Below, one piece after another: positions 1 to 53,732 of a stretch of 53,732 nt of DNA. The notes beneath the pieces were generated by a model. That model was not told the DNA's origin. It searched no databases and saw only the letters and a list, made by a program, of their open reading frames with translations. The translations under genes were made by a program, and so were the position numbers. Each line of letters begins with the position of its first letter. Position 1 is the stretch's first letter. This DNA is from Candidatus Methylomirabilota bacterium (GTDB taxonomy: Bacteria > Methylomirabilota > Methylomirabilia > Rokubacteriales > CSP1-6), in assembly GCA_036002485.1 (NCBI GenBank), contig DASYTI010000218.1, positions 1-53,732 of the forward strand. Reading direction: 5' to 3'.

Positions 1-813
1 CTCGTTGAGCCCGCCCACCACGGCGCCCTTGAAGCGGCGCAGCCCGGCTCCCAGGGTGGGCGCGGTCAGCCGGTCGTGCCAGTTGATGGCGGCCACGGGC
101 AGGGTGGCCGAGCGGTCGAAGTAGATCTGCCGGCCGTGGACGTGGAGCATGGTCCACAGGGGGCTGCCATCAAGGCTCTCCAGCACCCGCCACGAGTACG
201 GCATGCTGAACCTCGAGTGATCGCCTTCGGCCATCACGTCCCGGCTGGCCGTCTGGGACGCATAGAAGATGCCGTCGGCGCCGGCCTTGCCCACCTCCGC
301 CACGTAGCGGATCACCGTCTCCGTGATGGCGTCGAGCGCGCCCATGACCGCATTGGGATGATCGCGGAGGTCATGGTCGAGGCGGTCCCCCGCGAGCTTG
401 CGGGCAATGGTGAGGGGAGCGAAGACCGTGTGCAGCACGGGTACGTCATCGCTCCGGCCGCGCAGAATGTGACGCAGCGCCTCCAGCTCGCGCCCGAGCG
501 CCCCGCGCCCAGGATCGAGGGGCTTGATCCTGGCCCAGTCCGCGGGCTGCCTCACCGCGTGCTGGGTGCAGGTCTTGGCGCCATTGGGCGAGCCCTGATA
601 GGCGACCTTACAGCCCCAGTCCTCCACGCAATAGACCCCGCTCGACATGATCTTGATGAGGTCGAGATCCCAGCGACGCTGCCACTCGAGCATGGCGTCG
701 GCGAGGCCGCGGGCCGTGTGGTCCCGATGCGGCACGTGCTGCCAGAACGCCACAGGCGGCCGGTCGACGGGACGGCGGTGCAGAGCCGCAAGAATCCGCT
801 CGCGCTTGGTCAT
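1..813 (-). CDS. Uroporphyrinogen decarboxylase family protein (partial)
   Basis: The reverse strand is open from an ATG at 813 to the window edge (271 codons, C-terminus missing). It begins MTKRERILAALHRRPVDRP, the typical opening of URO-D/MtaA-like proteins, and continues with conserved stretches such as DLDLIKIM and GADGIFYASQ. The family includes haem-pathway decarboxylases and corrinoid methyltransferases; this divergent member cannot be assigned a substrate. No strong Shine-Dalgarno is visible. A TAGACT hexamer ends 7 nt before the ATG, so a leaderless message is possible. Confidence 0.8.
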   Translation of the reverse strand, partial: MTKRERILAALHRRPVDRPPVAFWQHVPHRDHTARGLADAMLEWQRRWDLDLIKIMSSGVYCVEDWGCKVAYQGSPNGAKTCTQHAVRQPADWARIKPLDPGRGALGRELEALRHILRGRSDDVPVLHTVFAPLTIARKLAGDRLDHDLRDHPNAVMGALDAITETVIRYVAEVGKAGADGIFYASQTASRDVMAEGDHSRFSMPYSWRVLESLDGSPLWTMLHVHGRQIYFDRSATLPVAAINWHDRLTAPTLGAGLRRFKGAVVGGLNE

Positions 814-867
814 GGCCGAGAGTCTATCTTATCCAGCCCCCGCCTGCGGCTCGTCGGGTCGAAAGAC

Positions 868-1018
868 AGTTCAGCCCTCGCCTCGCCGCTGATCCACTCA
901 GCTCTCGCCTCAGGGCTGCGCCCGTCAGCTCGAACGGCCATGCCTGCGGTGTCAATTCAGCCCTCATCTCGCGGCTTCGCCACTCAACTCGAACCGCGGG
1001 CAGCGTCTCGCCTCGAAG
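868..1018. repeat. Palindromic repeat family A, degenerate arms (A1)
   Basis: Three partial copies of the arm beginning TCAGCCCTCGCCTCGCGGC lie in tandem at about 870-888, 896-939 and 955-1000. They match the arms of complete elements at 20056-20251 and 38955-39108, but the CCCTCTCCCCC hairpin core is absent. The element fills the gap between the divergent URO-D and sigma-factor genes. Confidence 0.7.
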
Positions 1019-1034
1019 GAGAATTTGATATCCG

Positions 1035-1062
1035 GGAACTCTGTGGGCACGCTATGGTCTAA
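1035..1062 (+). promoter_or_regulatory. ECF-type promoter of the sigma factor gene (autoregulatory)
   Basis: GGAACT (1035-1040), 16 nt spacer, GTCTAA (1057-1062) matches the RpoE/ECF -35 and -10 pattern (GGAAC...GTC). The same two hexamers with the same spacing recur at 2710-2737. The ATG of the sigma gene starts 2 nt after the -10, so the transcript is probably leaderless. Autoregulation is inferred. Confidence 0.7.
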
Positions 1063-1064
1063 GG

Positions 1065-1628
1065 ATGCGAGAGGGAGACGCCGCCGACGCCCCGGAGTTT
1101 CTGGATCGGCTGCGGGCCGGCGACATACAGGCCTTCGAGCAGCTGGTCGCCCTCCATCAGCATCGCGTCTTCGGCGTCGCCCTCCGGATGCTGGGGAACG
1201 CGGCCGAGGCCGAGGAGATGGCCCAGGAGGCCTTCATGCGGGCTCACCGGAGCCTGTCGGAGTTCCGCGGGGACGCCAAGCTTTCGACCTGGCTCTATGC
1301 CATTGTCTCGCGCCTCTGTCTGAGCCGTCTCGCCTCGGGTGAGCGGCGGGCGGGGCGCCAGGGCGGCGAAGAGACGCTCCTGCGCCTTTCTGACCCCTCG
1401 GGAGGTCCGGATGCGGGCGCGGAGCGCGCCGAGCTCGAGGCAGCCCTGCATCGGGCCATCGCCGAGCTGCCCGAGGACCGCCGGGCCGTGGTCATCCTCC
1501 GCGATCTTCAGGGCCTCTCCTACGAGGAGATCGCCGAGGCGCTCGATCTCGAGCTCAATACCGTGCGCTCGCGTCTCCACCGCGCCCGCCTGGATCTCAA
1601 GGAGAAGATGGAGCGGTTCCTGCCATGA
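1065..1628 (+). CDS. ECF-family RNA polymerase sigma factor
   Basis: This is a 187-residue sigma-70 family protein of RpoE/ECF size. Region 2 spans about residues 18-85 (core contact and -10 recognition, with AEEMAQEAFMRAHRS and TWLYAIVSRL). Region 4 spans about 130-182, with the helix-turn-helix LSYEEIAEALDLELNTVRSRLHRAR (about 155-179) that reads the -35. The start is the ATG directly after an ECF-type promoter. Its stop overlaps the start of the anti-sigma gene (ATGA), implying coupled translation. It likely transcribes its own gene and the DUF4139 gene at 2779. The inducing signal is unknown, though the secreted targets suggest envelope stress. Confidence 0.93.
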   Translation: MREGDAADAPEFLDRLRAGDIQAFEQLVALHQHRVFGVALRMLGNAAEAEEMAQEAFMRAHRSLSEFRGDAKLSTWLYAIVSRLCLSRLASGERRAGRQGGEETLLRLSDPSGGPDAGAERAELEAALHRAIAELPEDRRAVVILRDLQGLSYEEIAEALDLELNTVRSRLHRARLDLKEKMERFLP

Positions 1629-2689
1629 CCTGCCACGAGACCCGCGAGCGGCTGTCCGAGCTCCTCGACGAGGCCCTCCTCGCCCGGGAGCGCACCGACG
1701 TCGAAGCCCACCTCGCCGGCTGTCCGGAATGCCGCCGCGAGCTCGAGCGGCTGCGCGCCACGGTTTCGTTGCTGGCGCGTGTCGAGCCCGTGCGCGCGCC
1801 CGCCGGCTTCGTGGATCGCGTCATGGCCGCGGTGCGCCCGGTCCCGTGGTATCGACGGCTGGCCGCGTGGATATTCCTGCCGCTCTCGATCAAGCTGCCC
1901 GCGGAGGCGGCGGCCATGGCCCTGATCGCCATCATGGCCGTCTATCTCTTCCAGCGTGACCCCGAGCTCCGACAGACCGTCAGACCAGATCTTCAAGTGA
2001 CTCCGCCGCGTGCCGAAGCCCCGGCCCCGCGTGAGGAGCAGCCGGCATCCTCACCCGTCCCGCCACCGTTCAAGGCCGCCAAGGTCGAAAGACGGAGAGG
2101 AATGGAGCCCGCCCGCGAGAATGTCCAGGAGGCCGAGCGGGCCACGCGGGACGAGCGTGTGGCAAGCACCCAGCCTTCTCCGTCCGCCACGGCCGAGGAC
2201 AAGTTGACCGAGAAGAAGAGAGAAGGTGAAGTCGGCCGTCTCCAGAAGGAAGGGCAGGCGCCCCAGAGCGCCGCACCCCCGGCGCCCTATGCCGCGCCGG
2301 CTCCGGCGGCTCCCGCCCAGGCGCCACCCGAGTCGCGGGCCAAGAGCCAGGATGCGAGCGAGCGCCCGCCCCGGATTCTCGCTCCCGCACCGCCCGCACA
2401 GGCCCATCGCCAGGCCGGGGCCTTGAGCTTCTCCGGTCTCCTCGCCGTCAAGGACCGCCGCGCCGCCGAGCAAGGGCTGGCCGAGCTTCTCGCGCGAGTG
2501 GGCGGAAGCGAAATCTCACGCCGTCGCGACGCCGCGCAGAGCGTGGTCGATGTGACGGTGCCCGAAGCCCGCTATGCCGAGTTCGCCCGCGGCCTCACGA
2601 CTCTCGGCGTCTGGAGCCCCGAGCCACATCCCACGGTCCTGTCCACGGAGCCCGCCGCGCTCCGCGTCACCATCCGCATCTCGGAGTAG
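1625..2689 (+). CDS. Zinc-finger transmembrane anti-sigma factor
   Basis: The N-terminus carries the anti-sigma zinc-binding pattern (C3, H29, C33, C36 in HLAGCPEC), which should bind and sequester the upstream ECF sigma factor. Residues about 79-109 form a hydrophobic, probably membrane-spanning stretch. A Pro/Ala/charged linker (about 120-265) follows, then a folded C-terminal domain of about 85 residues (FSGLLAVKDRRAAEQGLAELL onward) resembling the sensor part of DUF4349-type proteins. It overlaps the sigma gene by 4 nt. Topology would put the zinc finger in the cytoplasm and the sensor outside. The zinc-finger role is well supported; the sensor assignment is tentative. Confidence 0.88.
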   Translation: MTCHETRERLSELLDEALLARERTDVEAHLAGCPECRRELERLRATVSLLARVEPVRAPAGFVDRVMAAVRPVPWYRRLAAWIFLPLSIKLPAEAAAMALIAIMAVYLFQRDPELRQTVRPDLQVTPPRAEAPAPREEQPASSPVPPPFKAAKVERRRGMEPARENVQEAERATRDERVASTQPSPSATAEDKLTEKKREGEVGRLQKEGQAPQSAAPPAPYAAPAPAAPAQAPPESRAKSQDASERPPRILAPAPPAQAHRQAGALSFSGLLAVKDRRAAEQGLAELLARVGGSEISRRRDAAQSVVDVTVPEARYAEFARGLTTLGVWSPEPHPTVLSTEPAALRVTIRISE

Positions 2690-2709
2690 CATTTCGCGTT
2701 GAGTCCGCG

Positions 2710-2737
2710 GGAACTTCCCCGCTCCGACCCGGTCTAA
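2710..2737 (+). promoter_or_regulatory. Second ECF-type promoter, upstream of the DUF4139 gene
   Basis: GGAACT (2710-2715), exactly 16 nt, GTCTAA (2732-2737). Hexamers and spacing are identical to the promoter in front of the ECF sigma gene at 1035-1062. It sits about 40 nt before the ATG at 2779, making the secreted DUF4139 protein and the gene after it likely members of the regulon. Confidence 0.72.
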
Positions 2738-2778
2738 CCCTCCAGAAGCAACCGACCAAGCATGTGGAGGATAGACCC

Positions 2779-4188
2779 ATGTGGAGACGGACCAGTGCCC
2801 TTTCCTTAGCGCTCCTGCTCTGGAGCACGAACCTCGTGGGGGCGGTGCCGCAAGCCATCACGCGAGACGATCAGAAGGATCTGATGGTGACCATCTACAA
2901 CGGCAATCTCGGCCTCGTGAAGGACACGCGCGAGATCAGGCTCGATGCCGGCATGCTCGAAGTGCAGTTCGCGGATGTCGCCGCGCAGATCGATCCGACC
3001 ACCGTGCATCTCAAGTCGCTCACCGACCCGTCGGGGCTCAAGATCCTCGAGCAGAACTACGAGTACGACCTCCTGACCTCGGCCAAGCTCATGGAAAAGT
3101 ACGTGGGCAAGAAGGTGCGGCTCTACCAGTCGAACGGGACGTATCAGGAGGCGACGCTGCTCAGCATGAACGGACCCGTCTACGAGATCAATGGCCAGAT
3201 CCACATGGGGCATCACGGCCAGGTCGTGCTCCCCGCCCTGCCCGACAACCTGGTCTCGAAGCCCACCCTCGTGTGGCTCCTTCGTAACGCCAGGGCGGCC
3301 GCCCAGCGCGTCGAGGCCTCCTATTTGACCGGCGGCATCACGTGGAAGTCCGACTACGTCATGGTGATCAATCCCTCCGACAGCCGCTCCGATCTGACCG
3401 GATGGGTCACCATCGACAACAAGAGCGGCGCGACCTATTCGAATGCGGCGCTCAAGCTCGTGGCCGGGGACATCAACCGCGCCCCCGATCGCCGGCGGGA
3501 GGGACGCGTGCTGGAGAAGGCGGCCCTCGCTTCTCCTGCCTCCAATGCCAGCCGGGACTTCAGAGAAGAGACCTTCTTCGAGTACCACCTGTACTCCCTC
3601 GACGGCCGCACCACCATCAAGGACAACCAGACCAAGCAGCTCTCCTTGATGTCGGCGGCGGACGTGCCCGTGGACAAGCACTTCATCTACTTCGGCGCCG
3701 CCGACTACTACCGCACCTCCTACGGGCTGCCCGTCTCGAACCAGAAAGTCGGCGTCTATCTCGAGCTCAAGAACAGCAAGGAGAACCGTCTCGGCGTGCC
3801 CCTGCCCAAGGGCCGCGTGCGCGTGTACAAGGCCGACGTCTCGGGCAGCCAGCAGCTCATCGGCGAGGACTGGATAGAGCACACCCCGAAGGACGAGAAG
3901 ATCAAGATCAAGATGGGCAATGCCTTCGACGTGGTGGGCGAGCGGGTCCAGAAGGACTGGAAGCGCATCGCCTCCAACCTCTACGAGGTCGAGTGGGAGA
4001 TCTCGCTCCGCAACCACAAGAAAGAAAGCATCACCGTCGAGGTGTTCGAGCCCATGCCGGGCGACTGGGAGGTGCTCCGCGCCAGCCAGCCTCACGAGAA
4101 GATCCAGGCCTTCACGGCCAAGTGGAATGTCTCCGTGCCTAAAGAAGGCGAGGCCAAGCTCAGCTATCGCATCCGAGTGCGCTTCTGA
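2779..4188 (+). CDS. Secreted DUF4139 domain-containing protein
   Basis: The 469-residue protein has a signal peptide (about 1-23, MWRRTSALSLALLLWSTNLVG). The body matches DUF4139 proteins: an N-terminal beta-rich part (VTIYNGNLGLVKDTREI) and a core with YLTGGITWKSDYV and a C-terminal immunoglobulin-like finish. The ATG at 2779 is chosen over an upstream in-frame GTG at 2764 because GGAGG at 2766-2770 is correctly spaced and the signal peptide then starts cleanly. It follows an ECF-type promoter, so it is probably induced by the upstream sigma factor. The molecular role of DUF4139 proteins is unknown. Its stop overlaps the next ATG by one base. Confidence 0.85.
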   Translation: MWRRTSALSLALLLWSTNLVGAVPQAITRDDQKDLMVTIYNGNLGLVKDTREIRLDAGMLEVQFADVAAQIDPTTVHLKSLTDPSGLKILEQNYEYDLLTSAKLMEKYVGKKVRLYQSNGTYQEATLLSMNGPVYEINGQIHMGHHGQVVLPALPDNLVSKPTLVWLLRNARAAAQRVEASYLTGGITWKSDYVMVINPSDSRSDLTGWVTIDNKSGATYSNAALKLVAGDINRAPDRRREGRVLEKAALASPASNASRDFREETFFEYHLYSLDGRTTIKDNQTKQLSLMSAADVPVDKHFIYFGAADYYRTSYGLPVSNQKVGVYLELKNSKENRLGVPLPKGRVRVYKADVSGSQQLIGEDWIEHTPKDEKIKIKMGNAFDVVGERVQKDWKRIASNLYEVEWEISLRNHKKESITVEVFEPMPGDWEVLRASQPHEKIQAFTAKWNVSVPKEGEAKLSYRIRVRF

Positions 4189-4661
4189 TGCGGCGAGCGG
4201 CCGCGGCCGGGCTGGCAGTGCTCGCCCTCGGGTTTGCCGCGGTACCGGCCCTTGCGCTCACCTGCATGTTCCGGCCCTTCCAGGCGCCCGGGGAGCGTTT
4301 CGGGTCGAGGGAGCTGATCGCCCACGTCGAGGTGCTGGACGTGCGCGCGGACCGCACCATGGAGGTGCGCGTGCTTCGCGTCCTGCACGGACGCGAGGCG
4401 CGTCCCATCATCTCGATCGACGTCAGCGGATCGCTCGCCTGGAATATGCCGAAGCAGTGGGGCTTCGAGTCCTTCACCCGTGGCACGCAATGGGCAATGG
4501 TGCTGCTCCCCGCGCGGGAGGGCCCCACGGCCTGGCAGCTCGAGGTATGCCGGGCCTTTCTCAAGGTGGAGAGCGGTGTCGCCACGGGCCCCATCAGAGA
4601 CTTGACGCGAACGGAACGTGTGCGGCTCGACGTCCTCGCATCAGAAATCGCCGCGCCTTGA
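4188..4661 (+). CDS. Small secreted protein, unknown function
   Basis: This is a 157-residue protein with a signal peptide (about 1-23, ending PALALTC). The mature part contains RELIAHVEVLDVRADRTMEV and VLLPAREGP, a pattern resembling small periplasmic proteins with an OB-like beta barrel, but no family is recognised. TGATG overlap with the DUF4139 gene (shared base 4188) makes it the second gene of the ECF-controlled unit. Two cysteines in the mature part (C26 and one near 123) could form a disulphide. Function is not assigned. Confidence 0.75.
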   Translation: MRRAAAAGLAVLALGFAAVPALALTCMFRPFQAPGERFGSRELIAHVEVLDVRADRTMEVRVLRVLHGREARPIISIDVSGSLAWNMPKQWGFESFTRGTQWAMVLLPAREGPTAWQLEVCRAFLKVESGVATGPIRDLTRTERVRLDVLASEIAAP

Positions 4662-4684
4662 ATCCCGCCTGACCGGTTCACGTG

Positions 4685-4743
4685 CACGCAACAATTGCGG
4701 AGGGACGATCAACAAATTCAATACGATCACACGCAACAATTGC
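4685..4743. promoter_or_regulatory. Pair of 14-bp direct repeats, candidate enhancer (UAS)
   Basis: CACGCAACAATTGC occurs at 4685-4698 and again, identical, at 4730-4743 (45-bp period), in a stretch more AT-rich than its surroundings. They lie about 85-145 bp upstream of the sigma-54-type promoter at 4828-4844, where binding sites for a sigma-54 activator are normally found. Identity of the binding protein is inference; PrsR-type activators control PEP-CTERM genes in other bacteria. Confidence 0.5.
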
Positions 4744-4827
4744 AGCGAAATGAGGGGCGCTGTCAGTCAACTTGACGATTGCCTGAGCCCTCGGTCCTAA
4801 CCCCTCGTTGTTCTTCCCTCTCAATTC

Positions 4828-4844
4828 TTGGCCTCGGGTTTGCT
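4828..4844 (+). promoter_or_regulatory. Sigma-54-type -24/-12 promoter of the PEP-CTERM gene
   Basis: TTGGCCTCGGGTTTGCT keeps the invariant GG (4830-4831) and GC (4842-4843) exactly 10 nt apart, with TGGC and TTGCT as in the RpoN consensus. The transcript would carry a leader of roughly 90 nt before the ATG at 4947. A similar site precedes the second PEP-CTERM-like gene at 50294-50309. Confidence 0.6.
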
Positions 4845-4946
4845 CTCCTACCTGTCGAGGAAGTTTTGATGGACGCCCAGATTCTGGGCTGCGTCACATT
4901 CGACGAGAGCGAACGATTCGAACGGACGATAGAGGAGAAGACAGTG

Positions 4947-5633
4947 ATGCGGTCATTGCCCTTCAGATTCCTTGCCGCCTGCTTACTGGGCGCGTGCCTC
5001 ATGTTCGCCCCGGCGGCATATGCCGAGCCGCTCATGGTGACAGGCTTTACCGTCGGCTCCCAGACGATTACTCTTACCGACCCGTTCAGGAACGGGAACG
5101 TGCACGCGGGAGCCTTCAACCTGAATCCGCCCGCGGGTGAGATCGCCTACTGCATCGACCTGGCCCAGACCATCAGCTTCGGTACCCTGTACACCGACTA
5201 CACCAAGTCATCGCTCGCCCTCGACGGCGGACTCACGGCGGCTCGCAAAGGCGACATCGCCCGGCTCTTTCACGGCTTCTACGACACCTCCTTGCTGAAT
5301 TCGACGAACAGCGCCGCCTTCCAGCTCGCCCTGTGGGAGATCGTGTTCGAGACCGGAGCCAGCCTGGACGTTGACAGCACGCACGGGGCCACTCGAGGCG
5401 TGAACTATGCGACGAGCCCGGACACGCCGGGCGGGGTGATCACGACGGCGAACGCGTGGCTCGCGGGGCTGGGCGCCTTCTCGACGGACACCACGGGCCT
5501 GTTCACTTATCGCAGCGGAGAGCATCAGGACCAAATCGTCTACCATCGCACCCCGGAACCGCCCACGTGGATCATCCTGTGCGCGGGTCTCGGGCTGGTC
5601 GCGCTCCTGATGCGGCGGCGCGTGAAGTCATAG
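4947..5633 (+). CDS. PEP-CTERM sorting-domain protein
   Basis: The 228-residue protein has an N-terminal signal peptide (about 1-27, ending AAYAEP). Its C-terminal sorting tripartite signal is PEP motif (TPEPPTW), hydrophobic helix (IILCAGLGLVALL) and basic tail (MRRRVKS). Such proteins are processed by an exosortase and placed at the cell surface; no exosortase gene is in this window. The body (GEIAYCIDLAQTISFG, AAFQLALWEIVFE) resembles Cys-adhesion/thioester-like surface domains seen in other PEP-CTERM proteins. The ATG at 4947 is preferred, with GGAG at 4934-4937. A sigma-54-type promoter lies upstream and a terminator follows. Confidence 0.88.
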   Translation: MRSLPFRFLAACLLGACLMFAPAAYAEPLMVTGFTVGSQTITLTDPFRNGNVHAGAFNLNPPAGEIAYCIDLAQTISFGTLYTDYTKSSLALDGGLTAARKGDIARLFHGFYDTSLLNSTNSAAFQLALWEIVFETGASLDVDSTHGATRGVNYATSPDTPGGVITTANAWLAGLGAFSTDTTGLFTYRSGEHQDQIVYHRTPEPPTWIILCAGLGLVALLMRRRVKS

Positions 5634-5653
5634 ACCGAGCAGCGTTGGCCTGA

Positions 5654-5682
5654 GGGGTCGCTCGCGAGAGCGGCCCCTTTTT
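5654..5682 (+). terminator. Rho-independent terminator after the PEP-CTERM gene
   Basis: A GC-rich stem (GGGGTCGCTC pairing with GAGCGGCCCC around a GCGA loop) is followed directly by five T. It begins 21 nt after the stop codon. Confidence 0.85.
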
Positions 5683-5827
5683 CATTTGTCGCGCTTCCGC
5701 CCCTTCGCCGCGCGGGCGGCGCGGATTGTGCTCGGCGGCCCCATATGGTATACGCTCGGCAAGTCGTGAGGCCACCGTTGCCCTCGCTTTCATCCACCTC
5801 CGGACCGGTGACTGAGGAGAGCCCCTC

Positions 5828-7351
5828 ATGAAGAAATGGGCCCTGCTGTCCAGCGTGCTGTTTCTCATCGTGCTCGGGGCCGCCCCGATCCCTGCCCATG
5901 CCCAGGCCAAAGACACGCTGGTGGTCGCCCTGACCTCGCACGCGCCGACCCTTGACCCTCACATGCACTTCGAGCGGGTGGGCATCCTCCTCAACATCAA
6001 CATGTTCGACTCCCTCCTCCACCGGAACACCAAGCTGGAGTTCGAGCCCTCGCTCGCCACCTCCTGGAAGCCGCTCTCGGACACCCAGTGGGAGTTCAAG
6101 CTCCGCAAGGGCGTCCGGTTTCACAACGGCGAGACCATGGGCGCGGAGGACGTGAAGTACTCCTTCGAGCGCGTGCTCGACCAGGCGAAGAAGTCGCCCC
6201 AGTACGGCAATATCCGGGCCATCAAGGAGGTCCGGGTGGTGAACCCGGACACCGTCCACATCATCACCGACAAGCCCTTCCCCCTGCTCCTGGAGCGGCT
6301 CGTCTTCTTCCCCATCGTGCCCAAGAAGCACGTCGAGACCGTAGGTGACCAGGCCTTCGGGACGACCTCCCCCGTGGGCACGGGACCGTGGAAGTTCGTG
6401 GAGTGGAAGCGCGATCAGTTGATCCGCCTGGAGGCCTTCGACCAGCACTGGCGCGGCCGTCCGGCCTTCAAGCATCTCGTATTTCGTGCCATTCCCGAGA
6501 TCGCCACGCAGATTGCCGAGATCAAGACGGGCGGCGTGGACATCATCCGCAACGTGTCCGCCGACATCGTCCCCGAGCTCAAGACCCACCCTCAAGCCTA
6601 CATCTCGTCGACGCCCATCCTGCGTGTCCACTACGCAGAGCTCGACATGCGCTCGGCGCCTTTCGACAAGAAGCTCGTGCGGCAGGCGGCGAACTATGCG
6701 GTGGACAAGCAGACCATCATTCAGAAGATGATGGGGGGACTAGGCCGGCAGGTCGCGACCACCGTTCAGCCCCTGGCTTTCGGCTTCGATCCCGAGGTCA
6801 AGCCTTACCCCTATGACCCCAAGAAGGCCAAGGAGCTCCTGGCCCAGGCGGGCTATCCCAACGGCGTAGACGTGACCTTCCACAGCGCCTTCATCGAGTT
6901 CCGCCCGGTCTTCGAGGCCATCTGCCAGATGCTCACCGAGGTCGGCATCCGCACCACCCCGCGCATGTGGGACCCGGGACCCGCGTGGAACAAGTTCCTC
7001 CAGGCCGAGGGGAAGGCCACCAACGGAATGTACGGCAGCTGGGGCAACTACTCCGTGTTCGACGCCGACGCGGTCCTCCACCCCCTGTACCACACCGAGC
7101 CGGGCGGCTGGATCGGCAAGTGGTACGCGCGCGTGGAGGGGCTCGACCGCCTCATCGACGAGGGCCGCTCCTCCGTGGACCAGCCCAAGCGCAAGCGCGT
7201 CTACTCCCAGATCCAGCAGCTGATCCGGGAAGAGGCGCCGAGCATTTTCCTGTGGACGCAGTACGACACGTTGGCCATCTCGAAGAAGGTGCAGTACGCG
7301 GCCCGCGGGGACGAGTGGCTCTGGCTCTACGATGCCAAGCCCGGCCGCTAA
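5828..7351 (+). CDS. ABC transporter substrate-binding protein, family 5 (peptide/nickel type)
   Basis: The 507-residue extracytoplasmic binding protein has a signal peptide (about 1-26, ending AHAQA). Family-5 hallmarks are TLDPHMHFERVG near the N-terminus, the stretch PSLATSWKPLSDTQWEFKLRKGVRFHNG cut here to its start PSLATSWKPLS, and SPVGTGPWKFVEW. The start has GAGGAG 10 nt upstream. It delivers oligopeptides or similar solutes to the two permeases encoded just downstream; the ligand cannot be read from sequence. A palindromic repeat (family B) begins directly after its stop, and another (family A) separates it from the permeases. Confidence 0.92.
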   Translation: MKKWALLSSVLFLIVLGAAPIPAHAQAKDTLVVALTSHAPTLDPHMHFERVGILLNINMFDSLLHRNTKLEFEPSLATSWKPLSDTQWEFKLRKGVRFHNGETMGAEDVKYSFERVLDQAKKSPQYGNIRAIKEVRVVNPDTVHIITDKPFPLLLERLVFFPIVPKKHVETVGDQAFGTTSPVGTGPWKFVEWKRDQLIRLEAFDQHWRGRPAFKHLVFRAIPEIATQIAEIKTGGVDIIRNVSADIVPELKTHPQAYISSTPILRVHYAELDMRSAPFDKKLVRQAANYAVDKQTIIQKMMGGLGRQVATTVQPLAFGFDPEVKPYPYDPKKAKELLAQAGYPNGVDVTFHSAFIEFRPVFEAICQMLTEVGIRTTPRMWDPGPAWNKFLQAEGKATNGMYGSWGNYSVFDADAVLHPLYHTEPGGWIGKWYARVEGLDRLIDEGRSSVDQPKRKRVYSQIQQLIREEAPSIFLWTQYDTLAISKKVQYAARGDEWLWLYDAKPGR

Positions 7352-7353
7352 GG

Positions 7354-7396
7354 AGCTCGGAGGGGGGCTCCGCCCCCCTTCCGAAACCTCCCCCCG
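7354..7396 (+). repeat. Stop-codon-proximal palindrome, family B copy 1
   Basis: AGCTCGGAGGGGGGCTCCGC followed by a C-rich arm starts 3 nt after the TAA of the solute-binding protein. The same sequence in the same position relative to a stop codon occurs on the minus strand at 26936-26976. It can fold into GC-rich hairpins and may stabilise or end transcripts. Confidence 0.65.
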
Positions 7397-7467
7397 GGAA
7401 TGGTAGGTTTCTCTCCATCAGCCCGCCGCGGGGCCATGACTAGCCCGGATTATGTGCGAACACCTGA

Positions 7468-7584
7468 CCCCCTCACCCTGCCCTCTCCCCCAGTGGGGGG
7501 GAGGGATCAGAATGAAGAGAGCCGCGTGGCGAGAGTGTTCTCATCCCTCTCCCCCGCCGCGGGGGAGAGGGCAGGGTGAGGGGG
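7468..7584. repeat. Palindromic repeat family A, hairpin-type element (A2)
   Basis: CCCCCTCACCCTGCCCTCTC at the left end is matched by its inverse complement at the right end (to 7584), enclosing about 70 bp. The core is the recurrent CCCTCTCCCCC/GGGGGAGAGGG hairpin shared with elements at 31586-31741 and 38955-39108. It lies between the binding-protein gene and the permease genes and could attenuate the downstream genes. Confidence 0.75.
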
Positions 7585-7632
7585 CCATACGACGAGAGAG
7601 TCCCCTTGATGAATAGTCCTGACTAGGCCGCA

Positions 7633-8547
7633 GTGCTGACCCTCGTCGCGCGCCGGATCGTGCGCCTGCTCGTCGTGCTCGCGGGCGTGTCGCTCGTCAC
7701 CTTCGCGATCCTGCACGTCAGCGGCGACCCTGTCTCGCTGATGATGCCCGAGGCGCCCGAGGCCGACCGCGCTGTCCTGCGCCAGTCCATGGGCTTCAAC
7801 GACGCCCTGGCCGTCCAGTTCGGCCGCTTCGTGTGGAATCTGGCGCGGGGCGACTTCGGCCACTCCTTCTTCCACCGCGAGCCCGCTCTGCCCCTCGTCC
7901 TGGCCCGGATGCCGACCACGCTGCTGCTCACCGTGCTCGCCATGGGGCTCTCGCTGCTCATCGCCGTGCCCATCGGGATCCTGAGCGCCGTCCGCCGCAA
8001 TTCCGTCTTCGATCACGGCGCGACATTCGTCGTGTTCCTGGGCACCTCGATGCCCGTCTTCTGGACCGGGATCATGCTGATCCTGCTTTTCGCCGTACAG
8101 CTTCGGGTCTTGCCGGTGTCGGGCTGGGAGAGCTGGGCGGCCCTGGTCCTGCCCGCCCTCACCCTCGCCACCTTCTCGACACCTCTCCTGCTCCGCATCG
8201 TCCGTTCGAGCATGCTGGACGTGATCAACCTCGACTACGTACGCACCGCCCGCGCCAAGGGCGTCTCGGAGTGGCTCGTCATCTGCCACCACGCACTCGT
8301 CAACGCGGCCCTCCCCCTGGTCACGGTGGCGGGGCTCCAGTTCGGTCTGGCTCTGAGCGGCGCCATCATTACCGAGACGGTGTTCGCGGTGCCCGGGGTG
8401 GGCCGCCTCATCGTGGGCGCCATTCGCCAGCTCGACTTCCCCATCGTCCAGGCGGGAGTCTTCGTCGTCGCCCTCATCGTCGTCCTCGTGAACTTCGCGG
8501 TCGACATGCTCTACATCTACCTGAACCCGCAGATCCGGGTGCGCTGA
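7633..8547 (+). CDS. ABC transporter permease, DppB/OppB type
   Basis: The 304-residue inner-membrane permease shows the DppB topology: an N-terminal helix (LLVVLAGVSLVTFAILHV), the periplasmic GDPVSLMM segment, and then five further helices. The EAA loop, LDYVRTARAKGVSEWLVICHH, is the site that docks the ATPase. The GTG start at 7633 is the first plausible codon. It works with the downstream DppC-type permease and the upstream binding protein. No OppD/OppF ATPase genes are present in the window, so these must be encoded elsewhere or shared. Confidence 0.92.
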   Translation: MLTLVARRIVRLLVVLAGVSLVTFAILHVSGDPVSLMMPEAPEADRAVLRQSMGFNDALAVQFGRFVWNLARGDFGHSFFHREPALPLVLARMPTTLLLTVLAMGLSLLIAVPIGILSAVRRNSVFDHGATFVVFLGTSMPVFWTGIMLILLFAVQLRVLPVSGWESWAALVLPALTLATFSTPLLLRIVRSSMLDVINLDYVRTARAKGVSEWLVICHHALVNAALPLVTVAGLQFGLALSGAIITETVFAVPGVGRLIVGAIRQLDFPIVQAGVFVVALIVVLVNFAVDMLYIYLNPQIRVR

Positions 8548-8554
8548 GCCCGCC

Positions 8555-9466
8555 GTGTCCATCAGGACGCTCGCCCCGCCCTCCGTTGCCGTACCCGAGG
8601 CGGCCCTGCGTGGCGAGGAGCGCTCGCGGGTGTGGCGAAAGCTCGTGCGCAACCCCGCCGCCCTCGTGGGCGCCGTCGTGCTCCTGGTGGTGATCGGCGC
8701 CGCCGTCGCCGCTCCCTACGTGGCGCCCCACGATCCCAAGCGCCAGAGCCTGATCCGTCGCTTCACGCCGCCGGTCTGGGCCCAGGGTGGCAACGTCAAC
8801 TATGCGCTGGGCACGGACCAGGTCGGCCGCGACATCCTGAGCCGCATCATCTACGGCGCGCGGATCTCGCTCGTCGTGGGGATCTCCGCGATGGTGGTGA
8901 GCCTCCTGGTGGGTGTCAGCCTTGGCCTCCTGAGCGGGTTCCTTCATGGGCGCGTGGACACGGTGATCATGACGGTGGTGGACGTCCAGCTCTCCTTCCC
9001 CCAGCTTTTACTCGCCCTTGCCTTCGTCGCCGCGCTGGGACCGAGCCTGGTCACCATCATCGTCGTGCTCGGGCTCACCGGCTGGGAGCGGTACACGCGC
9101 GTGGTGCGGGCCGAAGTGCTCGCGCTGCGGGAGAAGGACTTCGTCGAGGCCGCCCGGTCCATCGGGGCCAGCCCCGCGCGGATGGTGCTCCGCCACCTGC
9201 TGCCCAACACCTTTTCCTCCATCATCGTCATGTCCACGCTGCAAGTCGCCCAGGCCATCCTGCAGGAGGCGGCGCTGTCCTTCCTCGGCGTGGGCACCGG
9301 GAGCGCGTATCCGACCTGGGGTCAGATGATCGCCCTCGGCCGGGACTTCGTGAGCGTGGCGTGGTGGCTGGCCACTTTCCCCGGCCTCGCCATTCTCCTC
9401 ACGGTGCTCGCCATCAATCTCGTGGGCGACCGGTTGCGCGACGCCCTCGACCCCCGCATCGGCTGA
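8555..9466 (+). CDS. ABC transporter permease, DppC/OppC type
   Basis: This is a 303-residue DppC-family permease with the N-terminal OppC domain (RKLVRNPAALVGAVVLLVV), the conserved LGTDQVGRDILSRIIYGAR motif and the EAA loop FVEAARSIGASPARMVLRH. It starts with GTG only 7 nt after the DppB-type gene, so the two are co-translated. It forms the second half of the membrane channel. The end LRDALDPRIG is typical of the family. Confidence 0.92.
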   Translation: MSIRTLAPPSVAVPEAALRGEERSRVWRKLVRNPAALVGAVVLLVVIGAAVAAPYVAPHDPKRQSLIRRFTPPVWAQGGNVNYALGTDQVGRDILSRIIYGARISLVVGISAMVVSLLVGVSLGLLSGFLHGRVDTVIMTVVDVQLSFPQLLLALAFVAALGPSLVTIIVVLGLTGWERYTRVVRAEVLALREKDFVEAARSIGASPARMVLRHLLPNTFSSIIVMSTLQVAQAILQEAALSFLGVGTGSAYPTWGQMIALGRDFVSVAWWLATFPGLAILLTVLAINLVGDRLRDALDPRIG

Positions 9467-9501
9467 GCGCGCGGGCCCTCACCGATTCCGGGTGGCCTCC
9501 C

Positions 9502-10719
9502 TCAGCGATACGCGCACGGCGGGACCGGGGTTCTCCAGACCACGGCAGGAAGGTGCCCTCCCTCGGCGAAGAGGCGGAGCTGCTGGGAAGGAGCTCGCGG
9601 GGCGAGGCGCTTGCCGCCAAGCGCCATGAAATACGCCCCGCGCGTCACGTCGAGACCGAGGCGGCGCAGATCGTCGGCGCCCCGCAATACGGTGCCCCGG
9701 CGTGTTGCCATGAGCCGATCGGCCGAGCGCGGCCCGATGCCGGGCACCCGGAGCAGCTCTTCGCGCGACGCGTGCAGCAGCTCTACGGGAAACTGCGCGG
9801 GGTGAGCGAGGGCCCACGCCGTCTTCGGGTCTTGATCCAGGACAAGGTTTCCGTCTGATCCGAAGGTGAGCTCCTCGAACCGAAACGCGTACTGGCGCAG
9901 CAGGTGCTCGGCCTGGTAGAGCCGGAACTCGCGGGCGGCCGGTGTCGGCGGCAACCCCTCCATCGGAGTGCCGGCCACGGGCTGGAAAGCGCTGAAGTGC
10001 GCATGGTGGAGGAGGCCGTTGCCTTCGAGCCGGCTCACGAGCTGGAGAAGATCGCGATCCGTCTCGCCCTGAGAGCCCACCACGAACTGCGTGGTCGTGC
10101 CTGACGGCGCGGCGAGGTGGGCCCGTCCCTCATGGCGCGCGTCGCGGGAGAGCTCTCCCGCGAGCACGAGCTTGGGCAGGAGATCGCCTGAGAAATCCTT
10201 CTCCTTGGCGAGCCGCCGCACCACGGCATCGTTCGGCCCTTCGAGGTTGATCGAGAGGCGGCTGGCGAGCTGAGCGGCGGCGCGGACCTGCCCCTCGTCG
10301 GCGCCGGGCAGCATCTTGAGGTGGACGTAGCCGGGGAATCTCTCGCGGCGCCGCAGGATGTGAACGGTCGCGAGCATGCGGTCCATGGCCCGCTGCGGGC
10401 GCCCGGGGACACCCGATGTGAGAAAGAGCCCGTCGGCCATGCCCGCGCGATGGGCTTCCATGAAGGTGCGGGCGGTCTCCTCCGGCGAGAGCGATACCCG
10501 GCGCACCTTGCCGCCGCAGAACGTGGGGCAGTAGCCGCAGGATAGCGAGCAGGCATTGGTCTGCATGACTCGCATGAGCTTGCTGGTTCCGCCGCCCGGC
10601 ATCCGCACATTCCGGATCCCCACCGGCCCTTCCTGGACTCGCGATCGGCCCGGAAGGCCGTGTTCTCGGTCATTCGTTGCCTCGTGGCTCAGCAATGCGA
10701 ATCGCTGGTACCTGTCCAT
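9502..10719 (-). CDS. Putative DNA modification/repair radical SAM protein with C-terminal HhH
   Basis: The 405-residue protein binds a [4Fe-4S] cluster through C57, C61 and C64 (CSLSCGYC), with an extra C68. The order of motifs (LFLTSGVPG, YVHLKMLPGA, LSINLEGPND) fits the radical SAM family often paired with a uracil-DNA-glycosylase-like protein. The C-terminal third holds a helix-hairpin-helix DNA-binding unit (LLRVPGIGPRSADRLMATRRG). The ATG at 10719 is chosen because GGGAGGG precedes it on the coding strand. The usual glycosylase partner (DUF4130) is not in this window. A sigma-70-like promoter lies just upstream. Confidence 0.85.
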   Translation of the reverse strand: MDRYQRFALLSHEATNDREHGLPGRSRVQEGPVGIRNVRMPGGGTSKLMRVMQTNACSLSCGYCPTFCGGKVRRVSLSPEETARTFMEAHRAGMADGLFLTSGVPGRPQRAMDRMLATVHILRRRERFPGYVHLKMLPGADEGQVRAAAQLASRLSINLEGPNDAVVRRLAKEKDFSGDLLPKLVLAGELSRDARHEGRAHLAAPSGTTTQFVVGSQGETDRDLLQLVSRLEGNGLLHHAHFSAFQPVAGTPMEGLPPTPAAREFRLYQAEHLLRQYAFRFEELTFGSDGNLVLDQDPKTAWALAHPAQFPVELLHASREELLRVPGIGPRSADRLMATRRGTVLRGADDLRRLGLDVTRGAYFMALGGKRLAPRAPSQQLRLFAEGGHLPAVVWRTPVPPCAYR

Positions 10720-10758
10720 GGTGGCCCTCCCCCGAACTCGGTGGTCGTGAGGGGGTAT

Positions 10759-10786
10759 ACTATACACCTGATGAGTTACTAGGCAA
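10759..10786 (-). promoter_or_regulatory. Sigma-70-like promoter of the radical SAM/HhH gene
   Basis: Read on the minus strand: TTGCCT (10786-10781), 16 nt, TATAGT (10764-10759). The -10 is embedded in the 11-bp palindrome GTATACTATAC (10755-10765), which could be an operator. The leader to the ATG at 10719 is about 33 nt and carries a good Shine-Dalgarno. Confidence 0.5.
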
Positions 10787-10824
10787 GGCACATAATCAAC
10801 TCAGAACGAGCACGAAGGCTTGGC

Positions 10825-11259
10825 TCAGCGCCCGGCGGCCTGGTCCCCGCGAAGGGTCATGCAAGTGCTGACCGCATGAGCCACGAGCTTGCCGTCCGAG
10901 ACCACGTCGCACTCCACGAGGGAGACGGTGCGCCCGGTACTCTTGACGCGGCCGCGCGCCTCGAGCCGCCCCGTCCACACGGGACGCAGGAAGTTGACCT
11001 TGATCTCGAGCGTCGCATACGACTCGCCCTCCCCGAGCGTGGTCATGAAGGCCCAGCCCATGGCGGCGTCGGCGATGGCGGCGAGGATGCCGCCCTGCAC
11101 CGTGCCCATGGGGTTGGCGTGGGCGGGAGTCGGGTCGAGGGCGACGACGGCCTCGCCCTGCGCGAAGGCCTCGAGCCGCATCCCGATGAGCGTGGCGGCG
11201 GGCGGGGGCGGCATCTCGCTGCGCAGCATGCGCTCCATCCCGTCGAGCAGTTTCGCCAT
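10825..11259 (-). CDS. PaaI-family hotdog-fold thioesterase
   Basis: The 144-residue protein fits the PaaI/DUF4442 acyl-CoA thioesterase family: HANPMGTVQGGILAAIADAAMG is the hotdog helix region with the conserved G-G-x-x-x-x-x-x-D pattern, followed by YATLEIKVNFLRPV. It would hydrolyse a CoA thioester, probably aromatic or short-chain. The ATG at 11259 sits after CCGGAG. It is the last gene of a minus-strand run with the DUF3303-like gene, 22 nt apart. Substrate is not determinable. Confidence 0.88.
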   Translation of the reverse strand: MAKLLDGMERMLRSEMPPPPAATLIGMRLEAFAQGEAVVALDPTPAHANPMGTVQGGILAAIADAAMGWAFMTTLGEGESYATLEIKVNFLRPVWTGRLEARGRVKSTGRTVSLVECDVVSDGKLVAHAVSTCMTLRGDQAAGR

Positions 11260-11281
11260 CACGCCACTCCGGGGGAAGCGG

Positions 11282-11593
11282 TCACCGGTACTTCTTGACG
11301 GCCGCTTCGATGGCGCCTCCGGCGCGGGCGAGATCATCCGGCAGCATGACCGGATGGAACTCGATGCTGGCATTGAACGCGAGGAACCACGGCTCGGCGA
11401 TCGCGGGGATCTGGGAGGCGTCCTGCATGTCGAGAAATAGAAAGGCCGTCCGTTGACCATGGTCGTCGGTGAAATAGGCGGCCTCGGGCCTCAAGTCCGC
11501 CAGGATGGACTGGATGGTGGTGCCGAGCTTGCCGGCCTTCGCGGCCCCGTTCCCGGCTTCGACAGGGATATTCACCTTGACGAGGAATCGCAT
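11282..11593 (-). CDS. Small DUF3303-like (dimeric alpha-beta barrel type) protein
   Basis: The 103-residue protein begins MRFLVKVNIPVEAGN and contains AYFTDDHGQRTAFLFLDMQD, a pattern typical of small DUF3303/muconolactone-isomerase-fold proteins. No catalytic role is known. It has an unusually good ribosome-binding site (GGAGGTGATCT directly before the ATG). That leader abuts a repeat (11606-11630). It lies 22 nt upstream of the thioesterase gene. Confidence 0.75.
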   Translation of the reverse strand: MRFLVKVNIPVEAGNGAAKAGKLGTTIQSILADLRPEAAYFTDDHGQRTAFLFLDMQDASQIPAIAEPWFLAFNASIEFHPVMLPDDLARAGGAIEAAVKKYR

Positions 11594-11605
11594 AGATCAC
11601 CTCCT

Positions 11606-11630
11606 GGGGTCAGGTCTTGCAATCCAACAT
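11606..11630 (+). repeat. Short copy of the GGGGTCAGGTCTTG repeat (family D, solo)
   Basis: GGGGTCAGGTCTTGCAA followed by TCCAACAT joins the first 17 bases and the last 8 bases of the 111-bp elements at 49675-49785 and 51415-51525. Those long copies contain the unit GGGTCAGGTCTTG at both ends (the right-hand one in the second copy differs at one base), so the short form is what deletion between the two units would leave. It lies 13 nt from the start codon of the DUF3303-like gene. Confidence 0.7.
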
Positions 11631-11711
11631 CTGACCGGCGGGCTCTAGGTGCGTCCTCTGGGGCGACCGGCCAGCTCATGGCGCGCGACGCGGGAGTCGG
11701 ATCGCTACGTG

Positions 11712-12044
11712 CTATGACCGAAGATCCTCGAGACGAACGCCGCGCCCGCTCTTGAAGGCTGCCCGGGCTTCGGCGACTCGGCGAAGGAACTCCGGGTGGT
11801 GCTCCAACCGGTAGTCGAACCAGTCGTCTTCTGTTCCGAATCCGATCAGGACGCCCGCAGGCCTTCCGTGCCGCGTGATGATGATCTCCTGAGTCTCCGC
11901 CAGGCGCAGGAATCGAGACAGGTCATCCTTCACCTCAGCCAGCGCCGCCTGGCGTACCGGCCGTCCCGTGGGAGGCAAGCCAGCTGGCCGCTTGGGCCTT
12001 CGTGACGATAGCGAGGACTTCGACGGCTTCGTGCGTAACGTCAT
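11712..12044 (-). CDS. Phd/YefM-type antitoxin
   Basis: The conserved core VRQAALAEVKDDLSRFLRLA and EIIITRHGRPAGVLIGF is typical of Phd/YefM antitoxins, which bind operator DNA with the N-terminus and wrap the toxin with the C-terminus (FKSGRGVRLEDL). It overlaps the 3' part of the toxin gene. The start is uncertain. ATG at 12044 has GGGGAG 8 nt before it but gives an unusually long N-terminus; TTG at 11978 would give the usual length; GTG one base after the toxin stop would remove the first strand. Confidence 0.82.
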   Translation of the reverse strand: MTLRTKPSKSSLSSRRPKRPAGLPPTGRPVRQAALAEVKDDLSRFLRLAETQEIIITRHGRPAGVLIGFGTEDDWFDYRLEHHPEFLRRVAEARAAFKSGRGVRLEDLRS

Positions 12045-12246
12045 AGAACACTCTCCCCTCTCCAACCCGGAGACGATACTGGGGCTGGCTCAAACCCCGC
12101 AGACGTTTGATCCGGCTCTTGCTCCCCCGGGTAGGTTCGTGGCGCAAGTGCCGCTCCAGGGCATCCCGCACTTCGGCCCGACGGTAGGCCGGGAGAGATC
12201 TGTAGGCTCTCGCGGCCTCAGGCGCCAGGACGACCTCGTACCGCAT
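11935..12246 (-). CDS. RelE/ParE-family toxin
   Basis: The 103-residue protein matches the RelE/ParE fold: MRYEVVLAPEAARAYRSLPAY, then LRGLSQPQYRLRVGEGRVFYDV with the basic residues of the family, and a C-terminal strand plus helix. Targets of the superfamily are the ribosome-bound mRNA (RelE) or gyrase (ParE); which applies here is unknown. The toxin gene precedes the antitoxin, the reverse of the classic order. The ATG at 12246 has no Shine-Dalgarno but lies 9 nt after a -10 box, so the message is nearly leaderless. Confidence 0.87.
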   Translation of the reverse strand: MRYEVVLAPEAARAYRSLPAYRRAEVRDALERHLRHEPTRGSKSRIKRLRGLSQPQYRLRVGEGRVFYDVTHEAVEVLAIVTKAQAASWLASHGTAGTPGGAG

Positions 12247-12248
12247 TC

Positions 12249-12284
12249 TGGCTAGAATATAGCCATATTGTCCGTCCGCGTCAA
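12249..12284 (-). promoter_or_regulatory. Promoter and overlapping operator of the toxin-antitoxin pair
   Basis: On the minus strand TTGACG (12284-12279), 17 nt, TATATT (12261-12256). The inverted repeat TGGCTA-GAATA-TAGCCA (12249-12265) covers the -10 and ends 2 nt before the start codon. The arrangement fits autorepression by the toxin-antitoxin complex. Confidence 0.68.
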
Positions 12285-12332
12285 TTCGTATCTATCGGTC
12301 GGAGGGGCCCGGCTTGCCCCTCCAGCCTCGCG

Positions 12333-13625
12333 TCAGGAAGAGCGCACGAGAACCAGGTAGAGATCAAGAAGGTTGGTGTTGGTGGGGCCGGTCATCACGA
12401 GATCGCCGAGAGATGAGAACACCGGATGCGAGTCGTTTTCGGAGAGGCGCGCTGGGGGCTCAAGGCCTTGCGCGCGCGCCCGGGCGGCGCTCTGGCCGTC
12501 CGCGATGGCTCCCGCGGCGTCCGTCGGGCCGTCGGTCCCGTCGGTGCCGGCGGCCAGCACGACGACGTCTTCGATGCCCTCCATGGCGAGCGCAGCGGCA
12601 AGAGCGAACTCCTGGCAGCGGCCGCCCTTGCCCTTGCCCCTGACCGTGACCGTGGTTTCGCCTCCCGCGACTAGGCAGGCCGGCGGCCCCACGGGTCCCT
12701 TGCCCTCCTTGATCTCACGCGCCATCTCGACGAACCGGCCGGCGATCTCGCGCGCCTCACCCTCGAGGGCCCGGGTCACGACATGAGCATTGAGACCGAG
12801 CGCACGTGCCCGTGCCGCGGCGCCCTCCACGACGAGCGCATTGTTGCCGATGACCGTGTTCTTCACCCGCTCGAAGATGGGATCGCCCGGCTTGGGGGTC
12901 TCCGGAAACTCGCCCCGGGCGCCACGCTCGAGTCTCTCCACGATGGCCCGCGGTGCTTGCTCGCGCAGGCCGAAGCGGTCGAGGATGGCCAGAGCCTCCG
13001 CGAAGGTCGAGACATCCGGCGTCGTCGGACCCGAGGCGATGACATCGAGGGGGTCGCCGATCACGTCGGAGAGGAGCAAGGCCTCCACGCGGGCGGGAGC
13101 GGCCGCGCGGGCGAGCTGGCCGCCCTTGAGCAGCGAGCAGTGTTTTCTCACCGCATTGAGCTGGTTGATGGTGGCGCCGGCGGCCAGGAGGAGACGGGTC
13201 ACCGCCTGCTTGTCGGCAAGCGTCATGGGGGGCGCGGGCGCCGGGGTCAGCGCCGAGCCGCCGCCCGAGACCAGGACCAGCACGAGATCCTCGCCCGTCG
13301 CCGACTCGGCGAGCGCCCGGATCTCCTTCGCCGCCGCCTCGCCGCGCTCGTCGGGCACCGGATGGCCCGCCTCGGCGAGTCGGATGCGGCGGGTCGGCGC
13401 GAGGTAGCCGTCCTTGACGGCCACGACCCCATCGGCGATGCGCGCGCCCCAGGTCTCCTCCACGGCCGCGGCCATGGCGCCCGAGGCCTTGCCGGCTCCC
13501 ACCACGAGGACGCGCCCGGGCGCCGGCGGCATGATGGACGAGAGGGCGCCGATGGTGAGAGACCGGACATCGCCGGCCTCGAGGGCGGCATCGAAGATGG
13601 ACCGGGCAACTTCGCGGAGGGTCAA
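12333..13625 (-). CDS. Glycerate 2-kinase (MOFRL/DUF4147 family)
   Basis: The 430-residue protein has the DUF4147 N-terminal domain (GRVLVVGAGKASGAMAAAVE, LVLVLVSGGGSALTPAPAPP, LNAVRKHCSLLKGGQLA) and the C-terminal MOFRL domain (GGETTVTVRGKGKGGRCQEF, AAGTDGTDGPTDAAGA). It phosphorylates D-glycerate to 2-phosphoglycerate, serving serine/glyoxylate or C1 metabolism. Older annotations call the family hydroxypyruvate reductase. The TTG start at 13625 overlaps the aminotransferase stop (TTGA), so it is the fifth gene of a coupled operon. No alternative start lies nearby. Confidence 0.92.
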   Translation of the reverse strand: MTLREVARSIFDAALEAGDVRSLTIGALSSIMPPAPGRVLVVGAGKASGAMAAAVEETWGARIADGVVAVKDGYLAPTRRIRLAEAGHPVPDERGEAAAKEIRALAESATGEDLVLVLVSGGGSALTPAPAPPMTLADKQAVTRLLLAAGATINQLNAVRKHCSLLKGGQLARAAAPARVEALLLSDVIGDPLDVIASGPTTPDVSTFAEALAILDRFGLREQAPRAIVERLERGARGEFPETPKPGDPIFERVKNTVIGNNALVVEGAAARARALGLNAHVVTRALEGEAREIAGRFVEMAREIKEGKGPVGPPACLVAGGETTVTVRGKGKGGRCQEFALAAALAMEGIEDVVVLAAGTDGTDGPTDAAGAIADGQSAARARAQGLEPPARLSENDSHPVFSSLGDLVMTGPTNTNLLDLYLVLVRSS

Positions 13626-14785
13626 CGACGAAGCTTCTGGAGCCGCCGTCCCGCCTCGATCAGCATGTCGTCGGTCTTGGGGAAGCAGAAGCGGATCTTG
13701 GTACGCCCGAGCTCCTTGGTCGAGTAGAACGACGAGCCGGGGACGGTCGCCACGCCGATGTCCTTGACGAGGAACATGGCGAACTCGTGGTCGTCGGCGC
13801 AGCCGTATTCCGGCAGCCAGTGCGCCACGTCCGTGAGGATGTAATAGGCGCCCGCGGGCTTGAAGGCCTTGAAGCCCGCCTCCTCGACCTTGCCGAAGAG
13901 CAGATCGCGCCGTGCCTGGTAGCTCTCGCGGAGATGCACGTAGTACGAGTCGGGAAAGTTCAGCGCGGTGACGGCGGCCTCCTGCAGCGGATGCGGAGCG
14001 CCCACGGTGATGAAGTCATGGGCCCGGCGTATGCCCACCGAGAGCTCGGCATTGGCGATGGCATAGCCGACGCGCCAGCCCGTGACCGAGTAGGACTTCG
14101 AGATGCCCGAGATGGTGATGGTCCGCTCGGCCATGCCGGGCAGGGTGGCGATGGGAATGTGCTGCTCGCCGTCGTACACGATATGCTCGTAGATCTCGTC
14201 GGTGATGGCGAGGAGGTCGTGAGTGAGGCAGAGATCGGCGATCTGCTGGAGCTCCGCGCGCGAGAACACCTTGCCGGAGGGGTTGTTGGGGCTGTTGAAG
14301 ACGATGGCGCGCGTGCGCGGCGACACGGCCTTTTTCAGCCGGTCCGGGTCGAAGGAGAAGCTCGGCGGCTCGAGGGGCACCCAGACCGGCTCTGCCCCGG
14401 CAATGATGCACCCCGGCCCGTAGTTCTCGTAGAAGGGCTCGAAGATGATGACCTCGTCGCCCGGATTGAGGAGGGCTAGGAGCGTGGCCAGCATGGTCTC
14501 TGTCGAGCCACAGCAAACCGTGACGTTCCGCTCCGGATCCACCTCCATCCCATAGAACTTGCGGTACTTCTCCGCGATGGCCTTGCGCAGCCTGGGGGTC
14601 CCCCAGGTGATGGCGTACTGGTGGAAGTCACCGTCTATGGCGCTATGGGCCGCGTCGAGGAGCTCCTTGGGTGGGAGAAAATTGGGCATGCCCTGGGCCA
14701 GGTTGATGCCCTGATGCTGATTGTTGATCCGGGTCATCTCCCGGATCACCGACTCCGTGAACCCCTGGACGCGGTTCGAGATCAC
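13622..14785 (-). CDS. Pyridoxal-phosphate aminotransferase, class I/II
   Basis: The 387-residue aspartate-aminotransferase-fold enzyme has SPNNPSGKVF (about 165-174), DEIYEHIVYDG with the ring-nitrogen Asp (about 196), the PLP lysine K230 in SGISKSYSVTGWRVGY, and KIRFCFPK near the end. The GTG start at 14785 overlaps the NIL gene stop (GTGA), and its own stop overlaps the kinase start. Reading further upstream in frame would absorb the NIL gene in a wrong frame, so the short start is right. The amino donor is unknown; the neighbouring glycerate kinase would fit a serine/alanine-glyoxylate type role. Confidence 0.92.
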   Translation of the reverse strand: MISNRVQGFTESVIREMTRINNQHQGINLAQGMPNFLPPKELLDAAHSAIDGDFHQYAITWGTPRLRKAIAEKYRKFYGMEVDPERNVTVCCGSTETMLATLLALLNPGDEVIIFEPFYENYGPGCIIAGAEPVWVPLEPPSFSFDPDRLKKAVSPRTRAIVFNSPNNPSGKVFSRAELQQIADLCLTHDLLAITDEIYEHIVYDGEQHIPIATLPGMAERTITISGISKSYSVTGWRVGYAIANAELSVGIRRAHDFITVGAPHPLQEAAVTALNFPDSYYVHLRESYQARRDLLFGKVEEAGFKAFKPAGAYYILTDVAHWLPEYGCADDHEFAMFLVKDIGVATVPGSSFYSTKELGRTKIRFCFPKTDDMLIEAGRRLQKLRR

Positions 14786-15060
14786 GGCAGGACCATGTCG
14801 CCTTCGATGGGATCCACCTTGATGCCCTGCTGGCGCAGCCAGGCCACGCCCTGCCCGAGCTTTTCGTCGGGAGCCTCGAGCTCGAGCACCATCCAGCCGT
14901 GGTCGGCGCGCACATCGGCCCGCCGGATATTGGGGATTATGCCGAAGTCCGCCACGAGGCGGTAGATGATGGGCTGCTGCACCAGCTCCGAGGGGAAGGT
15001 CAGCCTCACCCTTGCGCGGGCCATGGGATCGGTTCCCGGCGCCCGGTTTCCTGGGCTCAC
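14782..15060 (-). CDS. NIL-domain (ferredoxin-like) protein
   Basis: This small protein carries the NIL fold: [19 protein letters not shown], then [22 protein letters not shown] domains bind amino acids, notably methionine, beside MetN transporters, and free-standing copies sit next to sulfur-carrier genes. It starts at GTG 15060, overlapping the sulfur-carrier stop by 4 nt with GGGAGG just before it; ATG at 15024 is an alternative that drops a non-conserved 12-residue N-terminus. The context links it to sulfur amino acid supply. Confidence 0.82.
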
Positions 15061-15335
15061 CGTCCTCCCGCGATCGCGGGGACGATGGAGACGTGATCGC
15101 CGGCCTTGAGCACCGTCTTGTCGCCCTGGAGGAAGCGGATGTCCTCCTCGTTGACATAGACATTGATGAAGCGGCGCATCTCGCCGCTCTCGTCCACGAG
15201 GCGCTCCTTGAGCCCGGGATATTGCTTCTCCAGGCTCTCGATCAGGCCGGCGACGGTGTCGGCCTGGCCTTCGACCTCGGCCTGGCCCTTCGTCAGCGAG
15301 CGCAGCGGCGTGGGGATGCGGACGAGCACGGGCAT
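15057..15335 (-). CDS. CysO/MoaD-like ubiquitin-fold sulfur carrier
   Basis: The 92-residue beta-grasp protein closely resembles mycobacterial CysO along its length: [30 protein letters not shown] and the end [11 protein letters not shown]. Such carriers hold a thiocarboxylate on the C-terminal glycine for cysteine, thiamine or molybdopterin synthesis. Here one residue, Arg, follows Gly-Gly, so the tail would need trimming before activation. It sits between the threonine-synthase-like gene and the NIL gene, supporting a role in sulfur amino acid synthesis. No MoeB/MoeZ activator or Mec-type protease is in the window. Confidence 0.88.
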
Positions 15336-15357
15336 GGATTGTCTCCTTCGCGCCGGC

Positions 15358-16614
15358 TCAGCCGGCGGCCTTTGATTTGAGATCCGCCAGCGCCTGGTCG
15401 AAGACCTGGAGCGAGGGGCGGATGGTCACGTCCACGGACAAGCGATCGTAGAACACGTCGGGCGTCTTGAGGCCATTGCCCGTGATGCAGATGACGATGG
15501 GTTCATTTCGCGGGATGCGACCGGAGTCAATGAGCTTCTTGGTTGCGGCCACCGTGACGCCGCCGGCCGTCTCGGTGAAGATGCCCTCGGTGCGGGCGAG
15601 GAGCTGCATGCCCTCGATGATCTCCTCGTCCTCGGCATGCTCGCCGTAGCCGCCCGAGTCCTTGGCCGCGCGATAGGCGTAGTAGCCGTCGGCCGGATTG
15701 CCGATGGCCAGCGACTTGGCAATGGTGTTCGGGCGCACGGGTACCAGCACGTCCGTATCCTTCTTGATCATGGTCACGATGGGCCCGCAGCCCAGGGCCT
15801 GGGCGGCATACATCTTGGTCTCGCCCTCGGGGATGAGCTTGAGCAGCCGGAACTCGTTGAAGGCCTTGGCGATCTTGGTGATGAGCGAGCCGCCCGCGCA
15901 GGGCACCACCACGTGCGCGGGCGCCCGCCAGCCGAGCTGCTCGGCGATCTCGTAGCCGTACGTCTTCGAGCCCTCGGCATAGTACGGACGGATGTTGATG
16001 TTCACGAAGGCCCAGCGATACTTGTCTCCCACCTCGGCGCAGAGCCGGTTGACCTCGTCATAGGTGCCTTCCACCGCGACGAGGGTCGGCGCGTATATGA
16101 GCGTGGTGATGACCTTGCCCCGCTCGAGGTCCGCGGGGATGAAGATATAGGACTTGAGCCTGGCCTCCGCGGAGTGCGCGGCGACGGAGTTGGCCAGATT
16201 CCCCGTGGAGGCGCAGGCGACCGTGTCGAAGCCGAACTCCTTGGCCTTGCCGATGGCCACGGCGACCACGCGGTCCTTGAAGGACCAGGTGGGATGGCAG
16301 ACCGAGTCGTTCTTGACCCAGAGTTCCTTGACGCCCAGCTCCTCGGCCAGGTTCCGCGCCCGCAGCATCGGAGTGAAGCCCACCGCCTGGCCCACCGGCG
16401 TCTCGCCTTCCGGAATGTTCAGGGGCAGGAGCGGCGCGTAACGCCAGATGCTGGGCGGCCCCGCCTCGATCTTTGCGCGGCTGATCTGGGAGGCGATGGC
16501 CTCGTAGTCGTAGTCGACCTCGAGGGGGCCGAAGCAGAACTCGCAGACGTGAATCGGGGAGGACGGGTAGTGGCGCCCGCACTCGCGACACTTGAGACCC
16601 TTCAATCTCTCCAT
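15358..16614 (-). CDS. Threonine synthase-like PLP enzyme with N-terminal zinc ribbon
   Basis: The 418-residue fold-type II PLP enzyme has an N-terminal zinc ribbon (C9, C12, C24, C27), the PLP lysine K113 in TWSFKDRVV, and the phosphate-binding [13 protein letters not shown] loop. It is annotated as threonine synthase (O-phosphohomoserine to threonine), but the neighbouring CysO-like carrier and NIL gene leave open a CysM-like use of thiocarboxylate sulfur. The ATG at 16614 (MERLKGLKC) is chosen because the preceding 24 residues do not belong to the family. It is the first gene of the coupled five-gene operon and follows a good promoter. Confidence 0.87.
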
Positions 16615-16709
16615 GGCCTCTCCATCGGTAGGGGATTTGAGCCCCGGAATTAACCGCACGGCCCGGAAGCCATGCTTCCAGGCCACCGACCGAGCCAGCG
16701 ATTTTCACT

Positions 16710-16738
16710 ACTAGACACGTGAATATCGCAATTGTCAA
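16710..16738 (-). promoter_or_regulatory. Promoter of the threonine-synthase/CysO operon
   Basis: On the minus strand TTGACA (16738-16733), 17 nt, TCTAGT (16715-16710). The -35 is a perfect consensus; the -10 matches at four positions. The leader would be about 90 nt. Confidence 0.55.
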
Positions 16739-16782
16739 CGTAGCTTCGAGCGGCGGCGACGGATGCCGTATCATCGCCACCC

Positions 16783-18747
16783 GTGAGCCGAGTGTTTCCC
16801 CCCGCCCTCCTGCTCGTCTACGGTCTCGCGTTCGGCCACGCCGCGCTCGGGGGCGGGCTCCTCGTCTACGACGATCATCCGGGTCAGCTCTATCGCCTGC
16901 ACCATGCCCTCGCCTTCGGACCGGCGCCGTGGCGCTTCGATCCAGGCTGGTGGGCCGGCTATGCCGAGCTTCAATACTACCCGCCGGGACTCTCCTGGCT
17001 CGGCTGGCTCCTCCACCAGATCTCGTGGGGCGCTCTGGGCGCGGAGGAGGCCTACCGGGTGCTTCTGTGGCTGGCATGGCTCCTTCCTGGACTCGCGACT
17101 TTCGCTTTGCTCGCGCGGCTACTCGGCAATGGCTGGCTGGCGCTTCCCGGCGCCTTCATCGCCATGACGCTGTCGGCGGGATCCCGGAGCGGAGTCGAGG
17201 AGGGACTCCGCTGGGGCCTCGTGGCCGCGCGTCTGGGCTGCGGTCTCTTGCCCGTCTTGGGACTTTCTCTCACGCGCTGGGTCGAAGGGAGCGGGCGGCT
17301 CCCAATCCTCGCCGCTCCGCTCCTGGCCGCGATCGTCCTGCTTCATCCCGCTCATGCGCCAGCGGCGCTCGCCCTTTTGGTGTTGGCCGCCTGGCTCGGC
17401 GTGGGTGACCGACGCACCCGATTGGGCCAGGGCGCTCTCATCGCGGTACTGGGCCTGGGCCTCGCGGCCCTCTGGCTCGTGCCGCTGCTCGCGCACCTCC
17501 GCATGGCGCTGCCTCTGGCCTGGGGGGATGCCTCTCCGCTCGCGCTGCTCCGAGGGCTCGCGCTCCAGCCGCTCATCTGGCTGTTCGTCCTTGGATGTCT
17601 GGCGGCCTGGCTCAGCCCGCGCGCGCACATGGCCACGCGCGCGACTCTCGCTCGATGGATACTCGCGTGGGTGCCGACCATGGTGCTGGTGATCGCTCTC
17701 GATGCGCTGGTCGCGGCACCTCTGGGCCTGGTTTGGCTGCCCGCCGATCGGCTCATGGACGGCCTTTTTCTCGCGCTGCTCGTCGGCGCTTCCCTCGCCG
17801 TGCCCCTTCTGCCGTCACGATTTCCCCGGATAGGCGCGGCTCCTACGGCGGCCACGGTGATCCTCGCGTGCGTCATCCTGTCGCACGGCGCTCGCGCTTC
17901 GGGCGAGCCGGCGCTCTCCCTATGGCCCGTGAGAGGCCAGTGGCCAAAATACGAAGAGGTGGTCCGCGGCAGCCGGCTCGAGGCGCTGTGGCAGGCGCTC
18001 CGCGAAGCTCCGGCTGGGCGTGCGCTTTTCGTGCGCTCGGCCATCACGCTCGAGTATCGTCCGGAGTGGTGGCGGCCCCACACTCATCTCACCGCTCTCA
18101 CGCCGGTACGCGCGGGACGCGCCATCATCAACGGAACCTTCACCCACCCTGGCCCCGTGGCCGGCTTGTTCTACACGGGCTCGGCCGCGCCGCGTCCCAT
18201 CACGATGCTCGTGGAGATGCGCGATGGCGTGACGCTCTTCGGCCGCCCGCTCGAGGCGCTGACCGCGGAGGAGTTCGCCGCCCACTGCCGGAGGCTCGAA
18301 GTCTCGGCCGTCATCGCAACCGACGAGGACACGGGCCGATTGCCATTTCTCGACGGAAATCAAGCGTTCTCGACCCCGATCCTTATCGGCCCCTTCAGGC
18401 TCTATGTGGGCCGCGAGCCGCTGCCGGTGCCCGGGCTGGTCGGGCCGCAGAGCTGGCGGCTTCAGCCTGCCCGCGGTTCCGCCGGATTCACCTCGACCGG
18501 CTTTGCCTTTTCCCCGCTCATGACAGCCGCGGCTGGCGGGCACGCCCTCGCCGTGCGTCGAGATGCTTTCGGCATGCTGGAAGTCGAGCTCCCCTCAGAC
18601 GTCCTCGACGACATCACGCTCACGCATCCTCCCGGCCTGGCGGAGTGGACGGGTGTCCTGCTCTCCGTTCTCTCGGCGACCGCCCTGATTGCCCTCGGCC
18701 TTGCCCTTGTCAACCGCACCAGAGGTCAGCATGATTCGACGGCATGA
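16783..18747 (+). CDS. Large polytopic membrane protein (PTPS-related/GT-C-like)
   Basis: The 654-residue protein has about ten or more hydrophobic segments over residues 1-370 and a soluble region at about 375-620, ending with one more helix. The early stretch YDDHPGQLYRLHHAL and WWAGYAELQYYPPG is typical of large bacterial membrane proteins annotated as 6-pyruvoyl-tetrahydropterin-synthase-related or GT-C glycosyltransferase-like. A role in cell-surface polysaccharide assembly is possible but not shown. It starts at GTG 16783 with a TATCAT box ending 8 nt before it. It overlaps the transporter gene by 4 nt. Confidence 0.7.
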   Translation: MSRVFPPALLLVYGLAFGHAALGGGLLVYDDHPGQLYRLHHALAFGPAPWRFDPGWWAGYAELQYYPPGLSWLGWLLHQISWGALGAEEAYRVLLWLAWLLPGLATFALLARLLGNGWLALPGAFIAMTLSAGSRSGVEEGLRWGLVAARLGCGLLPVLGLSLTRWVEGSGRLPILAAPLLAAIVLLHPAHAPAALALLVLAAWLGVGDRRTRLGQGALIAVLGLGLAALWLVPLLAHLRMALPLAWGDASPLALLRGLALQPLIWLFVLGCLAAWLSPRAHMATRATLARWILAWVPTMVLVIALDALVAAPLGLVWLPADRLMDGLFLALLVGASLAVPLLPSRFPRIGAAPTAATVILACVILSHGARASGEPALSLWPVRGQWPKYEEVVRGSRLEALWQALREAPAGRALFVRSAITLEYRPEWWRPHTHLTALTPVRAGRAIINGTFTHPGPVAGLFYTGSAAPRPITMLVEMRDGVTLFGRPLEALTAEEFAAHCRRLEVSAVIATDEDTGRLPFLDGNQAFSTPILIGPFRLYVGREPLPVPGLVGPQSWRLQPARGSAGFTSTGFAFSPLMTAAAGGHALAVRRDAFGMLEVELPSDVLDDITLTHPPGLAEWTGVLLSVLSATALIALGLALVNRTRGQHDSTA

Positions 18748-20051
18748 AGCCTGACCCCTCGGCGAAGCCCGAACCCTCGCCTCCCTCGCACACTCACAAC
18801 CCGCTCGTTCGCTACTTCCAGACTCTGGGCCCGGGCCTCGTCACCGGCGCCTCCGACGATGACCCGAGCGGCATCGCCACGTATTCCGTCGCGGGCGCCG
18901 CCTATGGCTATGGACTGCTCTGGACGGCGCTCTTCACGTTTCCTCTCATGGCCGCCATCCAGCTCGTCTGCGCCCGGATAGGTCTCGTCACGGGCCGAGG
19001 CCTGGCCGGGGCCGTCCGGCAATACTATCCGCGCTGGCTCCTGCTGGGCGCCTGCTTCATTCTCCTCGTGGCCAATGTCTTCAATATCGCGGCGGACCTG
19101 GGCGGGATGGCGGAGGCCGCCGCCATGCTCACGGGCCTCCCGAGCGTCCCCCTGCTCGTGCTCTTCGGCATCGGCATCACCCTGGTCACCGTCTACACGA
19201 GCTATGCGACCTTTGCCCGATGCCTCAAGTGGCTGACGGCAGTCCTCTTCGCCTATATCGTGGCGGCCTTTCTCGCGCGTCCCGACGGGCTGGCGGTGCT
19301 CCGGGCGACCTTCGTCCCGTCGCTCCAGTGGAATGGCGCCTCCATCGCCACGCTCGTGGGCATCCTCGGGACCACGATCTCGCCGTATCTCTTCTTCTGG
19401 CAGGCCTCTCAAGAGGTCGAGGAGGAGAAGGGCCGAGGCAAGCGGACCCTTGCCGCGCGTCGCGGGGCCACCCCTCACGAGCTGGCCGATGCGCGCCTCG
19501 ACGTCAATACCGGCATGTTCTTCTCGAATCTCGTCATGTTCTTCATCATTCTCGCCACGGCTTCCACCCTCTACCGATCCGGCCACCGCGATATCCAGAC
19601 GGCGCGGCAAGCCGCCGAAGCCCTGCGCCCCCTGGCCGGTGATGCCGCCTACCTGCTGTTCGGCCTGGGCCTCATCGGCACGGGGCTCCTCGCCATTCCG
19701 GTGCTCGCGGGGTCGGCTTCTTTCGCGGTGGCTGAGCTCTTCGGCTGGCGCGCCGGCCTCGATCTCAAGCCCCGGAGCGCCCGCCGCTTCTACTTGGTGC
19801 TGGCAGGGGCCATCGTCTGCGGCATGGTGCTGGGCGTTCTGGAGACGAATCCGATCCGCGTCCTCTTCTTCTCAGCCGTCCTCAATGGGCTCCTGGCCCC
19901 GCCCCTCATGGCGCTGGTCATGATGGTGGGCGGCAACCGGAAGATCATGGGCGAGCAGGTCAATGGCTTCTGGCTCCGAGTGTTCGGCTGGACCGCCACG
20001 GCCGTCATGACGGCGGCCGCCATCGCCTTCTTCGCCACCCTCGGCTCCTGA
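18744..20051 (+). CDS. NRAMP-related divalent metal transporter, non-canonical motifs
   Basis: The 435-residue polytopic protein follows the NRAMP fold. In helix 1 the metal-binding DPGN motif reads DPSG (D40-G43, within SDDDPSGIATYS). In helix 6 the usual MPH segment reads ISPYLFFWQ, so the conserved metal-ligating Met is missing. These changes occur in NRAMP-related clades that move Mg or Al rather than Mn/Fe, so the substrate should be left open. The ATG overlaps the preceding stop (ATGA). A family-A repeat follows the stop codon. Confidence 0.85.
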   Translation: MKPDPSAKPEPSPPSHTHNPLVRYFQTLGPGLVTGASDDDPSGIATYSVAGAAYGYGLLWTALFTFPLMAAIQLVCARIGLVTGRGLAGAVRQYYPRWLLLGACFILLVANVFNIAADLGGMAEAAAMLTGLPSVPLLVLFGIGITLVTVYTSYATFARCLKWLTAVLFAYIVAAFLARPDGLAVLRATFVPSLQWNGASIATLVGILGTTISPYLFFWQASQEVEEEKGRGKRTLAARRGATPHELADARLDVNTGMFFSNLVMFFIILATASTLYRSGHRDIQTARQAAEALRPLAGDAAYLLFGLGLIGTGLLAIPVLAGSASFAVAELFGWRAGLDLKPRSARRFYLVLAGAIVCGMVLGVLETNPIRVLFFSAVLNGLLAPPLMALVMMVGGNRKIMGEQVNGFWLRVFGWTATAVMTAAAIAFFATLGS

Positions 20052-20055
20052 AGAA

Positions 20056-20251
20056 CCGCCCCCTGATTTACTCAGCCCTCGCCTCGCGGCTGCGCCGCTC
20101 AGCTCGAACTGCGGCCCTCTCCCCCGAGACGGGGAGAGGGATCCACAAAGCTCCTGAATGAAACCCTCTCCCCCATCGGGGGAGAGGGCCGCTCTTCGAG
20201 CTGAGACGCTCGCCTCGAGCGGCGAGGCGAGGGCTGAATGAATGAGGGGGC
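20056..20251. repeat. Palindromic repeat family A, complete inverted element (A3)
   Basis: This is the most complete copy: a left arm (20056 to about 20150: CCGCCCCCTGA, the TCAGCCCTCGCC block, and a CCCTCTCCCCC hairpin) and a right arm that is its near inverse (20164-20251). It lies between the convergent transporter and PhoD genes, 5 and 15 nt from their stops, where it could act as a bidirectional terminator. Confidence 0.8.
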
Positions 20252-20265
20252 AGCGTCGGGCGGTG

Positions 20266-21618
20266 CTAGCGCTCGGGGCCAATGGTGTGGCTGCCGAGCT
20301 GGCGCCCGGCCGCGTCCAGGATGCGCACCGTCAAGGTGTCGGGGTCGATGCGGACCACGCCGAAGTTGTCCGTCTCGCCCACCGCGAAGAGGGTGCGCGA
20401 TCCCAGGCCCTGATCGAGCGGGCGCGGCCGACCGTGCCGCGCCGAAAGCGGACCGGCGATGAACTCATGGAATGACCATTCCGGCGTCGGATGATGGCGG
20501 ATGAGCTCCGCATGGTGAACGTCGGCGGCCAGGAAGACAAGGTTCTTCACGCCGCGCACCCGGAGCTCGCGCAGGATAGCATCGCGCTCGACGGCAAAGC
20601 CGGTGCCATGCTCGTCGGGAAAGCCCACGACGTTGGCATTGCTCCACGAGTCGCGCTTCTCCTTGGTCCCCGTGGGCACGGCCAGCGGCACACTCGTGAC
20701 CACGACCTTCCACAGCGCGGGGGAGGTCGTGACGCCGTCCACGAGCCATCGCCGCTGGGCGCGCCCGAGCATGGTCTTGTCGGGGCCGTCCGGCTGGGTG
20801 TTGGCGCTCCGGTACTGACGGGTATCCAGGATGAAGGCCTCGAGCAGCCGGCCCCAGCGGAAGCGGCGATAGAGACGGCCCGACTCCTCGGGGGGCGGGA
20901 TGATGGGAAAGTAGTCGAGGAAGGCCTGCCGTCCTGCTGCCATGCGCGGCTCGGTCGTCCCGGAGAAATTGTCCACCACCTCATGATCATCCCAGATGGC
21001 GAACACGATCGTGCCCCGGAAGTAGTCCTGCACGGCCGGGTCCGCACGGTTGTACCGGTGCTTGGCCTGGTACTGCGGCAGCGTCTTCGCCACGAAGCCG
21101 CCGCCCGGGGCGACGTCGGGTCCCTGGCAGCGAAGATCGCCGTAGATGGTGTCGCCCACGAAGAGAAAGAAGTCGACGGGCACCCGCGCCATGGCGCGGA
21201 AGATCGGGTAGCCGCCTGTCAGGGGTCGGCAGTAACCAGGCGAGCCGAGGTCGCCGCTCCAGGCGAAGGTCACCGTGGCCGGGGCGTTGGGCTCGGGCGC
21301 CGTGACGAACCCGCCCTCCAGGGACGCGGCGCCCTGGCTCAGCCGGTATCGATACCGTGTCGCCGGCTCGAGGCCGGTGAGCCGGAGCTTGCCGGTATGA
21401 TCGGCGGCGAACGAGAGCGGTACGTTCGCTCGTCTGTCTTCGCCGCCATCGACCCGCGCGTAACCCAGGGCGACGGCCGGCAGTCCACGCCCCCGGACCC
21501 AGATCACCGCGCTGCTCTCCGTCACCTCGCCCACGGTGACGAGGAGCCGGGCCTCCTCGGCCCCGGCCACCGTCGCCCAGACGACGAGCATGGTCGCGGA
21601 CACCAGCCGAACTCTCAT
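20266..21618 (-). CDS. Alkaline phosphatase D (PhoD) family phosphodiesterase
   Basis: The 450-residue secreted enzyme has a signal peptide (about 1-20), an N-terminal fibronectin-like domain (GLEPATRYRYRLSQG) and a PhoD metallophosphatase domain with VDFFLFVGDTIYGD, FAIWDDHEVVDNF and FLAADVHHAEL as metal-binding segments. It would release phosphate from phosphomonoesters or diesters outside the cytoplasm. A family-C palindrome lies between it and the SDR gene upstream of it, so the two are probably separate transcripts. Confidence 0.9.
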   Translation of the reverse strand: MRVRLVSATMLVVWATVAGAEEARLLVTVGEVTESSAVIWVRGRGLPAVALGYARVDGGEDRRANVPLSFAADHTGKLRLTGLEPATRYRYRLSQGAASLEGGFVTAPEPNAPATVTFAWSGDLGSPGYCRPLTGGYPIFRAMARVPVDFFLFVGDTIYGDLRCQGPDVAPGGGFVAKTLPQYQAKHRYNRADPAVQDYFRGTIVFAIWDDHEVVDNFSGTTEPRMAAGRQAFLDYFPIIPPPEESGRLYRRFRWGRLLEAFILDTRQYRSANTQPDGPDKTMLGRAQRRWLVDGVTTSPALWKVVVTSVPLAVPTGTKEKRDSWSNANVVGFPDEHGTGFAVERDAILRELRVRGVKNLVFLAADVHHAELIRHHPTPEWSFHEFIAGPLSARHGRPRPLDQGLGSRTLFAVGETDNFGVVRIDPDTLTVRILDAAGRQLGSHTIGPER

Positions 21619-21644
21619 CGCTCGCAGTTGGGTTCAGAAGCCAG

Positions 21645-21769
21645 CAGGTCGCTCAAAAAGGCCCAGATGCGAGGCGGCGCCCGAAGGCCGCAGGTGAGGC
21701 GTACTCTCTGTACGTTGAACCTGCGGCCGAGGGCGCCAACGAAGCAGATGGGCCTTTTTCAGCGACCTG
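21645..21769. repeat. Stop-codon-proximal palindrome, family C copy 1
   Basis: This 125-bp element has 26-bp imperfect inverted termini (CAGGTCGCTCAAAAAGGCCC at the left; GGGCCTTTTTCAGCGACCTG at the right). On the minus strand it starts one base after the TAG of the SDR gene at 21771. The terminal hairpin with A5/T5 tracts could terminate transcription. A second copy is at 23987-24208. Confidence 0.8.
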
Positions 21770-21770
21770 A

Positions 21771-22691
21771 CTAGACGAGAGGGTCGTAGTTGAAGTACTG
21801 CCCTGACGTCTCCAGGGGCACCAGGTGATGCTTGAGCGTTCCGGGGAAGATCTCGGCGAGCCGCTCCGGCGTCCACCCCTGGTCGTGATGGATATTTCGG
21901 ATCGGCCGCATATGGCTGAAGAGCATGATCTCCTTGCCGCGAACGCCCAAGACCTGGCCGGAGATCTCCCTGGCCGCATCGCTCGCGAGAAAGACGGCCA
22001 CGGGGGCGATGTGCTCCGGGCCCATCTTCTTGATCTTCTCCACGCGGGCCTTCTGCGCGTCGGTCTCGGTGGGGATGGTGCCGATCATGCGCGTCCAGGC
22101 GAAAGGCGAAATGCAGTTGGCCGTGACGTTGTAGCGGGCCATGTCGAGCGCGGTCACCCTGGTCAGCCCGACGATCCCCAGCTTGGCCGCGGCATAGTTG
22201 GCCTGGCCGACATTGCCCACCAGCCCCGAGGTGGAGGTCATGTTGATGAGGCGCCCCCACTTCTTCTCGCGCATGTGCGGCACGGCCGCCCGGGTGACGG
22301 AGAAGCAGCCCTTGAGATGCGTGTCGATGACGCCGTCCCACTCCTCTTCTGTCATGTTGAAGATCATGCGGTCGCGGAGAATGCCGGCATTGTTCACGAC
22401 GATGTCGATGCTGCCGAAGTGGTCGAGGGCCGTCTGCACGATGGCCTGGCCCCCCGCCATGGTGGCCACGGAATCATAGTTGGCCGCGGCTTGCCCGCCC
22501 AGGCCCTTGATGGCGCTGACGACATCGTCGGCGGGTCCATGATCGCTGCCCTTGCCATCGGCGCCGCCGCCGTAGTCGTTGACCACGACCTTGGCGCCGT
22601 GCTGGGCCATCAGGAGGGCGATCTCACGCCCGATTCCCCTCGCCGCGCCGGTCACCGCCGCCACCTTGTCCTTCAGCATCGGAGTCGCCAT
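21771..22691 (-). CDS. SDR, (3R)-hydroxyacyl-CoA dehydrogenase type
   Basis: The 306-residue short-chain dehydrogenase has the dinucleotide motif TGAARGIG, NNAG, and the catalytic S...YAAAK (SGLVGNVGQANYAAAK). The segment VNDYGGGADGKG and the C-terminal extension resemble the dehydrogenase part of multifunctional beta-oxidation enzyme type 2. It likely oxidises hydroxyacyl-CoA with NAD. ATG 22691 has GAGGGG upstream. It follows the CoA-transferase gene by 34 nt, suggesting one CoA-thioester degradation unit. Confidence 0.88.
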   Translation of the reverse strand: MATPMLKDKVAAVTGAARGIGREIALLMAQHGAKVVVNDYGGGADGKGSDHGPADDVVSAIKGLGGQAAANYDSVATMAGGQAIVQTALDHFGSIDIVVNNAGILRDRMIFNMTEEEWDGVIDTHLKGCFSVTRAAVPHMREKKWGRLINMTSTSGLVGNVGQANYAAAKLGIVGLTRVTALDMARYNVTANCISPFAWTRMIGTIPTETDAQKARVEKIKKMGPEHIAPVAVFLASDAAREISGQVLGVRGKEIMLFSHMRPIRNIHHDQGWTPERLAEIFPGTLKHHLVPLETSGQYFNYDPLV

Positions 22692-22725
22692 CGGAACCCC
22701 TCTCTCTCCGTTGAGTGTGATCTGG

Positions 22726-23919
22726 TCAGATGATGCCGCGGGAGGCCAGCGTCTGGATCTCTGCCGCGTCGAGCCCGACTTCACGCAGGACATCCCGCGA
22801 GTGCTCTCCGAGCGCGGGCGCGCCGGTGCGAATGGTGCCGGGGGTGCCCTCGAGCTTGACGGGCGTTCCCATGGTGGTGAAACGGCCGGCGCGCGGGTGG
22901 TCCTGCTCGGTGATCATTCCGCTCGCCACCACCGCCGGGTGCTTGACCACCTCGGCATAGCCATTGACGGGAGCGCAGAGCACGTCGATCGCCTCGAATT
23001 CGGCCATCCAGTCCGGCACGGTGCGCTGGGCCATCAGGGTCTCGAGCAGAGGAACAAGCTCCTTCCGGTTGTTCCGGCGGTCGGTGGCCATCGCGAACCG
23101 TGGATCGTCGGCGAGGTCCGGCCGACCTATGAGCTTGCAGAAGGGCCGCCACGTTTCCTCTTTCCATACGGCCACGAAGATCCAATCGTCCTGCGCGCGA
23201 AAGGCCTGGTAGGGGACGAGCTCGGGATGCCCGCTGCCGTAGCGCGGCAGGGGCTGGCCGGTTTCGTGAAACACCGAGAGTCGCGCGGTATGAGACAGCA
23301 GGATGCCGTCGAGCAGGCAGGCGTCCACCCGCTGTCCCTCACCCGTACGGCCGCGAGCGATCAACGCGGTCAAAATGCCCTGGATGGCCAGGAGCCCGCC
23401 CATGGTATCGGCCACGGGCGCGCCCACGAGCGCCGGGCCGCCGTCGGGATCTCCCGTGATGGCCATCAGCCCGCCCACGGCCTGGGCGAGCGCATCGAGC
23501 CCGGGCTTGGCGCGCCACGGCCCCGCGGGGCCGAAGGCCGAGACCGAGCAGTAGATGAGGCGCGGATTCAGCGGCTTGAGCGTCGCGTAGTCGATGCCAA
23601 GCTTCTCGGCCACGCCGTTCCGGAAGGCCTCGATGATCACGTCGGCCGTGGCGGCCACGCGGTGAAATGCCTGCTGGCCCTCGCGGGTGGTGAGATCCAG
23701 ACACAGACTGCGCTTGTTGCGATTGACGGTGAGGTGGAGGATGCCCTCGCCGCCTCGAGCGATTCCGTACACGGTGCGTCCGGCATCCGGCGCCGCGCGC
23801 GATTCCACCTTGATGACGTCGGCCCCCATATCCGCGAGGTACATCCCGCAGATGGGGCCCGCGATGAGATGAGCCATCTCCAGCACGCGGATGCCCGCCA
23901 GTGGCGCCGTCGGGGTCAT
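22726..23919 (-). CDS. CaiB/BaiF family (class III) CoA-transferase
   Basis: The 397-residue protein shows the family's N-terminus (LAGIRVLEMAHLIAGP, LADMGADVIKVE), the NRNKRSLCLDL segment and the catalytic aspartate in APVADTMGG. It transfers CoA between carboxylic acids without free intermediates. With the adjacent hydroxyacyl-CoA SDR it probably activates and oxidises an acid substrate that cannot be named. A composite family-C/A repeat lies upstream. Confidence 0.92.
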   Translation of the reverse strand: MTPTAPLAGIRVLEMAHLIAGPICGMYLADMGADVIKVESRAAPDAGRTVYGIARGGEGILHLTVNRNKRSLCLDLTTREGQQAFHRVAATADVIIEAFRNGVAEKLGIDYATLKPLNPRLIYCSVSAFGPAGPWRAKPGLDALAQAVGGLMAITGDPDGGPALVGAPVADTMGGLLAIQGILTALIARGRTGEGQRVDACLLDGILLSHTARLSVFHETGQPLPRYGSGHPELVPYQAFRAQDDWIFVAVWKEETWRPFCKLIGRPDLADDPRFAMATDRRNNRKELVPLLETLMAQRTVPDWMAEFEAIDVLCAPVNGYAEVVKHPAVVASGMITEQDHPRAGRFTTMGTPVKLEGTPGTIRTGAPALGEHSRDVLREVGLDAAEIQTLASRGII

Positions 23920-23986
23920 GGCCGCATCAACCTACCACACGACCCGCCGCCGCGCGACGCCCCGAGGGCAGCATGCCGAACTCCCA

Positions 23987-24208
23987 CAGGCGGCTCAAAA
24001 AGGTCCAGATGCGAGGCGGCGCCCCGTTGTTCGAGTTGAGCGGCGGGCCCTGGCCGACGCGAGACGAGGGCTGAGTCGATCCGCAGGTGAGGCGTAGTTC
24101 TCACTCAGCCCTCGCCTCGCGGCTGCGCCCCTCAGCTCGAACGGCCACGTACGTTGAGCGTGCGGTCGAGGGCGCCAACGAAGCAGATGGGCCTTTTTCA
24201 GCCGCCTG
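23987..24208. repeat. Family C palindrome copy 2 with family A sequence nested inside
   Basis: The termini match family C (CAGGCGGCTCAAAAAGG at the left, CCTTTTTCAGCCGCCTG at the right), and the minus-strand end abuts the TAG of the YihY-like gene with no gap. Two blocks of family A (about 24027-24080, and TCAGCCCTCGCCTCGCGGC at about 24104-24143) interrupt it. Relative to copy 1, two bases in each terminal arm differ in a compensating way, preserving pairing. Confidence 0.78.
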
Positions 24209-25012
24209 CTACGCGCGAGACTGGCGGATGGTCAGGGCGGCCACGAACTCCGCGCCGAGGATGAAGACGACGCCGGTGTAGTAGGAGAACATGGCAAGGC
24301 CGACGAGGGCGCCGAGCGGCCCGTAGATCCTGTCGTAGACGCCCATGCGCAGGATGTACCACCGGAAGAGCTGCTTGGCGCTCTCGAAGAGCACGGCGGC
24401 CAGGAGGGCCCCGGCCAGCGCCGCCCCCGCGGGAATCTTGCGGTGCGGGAAGTAGCGATAGGCGATGAAGAAGAACGTGGAGCTGAAGGCGAGGGCCAGG
24501 GCCAGGCTGAGAGACCTGATCCACTCGGCCCGGATCTCGAGAGGCGCGAGGAGCAGGATTCTGATCCACCCGAAGATATCGAAGACGAGAATGCTCGCGA
24601 GAAACATCACGCCCATCAGGAAGAGCAGCAGGATGTCCTTGAGGGCGCCGCGCAGGAAGCCCGTGCCCTTGGTGAACCCGAAGATGTCGTTGAGCACGAG
24701 GCGGATGGAGGCGAAGAGCTGGCTCGCGAAGACGAGCAGGATGCCCGTGCCGAGGAGGCCGGACAGGCGGCGGCGCCGGATGATCTCGCCCAGCGCCTCG
24801 CGCAGCTCGTCCTTGTAGACGGGCACGAACTGCGCGAGCTGGTTGAGCACCGCTTCCGAGGCGGCCCGGCGGCTCAGGACGAAGCCCGCCAGCGCCACGA
24901 TGAAGAAGAGGATGGGCACCAGGCAGGTCAGGAAGCTGAAGGCCAGGCCCGCCGCCATGAAGAAGCCGCGGTGCTGCCGGAACTGGGCAATGGTGGTCCG
25001 CAGAACCCGCAT
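24209..25012 (-). CDS. YihY/BrkB family membrane protein
   Basis: The 267-residue integral membrane protein has about six helices and the family signatures QHRGFFMAAGLAFSFL, YRYFPHRKIPAGAALAGALLAA cut at its start, YDRIYGPLGALVGLAMFSYY and GAEFVAAL. Despite an old label as ribonuclease BN, the family is a membrane protein of unknown function. Stop codon abuts a family-C palindrome. It follows the SDR gene by 9 nt and may be co-transcribed. Confidence 0.88.
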   Translation of the reverse strand: MRVLRTTIAQFRQHRGFFMAAGLAFSFLTCLVPILFFIVALAGFVLSRRAASEAVLNQLAQFVPVYKDELREALGEIIRRRRLSGLLGTGILLVFASQLFASIRLVLNDIFGFTKGTGFLRGALKDILLLFLMGVMFLASILVFDIFGWIRILLLAPLEIRAEWIRSLSLALALAFSSTFFFIAYRYFPHRKIPAGAALAGALLAAVLFESAKQLFRWYILRMGVYDRIYGPLGALVGLAMFSYYTGVVFILGAEFVAALTIRQSRA

Positions 25013-25021
25013 GGAGCTCCG

Positions 25022-25816
25022 CTAGACGTTGCTCTTGATGAGGCCGCCGTCCACCTGCGCCACGGTGCCCGTGATATAGGACGCCCGCTCCGAGGCGAGA
25101 AAGACCACCATGCTCGCGAACTCCTCCGGCGTGCCGATCCGGCCCATCGGAATGTCGGCGGTCGAGCGCTCGGCGATCCACGCCTCCAGGGTCTTGCCCG
25201 CGCGCGCGGCCAGGTCCTTCTGATGGCCCATGAACCGGTCCGTCATGATCCGTCCGGGCAGCACGAGGTTGACGGTGACACCGTCCTTGGCCACCTCACC
25301 GGCGAGCGTCTTGAACATTCCCGCGATGGCCGGCCGGATGCCGTTGGAGAGGATGAGCCCTTCCACGGGCTGCTTGACCGAGCTCGACTGGATGGCGAGG
25401 ATACGCCCCCACTTCTTCCGCTTCATATCCGGCAGCACGGCGCGGATGAAGCGCACGGTGGAGAGATGCACCTGCTCGAAGGCCGCCTTCCACTGCTCGT
25501 CGGTCATCTGCTCGAACGGTCCCGGCGGGGGCCCGCCCACGTTGGCGACCAGGACGTCCACACCTCCCCATTTTTCCTTCACCTGCCCGACGACCCGCGT
25601 GATGTCCTCGAGCTTGCTGGCGTCGGCGGACACGGCCAGGACGTCGGCGCCCGTCTTCTCGCGCACCTCGTCGGCGGCCGCCTCGAGGTCGGCCTCCCCG
25701 CGCGCGCACATGGCCACGCGCGCGCCCTCGGCGGCCAATCCCATGGCCGATGCCTTGCCCATGCCCTTGCTCGCCGCCACCACGAGCGCAGTCTTGCCCT
25801 TCAATCCGAGGTCCAC
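25022..25816 (-). CDS. Atypical SDR lacking the YxxxK catalytic pair
   Basis: This is a 264-residue Rossmann-fold SDR with AASKGMGKASAMGLA and VANVGGPPPGP. Where classical enzymes have S-x12-Y-x3-K, this reads SSSVKQPVEGLILSNGIRPA, with neither Tyr nor Lys at the expected places. A group of SDRs with this SN..R variant is commonly annotated as oxidoreductases. Its activity may be altered or lost. It lies 12 nt downstream of the HtrA-like gene. Confidence 0.85.
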   Translation of the reverse strand: MDLGLKGKTALVVAASKGMGKASAMGLAAEGARVAMCARGEADLEAAADEVREKTGADVLAVSADASKLEDITRVVGQVKEKWGGVDVLVANVGGPPPGPFEQMTDEQWKAAFEQVHLSTVRFIRAVLPDMKRKKWGRILAIQSSSVKQPVEGLILSNGIRPAIAGMFKTLAGEVAKDGVTVNLVLPGRIMTDRFMGHQKDLAARAGKTLEAWIAERSTADIPMGRIGTPEEFASMVVFLASERASYITGTVAQVDGGLIKSNV

Positions 25817-25828
25817 GGTGTCCTCCGG

Positions 25829-26737
25829 TCAGGGAGTCTGCTTGTAGAAGTCGGCCCGATCGCCGCCCGTGACGTCCAGCCGCTTCAGCTCATTGTCCCG
25901 CATCACCTCGAGCGTGATGCGCTCACCGGGGCCGCGCAGCCAGAGCGAGAGGTAGAGATCCTTGCGCGTGGGCACCTGGCGGGCATCGAGCGAGACGATG
26001 ACGTCGCCCTCCTGGATGCCCGAGCGCGCCCCCGGACCATTCGGCACCAGGCCCGCCACCACCACCCCCTCGTCGAGCGGGTGGGCGAAGACGCCGAGCC
26101 AGGCCCGCTGCGGGCGGCTCACCACGCGCCCATAGCGCAAATACTCGGCTCGGTTCTGCTCGAAGCACTCGCCCGGGATGGCGAGGGAGCAGCGCCCGAT
26201 CTCGGACAGGTTGAGGGACACGACACCGACCATCCGTCCCGCCATGGTGAAGAGCGGTCCCCCGCCGAAGCCCGGATTCGAGGCGCTGGAGACGAGGCTC
26301 CGCTCGAGCAGGTATTCCCAGGGGGCTTCGAACTCCCCCAGATATGTCAACAGTCCTCCCGCGACTTTCCGCTCGCGCGGTCCGGTCGACCCCAGGGCGA
26401 ACACGGACTGGCCACGCTCGAGCCGATCCGAGGTGGCCACCGGCACCGAGGCGAGACCCGACCGCTTCACCTTCAAGAGGGCCAGGCCCAGCTCGAAGTC
26501 CTGGGCCACGATCTCCGCCCGCTGGGTCCGCCCCTTGGCGAAGCTGACCTGTATCGTCTCGCCGCCCATGACGACGTAGTTGACGGTGAGGATGAGACCG
26601 GAGGGATCGATCACCGTCCCCGTGCCCATTCGCTCATCACCGAGGATGCGCGTGGAGGGATGCGACGGGGGCACCTCGGTGTGGATGTACACCACCGAGG
26701 AGAGGCATTGCTTGACGAGCTCGATCGAGGCATCCAT
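25829..26737 (-). CDS. HtrA/S1C-like protein without catalytic triad, with PDZ domain
   Basis: The 302-residue protein has the trypsin-like fold of HtrA (residues about 5-195) and a C-terminal PDZ domain (about 205-290, GVVVAGLVPNGPGARSGIQEGDVI cut to its start). All three catalytic residues are replaced. His in the usual TNAHVV is Y54 (TVNYVV), Asp in DLALLK is G84 (LGLALLK), and Ser in GNSGGPL is G158 (GFGGGPL). No signal peptide is visible, so it probably stays in the cytoplasm. It is likely a binding or scaffold protein rather than a protease. Confidence 0.87.
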   Translation of the reverse strand: MDASIELVKQCLSSVVYIHTEVPPSHPSTRILGDERMGTGTVIDPSGLILTVNYVVMGGETIQVSFAKGRTQRAEIVAQDFELGLALLKVKRSGLASVPVATSDRLERGQSVFALGSTGPRERKVAGGLLTYLGEFEAPWEYLLERSLVSSASNPGFGGGPLFTMAGRMVGVVSLNLSEIGRCSLAIPGECFEQNRAEYLRYGRVVSRPQRAWLGVFAHPLDEGVVVAGLVPNGPGARSGIQEGDVIVSLDARQVPTRKDLYLSLWLRGPGERITLEVMRDNELKRLDVTGGDRADFYKQTP

Positions 26738-26935
26738 GAATCAGTTGCCCACGCTAGCACGTCGCCCCATATCAGAGCAACGGTCGGGCCCTCGCGGCCT
26801 GTTCAAGTGATTCCCCTTCCCTCGCGAGAAGGAGTGTTCCGCTTCGAGCGCCGGCTTCGCCGTCGCAATTCTCGGATTGCTCGCCTCGGACGGCCTGGCC
26901 CCAGCCCCACGACGTCCTGCGGCTCGCCCTGCGTC

Positions 26936-26976
26936 GGGGGAGGCTTCGGAAGAGGGGCGGAGCCCTCCTCCGAGCT
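26936..26976 (-). repeat. Stop-codon-proximal palindrome, family B copy 2
   Basis: On the minus strand it reads AGCTCGGAGGAGGGCTCCGC onward, beginning 2 nt after the TAG of the lipoprotein hydrolase gene. It is the same sequence, in the same relation to a stop codon, as 7354-7396. The remainder of the gap (26738-26935) shows no gene. Confidence 0.65.
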
Positions 26977-26978
26977 AC

Positions 26979-27833
26979 CTAGCGCGTGGGCGTCGCCTTG
27001 AGGGTACGCGCGAGGAATTCCTCGATGCGACGGCTGGCATCGGCGGCGGCCTGGGGATCATAGGCGATGGTGACCCCGAAGGTGCCGGGTGTGAAGGGCT
27101 GCTCGATGTCCTTGAGCACTTCCTTCTTCTGGCCGACGACGTCGAAGTAGTGATAGGCGCCCGGGTACTCGACCAGGGTGACGTCCGCGCCGCGCGCCTT
27201 CATGGCCGTGACCATCTCGCGGCAATACTGCGGTGGGGTCCAGTTGTCGGCGCCGGCGATCAGCAAGAGCAGCGGACGGATGACCAGCTCCTTCGCGTAG
27301 TCCCGGCATCCGCCCGGGTACATGGCGATGGCGGCGGCGTAGCCTGCGCGCGGCAGGGCGACGCCGCGGGCCCGCGCCCGCTCGAGGGTCGGCCCATTGA
27401 TGACGGACATCGCGAACAGGCCCCCCTGGGACCATCCGAAGGAGGCCACGCGATCGGGGATGACGAAGGTCTTGGATTGTAGGAATTGGAGCGCGCCGAT
27501 GGCGTCATCGAAGCGCGCGGTGCTCGGACCGCTGTCTCCGCCGCCCGCACAGTCGGCCGGCTCCTTGCGCGGCCCGAAGCTGTCCACCACGAAGGCGACG
27601 TAGCCTCGCTCGCGGAGCCAGTGCGCCCAGGTCTCGGTTTGCCGGACGATGCCCTGGCAGCCGTGGAAGAGCACGAGAGCGGGGAAGGGGCCGGGCCCGT
27701 CTGGCTTGTGGAGCCTTCCCGCGATGCGCTGGGGCGCGCCGGGCGTGGCATTGTCGAAAGAGATTTTCCCGGCGCACCCGGCCGCGACGGTCGTCGCCAG
27801 GACGGCGACGAGGGCGAGTCGGCGCGCTTTCAT
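26979..27833 (-). CDS. Dienelactone-hydrolase-family lipoprotein
   Basis: The 284-residue alpha/beta hydrolase has a lipoprotein signal (lipobox AAGC, lipidated Cys at about residue 20). The nucleophile elbow is GWSQGG, the acid lies in the AGADNWTP region and the catalytic His is in GAYHYF. Such enzymes hydrolyse lactones or esters; this one would be membrane-anchored and outside the cytoplasm. The ATG at 27833 is chosen because the signal peptide starts there. TATACT ends 7 nt before it without a Shine-Dalgarno, suggesting a leaderless message. It is divergent from the selenoprotein gene. Confidence 0.83.
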   Translation of the reverse strand: MKARRLALVAVLATTVAAGCAGKISFDNATPGAPQRIAGRLHKPDGPGPFPALVLFHGCQGIVRQTETWAHWLRERGYVAFVVDSFGPRKEPADCAGGGDSGPSTARFDDAIGALQFLQSKTFVIPDRVASFGWSQGGLFAMSVINGPTLERARARGVALPRAGYAAAIAMYPGGCRDYAKELVIRPLLLLIAGADNWTPPQYCREMVTAMKARGADVTLVEYPGAYHYFDVVGQKKEVLKDIEQPFTPGTFGVTIAYDPQAAADASRRIEEFLARTLKATPTR

Positions 27834-27840
27834 GCGCGGA

Positions 27841-27846
27841 AGTATA
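27841..27846 (-). promoter_or_regulatory. -10 box of the lipoprotein hydrolase gene
   Basis: TATACT on the minus strand, 7 nt before the ATG at 27833. No clear -35 is seen. The divergent plus-strand gene has TACAAT at 27883-27888 about 19 nt before its ATG, with an AAGGGGGG ribosome-binding site between. Confidence 0.5.
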
Positions 27847-27907
27847 GCGCAGTCCGGGAAGCACCTCGCGCGCGGCGTGCGGTACAATCCCCGAAGGGGG
27901 GCCATCC

Positions 27908-28510
27908 ATGCCAGTGCAAATCGTCGAGTACGGCGACTATCTCTGACCGTGGTGTTACCCGGCGGCCGTGCGCCTCCGGCGACTGAAAGACGAGATGGGT
28001 GACGACCTCGTGATCCAGTGGAAGGCCTTCCCGCTGCGCCCCGAGCCTGATCCCACGGTGGCCTTCAAGGGCACCTACCGCGAAGAGGGCTGGCGTCGCT
28101 GCGGCGCCATGGCCGCCTCTGACGGCATCACCTATACTCCCTGGCCGCGCGAGGACTACCCGAACTGGTCGCTCCCGGCCCTCGAGGCCGCGAAGTGCGT
28201 TGCCCTCCAGGGCTCCGAGGCCTTCGATCGCCTGCACCTCCGGCTCTACGAGGCGTTCTTCAGCCGCAGCATCAATATCGCGAAGCCGGACGAGCTGCTG
28301 GGTGTGGTCAAGGAGACGGGCGTGGACATGCCACGTTTCGTGGCGGACTGGGAAAGCGGCGCCGCCCGAGAGGCGGTGGGCCGCGACTATGAGGACGCGC
28401 TGACGCGCGACAGGGTGCGCGCCATCCCCACCATCATCGTGGAAGGCGGGCGCCGCCTCACCGGCCTCGTAGATCTGCCCACCTATAGAAAGGCGATCGA
28501 AGAGGCGTAG
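27908..28510 (+). CDS. DsbA/FrnE-like oxidoreductase with selenocysteine at the active site (TGA recoded)
   Basis: Reading from ATG 27908, codon 13 is TGA (27944-27946), and the same frame then continues without a stop to TAG at 28508-28510 (200 residues). The context is VEYGDYL-U-PWCYPAAV: family members have CPWC there, so TGA replaces the attacking Cys of the CxxC motif, giving U-P-W-C. The rest is a typical DsbA/FrnE thioredoxin-fold protein (WKAFPLRPE, helical insert, cis-Pro in RAIPTIIVEGG). No other start could give the intact fold. A hairpin at 27959-27979 suits a SECIS. No signal peptide is visible, so it is probably cytoplasmic. Sec is inferred; selA/selB are not in the window. Confidence 0.82.
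27959..27979 (+). promoter_or_regulatory. Candidate bacterial SECIS hairpin of the DsbA-like gene
   Basis: Starting 12 nt after the UGA: CCGG, one C/U mismatch, GGC, loop CGUGC (27967-27971), GCC, CCGG. The loop begins 20 nt after the UGA and has G in its second position, both within known limits for bacterial SECIS elements. The loop and spacing match the candidate in the rhodanese gene. Confidence 0.6.
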
Positions 28511-28535
28511 ATCGGGTAATGCGCGAACGGAGCGC

Positions 28536-28672
28536 CACCCTCACCCCGGCCCTCTCCCTCCCCGAGGGAGAGGGAGTTCTTTGCATTCCCTCTCCCCCAT
28601 CGGGGGAGAGGGCCGCAGTTCGAGCTGAGCGGCGCAGCCGCGAGGCGAGGGCTGAGTAGATCAGGGGGCGGC
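28536..28672. repeat. Palindromic repeat family A (A5)
   Basis: Two CCCTCTCC/GGAGAGGG hairpins are followed by the right arm (GTTCGAGCTGAGCGGC ... GGCGAGGGCTGAGTAGATCA, GGGGG). It fills the gap between the DsbA-like gene and the TPR gene and ends 9 nt before the TPR start codon, so it supplies that gene's 5' leader. Confidence 0.78.
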
Positions 28673-28681
28673 GCGCACATC

Positions 28682-29167
28682 ATGAGTGAGCCCGAGTGGC
28701 AGGCCGAGGCCCGCGAGCAGTTCGAGCTGGGCTATCAGGCCCAGATGGCGGGTCGGCTCGAGGAAGCCCTGGAGCGCTATCGTCGCTCGCTCGCCATCCA
28801 GGAGACGGCCGAGGGCCACACCTTTCTCGGATGGGCCATGGCGCATCAGGGCAAGCACGAGGAAGCCATCGAGGAGTGCAAGCGCGCCATCGCGGTGGAT
28901 CCCAGCTTCGGCAACCCCTACAACGATATCGGCTCCTATCTCATCGCCCTCGGCCGCGACGAGGAGGCCATCGCCTGGCTCGAGCGGGCCAAGCGCGCGC
29001 CGCGCTACGAGCCGCGCCACTTCCCCTACGTCAATCTGGCCACCGTCTACGCGAGGCAGCACAAGGTGCAAGAGGCGATCCGTGAGCTCCAGCACGCCAT
29101 TGCCATCGAGCCTCGCCACGTGGCGGCGCGCCGCGAGTTGCATCGGCTGATCGGCCTCCTGAATTGA
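28682..29167 (+). CDS. Tetratricopeptide-repeat protein
   Basis: The 161-residue helical protein has about three to four TPR units (residues about 9-42, 43-77, 78-113 and 119-152; for example AMAHQGKHEEAIEECKRAIAVDP cut to its start). It probably mediates protein-protein contacts. The ATG lies just after a palindromic repeat and has no clear Shine-Dalgarno. The stop overlaps the polymerase start (TTGA), so the two are translationally coupled. A link to DNA replication or repair is suggested only by this coupling. Confidence 0.85.
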   Translation: MSEPEWQAEAREQFELGYQAQMAGRLEEALERYRRSLAIQETAEGHTFLGWAMAHQGKHEEAIEECKRAIAVDPSFGNPYNDIGSYLIALGRDEEAIAWLERAKRAPRYEPRHFPYVNLATVYARQHKVQEAIRELQHAIAIEPRHVAARRELHRLIGLLN

Positions 29168-31536
29168 GCGGCCTTCCCCTACCCTTCTACGACAACCGAC
29201 TCCTCTTCGGCCACGCCGCCCGGCCAGGGCTCATCGCCTTCGAGACGGGCGAACACACTGTCCGGATCTGGTCGCGCGCGGCGGGCGAGACGCGCGTCTC
29301 CGAAGAGCCGTTCCGCCCCTTCCTGCTCCTCGCCGATCCGGATCTCCTGAAGGACTTCAAGGGCGACGCCGGGGTGACGCCGCTGGACGGTGCGGGCACC
29401 TATCGCTGGCTGGCCGAGCTCGGCTCGTGGAGCCAGGGCCTCAAGGCGCGCGACCATATCCAGAAGGTCTCCGGGCGAGCGCCGGGCGCGCCCGACGCGC
29501 CCTACCGCTTCCTTTCGGATCCCACCCAGCAGTTCTTGCTGCGGAGCGGCTGCACCTCCTTCCTCGGCATGGGGTTCGAGGGTCTGCGTCGCATGGCCGT
29601 GGACATCGAGGTGACCACGGCCCCCGGCTTCGAGTTCCCGAACGCCGCGCGGGAGTCCGACCGCATCATCGCCATCGCCCTTGCCGATTCCACGGGCTTC
29701 ACCACCGTTCTCTCCGGCGCCCTGGTGGACGAGGCGGATCTCCTCCGCGAGTGCACACGGATCATCCGCGAGCGCGATCCCGATGTGATCGAGGGGCACA
29801 ACATCTTCCGCTTCGATCTCGAGTACATCGAGGCGCGGGCCCGTCGCCACAAGGTCGCGCTGACCTGGGGACGTGACGGCGCCACCCTCGGCAGCTACCC
29901 CTCGCGCATGCAGATCGCCGAGCGGACCATCGGCTATCGCCGCTACCGGATCCGCGGCCGGCACATCGTCGACACGTGGATCCTCGCCCAGCTCTACGAC
30001 GTGGGCGCGCGGGACCTCGAGTCCTATGGGCTCAAAGACGTGGCCCGCCACTTCGGCATCGCGGCGCCGGACCGCACCTATCTGCCCCCCGAGGACATCC
30101 CGCGCATCTTTCGCGAGGAGCCCGAGCGGCTCATGGCCTATGCGCGAGACGATGTGCTCGAGACCCTTGGGCTCTCGGCCATCCTCTCGCCTCCCTACTT
30201 CGTCCAGGCCCAGGCCCTGCCCCTCGGCTACGAGGCCGTGGTGCTGCGAGGCAATGCCACCAAGATCGACGCCCTGCTCATGCGCGAGTACCTGCATCGC
30301 GGGCGCGCCGTCCCCTCGCCATCGGCAGGCCGGGCGGTGGCGGGCGGCCACACCGCGATGCTTCTGAGCGGCGTGGCCAAGGGCGTCCTTCACGTCGACG
30401 TCACCTCCCTGTATCCGTCCCTCATGCTGACCCAGGAGATCGCGCCGGGGGGAGACGGGCTCGGCGTCTTCCCCACCCTGCTCCGCGACCTCCGCGAGTT
30501 TCGGGTGGCGGCCAAGCGCCTGGCTCGGGAGGCCGCCGCGCCCGCCGAGCGGACACTGGCCGGCGCGCTTCAGCAGACCTTCAAGATCCTCATCAACTCC
30601 TTCTATGGATATCTCGCCTTCTCCCAGGGTCACTGGAATGACTACGATGCCGCCAACCGCGTGACGGGCGAAGGTCGCGCGCTCGTCCAGCGTCTCGTGG
30701 CACGGCTCGGGGAGCTGGGCGCCGCCGTCATCGAGGTCGACACCGACGGCATCTACTTCGTCCCGCCTTCTTCATCCCTCTCCCCCACTGGGGGAGAGGG
30801 CCGCGTTTCGAGCCGAGACGCTGCCGACGAACCGGAGGTAAGGAGAGCGGCGAGGCGAGGGCTGAGTGAGGCTGAGGGGGAGAGTCATCTCGTCGCCGAG
30901 CTGGAACGTGTGCTGCCCCCGGGCATTCAGCTCGAGCTGGACGGCCGCTACGAGGCCATGTTCTCGTACAAGATGAAGAACTACGTGCTGCTGGATGCCC
31001 GCGGCAAGCTCTTGGTCAAGGGCTCGGGCCTCCGCTCACGCGGCATCGAGCTCTTCCAGCGGCGGTGGATGGAGGAGATGTTCCGTCTGCTCCTGACCGG
31101 ACATGCGGACGAGATCCCCGCGCTCAATCAGCGGTGGCAGACGGACTTCCAGGCTCACCGCGTGCCCGTCAGACATTTCATGAAGACGGAGACGCTGCAG
31201 GAATCGCCCGCGGGCTATCAGGACAAGGTCCGCGAGGGCAAGCGGAATCCCTCCGCCGCCTATGAGCTCGCCCTCCGCTCGCAGCGGCCGTATCAGCCCG
31301 GCGACCAGGTCTCGTACTATGTCACGGGCGCCGACAAGCGCGTCAAGGTCAACGAGTCCGCCAAGCTGGCCGTGGCCTGGGATCAGGCGGCGCCGGACGA
31401 GAACACGGAGTACTACCTCGACAAGCTCGACGATCTCTACGAGAAGTTCCGTCCCCTCATCGAGCAGGACGGCCTGCGGCCTGCGGGGGAGACCGAAACG
31501 CCCCCCGAGTCGCCCCAGGCAGAGCTCGAGTTCTAG
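29164..31536 (+). CDS. Family-B DNA polymerase with in-frame repeat insertion
   Basis: The 790-residue polymerase has Exo I (DIE, D147), Exo II (HNIFRFDLEY, H212) and Exo III (YARDD, from Y326), so proofreading is intact. Polymerase motif A is DVTSLYPS (D412), B is KILINSFYG (K474) and C is DTDG (D526, D528). Directly after motif C, residues about 538-572 are encoded by a family-A palindromic repeat (30776-30880, 105 bp), after which the fold resumes (ELDGRYEAMFSYKMKNY). TTG 29164 is the only start fitting the N-terminus. Bacterial family-B enzymes act in repair or translesion synthesis. Whether the insert affects activity is unknown. Confidence 0.9.
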   Translation: MSGLPLPFYDNRLLFGHAARPGLIAFETGEHTVRIWSRAAGETRVSEEPFRPFLLLADPDLLKDFKGDAGVTPLDGAGTYRWLAELGSWSQGLKARDHIQKVSGRAPGAPDAPYRFLSDPTQQFLLRSGCTSFLGMGFEGLRRMAVDIEVTTAPGFEFPNAARESDRIIAIALADSTGFTTVLSGALVDEADLLRECTRIIRERDPDVIEGHNIFRFDLEYIEARARRHKVALTWGRDGATLGSYPSRMQIAERTIGYRRYRIRGRHIVDTWILAQLYDVGARDLESYGLKDVARHFGIAAPDRTYLPPEDIPRIFREEPERLMAYARDDVLETLGLSAILSPPYFVQAQALPLGYEAVVLRGNATKIDALLMREYLHRGRAVPSPSAGRAVAGGHTAMLLSGVAKGVLHVDVTSLYPSLMLTQEIAPGGDGLGVFPTLLRDLREFRVAAKRLAREAAAPAERTLAGALQQTFKILINSFYGYLAFSQGHWNDYDAANRVTGEGRALVQRLVARLGELGAAVIEVDTDGIYFVPPSSSLSPTGGEGRVSSRDAADEPEVRRAARRGLSEAEGESHLVAELERVLPPGIQLELDGRYEAMFSYKMKNYVLLDARGKLLVKGSGLRSRGIELFQRRWMEEMFRLLLTGHADEIPALNQRWQTDFQAHRVPVRHFMKTETLQESPAGYQDKVREGKRNPSAAYELALRSQRPYQPGDQVSYYVTGADKRVKVNESAKLAVAWDQAAPDENTEYYLDKLDDLYEKFRPLIEQDGLRPAGETETPPESPQAELEF
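30776..30880 (+). repeat. Palindromic repeat family A inside the polymerase gene (A6)
   Basis: CCCTCTCCCCCACTGGGGGA, then the right arm ending GGCGAGGGCTGAGTGAGGCT and GAGGGGG, is the same element as intergenic copies at 28536-28672 and 38955-39108. Here it spans 105 bp (35 codons), keeps the polymerase frame open and replaces the stop that the arm would give (TGAGTAG) by an in-frame reading. An extra segment (about 30825-30845) is specific to this copy. Confidence 0.85.
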
Positions 31537-31585
31537 CTCCCGGAACTCCGGGCGAGGCTGGTGCGAGCGTTAGCGTGTCGTCGGC

Positions 31586-31741
31586 CCGCCCCCTTTATCT
31601 ACTCAGCCCTCGCCTCAGGGCTTCGCCCTTCATCTCGAACGGCGGCCCTCTCCCCCTCCGGGGGCGAGGGATTCGGAAATGGCTCCCTCGCTTTGCACTG
31701 GATCCCTCTCCCCCATCGGGGGAGAGGGCAGGGTGAGGGGG
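31586..31741. repeat. Palindromic repeat family A (A7)
   Basis: Left arm (CCGCCCCCTTTATCTACTCA, GCCCTCGCCTCAGGG), a CCCTCTCCCCC/GGGGGCGAGGG hairpin, about 25 bp of spacer, and a second hairpin ending GGGCAGGGTGAGGGG. It lies between the convergent polymerase and radical SAM genes and may terminate both. Confidence 0.78.
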
Positions 31742-31760
31742 CGAGTTGTCGCGAGGCGCG

Positions 31761-32741
31761 CTACCAGGCCAGCTCGAGCTGCCGCGATCGCGCCGGCCGC
31801 TCCGCCGCGATCCGGTCGGCCCGACTTCGCCCGGGGAATTGGGCTTCCAGAGCCAAGCGTTCCGCCATCTGCCCGATGCGCGCCCGGTAGGCTGACTCAG
31901 CGGAGGCTCCCCCGGCATAAAGATCTCGGTACCGCGCCAGGAGATGCGGAAACTCCTTTCCGATGAAGTCGAGGAAGAAGGCGTGGGTCTCGCCCCGCAG
32001 GAAGAGAACATTCCAGATCGCCTCGCGGGCCCCCGCCTCTCGGGCGGCAGTGAACAGCGCCCCCAGCTCGGCTTCGCCATCCGTGAGGAAGGGAAGCACG
32101 GGCATGGCAAAGAGCCGGGTCGGCACGTCCGCGGCCGTCAGGATCGCCATGGCTTCGAGTCGGAGGTCGGGGCGGGGTGCCCGAGGCTCGATGCGCCGAA
32201 GCAGCGCCGCGTCCGTGGAGGCGATCGAGACATTGACCACGAGCTCGCCGGTGGCGGCGATCTCGCGGAGGAGCCCGAGGTCTCTCGTGATGGCGGGTGA
32301 CTTGGTCGTGATGCCGACGCGGAGACCGGGCACGCCCCGTATGGCCTCGAGCACGCTTCGGGTGACCCCAAAGCGCCCCTCGGCCGGCTGATAGGGATCG
32401 GTGGCCGTGCCCACCGCCACTTCCTCGCCGCTCTCGCGCGCCTTGCGCAGGCGCGCCACGAGTCGGTCATCGTCCGCGCGCTTGATGTAGATGCGATGCT
32501 CGAACTCGTCGGGATCGACATGCCCCAGATAGCCGTGGGTCGGGCGCGCATAGCAATAGCGGCACCCGAACTCGCAGCCTCGATAGGGGTTGACCGTCCA
32601 GCCGAAAGGCATGCGCGCATCTGTCAAGCGGTTCAGGAGCTCCGCGCTGGCAAGGCTCCGGAACTCCACGCGTCGCCGCTCATCGACGACGGCGCCTATC
32701 CGATTCACAAAACCGGGGGCCGGCACGCCTGGCGTGTTCAT
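31761..32741 (-). CDS. Rv2578c-family radical SAM protein (SPL-like)
   Basis: The 326-residue radical SAM enzyme has the cluster motif C56, C60, C63 in YRGCEFGCRYCYARPTHGYL. FGWTVNPYRGCEFGC and the DPYQPAE motif match the Rv2578c/spore-photoproduct-lyase-like group. Members are suspected of DNA or RNA repair, but no reaction is proven. The ATG at 32741 has GAGGAG 3-8 nt before it and a TATACT box upstream. It faces the polymerase gene across a palindromic repeat. Confidence 0.88.
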   Translation of the reverse strand: MNTPGVPAPGFVNRIGAVVDERRRVEFRSLASAELLNRLTDARMPFGWTVNPYRGCEFGCRYCYARPTHGYLGHVDPDEFEHRIYIKRADDDRLVARLRKARESGEEVAVGTATDPYQPAEGRFGVTRSVLEAIRGVPGLRVGITTKSPAITRDLGLLREIAATGELVVNVSIASTDAALLRRIEPRAPRPDLRLEAMAILTAADVPTRLFAMPVLPFLTDGEAELGALFTAAREAGAREAIWNVLFLRGETHAFFLDFIGKEFPHLLARYRDLYAGGASAESAYRARIGQMAERLALEAQFPGRSRADRIAAERPARSRQLELAW

Positions 32742-32774
32742 AGGCTCCTCACATGTTGAGTATACTACCGCCGG

Positions 32775-32804
32775 AAAAAGCCCCGAGGTCTTCTCCCCGG
32801 GGCT
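32775..32804 (-). terminator. Terminator of the RRM protein gene
   Basis: On the minus strand AGCCCCG pairs with CGGGGCT around an 11-12-nt loop, followed by TTTTT. It lies about 30 nt after the RRM stop codon and before the radical SAM promoter. Confidence 0.75.
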
Positions 32805-32832
32805 CTCCTCTATTATATATGTACGCGCTTAT

Positions 32833-33177
32833 CTAGCGCCGCCAGCCTCCGCCGCCGCCCCCTCCACCCCCGCGCGGACCACCGGGACCTCCGCCGCGGG
32901 GACCGCCCCCGCCCCCCGCACCCCGTTGAGGCTGGGGCCGGGCTTCGTCCACGACGAGGTTGCGATCGCGGAAGAGGCGGCCATTGAGCATCTCGATGGC
33001 CTTGGCCGATTCTTCCTTGGTGGCCATCTCCACGAAGCCGAAGCCTCGCGGCCGCCCCGTGAACTGGTCGGTGACGATACGCACCGACTCCACCGTGCCG
33101 GCTTGCTGGAAGAGCTCGCGGAGATCCTCTTCCGTTGCCTGGAAGGAGAGGTTGCCGACGAACAGCTTTGCAGGCAT
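32833..33177 (-). CDS. RRM-domain RNA-binding protein, glycine-rich tail
   Basis: The 114-residue protein has one RNA recognition motif (residues 1-80: RNP2 LFVGNLSF, RNP1 RGFGFVEM) and a Gly/Arg/Pro tail (about 85-114). Similar small proteins in cyanobacteria and proteobacteria bind RNA and are often cold-induced. The ATG at 33177 follows AGGAGG; upstream in-frame codons are non-conserved leader. A strong promoter at 33308-33336 gives a leader of about 120 nt, which includes a GGGGA-GCAA-TCCCC hairpin and may carry regulation. Confidence 0.92.
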   Translation of the reverse strand: MPAKLFVGNLSFQATEEDLRELFQQAGTVESVRIVTDQFTGRPRGFGFVEMATKEESAKAIEMLNGRLFRDRNLVVDEARPQPQRGAGGGGGPRGGGPGGPRGGGGGGGGGWRR

Positions 33178-33307
33178 CACTGGCCTCCTGCCGCGATCAG
33201 GACCGAAGGTACACTCTCCCCGGCTCACCGGCGGCGCATGGGGATTGCTCCCCGTAAAACGCGTCCGCGCCACGAACCCACGCTGCCGGCCCGTTTTGCG
33301 TGCGCAT

Positions 33308-33336
33308 ACCCTACTGATGCGCCCACCGGGTGTCAA
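33308..33336 (-). promoter_or_regulatory. Promoter of the RRM protein gene
   Basis: On the minus strand TTGACA (33336-33331), exactly 17 nt, TAGGGT (33313-33308). The -35 is perfect. The transcript would begin near 33301. Confidence 0.65.
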
Positions 33337-33450
33337 GGACAAGTTCGCATAGTCGAACGAGGGATGTTCTTTGTTTCACGAAGCCTTATGAGCTTGGCTG
33401 GCCAAAAAAACCGTGATTGGCGCCCCGCCCCTGGGGAAGAAATGACTCGC

Positions 33451-34245
33451 CTACAGGTAGACTCCCCGGCTGATGCCACTGTCTATGGTGATCGCCACCC
33501 CGCTCAGGAAGGAAGCCCGCGCCGAGGCCAGGAAACAGATCAGGTCGGCGCACTCCTCGGGCGTGGCGATGCGTCCCAGCGGATAATTCTTGTTCAATTC
33601 GGCCAGGAAGGTGTCGAGATCCTTGCCGGCGGCTTGGGCCTGCTGGCGCTGGAGGTTGTCCCAGCGCTCCGTCTTCACCGGTCCCGGCGAGACGGCCGTG
33701 ACGAGGATATTGGAGCGTGCGCCGAGATCGGCCAGGGCCTTGGTGAAGTTGATGAGCGCGGCATTCGCGGTGCCGCCCATCATGTAGGTGGTGGCGGGAT
33801 TGCGGGCGGCTGCCCCCACCACGTTGACGATGCGTCCCCCGCCCTGCTTCTGCATGACCGGGAAAACGGTTCGCGCCATGCGGATGTAGCCGAGGAGCTT
33901 GAGGCTCCACCCGCGCATCCACTCGTCGTCCGGGGTCGTCAGGAAGTCCCCGCCCTTGATGGCGCCCGCGTTGTTGACCAGGATATCGAGCCGGCCGAGG
34001 CGCGTGAGGGCCTCGGAGGCCGTCCGCTCCACGCCCGCGAGCTCGGAGAGATCGACGGCGAGCGTTTCCACCGTCTGTCCGGTCTCTCGCTTGATGGTGC
34101 CCGCGGCATCCCCGAGCGCCTCCGCGCTCCTGGAGCAGATCATGACGCGCGCACCTTCCCCCGCCATGGCCCGCGCCGTGGCGAGCCCTATCCCCTTGCT
34201 GCCTCCCGTGATGAGCGCTGTCTTGCCCTTCAGCTCGAGATCCAT
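33451..34245 (-). CDS. Atypical SDR family oxidoreductase
   Basis: The 264-residue Rossmann protein has TGGSKGIGLATARAM and NNAGAIKGG. The catalytic segment reads VGAAARNPATTYMMGGTANA: the Ser, Tyr and Lys of classical SDRs fall on Gly, Gly and Asn. It shares the MDL-LKGKTAL start with the SDR at 25022, which also lacks YxxxK, so both may belong to one divergent group. ATG 34245 has GGAGAGGG upstream. Substrate is unknown. Confidence 0.83.
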   Translation of the reverse strand: MDLELKGKTALITGGSKGIGLATARAMAGEGARVMICSRSAEALGDAAGTIKRETGQTVETLAVDLSELAGVERTASEALTRLGRLDILVNNAGAIKGGDFLTTPDDEWMRGWSLKLLGYIRMARTVFPVMQKQGGGRIVNVVGAAARNPATTYMMGGTANAALINFTKALADLGARSNILVTAVSPGPVKTERWDNLQRQQAQAAGKDLDTFLAELNKNYPLGRIATPEECADLICFLASARASFLSGVAITIDSGISRGVYL

Positions 34246-34268
34246 GGCTCGTGTCCCTCTCCTGGTGG

Positions 34269-34817
34269 TCAGTCGTACTTCGTGGCATAGCGCGTGAGCA
34301 TCTCGTCCCAGCTGGCCGCGGGCAGACTCTCCGCCCATTGCCGCCCCTCCGGGTCCCTGCCGAAATACTCGGTCATGTAGATCTGTGCCTCGCGTCGGCT
34401 CTGGAAGAGTCGCCACACGTGGGCGGCGGTGCCGCCGGGCCGTCTGAGATAGAAGACGGGATCGGCCGGCCCCTGCGGCTCGTACTGCGTCCGCTCGCCG
34501 AGCTGGTTCATGGTGATCCAGGCCACGCCGATGCCGTGCGCGGAGAGGACGCGCGTCTGCAGCGACTCGACGTCGGGCAATGACTCGACATCCGTCAGAC
34601 GCGGGCCGTAGTAGATCGGCACGGCCGAGTCTTCCACCGCGAGCTTGGCGGCCAGGGGCGGCCCGGTTTCGTCAAGGAGCGCCTTGGCGCGCGCCCCCAT
34701 CCAGAACTCTCCCCTGACGAAGAGATCCGGCCAGGCCTCGACCAGTTGCCCGGCCGCCATCTTGGGGCGACGGCGCGCGATCTCACCCTGGTCGGCGACC
34801 AGATAGAGCTTACTCAT
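34269..34817 (-). CDS. Conserved hypothetical protein, 182 residues
   Basis: No family is recognised. The sequence is soluble, has no signal peptide and no cysteines, and contains VWRLFQSRREAQIYMTEYFG and AASWDEMLTRYATKYD. Its ATG (34817) overlaps the DUF309 stop by 8 nt (GATGAGTAAG), so the pair is translationally coupled. Codon use is like its neighbours. It ends 23 nt before the SDR gene. Confidence 0.7.
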   Translation of the reverse strand: MSKLYLVADQGEIARRRPKMAAGQLVEAWPDLFVRGEFWMGARAKALLDETGPPLAAKLAVEDSAVPIYYGPRLTDVESLPDVESLQTRVLSAHGIGVAWITMNQLGERTQYEPQGPADPVFYLRRPGGTAAHVWRLFQSRREAQIYMTEYFGRDPEGRQWAESLPAASWDEMLTRYATKYD

Positions 34818-35469
34818 CGGAGACACGGACCGGGAAGCGGGGCACCTCGTTCCAGTCGAAGCCCGTGGGCGCCTCGTCTCCCAGCTCGTCGATGCGCGCC
34901 AGGCAGCGCTGCAGCGCTCGGCCGAAGGGGTCGAGGGGCACGCCTTCGAGCTGCCGCTCGAGGACCTTGCCGCAGCCGTCGTGGAGAAGCGACAGGGCCC
35001 CGCTGACATTGCGATTGGCCAGATGCTGGAAGCCGACCGCGACCTGGATGAGCCCCTGCAGGGCCACGCGCGCACTTCCGTCGGCGCGCATCCAGTAGGG
35101 CTCGAGGAGCTCGTGTACCTCGAAGTAGAGATGCGCGTGGAAGAGCAGCGCGGCCGAGACGAGGGCCGTGGCGAGGGGCGGGTCGGCGGGGTCGAAGGGC
35201 CGACGGCGCAGCATCCGCCGGGCCCGCTCCGCTCGCTCGGCGAATTCCACCTCGTAAGCCTTCCAAGCGCCCTTGAGCCGCCAGACGCCCTCGCGGTGCT
35301 CGAAGAGATCAGCGGGGAAGGCCTGGGGAACTTGTTGGGCCGCCGCGGGGGCGCCGGACTCGACGCAGACGGCCGCGACCACCTCGAGAGCCTGGCGCGC
35401 CTGCGGATCGTGGAGCGCGTCCAGGATCAGCTCCGCCAGGCGGTTGCGCAGCGGGAGGGGAAGCGCCAT
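34810..35469 (-). CDS. DUF309 domain protein
   Basis: The 219-residue helical protein has the DUF309 signature ALLFHAHLYFEVHELLEPYW followed by LQGLIQVAVGFQHLANRN. The two conserved histidines and the glutamate of HELLE may bind a metal. The family's function is unknown. It is coupled to the 182-residue gene downstream and lies 18 nt after the RDD-protein gene, so the three probably form one transcript. Confidence 0.85.
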   Translation of the reverse strand: MALPLPLRNRLAELILDALHDPQARQALEVVAAVCVESGAPAAAQQVPQAFPADLFEHREGVWRLKGAWKAYEVEFAERAERARRMLRRRPFDPADPPLATALVSAALLFHAHLYFEVHELLEPYWMRADGSARVALQGLIQVAVGFQHLANRNVSGALSLLHDGCGKVLERQLEGVPLDPFGRALQRCLARIDELGDEAPTGFDWNEVPRFPVRVSDE

Positions 35470-35487
35470 GGCGCCCGCCCGCGGATC

Positions 35488-36084
35488 CTACAAGCGCTCC
35501 ACGCGCGTGCCCGCGAGTAGATCGTGGAGCGCCCGCTTGTCGCTGCGCAGACCGACCATGATGAAGCCGATGAGGAGAATGAATGCCGAGAGGAAGGTGG
35601 CGAAGTAGCGCCCGATGGCCTGGCCGAGGCTGAGAGGACCGCCGTCCATGCGGACGACGCGGATCTGCATCAGCATCTTGCCGAAGGTCTGGCCCCAGCG
35701 GAAGTGGAACACGATGAAGTAGAGGGCGCCAATGATCCAGTTGAAGAGATACGTGGCCGCTCCCACCGCTCTCGAGCTCCCGGCGCCACCCCCCACCGCC
35801 CAGCCCACGCCCCAGAGGACAATCTGGATCAGGAGCAGAAAGAACCAATCGATGAAGTAGGCCACCACGCGTATCCAGAAGCCCGCGGGCCGGACCTGAG
35901 CTTGCACACGCGGGACATAGGGGGTGGCGGCAGGCGGCGCGGTATACGACGGCGAAGCCGGAGTGGTTGGCCTTGAGAAGACCGAGCCGGGGGCCGCGGC
36001 GGGGGCCTCGAGGGTGGCGCCACAACGCGCACAGTACTGTGCTGCATCACCCTGCCACCCGCACCTCGGGCATGTCACCGGCAT
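35488..36084 (-). CDS. RDD-family membrane protein with N-terminal zinc ribbon
   Basis: The 198-residue protein starts with a zinc ribbon (CPRCGWQGDAAQYCARCG, two CxxC pairs), then a Pro/Ala linker, then an RDD domain with three to four helices (FWIRVVAYFIDWFFLLLIQI cut at its start, GQTFGKMLMQIRVVR, LRSDKRALHDLLAGTRV). Function is unknown; RDD proteins may be transporters. The ATG at 36084 is preferred; TAGGAT ends 8 nt before it and no Shine-Dalgarno is visible, so the message may be leaderless. Divergent from moeA. Confidence 0.87.
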   Translation of the reverse strand: MPVTCPRCGWQGDAAQYCARCGATLEAPAAAPGSVFSRPTTPASPSYTAPPAATPYVPRVQAQVRPAGFWIRVVAYFIDWFFLLLIQIVLWGVGWAVGGGAGSSRAVGAATYLFNWIIGALYFIVFHFRWGQTFGKMLMQIRVVRMDGGPLSLGQAIGRYFATFLSAFILLIGFIMVGLRSDKRALHDLLAGTRVERL

Positions 36085-36133
36085 CGCGCCGTATCCTAGC
36101 ACAAGTGCGGGCGCGCGCTTGTTTCGCCCACGG

Positions 36134-36139
36134 TATAAT
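36134..36139 (+). promoter_or_regulatory. Consensus -10 box of moeA (leaderless)
   Basis: TATAAT lies only 6 nt before the ATG at 36146, with no room for a ribosome-binding site. Transcription would start at or next to the A of the ATG. Confidence 0.62.
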
Positions 36140-36145
36140 GCGCGC

Positions 36146-37348
36146 ATGATCTCGGTCCGCGACGCGCAGGCCCAGGTCCTGGCCAGGATCACTAGTGTTG
36201 CGTCCCCCGAGATCGTCCCGCTGGCCAGCGCGCTCGGTCGTGTCCTTGCCGAGGACGTTCGCGCCGAGATGGACGTACCCCCCACGGACAATTCAGCCGT
36301 GGACGGCTATGCCGTTGCCTCCTCGGATGTCCCCGCCACGGGCACACGCGCATTCGACGTCGCCGCCGAGCTGGCCGCGGGAGCGGTCTTCTCCGGCACC
36401 CTCGAGCCGGGTCAGGCCCTTCGCATCATGACGGGGGCGCCCATGCCGGCCGGCGCCGACACGGTCTATCCCCAGGAAGTCGTCACGCGCGAGGGTGAGC
36501 GCATCACGGTGGGCTCCATCGCACCCGGAGCGAACCGGCGCCTGCGCGGCGAGGATGTGGGCGCGGGCCAGATCGTGCTCCCCGCGGGCAGCGTCCTGCG
36601 GCCCCAGGAGATCGGCGTGGCCGCCTCCCTTGGTCTCGCGCAGCTCTACGTCAGACAGAAGCCGCGCGTGGCCGTGCTCTCGACCGGGGACGAGGTTGCC
36701 GAGCCTGGATCGCCGCGCAAGTCTGGGCAGATCTACGACTCCAATCGCTTTTCCCTGCGCGGCCTCCTCGAGGCGAGCGGCGCCGAGATCGTGGATGACG
36801 GCATCGTGCCGGACCAGTTCGACGAGCTCCAGTCACGCCTTCTCCGGGCCTCCGAGTACGCGGATATCGTGTTGACCTCGGGTGGCGTCTCCGTGGGCGT
36901 TCACGACCTCGTGAAGGCCGTCCTCCAGCAGGCCGGCGGCATCGACTTCTGGCAAGTGGCCATGCAGCCGGGACGGCCCATGGCCGTGGGGAGTATTGGC
37001 CGCGCGCACTTCTTCGGCCTGCCGGGCAATCCGGTCGCCTCCATGCTGACCTTCCACCTCTTCGTGCGGCCGGCCCTCTGGAAGCTTGCCGGTCGACGCG
37101 ACCTCTTCGTGACACCCTTTCGCGCCCTCGCCACGGAGCGCATGAGCAAGCGGACGGGACGCCGCGAATTCAAGCGCGGCATCCTGACCTTTGCTCACGA
37201 CCGGTGGGAGGTGCGCACCACGGGCCCCCAGGGTTCGGGCATACTGACCTCCATGACGGCCGCGAATTGCTTCGTGGTGATCGAGGAGGCGCGCGGCGAC
37301 GTGGCCGCGGGTGAGCCTGTGTGGGTCGAGCCCTTCACGCCCTGGTAA
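36146..37348 (+). CDS. moeA: Molybdopterin molybdenumtransferase MoeA
   Basis: The 400-residue protein has the MoeA N-terminal domain (ALGRVLAEDVRAEMDVPP, NSAVDGYAV, IMTGAPMPAGADTV), the MoCF domain (VAVLSTGDEV, YDSNRFSL, LTSGGVSVGVHDLV, FFGLPGNPVA) and the C-terminal domain (GSGILTSM, ANCFVVI). It inserts molybdate into molybdopterin-AMP, the last step of Mo-cofactor synthesis. The ATG at 36146 is set by the family start and the -10 box. tldD follows after 13 nt. No other moa/mog genes are in the window. Confidence 0.94.
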   Translation: MISVRDAQAQVLARITSVASPEIVPLASALGRVLAEDVRAEMDVPPTDNSAVDGYAVASSDVPATGTRAFDVAAELAAGAVFSGTLEPGQALRIMTGAPMPAGADTVYPQEVVTREGERITVGSIAPGANRRLRGEDVGAGQIVLPAGSVLRPQEIGVAASLGLAQLYVRQKPRVAVLSTGDEVAEPGSPRKSGQIYDSNRFSLRGLLEASGAEIVDDGIVPDQFDELQSRLLRASEYADIVLTSGGVSVGVHDLVKAVLQQAGGIDFWQVAMQPGRPMAVGSIGRAHFFGLPGNPVASMLTFHLFVRPALWKLAGRRDLFVTPFRALATERMSKRTGRREFKRGILTFAHDRWEVRTTGPQGSGILTSMTAANCFVVIEEARGDVAAGEPVWVEPFTPW

Positions 37349-37361
37349 GCCCCCTCCCCTC

Positions 37362-38933
37362 ATGCCTTCCGCCATCCGCACCGACCTGATCGACGGCCTG
37401 AAGCCGCTCGTGAGCGATCTCGCCATGGGCTATGCGCGCCGGCTGCCGCATCTCGCGTATGCCGATATCCGGCTCGAGATCGGCGAGGGAAAGTACGCCT
37501 CGTCCGAGAACGGCGCCTCCAAGAGCTCCGGGGAAGACACGGCGCTGGCCTTTGGCATCCGGGTGCTCGCGGGCGACCGCTCGATCGCCCCCGGGTATTT
37601 CGGCCGCGGGCTGGGCGAGGCCGACCTCTCCCGCATAGAGGCCGTGCTCAAGGAAGGGCTCGAGGCCGCCTATCGACGCGCCGTGGCCAATGCCGACGGG
37701 AAGGCGGAGGCGCGCGGCAAGTTCGGCCCGTTGGGCGAGTCGCTTGCCGATACGCGATTGCATCCGATCCGCATCTGCCAGGACACCGTGCCCGCGGTCT
37801 ACGAGATGGACCCGCGCGCGGTAGACCTGGGCGCCATGGTCCGGTTCACCGAGGAGATCTCGCGGCGGATCAAGGCGACCGAGCCCGTGGTCGGCTTCAA
37901 CTACATCTCGACCATGACCCAGCTTTCGCGCGAGCTTTTCGCCTCGTCCGAGGGCGCCCTCATCGACCAGGCCTTCGCCCTCACGCAGGGCATGTGCTAT
38001 GTCGTGGCCAGCGGCACCGGCAACAGCCAGGAGCTCTACGACGTCGTCGGCCATCAGCGGGGCTGGGAGATCCTGGAGCGCGGCGTGGACGATCCGCTCA
38101 TGCCCTTTCCTCCCTTCCCCGCCTTCGCCCTCGCCATGGCCCGCGAGGCCGCCGAGCTCGCCGCCGCGCCATCGCTGCCGAGCCTCGAGGGCGAGGTGAC
38201 CGTGGTCACCGACCCCCACTACAACACGCTCGTCTCCCACGAGATCATCGGCCATCCCATGGAGCTCGACCGCGGGCTCAAGATGGAGACGGCCTATGCG
38301 GGACGCTCCTGGCTGCTCAAGGACCTCGATGACACCCAGGTCGGTCGCCAGATCGCTTCCCCGCTCGTCTCGGCCTTCTCGGATCCCTCGCTCCCCGGCT
38401 ACGGGCACTACACGTACGACCACGAGGGCACGCCCGCTCGGCGCGTGGCGCATATCGACCGGGGCATCTTCAAGGGCTTCATGAACAGCCGCCAGACCGC
38501 CGCGATATTCGGCGGGGAGCCCAATGGCCACTGGAAGGCGACCGAGGCGCCCCTCGTTCCGCTCATCCGCATGTCCAATACGGTGTTCGACGGGGGCGAC
38601 CGGGACCCCGCGGAGATCATCAAGGAAGTCGATCACGGCTACTACCTCGTCGGCCACAAGACACCGTCCATCGCGGAGAGCCGGGAGAACTTCCGGATCT
38701 CCGCCCGCAAGGTGTACGAGATTCGCCACGGGCAGCTGGGGCGCCTGTATCGAGATGGCGGCATCATGGCCGACAGTCGAGACTACCTCATGAAGGTGGA
38801 CGCCGTCGGCCGTGACTTCCGACTCTATCCCATTCCGAATTGCGGCAAGGGACAGCCCATGCAGACCAAGAAGCTCGGCAATGGCGGCCCCACCATGCGC
38901 AGCCGCGCCATCCTCACGGGAGGCCAGGGCTGA
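37362..38933 (+). CDS. tldD: TldD-type metallopeptidase subunit
   Basis: The 523-residue protein is the catalytic half of the TldD/TldE (PmbA) protease. It has the zinc motif HEIIGH (H293, E294, H298), followed by PMELDRGLKMET and the GYGHYTYDHEG region. The complex degrades unfolded peptides and matures modified peptides. The ATG at 37362 is the first plausible start after moeA. Its partner is encoded at 39571, separated by a repeat and a rhodanese gene, so the two subunits are probably co-expressed. Confidence 0.9.
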   Translation: MPSAIRTDLIDGLKPLVSDLAMGYARRLPHLAYADIRLEIGEGKYASSENGASKSSGEDTALAFGIRVLAGDRSIAPGYFGRGLGEADLSRIEAVLKEGLEAAYRRAVANADGKAEARGKFGPLGESLADTRLHPIRICQDTVPAVYEMDPRAVDLGAMVRFTEEISRRIKATEPVVGFNYISTMTQLSRELFASSEGALIDQAFALTQGMCYVVASGTGNSQELYDVVGHQRGWEILERGVDDPLMPFPPFPAFALAMAREAAELAAAPSLPSLEGEVTVVTDPHYNTLVSHEIIGHPMELDRGLKMETAYAGRSWLLKDLDDTQVGRQIASPLVSAFSDPSLPGYGHYTYDHEGTPARRVAHIDRGIFKGFMNSRQTAAIFGGEPNGHWKATEAPLVPLIRMSNTVFDGGDRDPAEIIKEVDHGYYLVGHKTPSIAESRENFRISARKVYEIRHGQLGRLYRDGGIMADSRDYLMKVDAVGRDFRLYPIPNCGKGQPMQTKKLGNGGPTMRSRAILTGGQG

Positions 38934-38954
38934 TGCCGTCGTGCTCGGGCTCGA

Positions 38955-39108
38955 CCCCCTCACCCTGCCCTCTCCCCCACTGGGGGAGAGGGATTCAAGC
39001 ACGTTGATGCGCCCCTCTCTTTCATCCTTCTCCCCCATCGGGGGAGAGGGCCGCCGTTCGAGATGAGCGGCGAAGCCGCGAGGCGAGGGCTGAGTAGATG
39101 AGGGGGCG
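38955..39108. repeat. Palindromic repeat family A (A8), overlapping the rhodanese start
   Basis: CCCCCTCACCCTGCCCTCTC hairpin, spacer, TTCTCCCCCATCGGGGGAGA hairpin, then the right arm with GGCGAGGGCTGAGTAGATGA and GGGGGCGG. The ATG of the rhodanese gene (39098) is the ATG inside the arm's GTAGATGAGGGGG end, so the first codons of that gene are repeat sequence. Confidence 0.82.
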
Positions 39109-39517
39109 GTTCTTCGCGGCGCTCCTCCTCGCGACGGCGATGCTGTGGGCGGCCCCGGCCCCGGCCGATGATCCGGAGGTGCCGGAGAAGTACGTCTCCG
39201 TAGAAGCGGCCAAGGCGCTCGTGGACAAGCGGCAACGTGTCGTCTTTGTCGATGTGAGAGAGAAGCCGCAGTACGACGATCTCCACATCAAGGGCGCCAT
39301 CAATATCCCGCTCGACTCCATGCGCGGCCGTCTGCGCGACATCCCGCGTAAGGACTTCGTCGTCCTCTACTGAGCCTGCCCTCATGCCCTGGCCCGTGCG
39401 GCCTACCGGACGCTCTACCAGGCCGGCTACCGGAACATGGCGATTCTCGACGAGGGCATTCCCGGATGGACGGAGAAGCGCTATCCGACGGCTGTCACCG
39501 TGGCCCGGCGGCCCTAG
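39098..39517 (+). CDS. Periplasmic rhodanese with selenocysteine at the catalytic position (TGA recoded)
   Basis: The frame from ATG 39098 meets TGA at codon 92 (39371-39373) and then continues open to TAG at 39515-39517, 139 residues in all. Before the TGA is a signal peptide (about 1-23) and a rhodanese N-half (VSVEAAKALVDKRQ, VFVDVREKPQYDDLHIKGAI cut at its end, DFVVLY). After it is ACPHALARAAYRTLYQAGYR and LDEGIPGW, the C-half. Rhodaneses have the persulfide-bearing Cys directly after VLY, so TGA sits exactly there. The start codon comes from a palindromic repeat. It lies between tldD and tldE. Sec is inferred; an inactivating mutation is the alternative. Confidence 0.8.
39391..39403 (+). 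promoter_or_regulatory. Candidate bacterial SECIS hairpin of the rhodanese gene
   Basis: GGCC, loop CGUGC (39395-39399), GGCC. The loop starts 21 nt after the UGA, against 20 nt in the DsbA-like gene, and the loop sequence is the same. The stem is only 4 bp with no clear extension, so it is weaker than the other candidate. Confidence 0.5.
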
Positions 39518-39570
39518 GGCAATGATTCCCACTCCCTCGCGGGCAACAACGTTCCCTTCCGAGTTATCTA

Positions 39571-41130
39571 GTGCCGGCCCTGTCTGATCTCGCTCGCGCC
39601 GTGGGTGAAGGTCTCGCCTTCGTGCGGGCTCAGCCCGGCGTGCGAGAGGTCGAGATCTTCGTGGCGGAGAACCGTACCCTTCTGACCCGGCTCAACTACA
39701 CCTCGCACATCCCCTGCAATGGCGTGGAGGAGCCGAAGAGCGCCGAGATGTATGGCGTGGGCATACAGGCCGCCTTCGACTCGCCCGACGGCGTCCTCAT
39801 TGGCTTCGGATCCGAGCCCAGCGATCTCTCGACCGCCGGCATGCGACGGGCCTTCGACAAGGCGCGCCAGGGGGCGGTGCGGGATCCCGAGTTCCGCTCC
39901 CTGCCCCGACCGGGAGGAGCGAAGCGCGAGCTCTTCGACTATCACGATCCCGCCCTGCTCGCCCTCAGCGATGCGCAGCTCGTCGAGTCGGGGTGGAAGG
40001 TGCTGCAAGGCGGGCTCCGCGCGTTTCTCGCCTCCGGTAGCCTGGCCGAGCTCGCGGGCTCGGAGGCCGAGCTTCGCCGGCTGGGCCTCATCCTGGGTGG
40101 CGATGTCACCATCGTCCAGGAATCCATGGCCATTGCCTCGAGCCATATGCCCGAGGCCCAGACGGATGTGTCCACCCCCATGATGGGCTTCGTGACGGCC
40201 ATGGTGGAATCGCGGGAGGCCAAGGGCTCGGGCTGGTCCACGGGCACGCGGCTCGATCATTTCACCGACGAGGCCGGCGTGGACGCGGCCCGGCGGGCCA
40301 TCGAAGCCATCGGCGGCGAGCGCATCCCATCGGGCGACTACACGGTGATCTTCGGCCGGCAACCCGTCGCGGATCTCATGAACAACCTGGTCGTCCCCTC
40401 CTGTCAGGCGGGCTCCTTCTATTCCTCGAGCACGCACTTTCTGGGTAAGCTCGGCCAGCTCGTCGCCTCGCCGCGACTGTCCATCTACGACCACGGCGCC
40501 ATGCCGGGCTTCATGGGCTCCAAGGGCATCACCTGCGAGGGGCTGCCGACCGGCCGCACGGACCTGATCAAGGAGGGAGTCTTCACGGGCACCCTCACCA
40601 ACTGGTACGAGGCGCAGCGCCTCCTCCACGACCCCGAGCTCAAGGTGAAGCTCGGGGTGGACGCGGCGGCCGCCGCGCCCGCCCTCGTGGCCCGCAACGG
40701 CTTTCGCTATACGGGGGGCGGCGGGCGCGCCTTCGATACCTCGCCCGAGACCGCGGCCTCCAATATCATCGTCGAGGGCAGCGACCCCGTTGCCCTCGAC
40801 GAGCTGATCAAGAGCGTGTGCGACGGGCTCTACATCGGCCGCATCTGGTACACGTACCCCATCAACGGGCTCCGTGCGGGAGACTTCACTTGCACCGTGG
40901 TGGGAGACTCCTTTACCATTCGCGACGGGCGCATCGCGGCGCCCCTCAAGGCCAACTGCGTGCGGATCAACGACAATATCACGAGGCTGCTCACGCACAT
41001 CGCCGGCATCACCAAGGACCAGCGCGGCACTCTGGTGTGGGGCGTCGATGAGGTCGTCTACACGCCCGAGATCGCCGTCACCGGCGTTCACGTCGATGCC
41101 ATCGCGGGCTTCATGGAGGCAACTGACTGA
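39571..41130 (+). CDS. TldE/PmbA-type metallopeptidase partner subunit
   Basis: The 519-residue TldD/PmbA family protein lacks the HExxxH motif and therefore corresponds to the non-catalytic TldE/PmbA partner. Typical segments include PEAQTDVSTPMMGF near the middle and NGFRYTGGGGRAFD and GDSFTIRDGRIAAP toward the end. GTG 39571 is the first start fitting the N-terminus; no good Shine-Dalgarno is seen. It would complete the protease with the tldD product. The stop shares one base with the transketolase ATG. Confidence 0.88.
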   Translation: MPALSDLARAVGEGLAFVRAQPGVREVEIFVAENRTLLTRLNYTSHIPCNGVEEPKSAEMYGVGIQAAFDSPDGVLIGFGSEPSDLSTAGMRRAFDKARQGAVRDPEFRSLPRPGGAKRELFDYHDPALLALSDAQLVESGWKVLQGGLRAFLASGSLAELAGSEAELRRLGLILGGDVTIVQESMAIASSHMPEAQTDVSTPMMGFVTAMVESREAKGSGWSTGTRLDHFTDEAGVDAARRAIEAIGGERIPSGDYTVIFGRQPVADLMNNLVVPSCQAGSFYSSSTHFLGKLGQLVASPRLSIYDHGAMPGFMGSKGITCEGLPTGRTDLIKEGVFTGTLTNWYEAQRLLHDPELKVKLGVDAAAAAPALVARNGFRYTGGGGRAFDTSPETAASNIIVEGSDPVALDELIKSVCDGLYIGRIWYTYPINGLRAGDFTCTVVGDSFTIRDGRIAAPLKANCVRINDNITRLLTHIAGITKDQRGTLVWGVDEVVYTPEIAVTGVHVDAIAGFMEATD

Positions 41131-42026
41131 TGGCCAATCCCGATCTCGCCAAGCTCGAAGCCATTGCCCGCGACGGGCGCGTGCAGATCCTCCGCATGCT
41201 CACCCATGCGGGCTCGGGTCATCCGGGCGGTTCTCTCTCCGTCATCGACATCCTGACCGTGCTCTACTTCAGCCGCATGAAGTACGATTCCAAGCGCCCG
41301 ACCTGGGAGGACCGCGACCGCTTCGTCCTCTCCAAGGGCCACTGCGTCCCCGCCCAGTACTACTGCATGGCCCGGGCGGGCTTTTTCCCCGAGAGCCAGC
41401 TCCTCACCCTGCGTAAGCTTGGCAGCCCGCTCCAGGGTCACCCCGATCGCATGGCGCTCCCGGGCATCGAGGCGGCCACGGGCTCGCTCGGCCAGGGGCT
41501 GTCGGTCTCCATGGGGATGGCCTTGGGACTCAAGCTGGCCGGCAAGGGCGCGCGCGTGTACTGCGTGATGGGCGACGGCGAGACCCAGGAGGGCCAGGTC
41601 TGGGAAAGCCTCATGTCGGGGCCCAAGCTCGGAGCGCCCGACCATCACCTGGACAACCTCTGCGTCGTCCTCGACTACAACGGGGTCCAGCTCGACAACT
41701 TCGTGAAGAAGATCCTCGACATCGAGCCGATCGTCGACAAGGTCAAGGCCTTCGGCTGGCCGGTCCTCGACATCAACGGCCACGATCTCGCCCAGATCGA
41801 CAAGGCCTTCGATCAGGCCGAAGCGACCAAGGGGGCGCCCACCTTCATCGTGGCCCACACCGTCAAGGGCAAGGGCGTGTCCTTCATGGAGAACGACCCC
41901 GAGTGGCATGGCAAGGCGCCCAAGCCCAATGAGGCCATCGAGGCCATCCGCGAAGTGGTCGGCGAGCCCGTTCCCGCCTCGGTGCAACCCATCCTCGACG
42001 AGCTGAAAGCTCTGGAGAAAAAGTGA
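41130..42026 (+). CDS. Transketolase, N-terminal subunit
   Basis: The 298-residue protein holds the thiamine-diphosphate-binding half of transketolase: GSGHPGGSLSVIDILTVLYF (first 20 residues of the motif), FVLSKGH, GSLGQGLSVSMGMALG and the ThDP motif GDGETQEGQVWES...N. With the C-terminal subunit it transfers two-carbon units in the non-oxidative pentose phosphate pathway. Split transketolases are common in archaea and many bacteria. It overlaps tldE by one base and its partner by one (TGATG). Confidence 0.92.
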   Translation: MANPDLAKLEAIARDGRVQILRMLTHAGSGHPGGSLSVIDILTVLYFSRMKYDSKRPTWEDRDRFVLSKGHCVPAQYYCMARAGFFPESQLLTLRKLGSPLQGHPDRMALPGIEAATGSLGQGLSVSMGMALGLKLAGKGARVYCVMGDGETQEGQVWESLMSGPKLGAPDHHLDNLCVVLDYNGVQLDNFVKKILDIEPIVDKVKAFGWPVLDINGHDLAQIDKAFDQAEATKGAPTFIVAHTVKGKGVSFMENDPEWHGKAPKPNEAIEAIREVVGEPVPASVQPILDELKALEKK

Positions 42027-42952
42027 TGCCCGCCAAAGCCTCCCGCGCCGCGTTCGGAGAAGCCCTCCTCGACCTCGGGGCCAAGGACGAGCGCATCGTG
42101 ACGGTGGACGCCGATCTGTCGAAGTCCACCATGACGGCCAAGTTCGCCAAGACCTATCCCTCCCGCGCCTTCAATGTCGGCATCGCGGAATCGGGGATGA
42201 TCGGGCTTGCCGCCGGGCTAGCCCTGGCGGGCCGCATCCCCTTCGCCTGCTCCTTCGCCTGCTTTCTCGTCGGGCGCTTCGAGACCATTCGCGTCTCCGT
42301 CGCCTACAGCAATGCCCCCGTCATCCTCGTGGGCACACATGTGGGCGTGGCCATCGGCGAGGACGGGTACTCACAGATGGGGCTGGAAGACATGGGCTGC
42401 CTCCGGTCGCTGCCGAATATCCCGATCATCCAGCCCGCCGATGAGATCGAGACCAAGCAGGCCGTGGCCTACGCCGTCGAGCACCGCAATCCGCTCTACC
42501 TGCGGCTGACGCGCCAGAACCTGGAGCCGGTCCACGACGACAAGTACCAGTTCCGCTTCGGCAGGGCCGATGTCCTTCGCGCGGGAACCGACGTGTCGAT
42601 TCTCGCCACCGGGGGTACCGTGTGGAACTCCCTGGAGGCGGCCAAGAAGCTCGCCTCCGATGGGGTCCAGGCCGAAGTGATCAATGTCGCCACCGTGAAG
42701 CCGCTCGACGAGGAGGCCCTGCTCCTGTCGGCCGGCAAGACCGGCCGCGTGGTCACCGTCGAGGATCACTCCATCCACGGCGGGCTCGGCGGCGCGGTGG
42801 CCGAGCTCCTGGGCGAGATCATGCCGACGCCCGTGAAGCGCCTCGGCGTGGTCGGTTTCGGCGAGTCCGGGGACGCCAAGGGCCTCTACGCCAAGCACGG
42901 CCTCGATCCCGACGGCATCGCCCGGAGCGTGCTGAAGTTCCTGAACCGCTAG
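42026..42952 (+). CDS. Transketolase, C-terminal subunit
   Basis: The 308-residue subunit contains the pyrimidine-binding domain (FNVGIAESGMIGLAAGLALA, EDGYSQMGLEDMG) and the C-terminal domain (VSILATGGTVWNSLEAAKKL, VTVEDHSIHGGLGGAVAELL). The conserved Glu of GIAESGM activates ThDP. ATG 42026 overlaps the preceding stop; GTG 42023 is a possible alternative, with GGAG at 42014-42017. It completes the split enzyme with the gene before it. Confidence 0.92.
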   Translation: MPAKASRAAFGEALLDLGAKDERIVTVDADLSKSTMTAKFAKTYPSRAFNVGIAESGMIGLAAGLALAGRIPFACSFACFLVGRFETIRVSVAYSNAPVILVGTHVGVAIGEDGYSQMGLEDMGCLRSLPNIPIIQPADEIETKQAVAYAVEHRNPLYLRLTRQNLEPVHDDKYQFRFGRADVLRAGTDVSILATGGTVWNSLEAAKKLASDGVQAEVINVATVKPLDEEALLLSAGKTGRVVTVEDHSIHGGLGGAVAELLGEIMPTPVKRLGVVGFGESGDAKGLYAKHGLDPDGIARSVLKFLNR

Positions 42953-42994
42953 GCAGGCTCTGGCGATGAGCGGAGAGCTCGAGGTTTGCTGGCC

Positions 42995-43291
42995 ATGGGG
43001 AATACGTTCATAACGATCTCTTCCGCAGGCGTGAATCGTGATTTATCAAAGGGCACGCGTGAGCAGCCTTTCTGGGATGAACACGCGCAGTTCATCAATA
43101 AGCTTACCGAGGAAGGCTTTATCTTGATGGGAGGACCTTTGGTTGACGAAAGCGGCGCGCTCTTGATCGTCAACGCAGTGAATGAAAACGAAGTGAAAGC
43201 GAAAATTGAGAATGACCCCTGGTACGCGCACGGCATTCTCAAATTGGAGAGCATACGGCGGTGGCAAATCTTCATTGACGCGCGGAAGTAG
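42995..43291 (+). CDS. YCII-related protein, lower GC
   Basis: The 98-residue protein (MGNTFITISSAGVNRDLSKG at the start; DEHAQFINKLTEEGFILMGG; NDPWYAHGILKLESIRRW) belongs to the YCII fold (dimeric ferredoxin-like, His/Asp pair H30 in this reading). Function unknown. Its base composition and codon use (many AAA, GAA, ATC/ATT) are lower in GC than all neighbours, suggesting recent acquisition. ATG 42995 has GAGG 10 nt before it; TTG 42986 is less likely. The stop is followed in the same frame by a GNAT fragment. Confidence 0.82.
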   Translation: MGNTFITISSAGVNRDLSKGTREQPFWDEHAQFINKLTEEGFILMGGPLVDESGALLIVNAVNENEVKAKIENDPWYAHGILKLESIRRWQIFIDARK

Positions 43292-43480
43292 TTCTACGCC
43301 GCGCGCGGCTTCTGGCCGCTGGTCTCGCGCATCTTCCCCGAGAACGCCGCGAGCCTCGGGCGGCCCGAGCGCTACGGGTTCCGTGTCGGCGGCGTCTTTC
43401 GGCGCCACGGGAAGCTCGGCGGCGAGTGGCGCGATTGCGTGATCGTCGAGTGGATGCTCGACGAGGACCGCGCTCGCTGA
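43292..43480 (+). pseudogene. GNAT acetyltransferase remnant (C-terminal fragment)
   Basis: In the frame after the YCII stop, FYAARGFWPLVSRIFPENAA ... YGFRVGGVFRRHGKLGGEW, RDCVIVEWML matches the C-terminal third of phosphinothricin/arsinothricin-type N-acetyltransferases. The acetyl-CoA-binding part is missing and there is no start codon. The fragment is GC-rich, unlike the YCII gene directly before it, so the boundary near 43291 is a likely recombination joint. Confidence 0.7.
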
Positions 43481-43509
43481 GCGCGGCGACCGGCTATGCT
43501 CTCCAGGTG

Positions 43510-44640
43510 ATGATCCTCCTCGTGCTGCCGCTCCTGCTCCTCGCCGCGCCGGCGACCAGCCTCGCGCAGGAGCCGGCCCCGGAAGACTCGCCAGCTGTAT
43601 CGTCCGCCCGCGCCGGCCTCGAGCGGCGCCAGACGCTGCCGCCCCCCGGGCTGATCCCCCCGGCCTTCTCGGTCAACGGGGTGCTGCGGGGCGGCGCGCA
43701 GTGGATCGTGAACCCTCCGCGCGCGAAGGACGACGTCTTCGGGTTTGGCGCGTTTGACGCCATCCTGATCTGGCGTCCCACGCCGAACGTCACCCTGCTC
43801 GCGGACGTCGAGGCCATCGTCGGCCCCGGGCCCGACGCAGCCCTGGGCACCCTGTCGCTCCTGAACGCCGAGACCGAGCGGCTCTTCGGGGACGACACCA
43901 AGGTCTTCCTGCGCGAGGCGTGGATCCGGCTGCAGTCGAGCGACGCCTCCATCCGGTTCAACGTGGGCAAGCTCGACGTCACGCACTACTTCGACCGCAA
44001 CTTCTTCGCGGAGGACGAGACGCGGCAGTTCCTGAACGCCGCGTTGGCCGGCAACCCGCTCCTCGGGCAGCCGCGGAACGGTCCGGGCACCTCGCTCCGG
44101 ATCAGTCAGGGCGACTGGCGCTACGCGTTCGGCGTGCACGCGCCCGGCGACGTGGACGACGACCTCTCGGGCCTGCCGTATTTCATCGCCGAGCTCGGCC
44201 GCCGACGCATCTTCCCGCTCGTTGGCCACTATCGCTGGTGGGCGCGCGTCGGCTCCGTGCCCGAGCACCGCGACGACCTCACGTGGGGCACGGGCCTCAG
44301 CATCGATCAGCTCGTCATCGCCGACACCGGCGTCTTCGTGCGCGCCGGACTCAGCCGCAGCGAGGGCGAGTCGCTGACCTCGCACGCGTGGTCCGCGGGC
44401 GTGCAGCACACGCCCTCGTGGCTCGGCCGCGCGAAAGACCTGGCCGGGGTCGGCTACTCGTTCCTGCGCCAGCCCGAGGGGCGCGAGCAGGTGGCCGAGG
44501 CCTACTACAACCTCTCCCTGGCCGACTGTTGCGCGATCATCGCGAACGTGCAATGGATCCTGTCCGGCCCGAACCTGGTCAGCGGCCGGCGCAATCGCGA
44601 CGTGGTGGTGCCCGGCCTCCGGGCGCTGATCTCGTTCTAG
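43510..44640 (+). CDS. Outer-membrane porin (OprB/carbohydrate-porin-like)
   Basis: The 376-residue protein has a signal peptide (about 1-19, LLLLAAPATSLAQE). Alternating beta-strand sequence follows, typical of an outer-membrane barrel, with SSDASIRFNVGKLDVTHYFD, GDWRYAFGVHAPGDVDDD and SIDQLVIADTGVFVRAGLSR (cut), and ends with Phe (LRALISF) as barrels do. It resembles OprB-type carbohydrate porins. ATG 43510 is chosen because the signal peptide starts there; GTG 43507 is adjacent. The solute is unknown. Confidence 0.78.
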   Translation: MILLVLPLLLLAAPATSLAQEPAPEDSPAVSSARAGLERRQTLPPPGLIPPAFSVNGVLRGGAQWIVNPPRAKDDVFGFGAFDAILIWRPTPNVTLLADVEAIVGPGPDAALGTLSLLNAETERLFGDDTKVFLREAWIRLQSSDASIRFNVGKLDVTHYFDRNFFAEDETRQFLNAALAGNPLLGQPRNGPGTSLRISQGDWRYAFGVHAPGDVDDDLSGLPYFIAELGRRRIFPLVGHYRWWARVGSVPEHRDDLTWGTGLSIDQLVIADTGVFVRAGLSRSEGESLTSHAWSAGVQHTPSWLGRAKDLAGVGYSFLRQPEGREQVAEAYYNLSLADCCAIIANVQWILSGPNLVSGRRNRDVVVPGLRALISF

Positions 44641-44831
44641 GGGCGCCGAGCAGGTCGGCGATGGCGGCGAGGATCGCGGAGAGCGAGAAGGCGCGCGAGC
44701 CGACGAGGGGGCGCCCCCCACCCTGTCGACGAGAAGCGCGTTGCTGCCCTTGACTCCGACCCGGAGACGGACTAGCTTCGAGCCATCAATAGCGACCCAA
44801 CGGTCCGGCCCTTACTCTCAGGAGGTGCCTG

Positions 44832-46307
44832 GTGAGCGGCAACGGTCATCCCACCCCGGCCCAGATTCGTTCCAAGCTGAACCACCCCGTGATCGACGCC
44901 GACGGCCACTGGCTGGAGTACGGCCCCGTCTTCTCGGAGCAGATGCGGAAGATCGGTGGGAACAAGGCCGCCGAGGCTTTCCTCGCCGCGCTCAGATCGA
45001 CCCGCGAGAGCCTGATGACGCCCGTGGACGAGCGGCGGCGGCGTCGCATCGGGCAGGAAGGCTTCTGGTCGCGAGCGGAGCGGAACACCCGCGACCGCGC
45101 CACCGGGCTGTTCCCGCGGTTCCTCTACGAGCGCCTCGAGGAGCTCGGAATCGACTTCGCGACCATCTATCCCACGGCGGGCCTCCGCATCGGCCGGATC
45201 GCCGACGACGAGGGGCGTCGCGCCGTCTGCCACGCCTTCAACATCGTCACCGCCGACTACTTCCGCGACTTCGGCGACCGCATGACGCCGGCGGCGGCCA
45301 TCCCGACCCACACGCCCGAGGAGGCGATCGAGGAGCTGGAGTTCTGCGTTCGTCAGCTCGGCACCAAGGTCGCGATGTTCACCAGCCCGGTCCCGCGGCC
45401 GGTGGCGTCGGTCACCAATCGCGATGGCGACGTCGGCCGCTTCGCCGTCTGGTACGACGCGGTCGGCCTGGACAGCCTCTACGACTACGATCCGCTCTGG
45501 AAGAAGTGCATGGAGCTCGGGATCGCGCCGACGTTCCACACCGGGTCGAGCCGGCAGGGGCTCAGGAATACGGCCGTGAACTTCACCTACAACCACATCG
45601 GCCACTTCGCCGAGTCCGGCCACGCCGCCTGCAAGGCGATCTTCCTCGGCGGCGTCACCCGTCGCTTCCCCCAGCTCCGGTTCGCTTTCCTCGAGGGCGG
45701 GGTGGGCTGGGGCTGCATGCTCTTCGGCGATCTGATCGGCCACTGGGACAAGCGGAACCGGAAGGCGCTCGAGCACACCGATCCGCGCACGCTCGATCGC
45801 GCGCTGCTCCTGGAGCTGGCGGAGAAGTACGGATATCACGATCACATCGCGGCGCTGCGCGCGCGTGACGGCTGGCCCGATCCGGACGCCGTCAACCTGA
45901 CCGGCGGCCTCGCGGACCTCGACGACTACTCGGCCTGCCAGATCACCAAGAAGCAGGACTGGCAGGATCTGTTCGTGACACCGTTCTACTTCGGCTGCGA
46001 GGCCGACGACCGGGCGAACGCCTGGGCGTTCAAGAAGGGCGCGAACCCCTTCAGCGCGCGTCTCAACGCGATCATGGGCTCGGACATCGGCCACTTCGAC
46101 GTTCCGGACATGATGGAGGTGCTGCCGGAGGCGTACGAGCTCGTCGACGACGGTCTCATCGACAGGGACGACTTCCGCGACTTCACGTTCGCCAACGCAG
46201 TCCGGCTGTGGGGCACGCAGAACCCAAAGTTCTTCGAGGGCACGGCGGTCGCGAAGGCGGCCGCGGCGGTTCTGGCGGAGGCGAAGAAGGCCCCGGCCGA
46301 CGTCTGA
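44832..46307 (+). CDS. Amidohydrolase family 2 (TIM-barrel metal-dependent hydrolase)
   Basis: The 491-residue protein is an ACMSD-like amidohydrolase 2: PVIDADGHWLEYGP carries the DxH metal ligands (D24, H26), and later come APTFHTGS, FAFLEGGVGWGCMLFGDLIG (first 20 residues) and MGSDIGHFD with the catalytic Asp. Members decarboxylate or hydrolyse aromatic-ring fragments. GTG 44832 follows GGAGG at the right distance. A strong terminator follows. A second amidohydrolase (47743) and two solute-binding proteins are nearby, suggesting catabolism of an imported compound. Confidence 0.88.
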   Translation: MSGNGHPTPAQIRSKLNHPVIDADGHWLEYGPVFSEQMRKIGGNKAAEAFLAALRSTRESLMTPVDERRRRRIGQEGFWSRAERNTRDRATGLFPRFLYERLEELGIDFATIYPTAGLRIGRIADDEGRRAVCHAFNIVTADYFRDFGDRMTPAAAIPTHTPEEAIEELEFCVRQLGTKVAMFTSPVPRPVASVTNRDGDVGRFAVWYDAVGLDSLYDYDPLWKKCMELGIAPTFHTGSSRQGLRNTAVNFTYNHIGHFAESGHAACKAIFLGGVTRRFPQLRFAFLEGGVGWGCMLFGDLIGHWDKRNRKALEHTDPRTLDRALLLELAEKYGYHDHIAALRARDGWPDPDAVNLTGGLADLDDYSACQITKKQDWQDLFVTPFYFGCEADDRANAWAFKKGANPFSARLNAIMGSDIGHFDVPDMMEVLPEAYELVDDGLIDRDDFRDFTFANAVRLWGTQNPKFFEGTAVAKAAAAVLAEAKKAPADV

Positions 46308-46330
46308 GCCAAACGCCGCGCTCGATCAGC

Positions 46331-46357
46331 GAAGGGGGCCGTGGAGGCCCCCTTCGT
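46331..46357. terminator. Bidirectional terminator between convergent genes
   Basis: GAAGGGGGCC pairs with GGCCCCCTTC around GTGGA, followed by GTTCTTCC on the plus strand. It lies 24 nt after the amidohydrolase stop and about 150 nt from the convergent binding-protein gene. Confidence 0.8.
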
Positions 46358-46508
46358 TCTTCCTCGTCTCGCTTCCGATCAGGTCGCCGATCCGGTTCCG
46401 GTATTCCAGGCGCGCGATCCTAGGCCAAGGTCTCTGTGTTCTCAGAAGTATCGCGTTCGACGCTTCTCACCGGGAGCGGCGCCGGCAAGCGGGCGTGCGC
46501 CTCCCGGA

Positions 46509-47435
46509 TCAGGACGGAGCAGACCAGAGATCGCGGAAGCGCGTAGCCACCACCTCGTCGTAAGCGACCGGTGTCGCCAGCAGGCCGATGGCCCGGGCGA
46601 AGCCGCTCATCGCCGCTACCGCCGCTTCCGGGATGACGGGATCGTAGAAGGGGAGATCGCGTTCGACGATCGCCGCGATGATCTCGGCGGCCGCGGGCGG
46701 AAACCGCCGCCGGCCGACCTCACCCGCGCGGGCTGGCTCCTTCCGGAGCAGGCGCTGGGTCCGCACGATCGCGCGCACGGCGGCCGCCACGCGCTCGGGC
46801 TCGCGGGCGATGAGCGCCTCGGTCGTCGAGAGCGCGGCGAACGTGTAGTGGCCGGCCCCCGGCGGGCCGTCACCGCGCCGGACGTCGGCGATGATCTTCC
46901 CGACCCCGCGCCGCACGGCGGTCTCGCTGCCCAGGGCGTTGGCCCAGAACCCATCGACGAGCCGGCGCTCGAGGGCCTCCGCGGCCACCACGCCGAACGA
47001 CGCGCCCGGATCGAGCGCGCCGGGCACCGGTCCAATCGCGATGCCGTCGCGGGCGGGATCGATGCCGACCTCGGCGAGCAGGCGCAGAAAGGCGCGATCC
47101 GGTCCGGGGGCGGCGCCGATGCGGAGGCCCTTGACGGCGCCGATGTCGCCGCGACGGGCCGGCAGATCCGCGCGCAAGACCAGCAGCCACGGTGTTCCCT
47201 GCGACAGCGTGACGACGAGCTTCGCGCTCTTCCATTGGGGGAAGGCGAGCAGCGTCGTGTGGGCGCCGCCGGCCACGAAGTCCACCGCGCCGTCGCGCAA
47301 GGCATTGACCGCGTCGAGCGAGGGAAGCAGCTCCACGTGGGCCTCCAGCCCCTCCTCGCGGTAGACGCCGAGCTCTTCGGCGGCCAGGGCGGGAAAGTAG
47401 GAGTTCGTCACCAGATCCGGGGTGGCGATCCTCAT
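46509..47435 (-). CDS. ABC substrate-binding protein, NMT1/SsuA-like, no signal peptide
   Basis: The 308-residue protein opens directly with the family core MRIATPDLVTNSYFPALAAE and continues with AVDFVAGGAHTTL and LRIGAAPGPDRAFLRLLAEV. It fits the NMT1/THI5-like binding proteins for pyrimidines, nitrate or sulfonates. No signal peptide precedes the core, so either export depends on a missed element or the protein works in the cytoplasm. Its ATG overlaps the stop of a 41-residue gene (ATGA). No permease or ATPase partner is adjacent. Confidence 0.83.
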   Translation of the reverse strand: MRIATPDLVTNSYFPALAAEELGVYREEGLEAHVELLPSLDAVNALRDGAVDFVAGGAHTTLLAFPQWKSAKLVVTLSQGTPWLLVLRADLPARRGDIGAVKGLRIGAAPGPDRAFLRLLAEVGIDPARDGIAIGPVPGALDPGASFGVVAAEALERRLVDGFWANALGSETAVRRGVGKIIADVRRGDGPPGAGHYTFAALSTTEALIAREPERVAAAVRAIVRTQRLLRKEPARAGEVGRRRFPPAAAEIIAAIVERDLPFYDPVIPEAAVAAMSGFARAIGLLATPVAYDEVVATRFRDLWSAPS

Positions 47436-47557
47436 CGCGCGAAGCCGTAGACCATGGCCACGGGCGCGTAGCCTTCGTAGTGGAAGTAGGCGCCCTCCGG
47501 ATCGCCGGGTTTTTCGAGCGGGAGGGGCGCCCGGTTGCGAGATATGTAGCCCGTCAT
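47432..47557 (-). CDS. 41-residue protein coupled to the binding-protein gene
   Basis: ATG 47557 is preceded by a strong Shine-Dalgarno (GGGGAGG, 6 nt spacing), and the stop overlaps the next gene's ATG by 4 nt. The peptide (MTGYISRNRAPLPLEKPGDP at the start, EGYAPVAMVYGFAR at the end) is not recognised. It is rich in aromatic residues and has no signal peptide. It may be a functional small protein or a leader peptide whose translation controls the binding protein. Confidence 0.6.
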   Translation of the reverse strand: MTGYISRNRAPLPLEKPGDPEGAYFHYEGYAPVAMVYGFAR

Positions 47558-47671
47558 CTCGGACCTCCCCTCGGCACGGTGGCGCACCCTCCTGGCCGAG
47601 CCGTGCCTGCTCTTGGTCGATGAGGTGTCGCTCAGCTTCATGCCCAATGGTACAGACACCACCTGCCCCAA

Positions 47672-47719
47672 AAGAGGAACGGGCACCCCCCGGCCCCTGG
47701 GGGGGTGCCCGTCCCTCTT
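47672..47719 (-). terminator. Long GC-rich hairpin after the Tat amidohydrolase gene
   Basis: AAGAGG-ACGGGCACCCCCC pairs almost perfectly with GGGGGGTGCCCGT-CCTCTT around a GGCCCCTG loop (about 20-bp stem). It starts 23 nt after the stop of the amidohydrolase on the minus strand and likely ends its transcript, though no long T-run follows. The remaining gap (47558-47671) shows no gene. Confidence 0.65.
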
Positions 47720-47742
47720 CTGCGGCGCGAGCTCGACTCTCC

Positions 47743-49248
47743 CTATACCGTCGTGCGCGCTACGTAGCCATAGCGCGCGTTGGTGCGCGCTCCACCCGCG
47801 GCGAGATACTCCGCCTTGATCGCGGCGATCTTGTCGGTGGTAATACCGTGCTGGGCGGTGGTCGTGGGGCGAAGTCGGTAGAGGCGCGCCGAATTGCCGC
47901 CGAAGATCGCGCGCTTCACCGGGCCGTCGGCCGCCCCCAGCGGCTTGAAGCCGTGCTTCTTTTGCATGTCCTCGGGGATCTCGAGCCGGCGCATCGCCTC
48001 GATCTGCCACTGGGGCGAGCCGTACCAGAGCGAGTCGGTGCCCCAGACGACGTGGTCGGCGCCGAGACCCTTGACCAGGGTGCCGATGAAGGCCGCGGCA
48101 AAGCGCGGGTTTGCCACGGCGCACGTTGCGAACGCCGTGCCCACCTCGCCATAGACGTTCTTCACGCCCTGCTTGCTCGGGATCTCGGCCAGGTCGGTCG
48201 CCCACTTGATGCGCCCGGTCTGCTCGAACTCGGCGAGCACCGCGTCGGGCTTCTCTAGAAATGGCCGAAGGGCGCCGTGGTACATGACGAAGTTGATCTT
48301 CGGCCAGTCCTTAGCCGCCTTGCCGACGTCCTTGACGGTCGCGTACTCCCAGACGCCCGGCCACGACGTCTCGTAGTCGGCGGGCAGGAGCCCCTTGTGG
48401 ATGCACACGGTCGTGATGCCGGACTTCACGGCCTTTTCGTAGAACGGGTACATGAGCTTGTCGTCGTCGAGCCACCAATACGACTGCAGCTTGGAGGGAA
48501 ACAGGGGATCGCCGATGGTGTAACCCTTCCAGCTGTCGGGCTTGAGGGTGGCGATCGCGCGGTCCACTTCCTCCATCCACCCTTGTTTCTTCGGCGTGAA
48601 CACGGCGTGGCCGAGGAGACGACGGGAGCCGGAGAACTTGTTGATGGACATGCGGGCGGCCGCGATCTGGTCGTTGGTCAGGAGGTCCCAGCTCGGGTCG
48701 TCGAAGGGCGCGCCGGAGAGCAGCGCGATCTTGGTGTCGCTGTCGACGAAGATCTCCTTGAGGTAGTTCTCGAACTTGAACCGGGCGAGGTTGCTCTCGC
48801 CCCACAGCTCGGGGTTCCAGTTCGCCTTGGCGTACTTGGCCAGGTCGAGCAACCCTTCCTGCTTGAAGTCGTCGCGGACGAAGTGCGTCTGGGCGTCCAC
48901 GATGAACTGTCCGGAGAGCGCCTTGGCCCGCTTGTCGGCCACCCCCGGCGTGGCCGCCTCCGCTCGACTCACCTCGAACACGGGGCCGAACACGTCGTTC
49001 ATGGCGAGGAAGGCCGCGGCCATGCCGGCGCTGGAGGCCAGAAACTGGCGGCGGCTCAGCCCGTGCCGGGGGGCGAGATCGCCGGCGAGCTCTTTCACCC
49101 GCGCCTCCACGCGACGCTGCTCCCGCGTCTGGGGCAGAGGGTTGTACTCGCCGTTCGATACGATCTGGGTGGGCACCGGGCCTCTGTAGGCTGTGACCTC
49201 GGCCGGCATCGTGCGCTTCAGCTCGTCGTCACTGAGGTAGTGCGGCAT
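47743..49248 (-). CDS. Tat-exported amidohydrolase family protein
   Basis: The 501-residue protein has a Tat signal placed unusually far in: SRRQFLASSAGMAAAFLAMN at residues about 65-84, after a 64-residue polar N-terminus. The mature domain is a metal-dependent amidohydrolase: FIVDAQTHFVRDD (DxxxH form), TTVCIHKGLLP, INFVMYHGALR and VVWGTDSLWYGSPQWQIEAM (20 residues). It would hydrolyse an unknown compound in the periplasm. ATG 49248 follows AGGAGGAG. Related but not close to the amidohydrolase at 44832. Confidence 0.87.
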   Translation of the reverse strand: MPHYLSDDELKRTMPAEVTAYRGPVPTQIVSNGEYNPLPQTREQRRVEARVKELAGDLAPRHGLSRRQFLASSAGMAAAFLAMNDVFGPVFEVSRAEAATPGVADKRAKALSGQFIVDAQTHFVRDDFKQEGLLDLAKYAKANWNPELWGESNLARFKFENYLKEIFVDSDTKIALLSGAPFDDPSWDLLTNDQIAAARMSINKFSGSRRLLGHAVFTPKKQGWMEEVDRAIATLKPDSWKGYTIGDPLFPSKLQSYWWLDDDKLMYPFYEKAVKSGITTVCIHKGLLPADYETSWPGVWEYATVKDVGKAAKDWPKINFVMYHGALRPFLEKPDAVLAEFEQTGRIKWATDLAEIPSKQGVKNVYGEVGTAFATCAVANPRFAAAFIGTLVKGLGADHVVWGTDSLWYGSPQWQIEAMRRLEIPEDMQKKHGFKPLGAADGPVKRAIFGGNSARLYRLRPTTTAQHGITTDKIAAIKAEYLAAGGARTNARYGYVARTTV

Positions 49249-49674
49249 CGCTCTCCTCCTTCTGGTTCGACGCGCCCCTGGATCCGCAACATTGCGTTGT
49301 CCAGAGCTGGGAGTCCCCTGGGCGCGGCGGTGACGAAAGGAGCAGTAACTCCGTTGGTGCGACGAGTCAAGGCGCGACGCGGCTTGTCGTTATAGAGGCG
49401 CATCCGAAGATCACCAGCGAGAAAATACGTGGTGGACTGGACGGTGACCACGCGCTAGCTGCCCGCGCGTCTCTCCCCTGACGCCGCTCCGCTTCGGGGG
49501 CGAGCAAGACCGGGGAAGCGGCAAAAACCCGTTGCCGCGCGAGGGCCCCGCCAGGACACGAACAGGAGCGATGAGGCCCGCGCGGACGTCCAGTCCAACG
49601 GGATTCTACACCGGCTTCCGAGGCTCCCGCCAGCGAGCTCGCTTTGCAGCATCGAGGTCACCCCGCATGATGCA
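49249..49674. other. Intergenic region upstream of the Tat amidohydrolase
   Basis: No gene is seen. On the minus strand a TTGACT lies near 49365, about 115 nt before the start codon, with only a weak -10 (TTACTG) 16 nt further on. It may be the promoter region of the Tat amidohydrolase. Confidence 0.4.
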
Positions 49675-49785
49675 CCGGGGTCAGGTCTTGCAATACGACA
49701 GTGGGTAGCGGCGGAGCGTATCTCCGCGCGTACATGTTGAGTCTCTGAGACATCAGGTATCGGGTCAGGTCTTGAGATCCAACAT
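49675..49785 (+). repeat. 111-bp repeat, family D copy 1
   Basis: Begins CCGGGGTCAGGTCTTGCAAT and ends CGGGTCAGGTCTTGAGATCC plus AACAT, so GGGTCAGGTCTTG occurs near both ends. A second copy, about 95% identical (six differences), lies exactly 1740 bp downstream in the same orientation at 51415-51525. Repeats of this kind often accompany Y1 (REP-associated) transposases; none is seen here. Confidence 0.82.
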
Positions 49786-49825
49786 CCCTGTGCCAGAGCC
49801 CTCGTAGCGCGCGCCGACGGCGGTC

Positions 49826-49945
49826 ATGAAGGAGCTCGCCGAGGACTGCGCCGCCGACGGCGTGTACGAGTTCTTCTTCTGCGCGTCCCCGCTGGTGATC
49901 AGCCGCGACACGGGCTCGCCCATCAATCCTCAGACGATCAAGTAG
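49826..49945 (+). pseudogene. Short gene fragment next to the 111-bp repeat
   Basis: A 39-codon open frame (MKELAEDCAADGVYEFFFCA ... SPINPQTIK) ends at TAG 49943-49945. It looks like the C-terminus of a longer protein whose remainder was lost at the repeat; an in-frame stop lies just upstream. The parent family is not recognised. Confidence 0.4.
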
Positions 49946-50293
49946 GGGAGACCGGCAATCACGGCGGTACCGAGCGCGAGAGCGCCCATGTCTCGGACTG
50001 CGCTCCGTGTAGTGAGCTCTGCCACAATGTCGGAATAGTTGCCAAAGCCCTGTTGCTGGCCCCGGAGGTCCCAAAGCACATTTCCTATCTGTGGCAATGG
50101 TTTGGCGATGTTGTCGAGGGTGGCTCTGCCCAGAGGTTGGGTGGCTCCTGCAGCTTTTCCCGCTCACCACGCGTGGAATTCGTGGATAAGGTGTCGAAAG
50201 ACTTTACATTTCTTGCTTCGATTTGCAACACGAGATCAGCAGTCCCAGGCTTTTTCTGTGGCAAGTCGAAATGTTATCGCGCTGTATCAATTC
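49946..50293. other. Lower-GC intergenic region upstream of the PEP-CTERM-like gene
   Basis: No gene is seen in this stretch, which has lower GC than its surroundings. It leads into the sigma-54-type promoter at 50294. The direct repeats found upstream of the first PEP-CTERM gene are not repeated here; only the partial match TTGCAACA near 50223 is seen. Confidence 0.4.
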
Positions 50294-50309
50294 TGGTACA
50301 GCCTTTGCT
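50294..50309 (+). promoter_or_regulatory. Sigma-54-type -24/-12 promoter of the second PEP-CTERM-like gene
   Basis: TGGTACAGCCTTTGCT matches the RpoN consensus TGGCACR-N4-TTGCW with one difference. The invariant GG (50295-50296) and GC (50307-50308) are 10 nt apart. The leader to ATG 50397 would be about 75 nt. Confidence 0.68.
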
Positions 50310-50396
50310 CGGAGAGGCACTGCTCCCTGTGCGGAGCCCTGCACGCGAAGTTTTCCGCTCCACGGCTGTCGACCCTGAGAAAAGGGGAGGAAGCTT

Positions 50397-51320
50397 ATGA
50401 AACGGGCAGTAGCGCTGTTATTCATCATCGCTGTTTGCTGCCCCGCAGCAGCTTGGGCAGGGCCCGTCATCCTCGGCGGTGACGATCTCACCGACCACGG
50501 GTCCCGCAGTGGAGCTGTGAACCTCGAGGGCTGGCTCTACATCGAAAAGGCGCTGACGAACCTGAACCCGAACGTCACGAGAACGGGACCGTTCACGACC
50601 GACATCGCGGCGATCGGCTCCGCTGCGGTTGTAGGGTGCCCGCCGGCGTGTCCAGGCAGCAACGCGGGCGCGGCCATCGCCTCCGCAGCCGGCAACGCGG
50701 GGCTGGGTGTCACCTTCTTTGATGGTGCGGCCGTCATCAACGGCTTCTTTGCCAGCCTCGCGTCCGGGGCGGTCAATCCCCGGATCATCTGGCTGGCTGG
50801 CTCCGACGCGAGCAATGACGAGGACGCGGCCGAAATCGCTGCGGTCAACGCGAATGCCGCCGCGCTCAACTCCTACGTGGCTTCGGGCGGTGGCCTCATG
50901 TCGCATGGTATATCCAGTGCCGGCGTGTATGACTGGCTGAGCACGCTCTTGCCAGGCATCACCACGCCTGGCATTTGCAACTCGACGGGGGCCACCCTCA
51001 CTCCGGCTGGGCAGGCCGCCTTCCCGGGCTTGACCAACAGCAACATCGACGCAAACGCGGGTCCCTGTCATAACACGTTCGGAGGCAACTTCGGCGGCTT
51101 GGTCGCGCTCGCCCTCGACGGTACGGGCACGCCCTACATCATTGGTGGCGGAGGCGGAACGCTGATCCAGTGCGGTCAGCCCGGCCAACCTCCGTGCCCC
51201 ACCACGGGGGTACCTTTCCCTTCCACGCTGGGCCTGCTGCTTTCGGCGGGTGGCTTCGGCCTCGCGGTTCGGCTCTGGCGCGCTCGCAGGAGCCAGCACC
51301 AGAGCGCCCTGATCGAATAG
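50397..51320 (+). CDS. Surface protein with variant PEP-CTERM-type tail
   Basis: The 307-residue protein has a signal peptide (about 1-21, ending AAWAGP), a Gly/Ala/Asn-rich secreted domain, and a C-terminal tripartite tail: VPFPSTLGLL, hydrophobic LSAGGFGLAV, basic RLWRARRSQ. The motif is VPFP where the usual exosortase signal is VPEP, so sorting may be by a variant enzyme or lost. Six cysteines in the body could form disulphides (for example GCPPACPG). ATG 50397 follows GGGGAGG. A sigma-54-type promoter upstream supports membership in the PEP-CTERM system. The gene is bracketed by the 111-bp repeats. Confidence 0.75.
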   Translation: MKRAVALLFIIAVCCPAAAWAGPVILGGDDLTDHGSRSGAVNLEGWLYIEKALTNLNPNVTRTGPFTTDIAAIGSAAVVGCPPACPGSNAGAAIASAAGNAGLGVTFFDGAAVINGFFASLASGAVNPRIIWLAGSDASNDEDAAEIAAVNANAAALNSYVASGGGLMSHGISSAGVYDWLSTLLPGITTPGICNSTGATLTPAGQAAFPGLTNSNIDANAGPCHNTFGGNFGGLVALALDGTGTPYIIGGGGGTLIQCGQPGQPPCPTTGVPFPSTLGLLLSAGGFGLAVRLWRARRSQHQSALIE

Positions 51321-51414
51321 CTCCGAACCGACTAGGGGAGGGCGACGGTCAAGACCGTGCTAGACTGTCTCCCTCCCCGCTCCGTCCGTTCGCCCCCACC
51401 GGCGCCGCTCAGAG

Positions 51415-51525
51415 CCGGGGTCAGGTCTTGCAATGCGACAGTGGGTAGCAGCGGAGCGTATCTCCGCGCGTACACGTTGAGTCCCCGAGACATCAGGTAT
51501 CGGGTCAGCTCTTGAGATCCAACAT
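51415..51525 (+). repeat. 111-bp repeat, family D copy 2
   Basis: Same sequence and orientation as 49675-49785 with six differences. Its right end cuts the coding sequence of a minus-strand amidohydrolase after codon 48. Confidence 0.82.
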
Positions 51526-51526
51526 G

Positions 51527-51670
51527 CCCGTCGGCATCGATGGTCGCGGCCGCCGCGCCCCGGATCTTCCCGACGATCGTCCCGTCCTGGATCGCCACGT
51601 CGGCTCGATAGCGCGAAAACCCCGTCCCGTCGACGACTATCCCGTTCCTGATGAGCAGGTCGTAAGCCAT
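51527..51670 (-). pseudogene. Truncated amidohydrolase (D-aminoacylase paralogue), N-terminus only
   Basis: ATG 51670, preceded by GGGAGC, starts MAYDLLIRNGIVVDGTGFSR, a close relative of the intact D-aminoacylase that begins MAYDLLVKNGRIIDGSGRPA. After DADGH (residue 49) the frame runs into the 111-bp repeat; the HxH metal site and all the rest are missing. It lies 16 nt after the intact gene's stop, so the locus once held a tandem pair. Confidence 0.8.
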
Positions 51671-51686
51671 GATGCTCCCGGTCGCC

Positions 51687-53378
51687 TCAGGCGGCTTGAT
51701 GGCGGGTGTTGTGCAGCACGCGGCCCGGATAGCTGCCCGTGTGGGTGCCCTTCTCCATCAGCACCTCGCCGTTCACGATGGTGTAGTGGATGCCCTCGGC
51801 CAGCTCTCGCATCCGCCAGCCGTTGCTCGGAAAATCGTGGACCACGTCTTCGGGGACCGGACGGACGGTGTCGGGATCGAAGACGACGAGGTCGGCGGCC
51901 ATCCCCGGCTGCAGGAGGCCGCGATCGTAGATGCCGAAGGCCGAGGCGGAGTCGAAGGTGAGCCGGCGGACGGCCAGCTCGAGCGACATGATGCCCTTCT
52001 CGCGCACCCAGTAGCCGAGCAACCGCGTGGGGTTCGACACATTCGAGTGGAACTGCACGTGGGCGCCGCCGTCGGAGAGCCCCACCACGGCGTAGGGGCT
52101 GCCCAGGATCTGCGCGACCGCCTCGGTGTCCATGTTGATCTCGCCGAGACTGAACACCGTCTCCAGGTCCTCCTCGACGGCCAGGTCGAGGAAGGCGTCG
52201 AGCGGATGCTTGCCTTGCCCCTTGGCGATCTCCGCGATGTGCTGTCCCCGGAGGCCGCGGTTCTTCGGGAGCACCGGCTCCTCCACGATCATCAGGTCCC
52301 AGCGCTTGGAGAACGTCGAGTCCGGCCCGAGGGGCGCCTCGACCTCGCTCCGGAGCTTCGCCCGGATCTCCGGGTTCTGATAGGCGGCAAGCTTCTCGGC
52401 ATCGGAGGCCTGGAGGATGGGCAGCCAGGTGGGCATGCTCCGGAACACCTGGCAGTTCTTCATGGTGAACCGGTTCACCACGCTCCCGGGATTGCAGAGC
52501 GGGATCGCGCGGATCCCCTGCTTGACCGTCGCCTCGACGTGGGCCAGGTGCTTTTGCCACCGCCCCGGCTGACGCGCCTGCTCGAGGAGCGTGTTGTACA
52601 TGACCGTCCGACCGCAGGCCTGGGAGAGCCGGCTGAGCAGGCCGTCCTTCAGCTCGGGATTGGTGCCGCCGCCGCACTGGATCACGCCGGTGCCCGCCTC
52701 GCGCAGGACGTCGGCCAGGGCGAACAGCTCCGACTCCGGCGCGCACGCGGCGGGGATGCGCGTCCCCGCGATGTCGAAGTGGTTCATGTTGCGCGTGATC
52801 GACAAGCCGAGGGCCCCCGCCTCGAGCGCCTCCCGCACCACCCGCCGCATGGCCTCGAGCTCGGCGTCGGTGGCCGGGCGCTCCGAGCAGTCGGCGCCCA
52901 TGGTGTAGAGCCGGACCGCCGAGTGTCCGACGAGCGTCCCCACGTTCACGCCGAGCCGCTGGCCGATCGCCCTCATGTACTCGGGGTACGTCTCCCACGT
53001 CCAGGGCACGCCCGCCTGGAGCACGTCCATGGGGATGGCCTCGACGTAGGACAGCATGCCGGCCAGCTTGTCGCGCTCGTGGGCCTTGACGGGAGCGAGG
53101 GCCAGCGAGCAGTTGCCGATGATGACGGTGGTCGCCCCGTGGTGGGACGAGAAGGTGCAGAGCGGGTCCCAGAGGACCTGGGCGTCGTAGTGGCAGTGGT
53201 TGTCGACGAACCCCGGCGCCACCACGCGTCCATCCGCCTCGATCACCCGCCGCGCGGGGCCGTCGAGGCGTCCGAGCTCCACGATCTTGCCTCGGGCCAT
53301 CGCCACATCGCCGTTGAAGGCGGGCCGACCGGAGCCATCGATGATGCGACCGTTCTTGACGAGGAGATCGTAGGCCAT
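51687..53378 (-). CDS. N-acyl-D-amino-acid deacylase (D-aminoacylase) family amidohydrolase
   Basis: The 563-residue protein has the amidohydrolase metal motif in PGFVDNHCHYDAQVLWDP (H61, H63), the TTVIIGNCSLALAPV segment typical of D-aminoacylases, and SDGGAHVQFHSN plus PGMAADLVVFDPDTVRP near the end. Members cleave N-acyl-D-amino acids, or related amides and carbamates. It starts at ATG 53378. The truncated paralogue lies downstream and a solute-binding protein gene diverges upstream. Confidence 0.9.
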   Translation of the reverse strand: MAYDLLVKNGRIIDGSGRPAFNGDVAMARGKIVELGRLDGPARRVIEADGRVVAPGFVDNHCHYDAQVLWDPLCTFSSHHGATTVIIGNCSLALAPVKAHERDKLAGMLSYVEAIPMDVLQAGVPWTWETYPEYMRAIGQRLGVNVGTLVGHSAVRLYTMGADCSERPATDAELEAMRRVVREALEAGALGLSITRNMNHFDIAGTRIPAACAPESELFALADVLREAGTGVIQCGGGTNPELKDGLLSRLSQACGRTVMYNTLLEQARQPGRWQKHLAHVEATVKQGIRAIPLCNPGSVVNRFTMKNCQVFRSMPTWLPILQASDAEKLAAYQNPEIRAKLRSEVEAPLGPDSTFSKRWDLMIVEEPVLPKNRGLRGQHIAEIAKGQGKHPLDAFLDLAVEEDLETVFSLGEINMDTEAVAQILGSPYAVVGLSDGGAHVQFHSNVSNPTRLLGYWVREKGIMSLELAVRRLTFDSASAFGIYDRGLLQPGMAADLVVFDPDTVRPVPEDVVHDFPSNGWRMRELAEGIHYTIVNGEVLMEKGTHTGSYPGRVLHNTRHQAA

Positions 53379-53605
53379 GCGTCCCTCCAGTTGAGAGTTT
53401 GTCCGCGAGAAGGTTATCCCAACTGCGGGATTTATGCGAGGCCTGAGAGGGAAGCGCCGTGTCAGGCGGCGGCCTCGCGTCCGAGCGACACTCAGCTGAC
53501 CTCTGCTCTATTGACTCTGGGTGGCTTGACGAAGCGGCCCGACGGGAATAGAAAGAGCCCACCCAATCCGGCCCTACGTCTTCTCCACAATGGGAGGTCG
53601 CCACG

Positions 53606-53732
53606 ATGGACGACCACGCACTCCGCGAGCTGATCCGACAGGTCACGACGGGCGCCCTGAGCCGCCGTCGCTTCGTCCAGACGATGATCGGCGTGGGCCT
53701 GACCGCGCCGATGGCCGCCCGGATGCTGGCCA
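53606..53732 (+). CDS. Tat-exported ABC substrate-binding protein (N-terminus, partial)
   Basis: From ATG 53606 (GGGAGG 8 nt upstream) the frame runs to the window edge: MDDHALRELIRQVTTGALSR, then RRFVQTMIGVGLTAPMAARM. The SRRRFVQTM segment is a twin-arginine signal, and the start is typical of peptide-type (family 5) binding proteins of this lineage. TTGACG near 53526 with an AATAGA-like box 16-17 nt downstream may be its promoter. Product assignment rests on the first 42 residues only. Confidence 0.65.
   Translation, partial: MDDHALRELIRQVTTGALSRRRFVQTMIGVGLTAPMAARMLA

Follow-up and report, generated by a model that had tools for sequence, protein, structure and literature searches.

The rhodanese locus

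The window, 53,732 nucleotides from the genome of a soil bacterium, constitutes contig C218 of its own assembly (G000; 4.45 Mb, 253 contigs, 95.7% complete). It carries a short rhodanese gene with an in-frame TGA between two peptidase genes, and a second TGA-containing gene, DsbA-like, lies 11.4 kb upstream of the rhodanese (Table 1). The rhodanese frame holds a single internal stop and translates as MRGRFFAALLLATAMLWAAPAPADDPEVPEKY...VVLY ahead of it and as ACPHALARAAYR...LDEGIPGWTEKRYPTAVTVARRP behind it; the codons end at 39514 and the terminator is TAG at 39515-39517. The original prediction had placed a TGA at codon 92, directly after VVLY, and translation reproduced both the coordinates and the codon number exactly. 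It had also described an intact C-terminal half of a rhodanese running on to the TAG, which agrees with the Pfam domain found to span the read-through product (PF00581, Rhodanese; E 3.6e-18, 66.3 bits vs a cut-off of 22.2), aligned over residues 35-126 with profile positions 2-101 of 102. An AlphaFold model of the protein, computed with a two-sequence alignment as input, is of low confidence (pLDDT 48.7).

Table 1. Features of the rhodanese locus and of the companion gene; positions refer to the window.
Feature	Position	Strand	Basis
DsbA-like gene, predicted selenoprotein, U-P-W-C	27908..28510	+	PF01323, E 5.6e-21; TGA at 27944-27946
tldD-like peptidase gene (PmbA/TldD family), upstream neighbour	37311..38933	+	Pfam; conserved neighbour
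Rhodanese gene, predicted to contain Sec	39098..39517	+	ATG to TAG, 139 aa with U92; read-through translation and Pfam match, TGA in 39 genomes
Putative N-terminal signal peptide MRGRFFAALLLATAMLWAAPAPAD	39098..39169	+	By-eye reading; orthologues similar
In-frame TGA, proposed Sec92, U-x-C position 1	39371..39373	+	Codon 92; invariably TGA (39/39 genomes), whereas CxC homologues have TGC
Cys94 codon (TGC), U-x-C position 2	39377..39379	+	Cys in 39/39 genomes
Proposed bSECIS hairpin core, codons +6 to +11	39387..39407	+	Synonymous constraint peak; local fold
pmbA-like peptidase gene (PmbA/TldD family), downstream neighbour	39571..41130	+	Pfam; conserved neighbour

The order and strand tldD - rhodanese - pmbA recur in 36 of the 39 genomes that carry the gene; of the other three loci, one is truncated where its contig ends and two are located elsewhere. 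TldD and PmbA are normally cytoplasmic whereas the rhodanese looks exported, and we therefore interpret the linkage as co-transcription, with no shared function known. A literature search on tldD together with rhodanese returned no relevant paper. Elsewhere in the window, at 49464-49541 on the reverse strand, lies a match to the CyVA-1 RNA (RF02965; 50 bits vs a gathering score of 41.4 in Rfam).

Conservation of the TGA codon

A profile search of 95 genomes of the phylum located the gene in 39, including the own genome, all from one family of Methylomirabilota ("Candidatus Rokuibacteriota"); Rokubacteria correspond to Methylomirabilota under GTDB naming. In every one of them the equivalent of codon 92 is TGA and a Cys follows at +2, within the motif Y-U-x-C-P-H. 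Among 60 genomes, the own one and its relatives, 24 besides the window's have a close homologue that contains exactly one TGA, and translation places it at the same point of the motif [LF]Y-U-[TAG]-C-P-H-A-L in each. Six distant homologues (L060-L063, L142, L143) have Cys (TGC) at this position, in the form Y-C-x-C, so that at the start of the rhodanese active-site loop the UxC clade has TGA (Sec) where these homologues have Cys. In the alignment the TGA falls on a residue that is otherwise always Cys, as had been proposed for the catalytic Cys, and chance, which the original prediction considered a poor explanation, is ruled out because 39 genomes share a single TGA at this codon. All UxC sequences group together in a maximum-likelihood tree (support 100/99), and no Cys form was seen within their clade. 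Because these sequences form one clade, the simplest reading would be that Sec arose once at the first seat of the motif and has been retained since.

We propose that the gene encodes selenocysteine at the catalytic position through the in-frame TGA and is thus a Sec-rhodanese, a reading that rests on sequence and to which we assign a probability of roughly 0.93. Selection on the downstream part was a suggested check of the original prediction, and in the comparison of the window with its nearest relative, G004, this part is under purifying selection with no sign of relaxation (pN 0.022, pS 0.268; dN/dS 0.07 after the TGA vs 0.15 before). In one pair (L041/L046) the ratio after the TGA exceeds 1, on 10 changes, and some close pairs have too few substitutions to show purifying selection there; the mean pN/pS over all pairs, based on an ungapped upstream alignment, is a rough guide only.

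The DsbA-like gene bears on the earlier argument that two unrelated redox families within 12 kb each have a TGA on the catalytic Cys. A TGA also recurs among its homologues: by TGA count, nearly all close DsbA-like homologues, from more than 25 relatives, contain one. The gene belongs to DsbA-like form 1 (PF01323, UxxC; PMC13188914), a family different from the rhodanese, and judged from these data it is a real selenoprotein. Both genes share a contig in several genomes, about 8-12 kb apart (G001:C68, G008:C342, G009:C123, G020:C44, G022:C42, G030:C59, G035:C115), and the two selenoprotein genes in 12 kb therefore represent a conserved neighbourhood.

Motif forms and proposed chemistry

The phylum-wide profile search yielded four variants of the C-x-C motif in Methylomirabilota rhodaneses, namely CxC, UxC (the present gene), CxU and the double-Sec UxU. 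Y-C-x-U occurs in L130, L131, L134, L139, L140 and L141, and two TGA codons, giving Y-U-T-U-P, in L064 (genome G048), L132 (G047), L133 (G068), L135 (G050), L136 (G049), L137 (G055) and L138 (G066). The latter are short, apparently double-Sec rhodaneses with F/L-Y-U-T-U-P from seven genomes in two other families of the class. In L130, L131, L134, L139 and L140 the C-T-U rhodanese domain ends a longer, membrane-protein-like frame of about 320-380 aa; these frames resemble NF041203, and L130, which was tested, scored below its cut-off. None of the six rhodanese sequences tested against NCBIfam passed a cut-off (0/6).

The rhodanese motifs catalogued in PMC13188914 (2026) are UxxS, UxxG, CxU, UxxG and UxxxxU; neither UxC nor UxU is in its prokaryotic selenoprotein catalogue, and NCBIfam holds no model for UxC. 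The best NCBIfam match of the present protein is rhodanese_LYCAU (NF041203; form 3, CxU, in PMC13188914), with which it shares the rhodanese domain and a Sec-holding Y-[CU]-x-[CU] motif. At 55 bits vs a cut-off of 115 it is not a member, however; Sec is second there and first here, and the CxU sequences from the same phylum form a clade separate from UxC in the tree. Rhodanese-like forms 1, 2 and 4 (PF00581; UxxS, UxxG; PMC13188914) likewise have Sec in the active-site motif, but as described in that catalogue they differ from U-x-C-P-H with its nearby Cys, here in a single-domain, exported protein encoded between tldD and pmbA. The rhodanese/DsbD fusion selenoprotein TsoB (NF045694, UxxxxU) also has a rhodanese domain with Sec, yet its model is a fusion of 572 positions against which the present protein scores only 31 bits vs a cut-off of 805. 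The UxC rhodanese is thus a new Sec-motif form among the known rhodanese selenoproteins, and its biochemical function is inferred.

The product would be a rhodanese of one domain, exported to the periplasm, with Sec in place of the persulfide-forming catalytic Cys. In the likeliest chemistry, which we hold to be probable if by no wide measure, the nucleophile is Sec92; it would attack a persulfide, a disulfide or an oxidised sulfur/selenium compound, the likeliest being periplasmic species of these kinds, and Cys94, two residues on, would then resolve it through a selenenylsulfide (U-x-C). Since relatives have Sec in either or both seats, a working Sec/Cys pair is favoured over a lone sulfurtransferase nucleophile. 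With such chemistry the protein would be a thiol/persulfide redox enzyme more than a classical thiosulfate:cyanide sulfurtransferase. For the wider group we lean, with similar caution, towards Sec having entered one or the other seat of the catalytic pair, or both, in a redox-paired rhodanese branch with selenenylsulfide or diselenide chemistry that would be distinct from the classical sulfurtransferases.

It is also conceivable, though we consider it rather unlikely, that this selenoprotein is a classical sulfurtransferase or a selenium carrier in which Cys94 is only structural, an alternative that concerns the chemistry and not Sec insertion. The rhodanese domain and the persulfide-forming position of Sec agree with it, as do the other rhodanese selenoproteins whose listed motifs lack a partner Cys (UxxS and UxxG; PMC13188914), but Cys94 is invariant, and the CxU and UxU forms of relatives suggest that both positions take part in the chemistry.

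Proposed decoding of the TGA and its consequences

Incorporation of Sec at the UGA would be achieved by SelB and Sec-tRNA-Sec, aided by a SECIS hairpin located in the reading frame shortly after it. Synonymous conservation was scaled to the codon usage of the flanking tldD and pmbA genes and is given without a p-value, as related sequences are not independent; the excess reaches its peak in the gene, 0.83, at codons +6 to +11 after the TGA and averages 0.12 outside the hairpin region, which is where a bacterial SECIS hairpin would lead one to expect a peak. Across the 39 genomes Leu+6 is always CTG and codon +7 is GCC or TCC throughout; all 38 Arg+8 codons are CGG or CGT, none being CGC (59% in the background), the single Ser+8 is AGT, and Gly+9 is GGG in 37/37 (background 20%). 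The constrained bases match the hairpin CTGGCC-CGG/T-GGGCCAG, in which the loop starts 21-22 nt after the TGA and contains G followed by G or U; in the window's copy GGCC and GGCC enclose the loop CGTGC, which begins 21 nt after the TGA.

In the published bSECIS model (PMC13188914, Fig. 2) the loop comprises 3-9 nt with a G in its first two positions and lies 16-37 nt after the UGA, and all 25 aligned copies have N-G-[G/U] 21-22 nt after the UGA. The model also sets an upper stem of 4-16 bp and a minimum free energy at or below -7.5 kcal/mol; the local hairpin energy is -8 to -19 in most copies, whereas the window's copy and that of G004 reach -6.6 with 4 bp, and in neither of these is the proposed hairpin the predicted minimum-energy fold. 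A rival consensus hairpin uses partly the same bases, and compensatory changes or covariation, which were sought in the hairpin, were not found. A SECIS hairpin at codons +6 to +11 is thus well motivated but not proved.

A genome search for Sec machinery, raised with the original prediction, gave a divided answer: selA, true selB and tRNA-Sec were not found over cut-off in the 95.7% complete own assembly, while the Sec form of SelD is present in it and the full cluster in genomes of the same genus. This SelD (L076; G000:C51:43396-44334) has a TGA at its catalytic site, TSYAACAGU; a second selD-like gene lies at G000:C54:11480-12397 and has no TGA. The best tRNA-Sec score in the assembly is a subthreshold 42.9 bits (Rfam), and the eight subthreshold matches examined proved to be ordinary tRNAs, among them those for Leu, Trp, Ser, Arg and Gly. 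The SelB-like matches are by their score (103.9 bits vs a cut-off of 242) other translation GTPases. Across the genomes searched, selA exceeded the cut-off in 56 of 60, and tRNA-Sec with anticodon TCA scored 68-71 bits (Rfam) in the same-genus genomes G001, G002 and G004. The gene order in G001 is selB, selA, tRNA-Sec. When the 17-kb stretch of G001 that carries this cluster was aligned to the own assembly, contig C193 was found to start about 2.2 kb past the end of tRNA-Sec, while the cluster itself had no convincing match; a match on contig C84 near selB, by eye a short TatA-like stretch, was rejected as synteny. The corresponding stretch of G004 gave short scattered matches only. Because a contig edge adjoins the expected cluster and the same assembly contains a Sec-containing SelD, the best reading of the missing selA, selB and tRNA-Sec is an assembly gap.

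The missing genes are also what speaks for the TGA being a real stop, the gene then being a pseudogene or encoding a truncated protein of 91 residues after the species lost its Sec machinery. We regard this as improbable: SelD is kept in its Sec form, the contig break adjoins the expected Sec cluster, the downstream frame is intact with low pN against G004, a synonymous pattern compatible with the hairpin is retained, and the TGA is unchanged in 39 genomes, with selA in nearly all relatives searched. Less probable still, to the point of being very hard to sustain, is that TGA codes for Trp, Cys or Gly, by reassignment or by read-through independent of Sec machinery, a reading for which no support was found. 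TGA is the normal stop of neighbours such as tldD, which it ends at 38931-38933, and the genome is therefore not recoded; moreover, relatives have the standard Sec machinery and the TGA falls exactly on the catalytic Cys. A sequencing or assembly error that made TGA from TGC or TGT, conceivable for a window from a single MAG and considered a poor explanation by the original prediction, is refuted by recurrence, as 39 separate genomes, from more than 20 genera, show this TGA.

Reading the TGA as selenocysteine has a direct bearing on annotation, as gene finders would take codon 92 as a stop and a standard annotation would cut short this conserved gene throughout the group's genomes. The occurrence of CxC, UxC, CxU and UxU in one domain is a natural series for testing what Sec contributes in each seat of a redox motif. 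As cited in PMC13188914, a 2026 paper predicted that a Methylomirabilota MAG carries 63 genes for selenoproteins, and the present rhodanese may be among them. The UxC rhodanese adds to the view of Rokubacteria/Methylomirabilota as unusually rich in selenoproteins.
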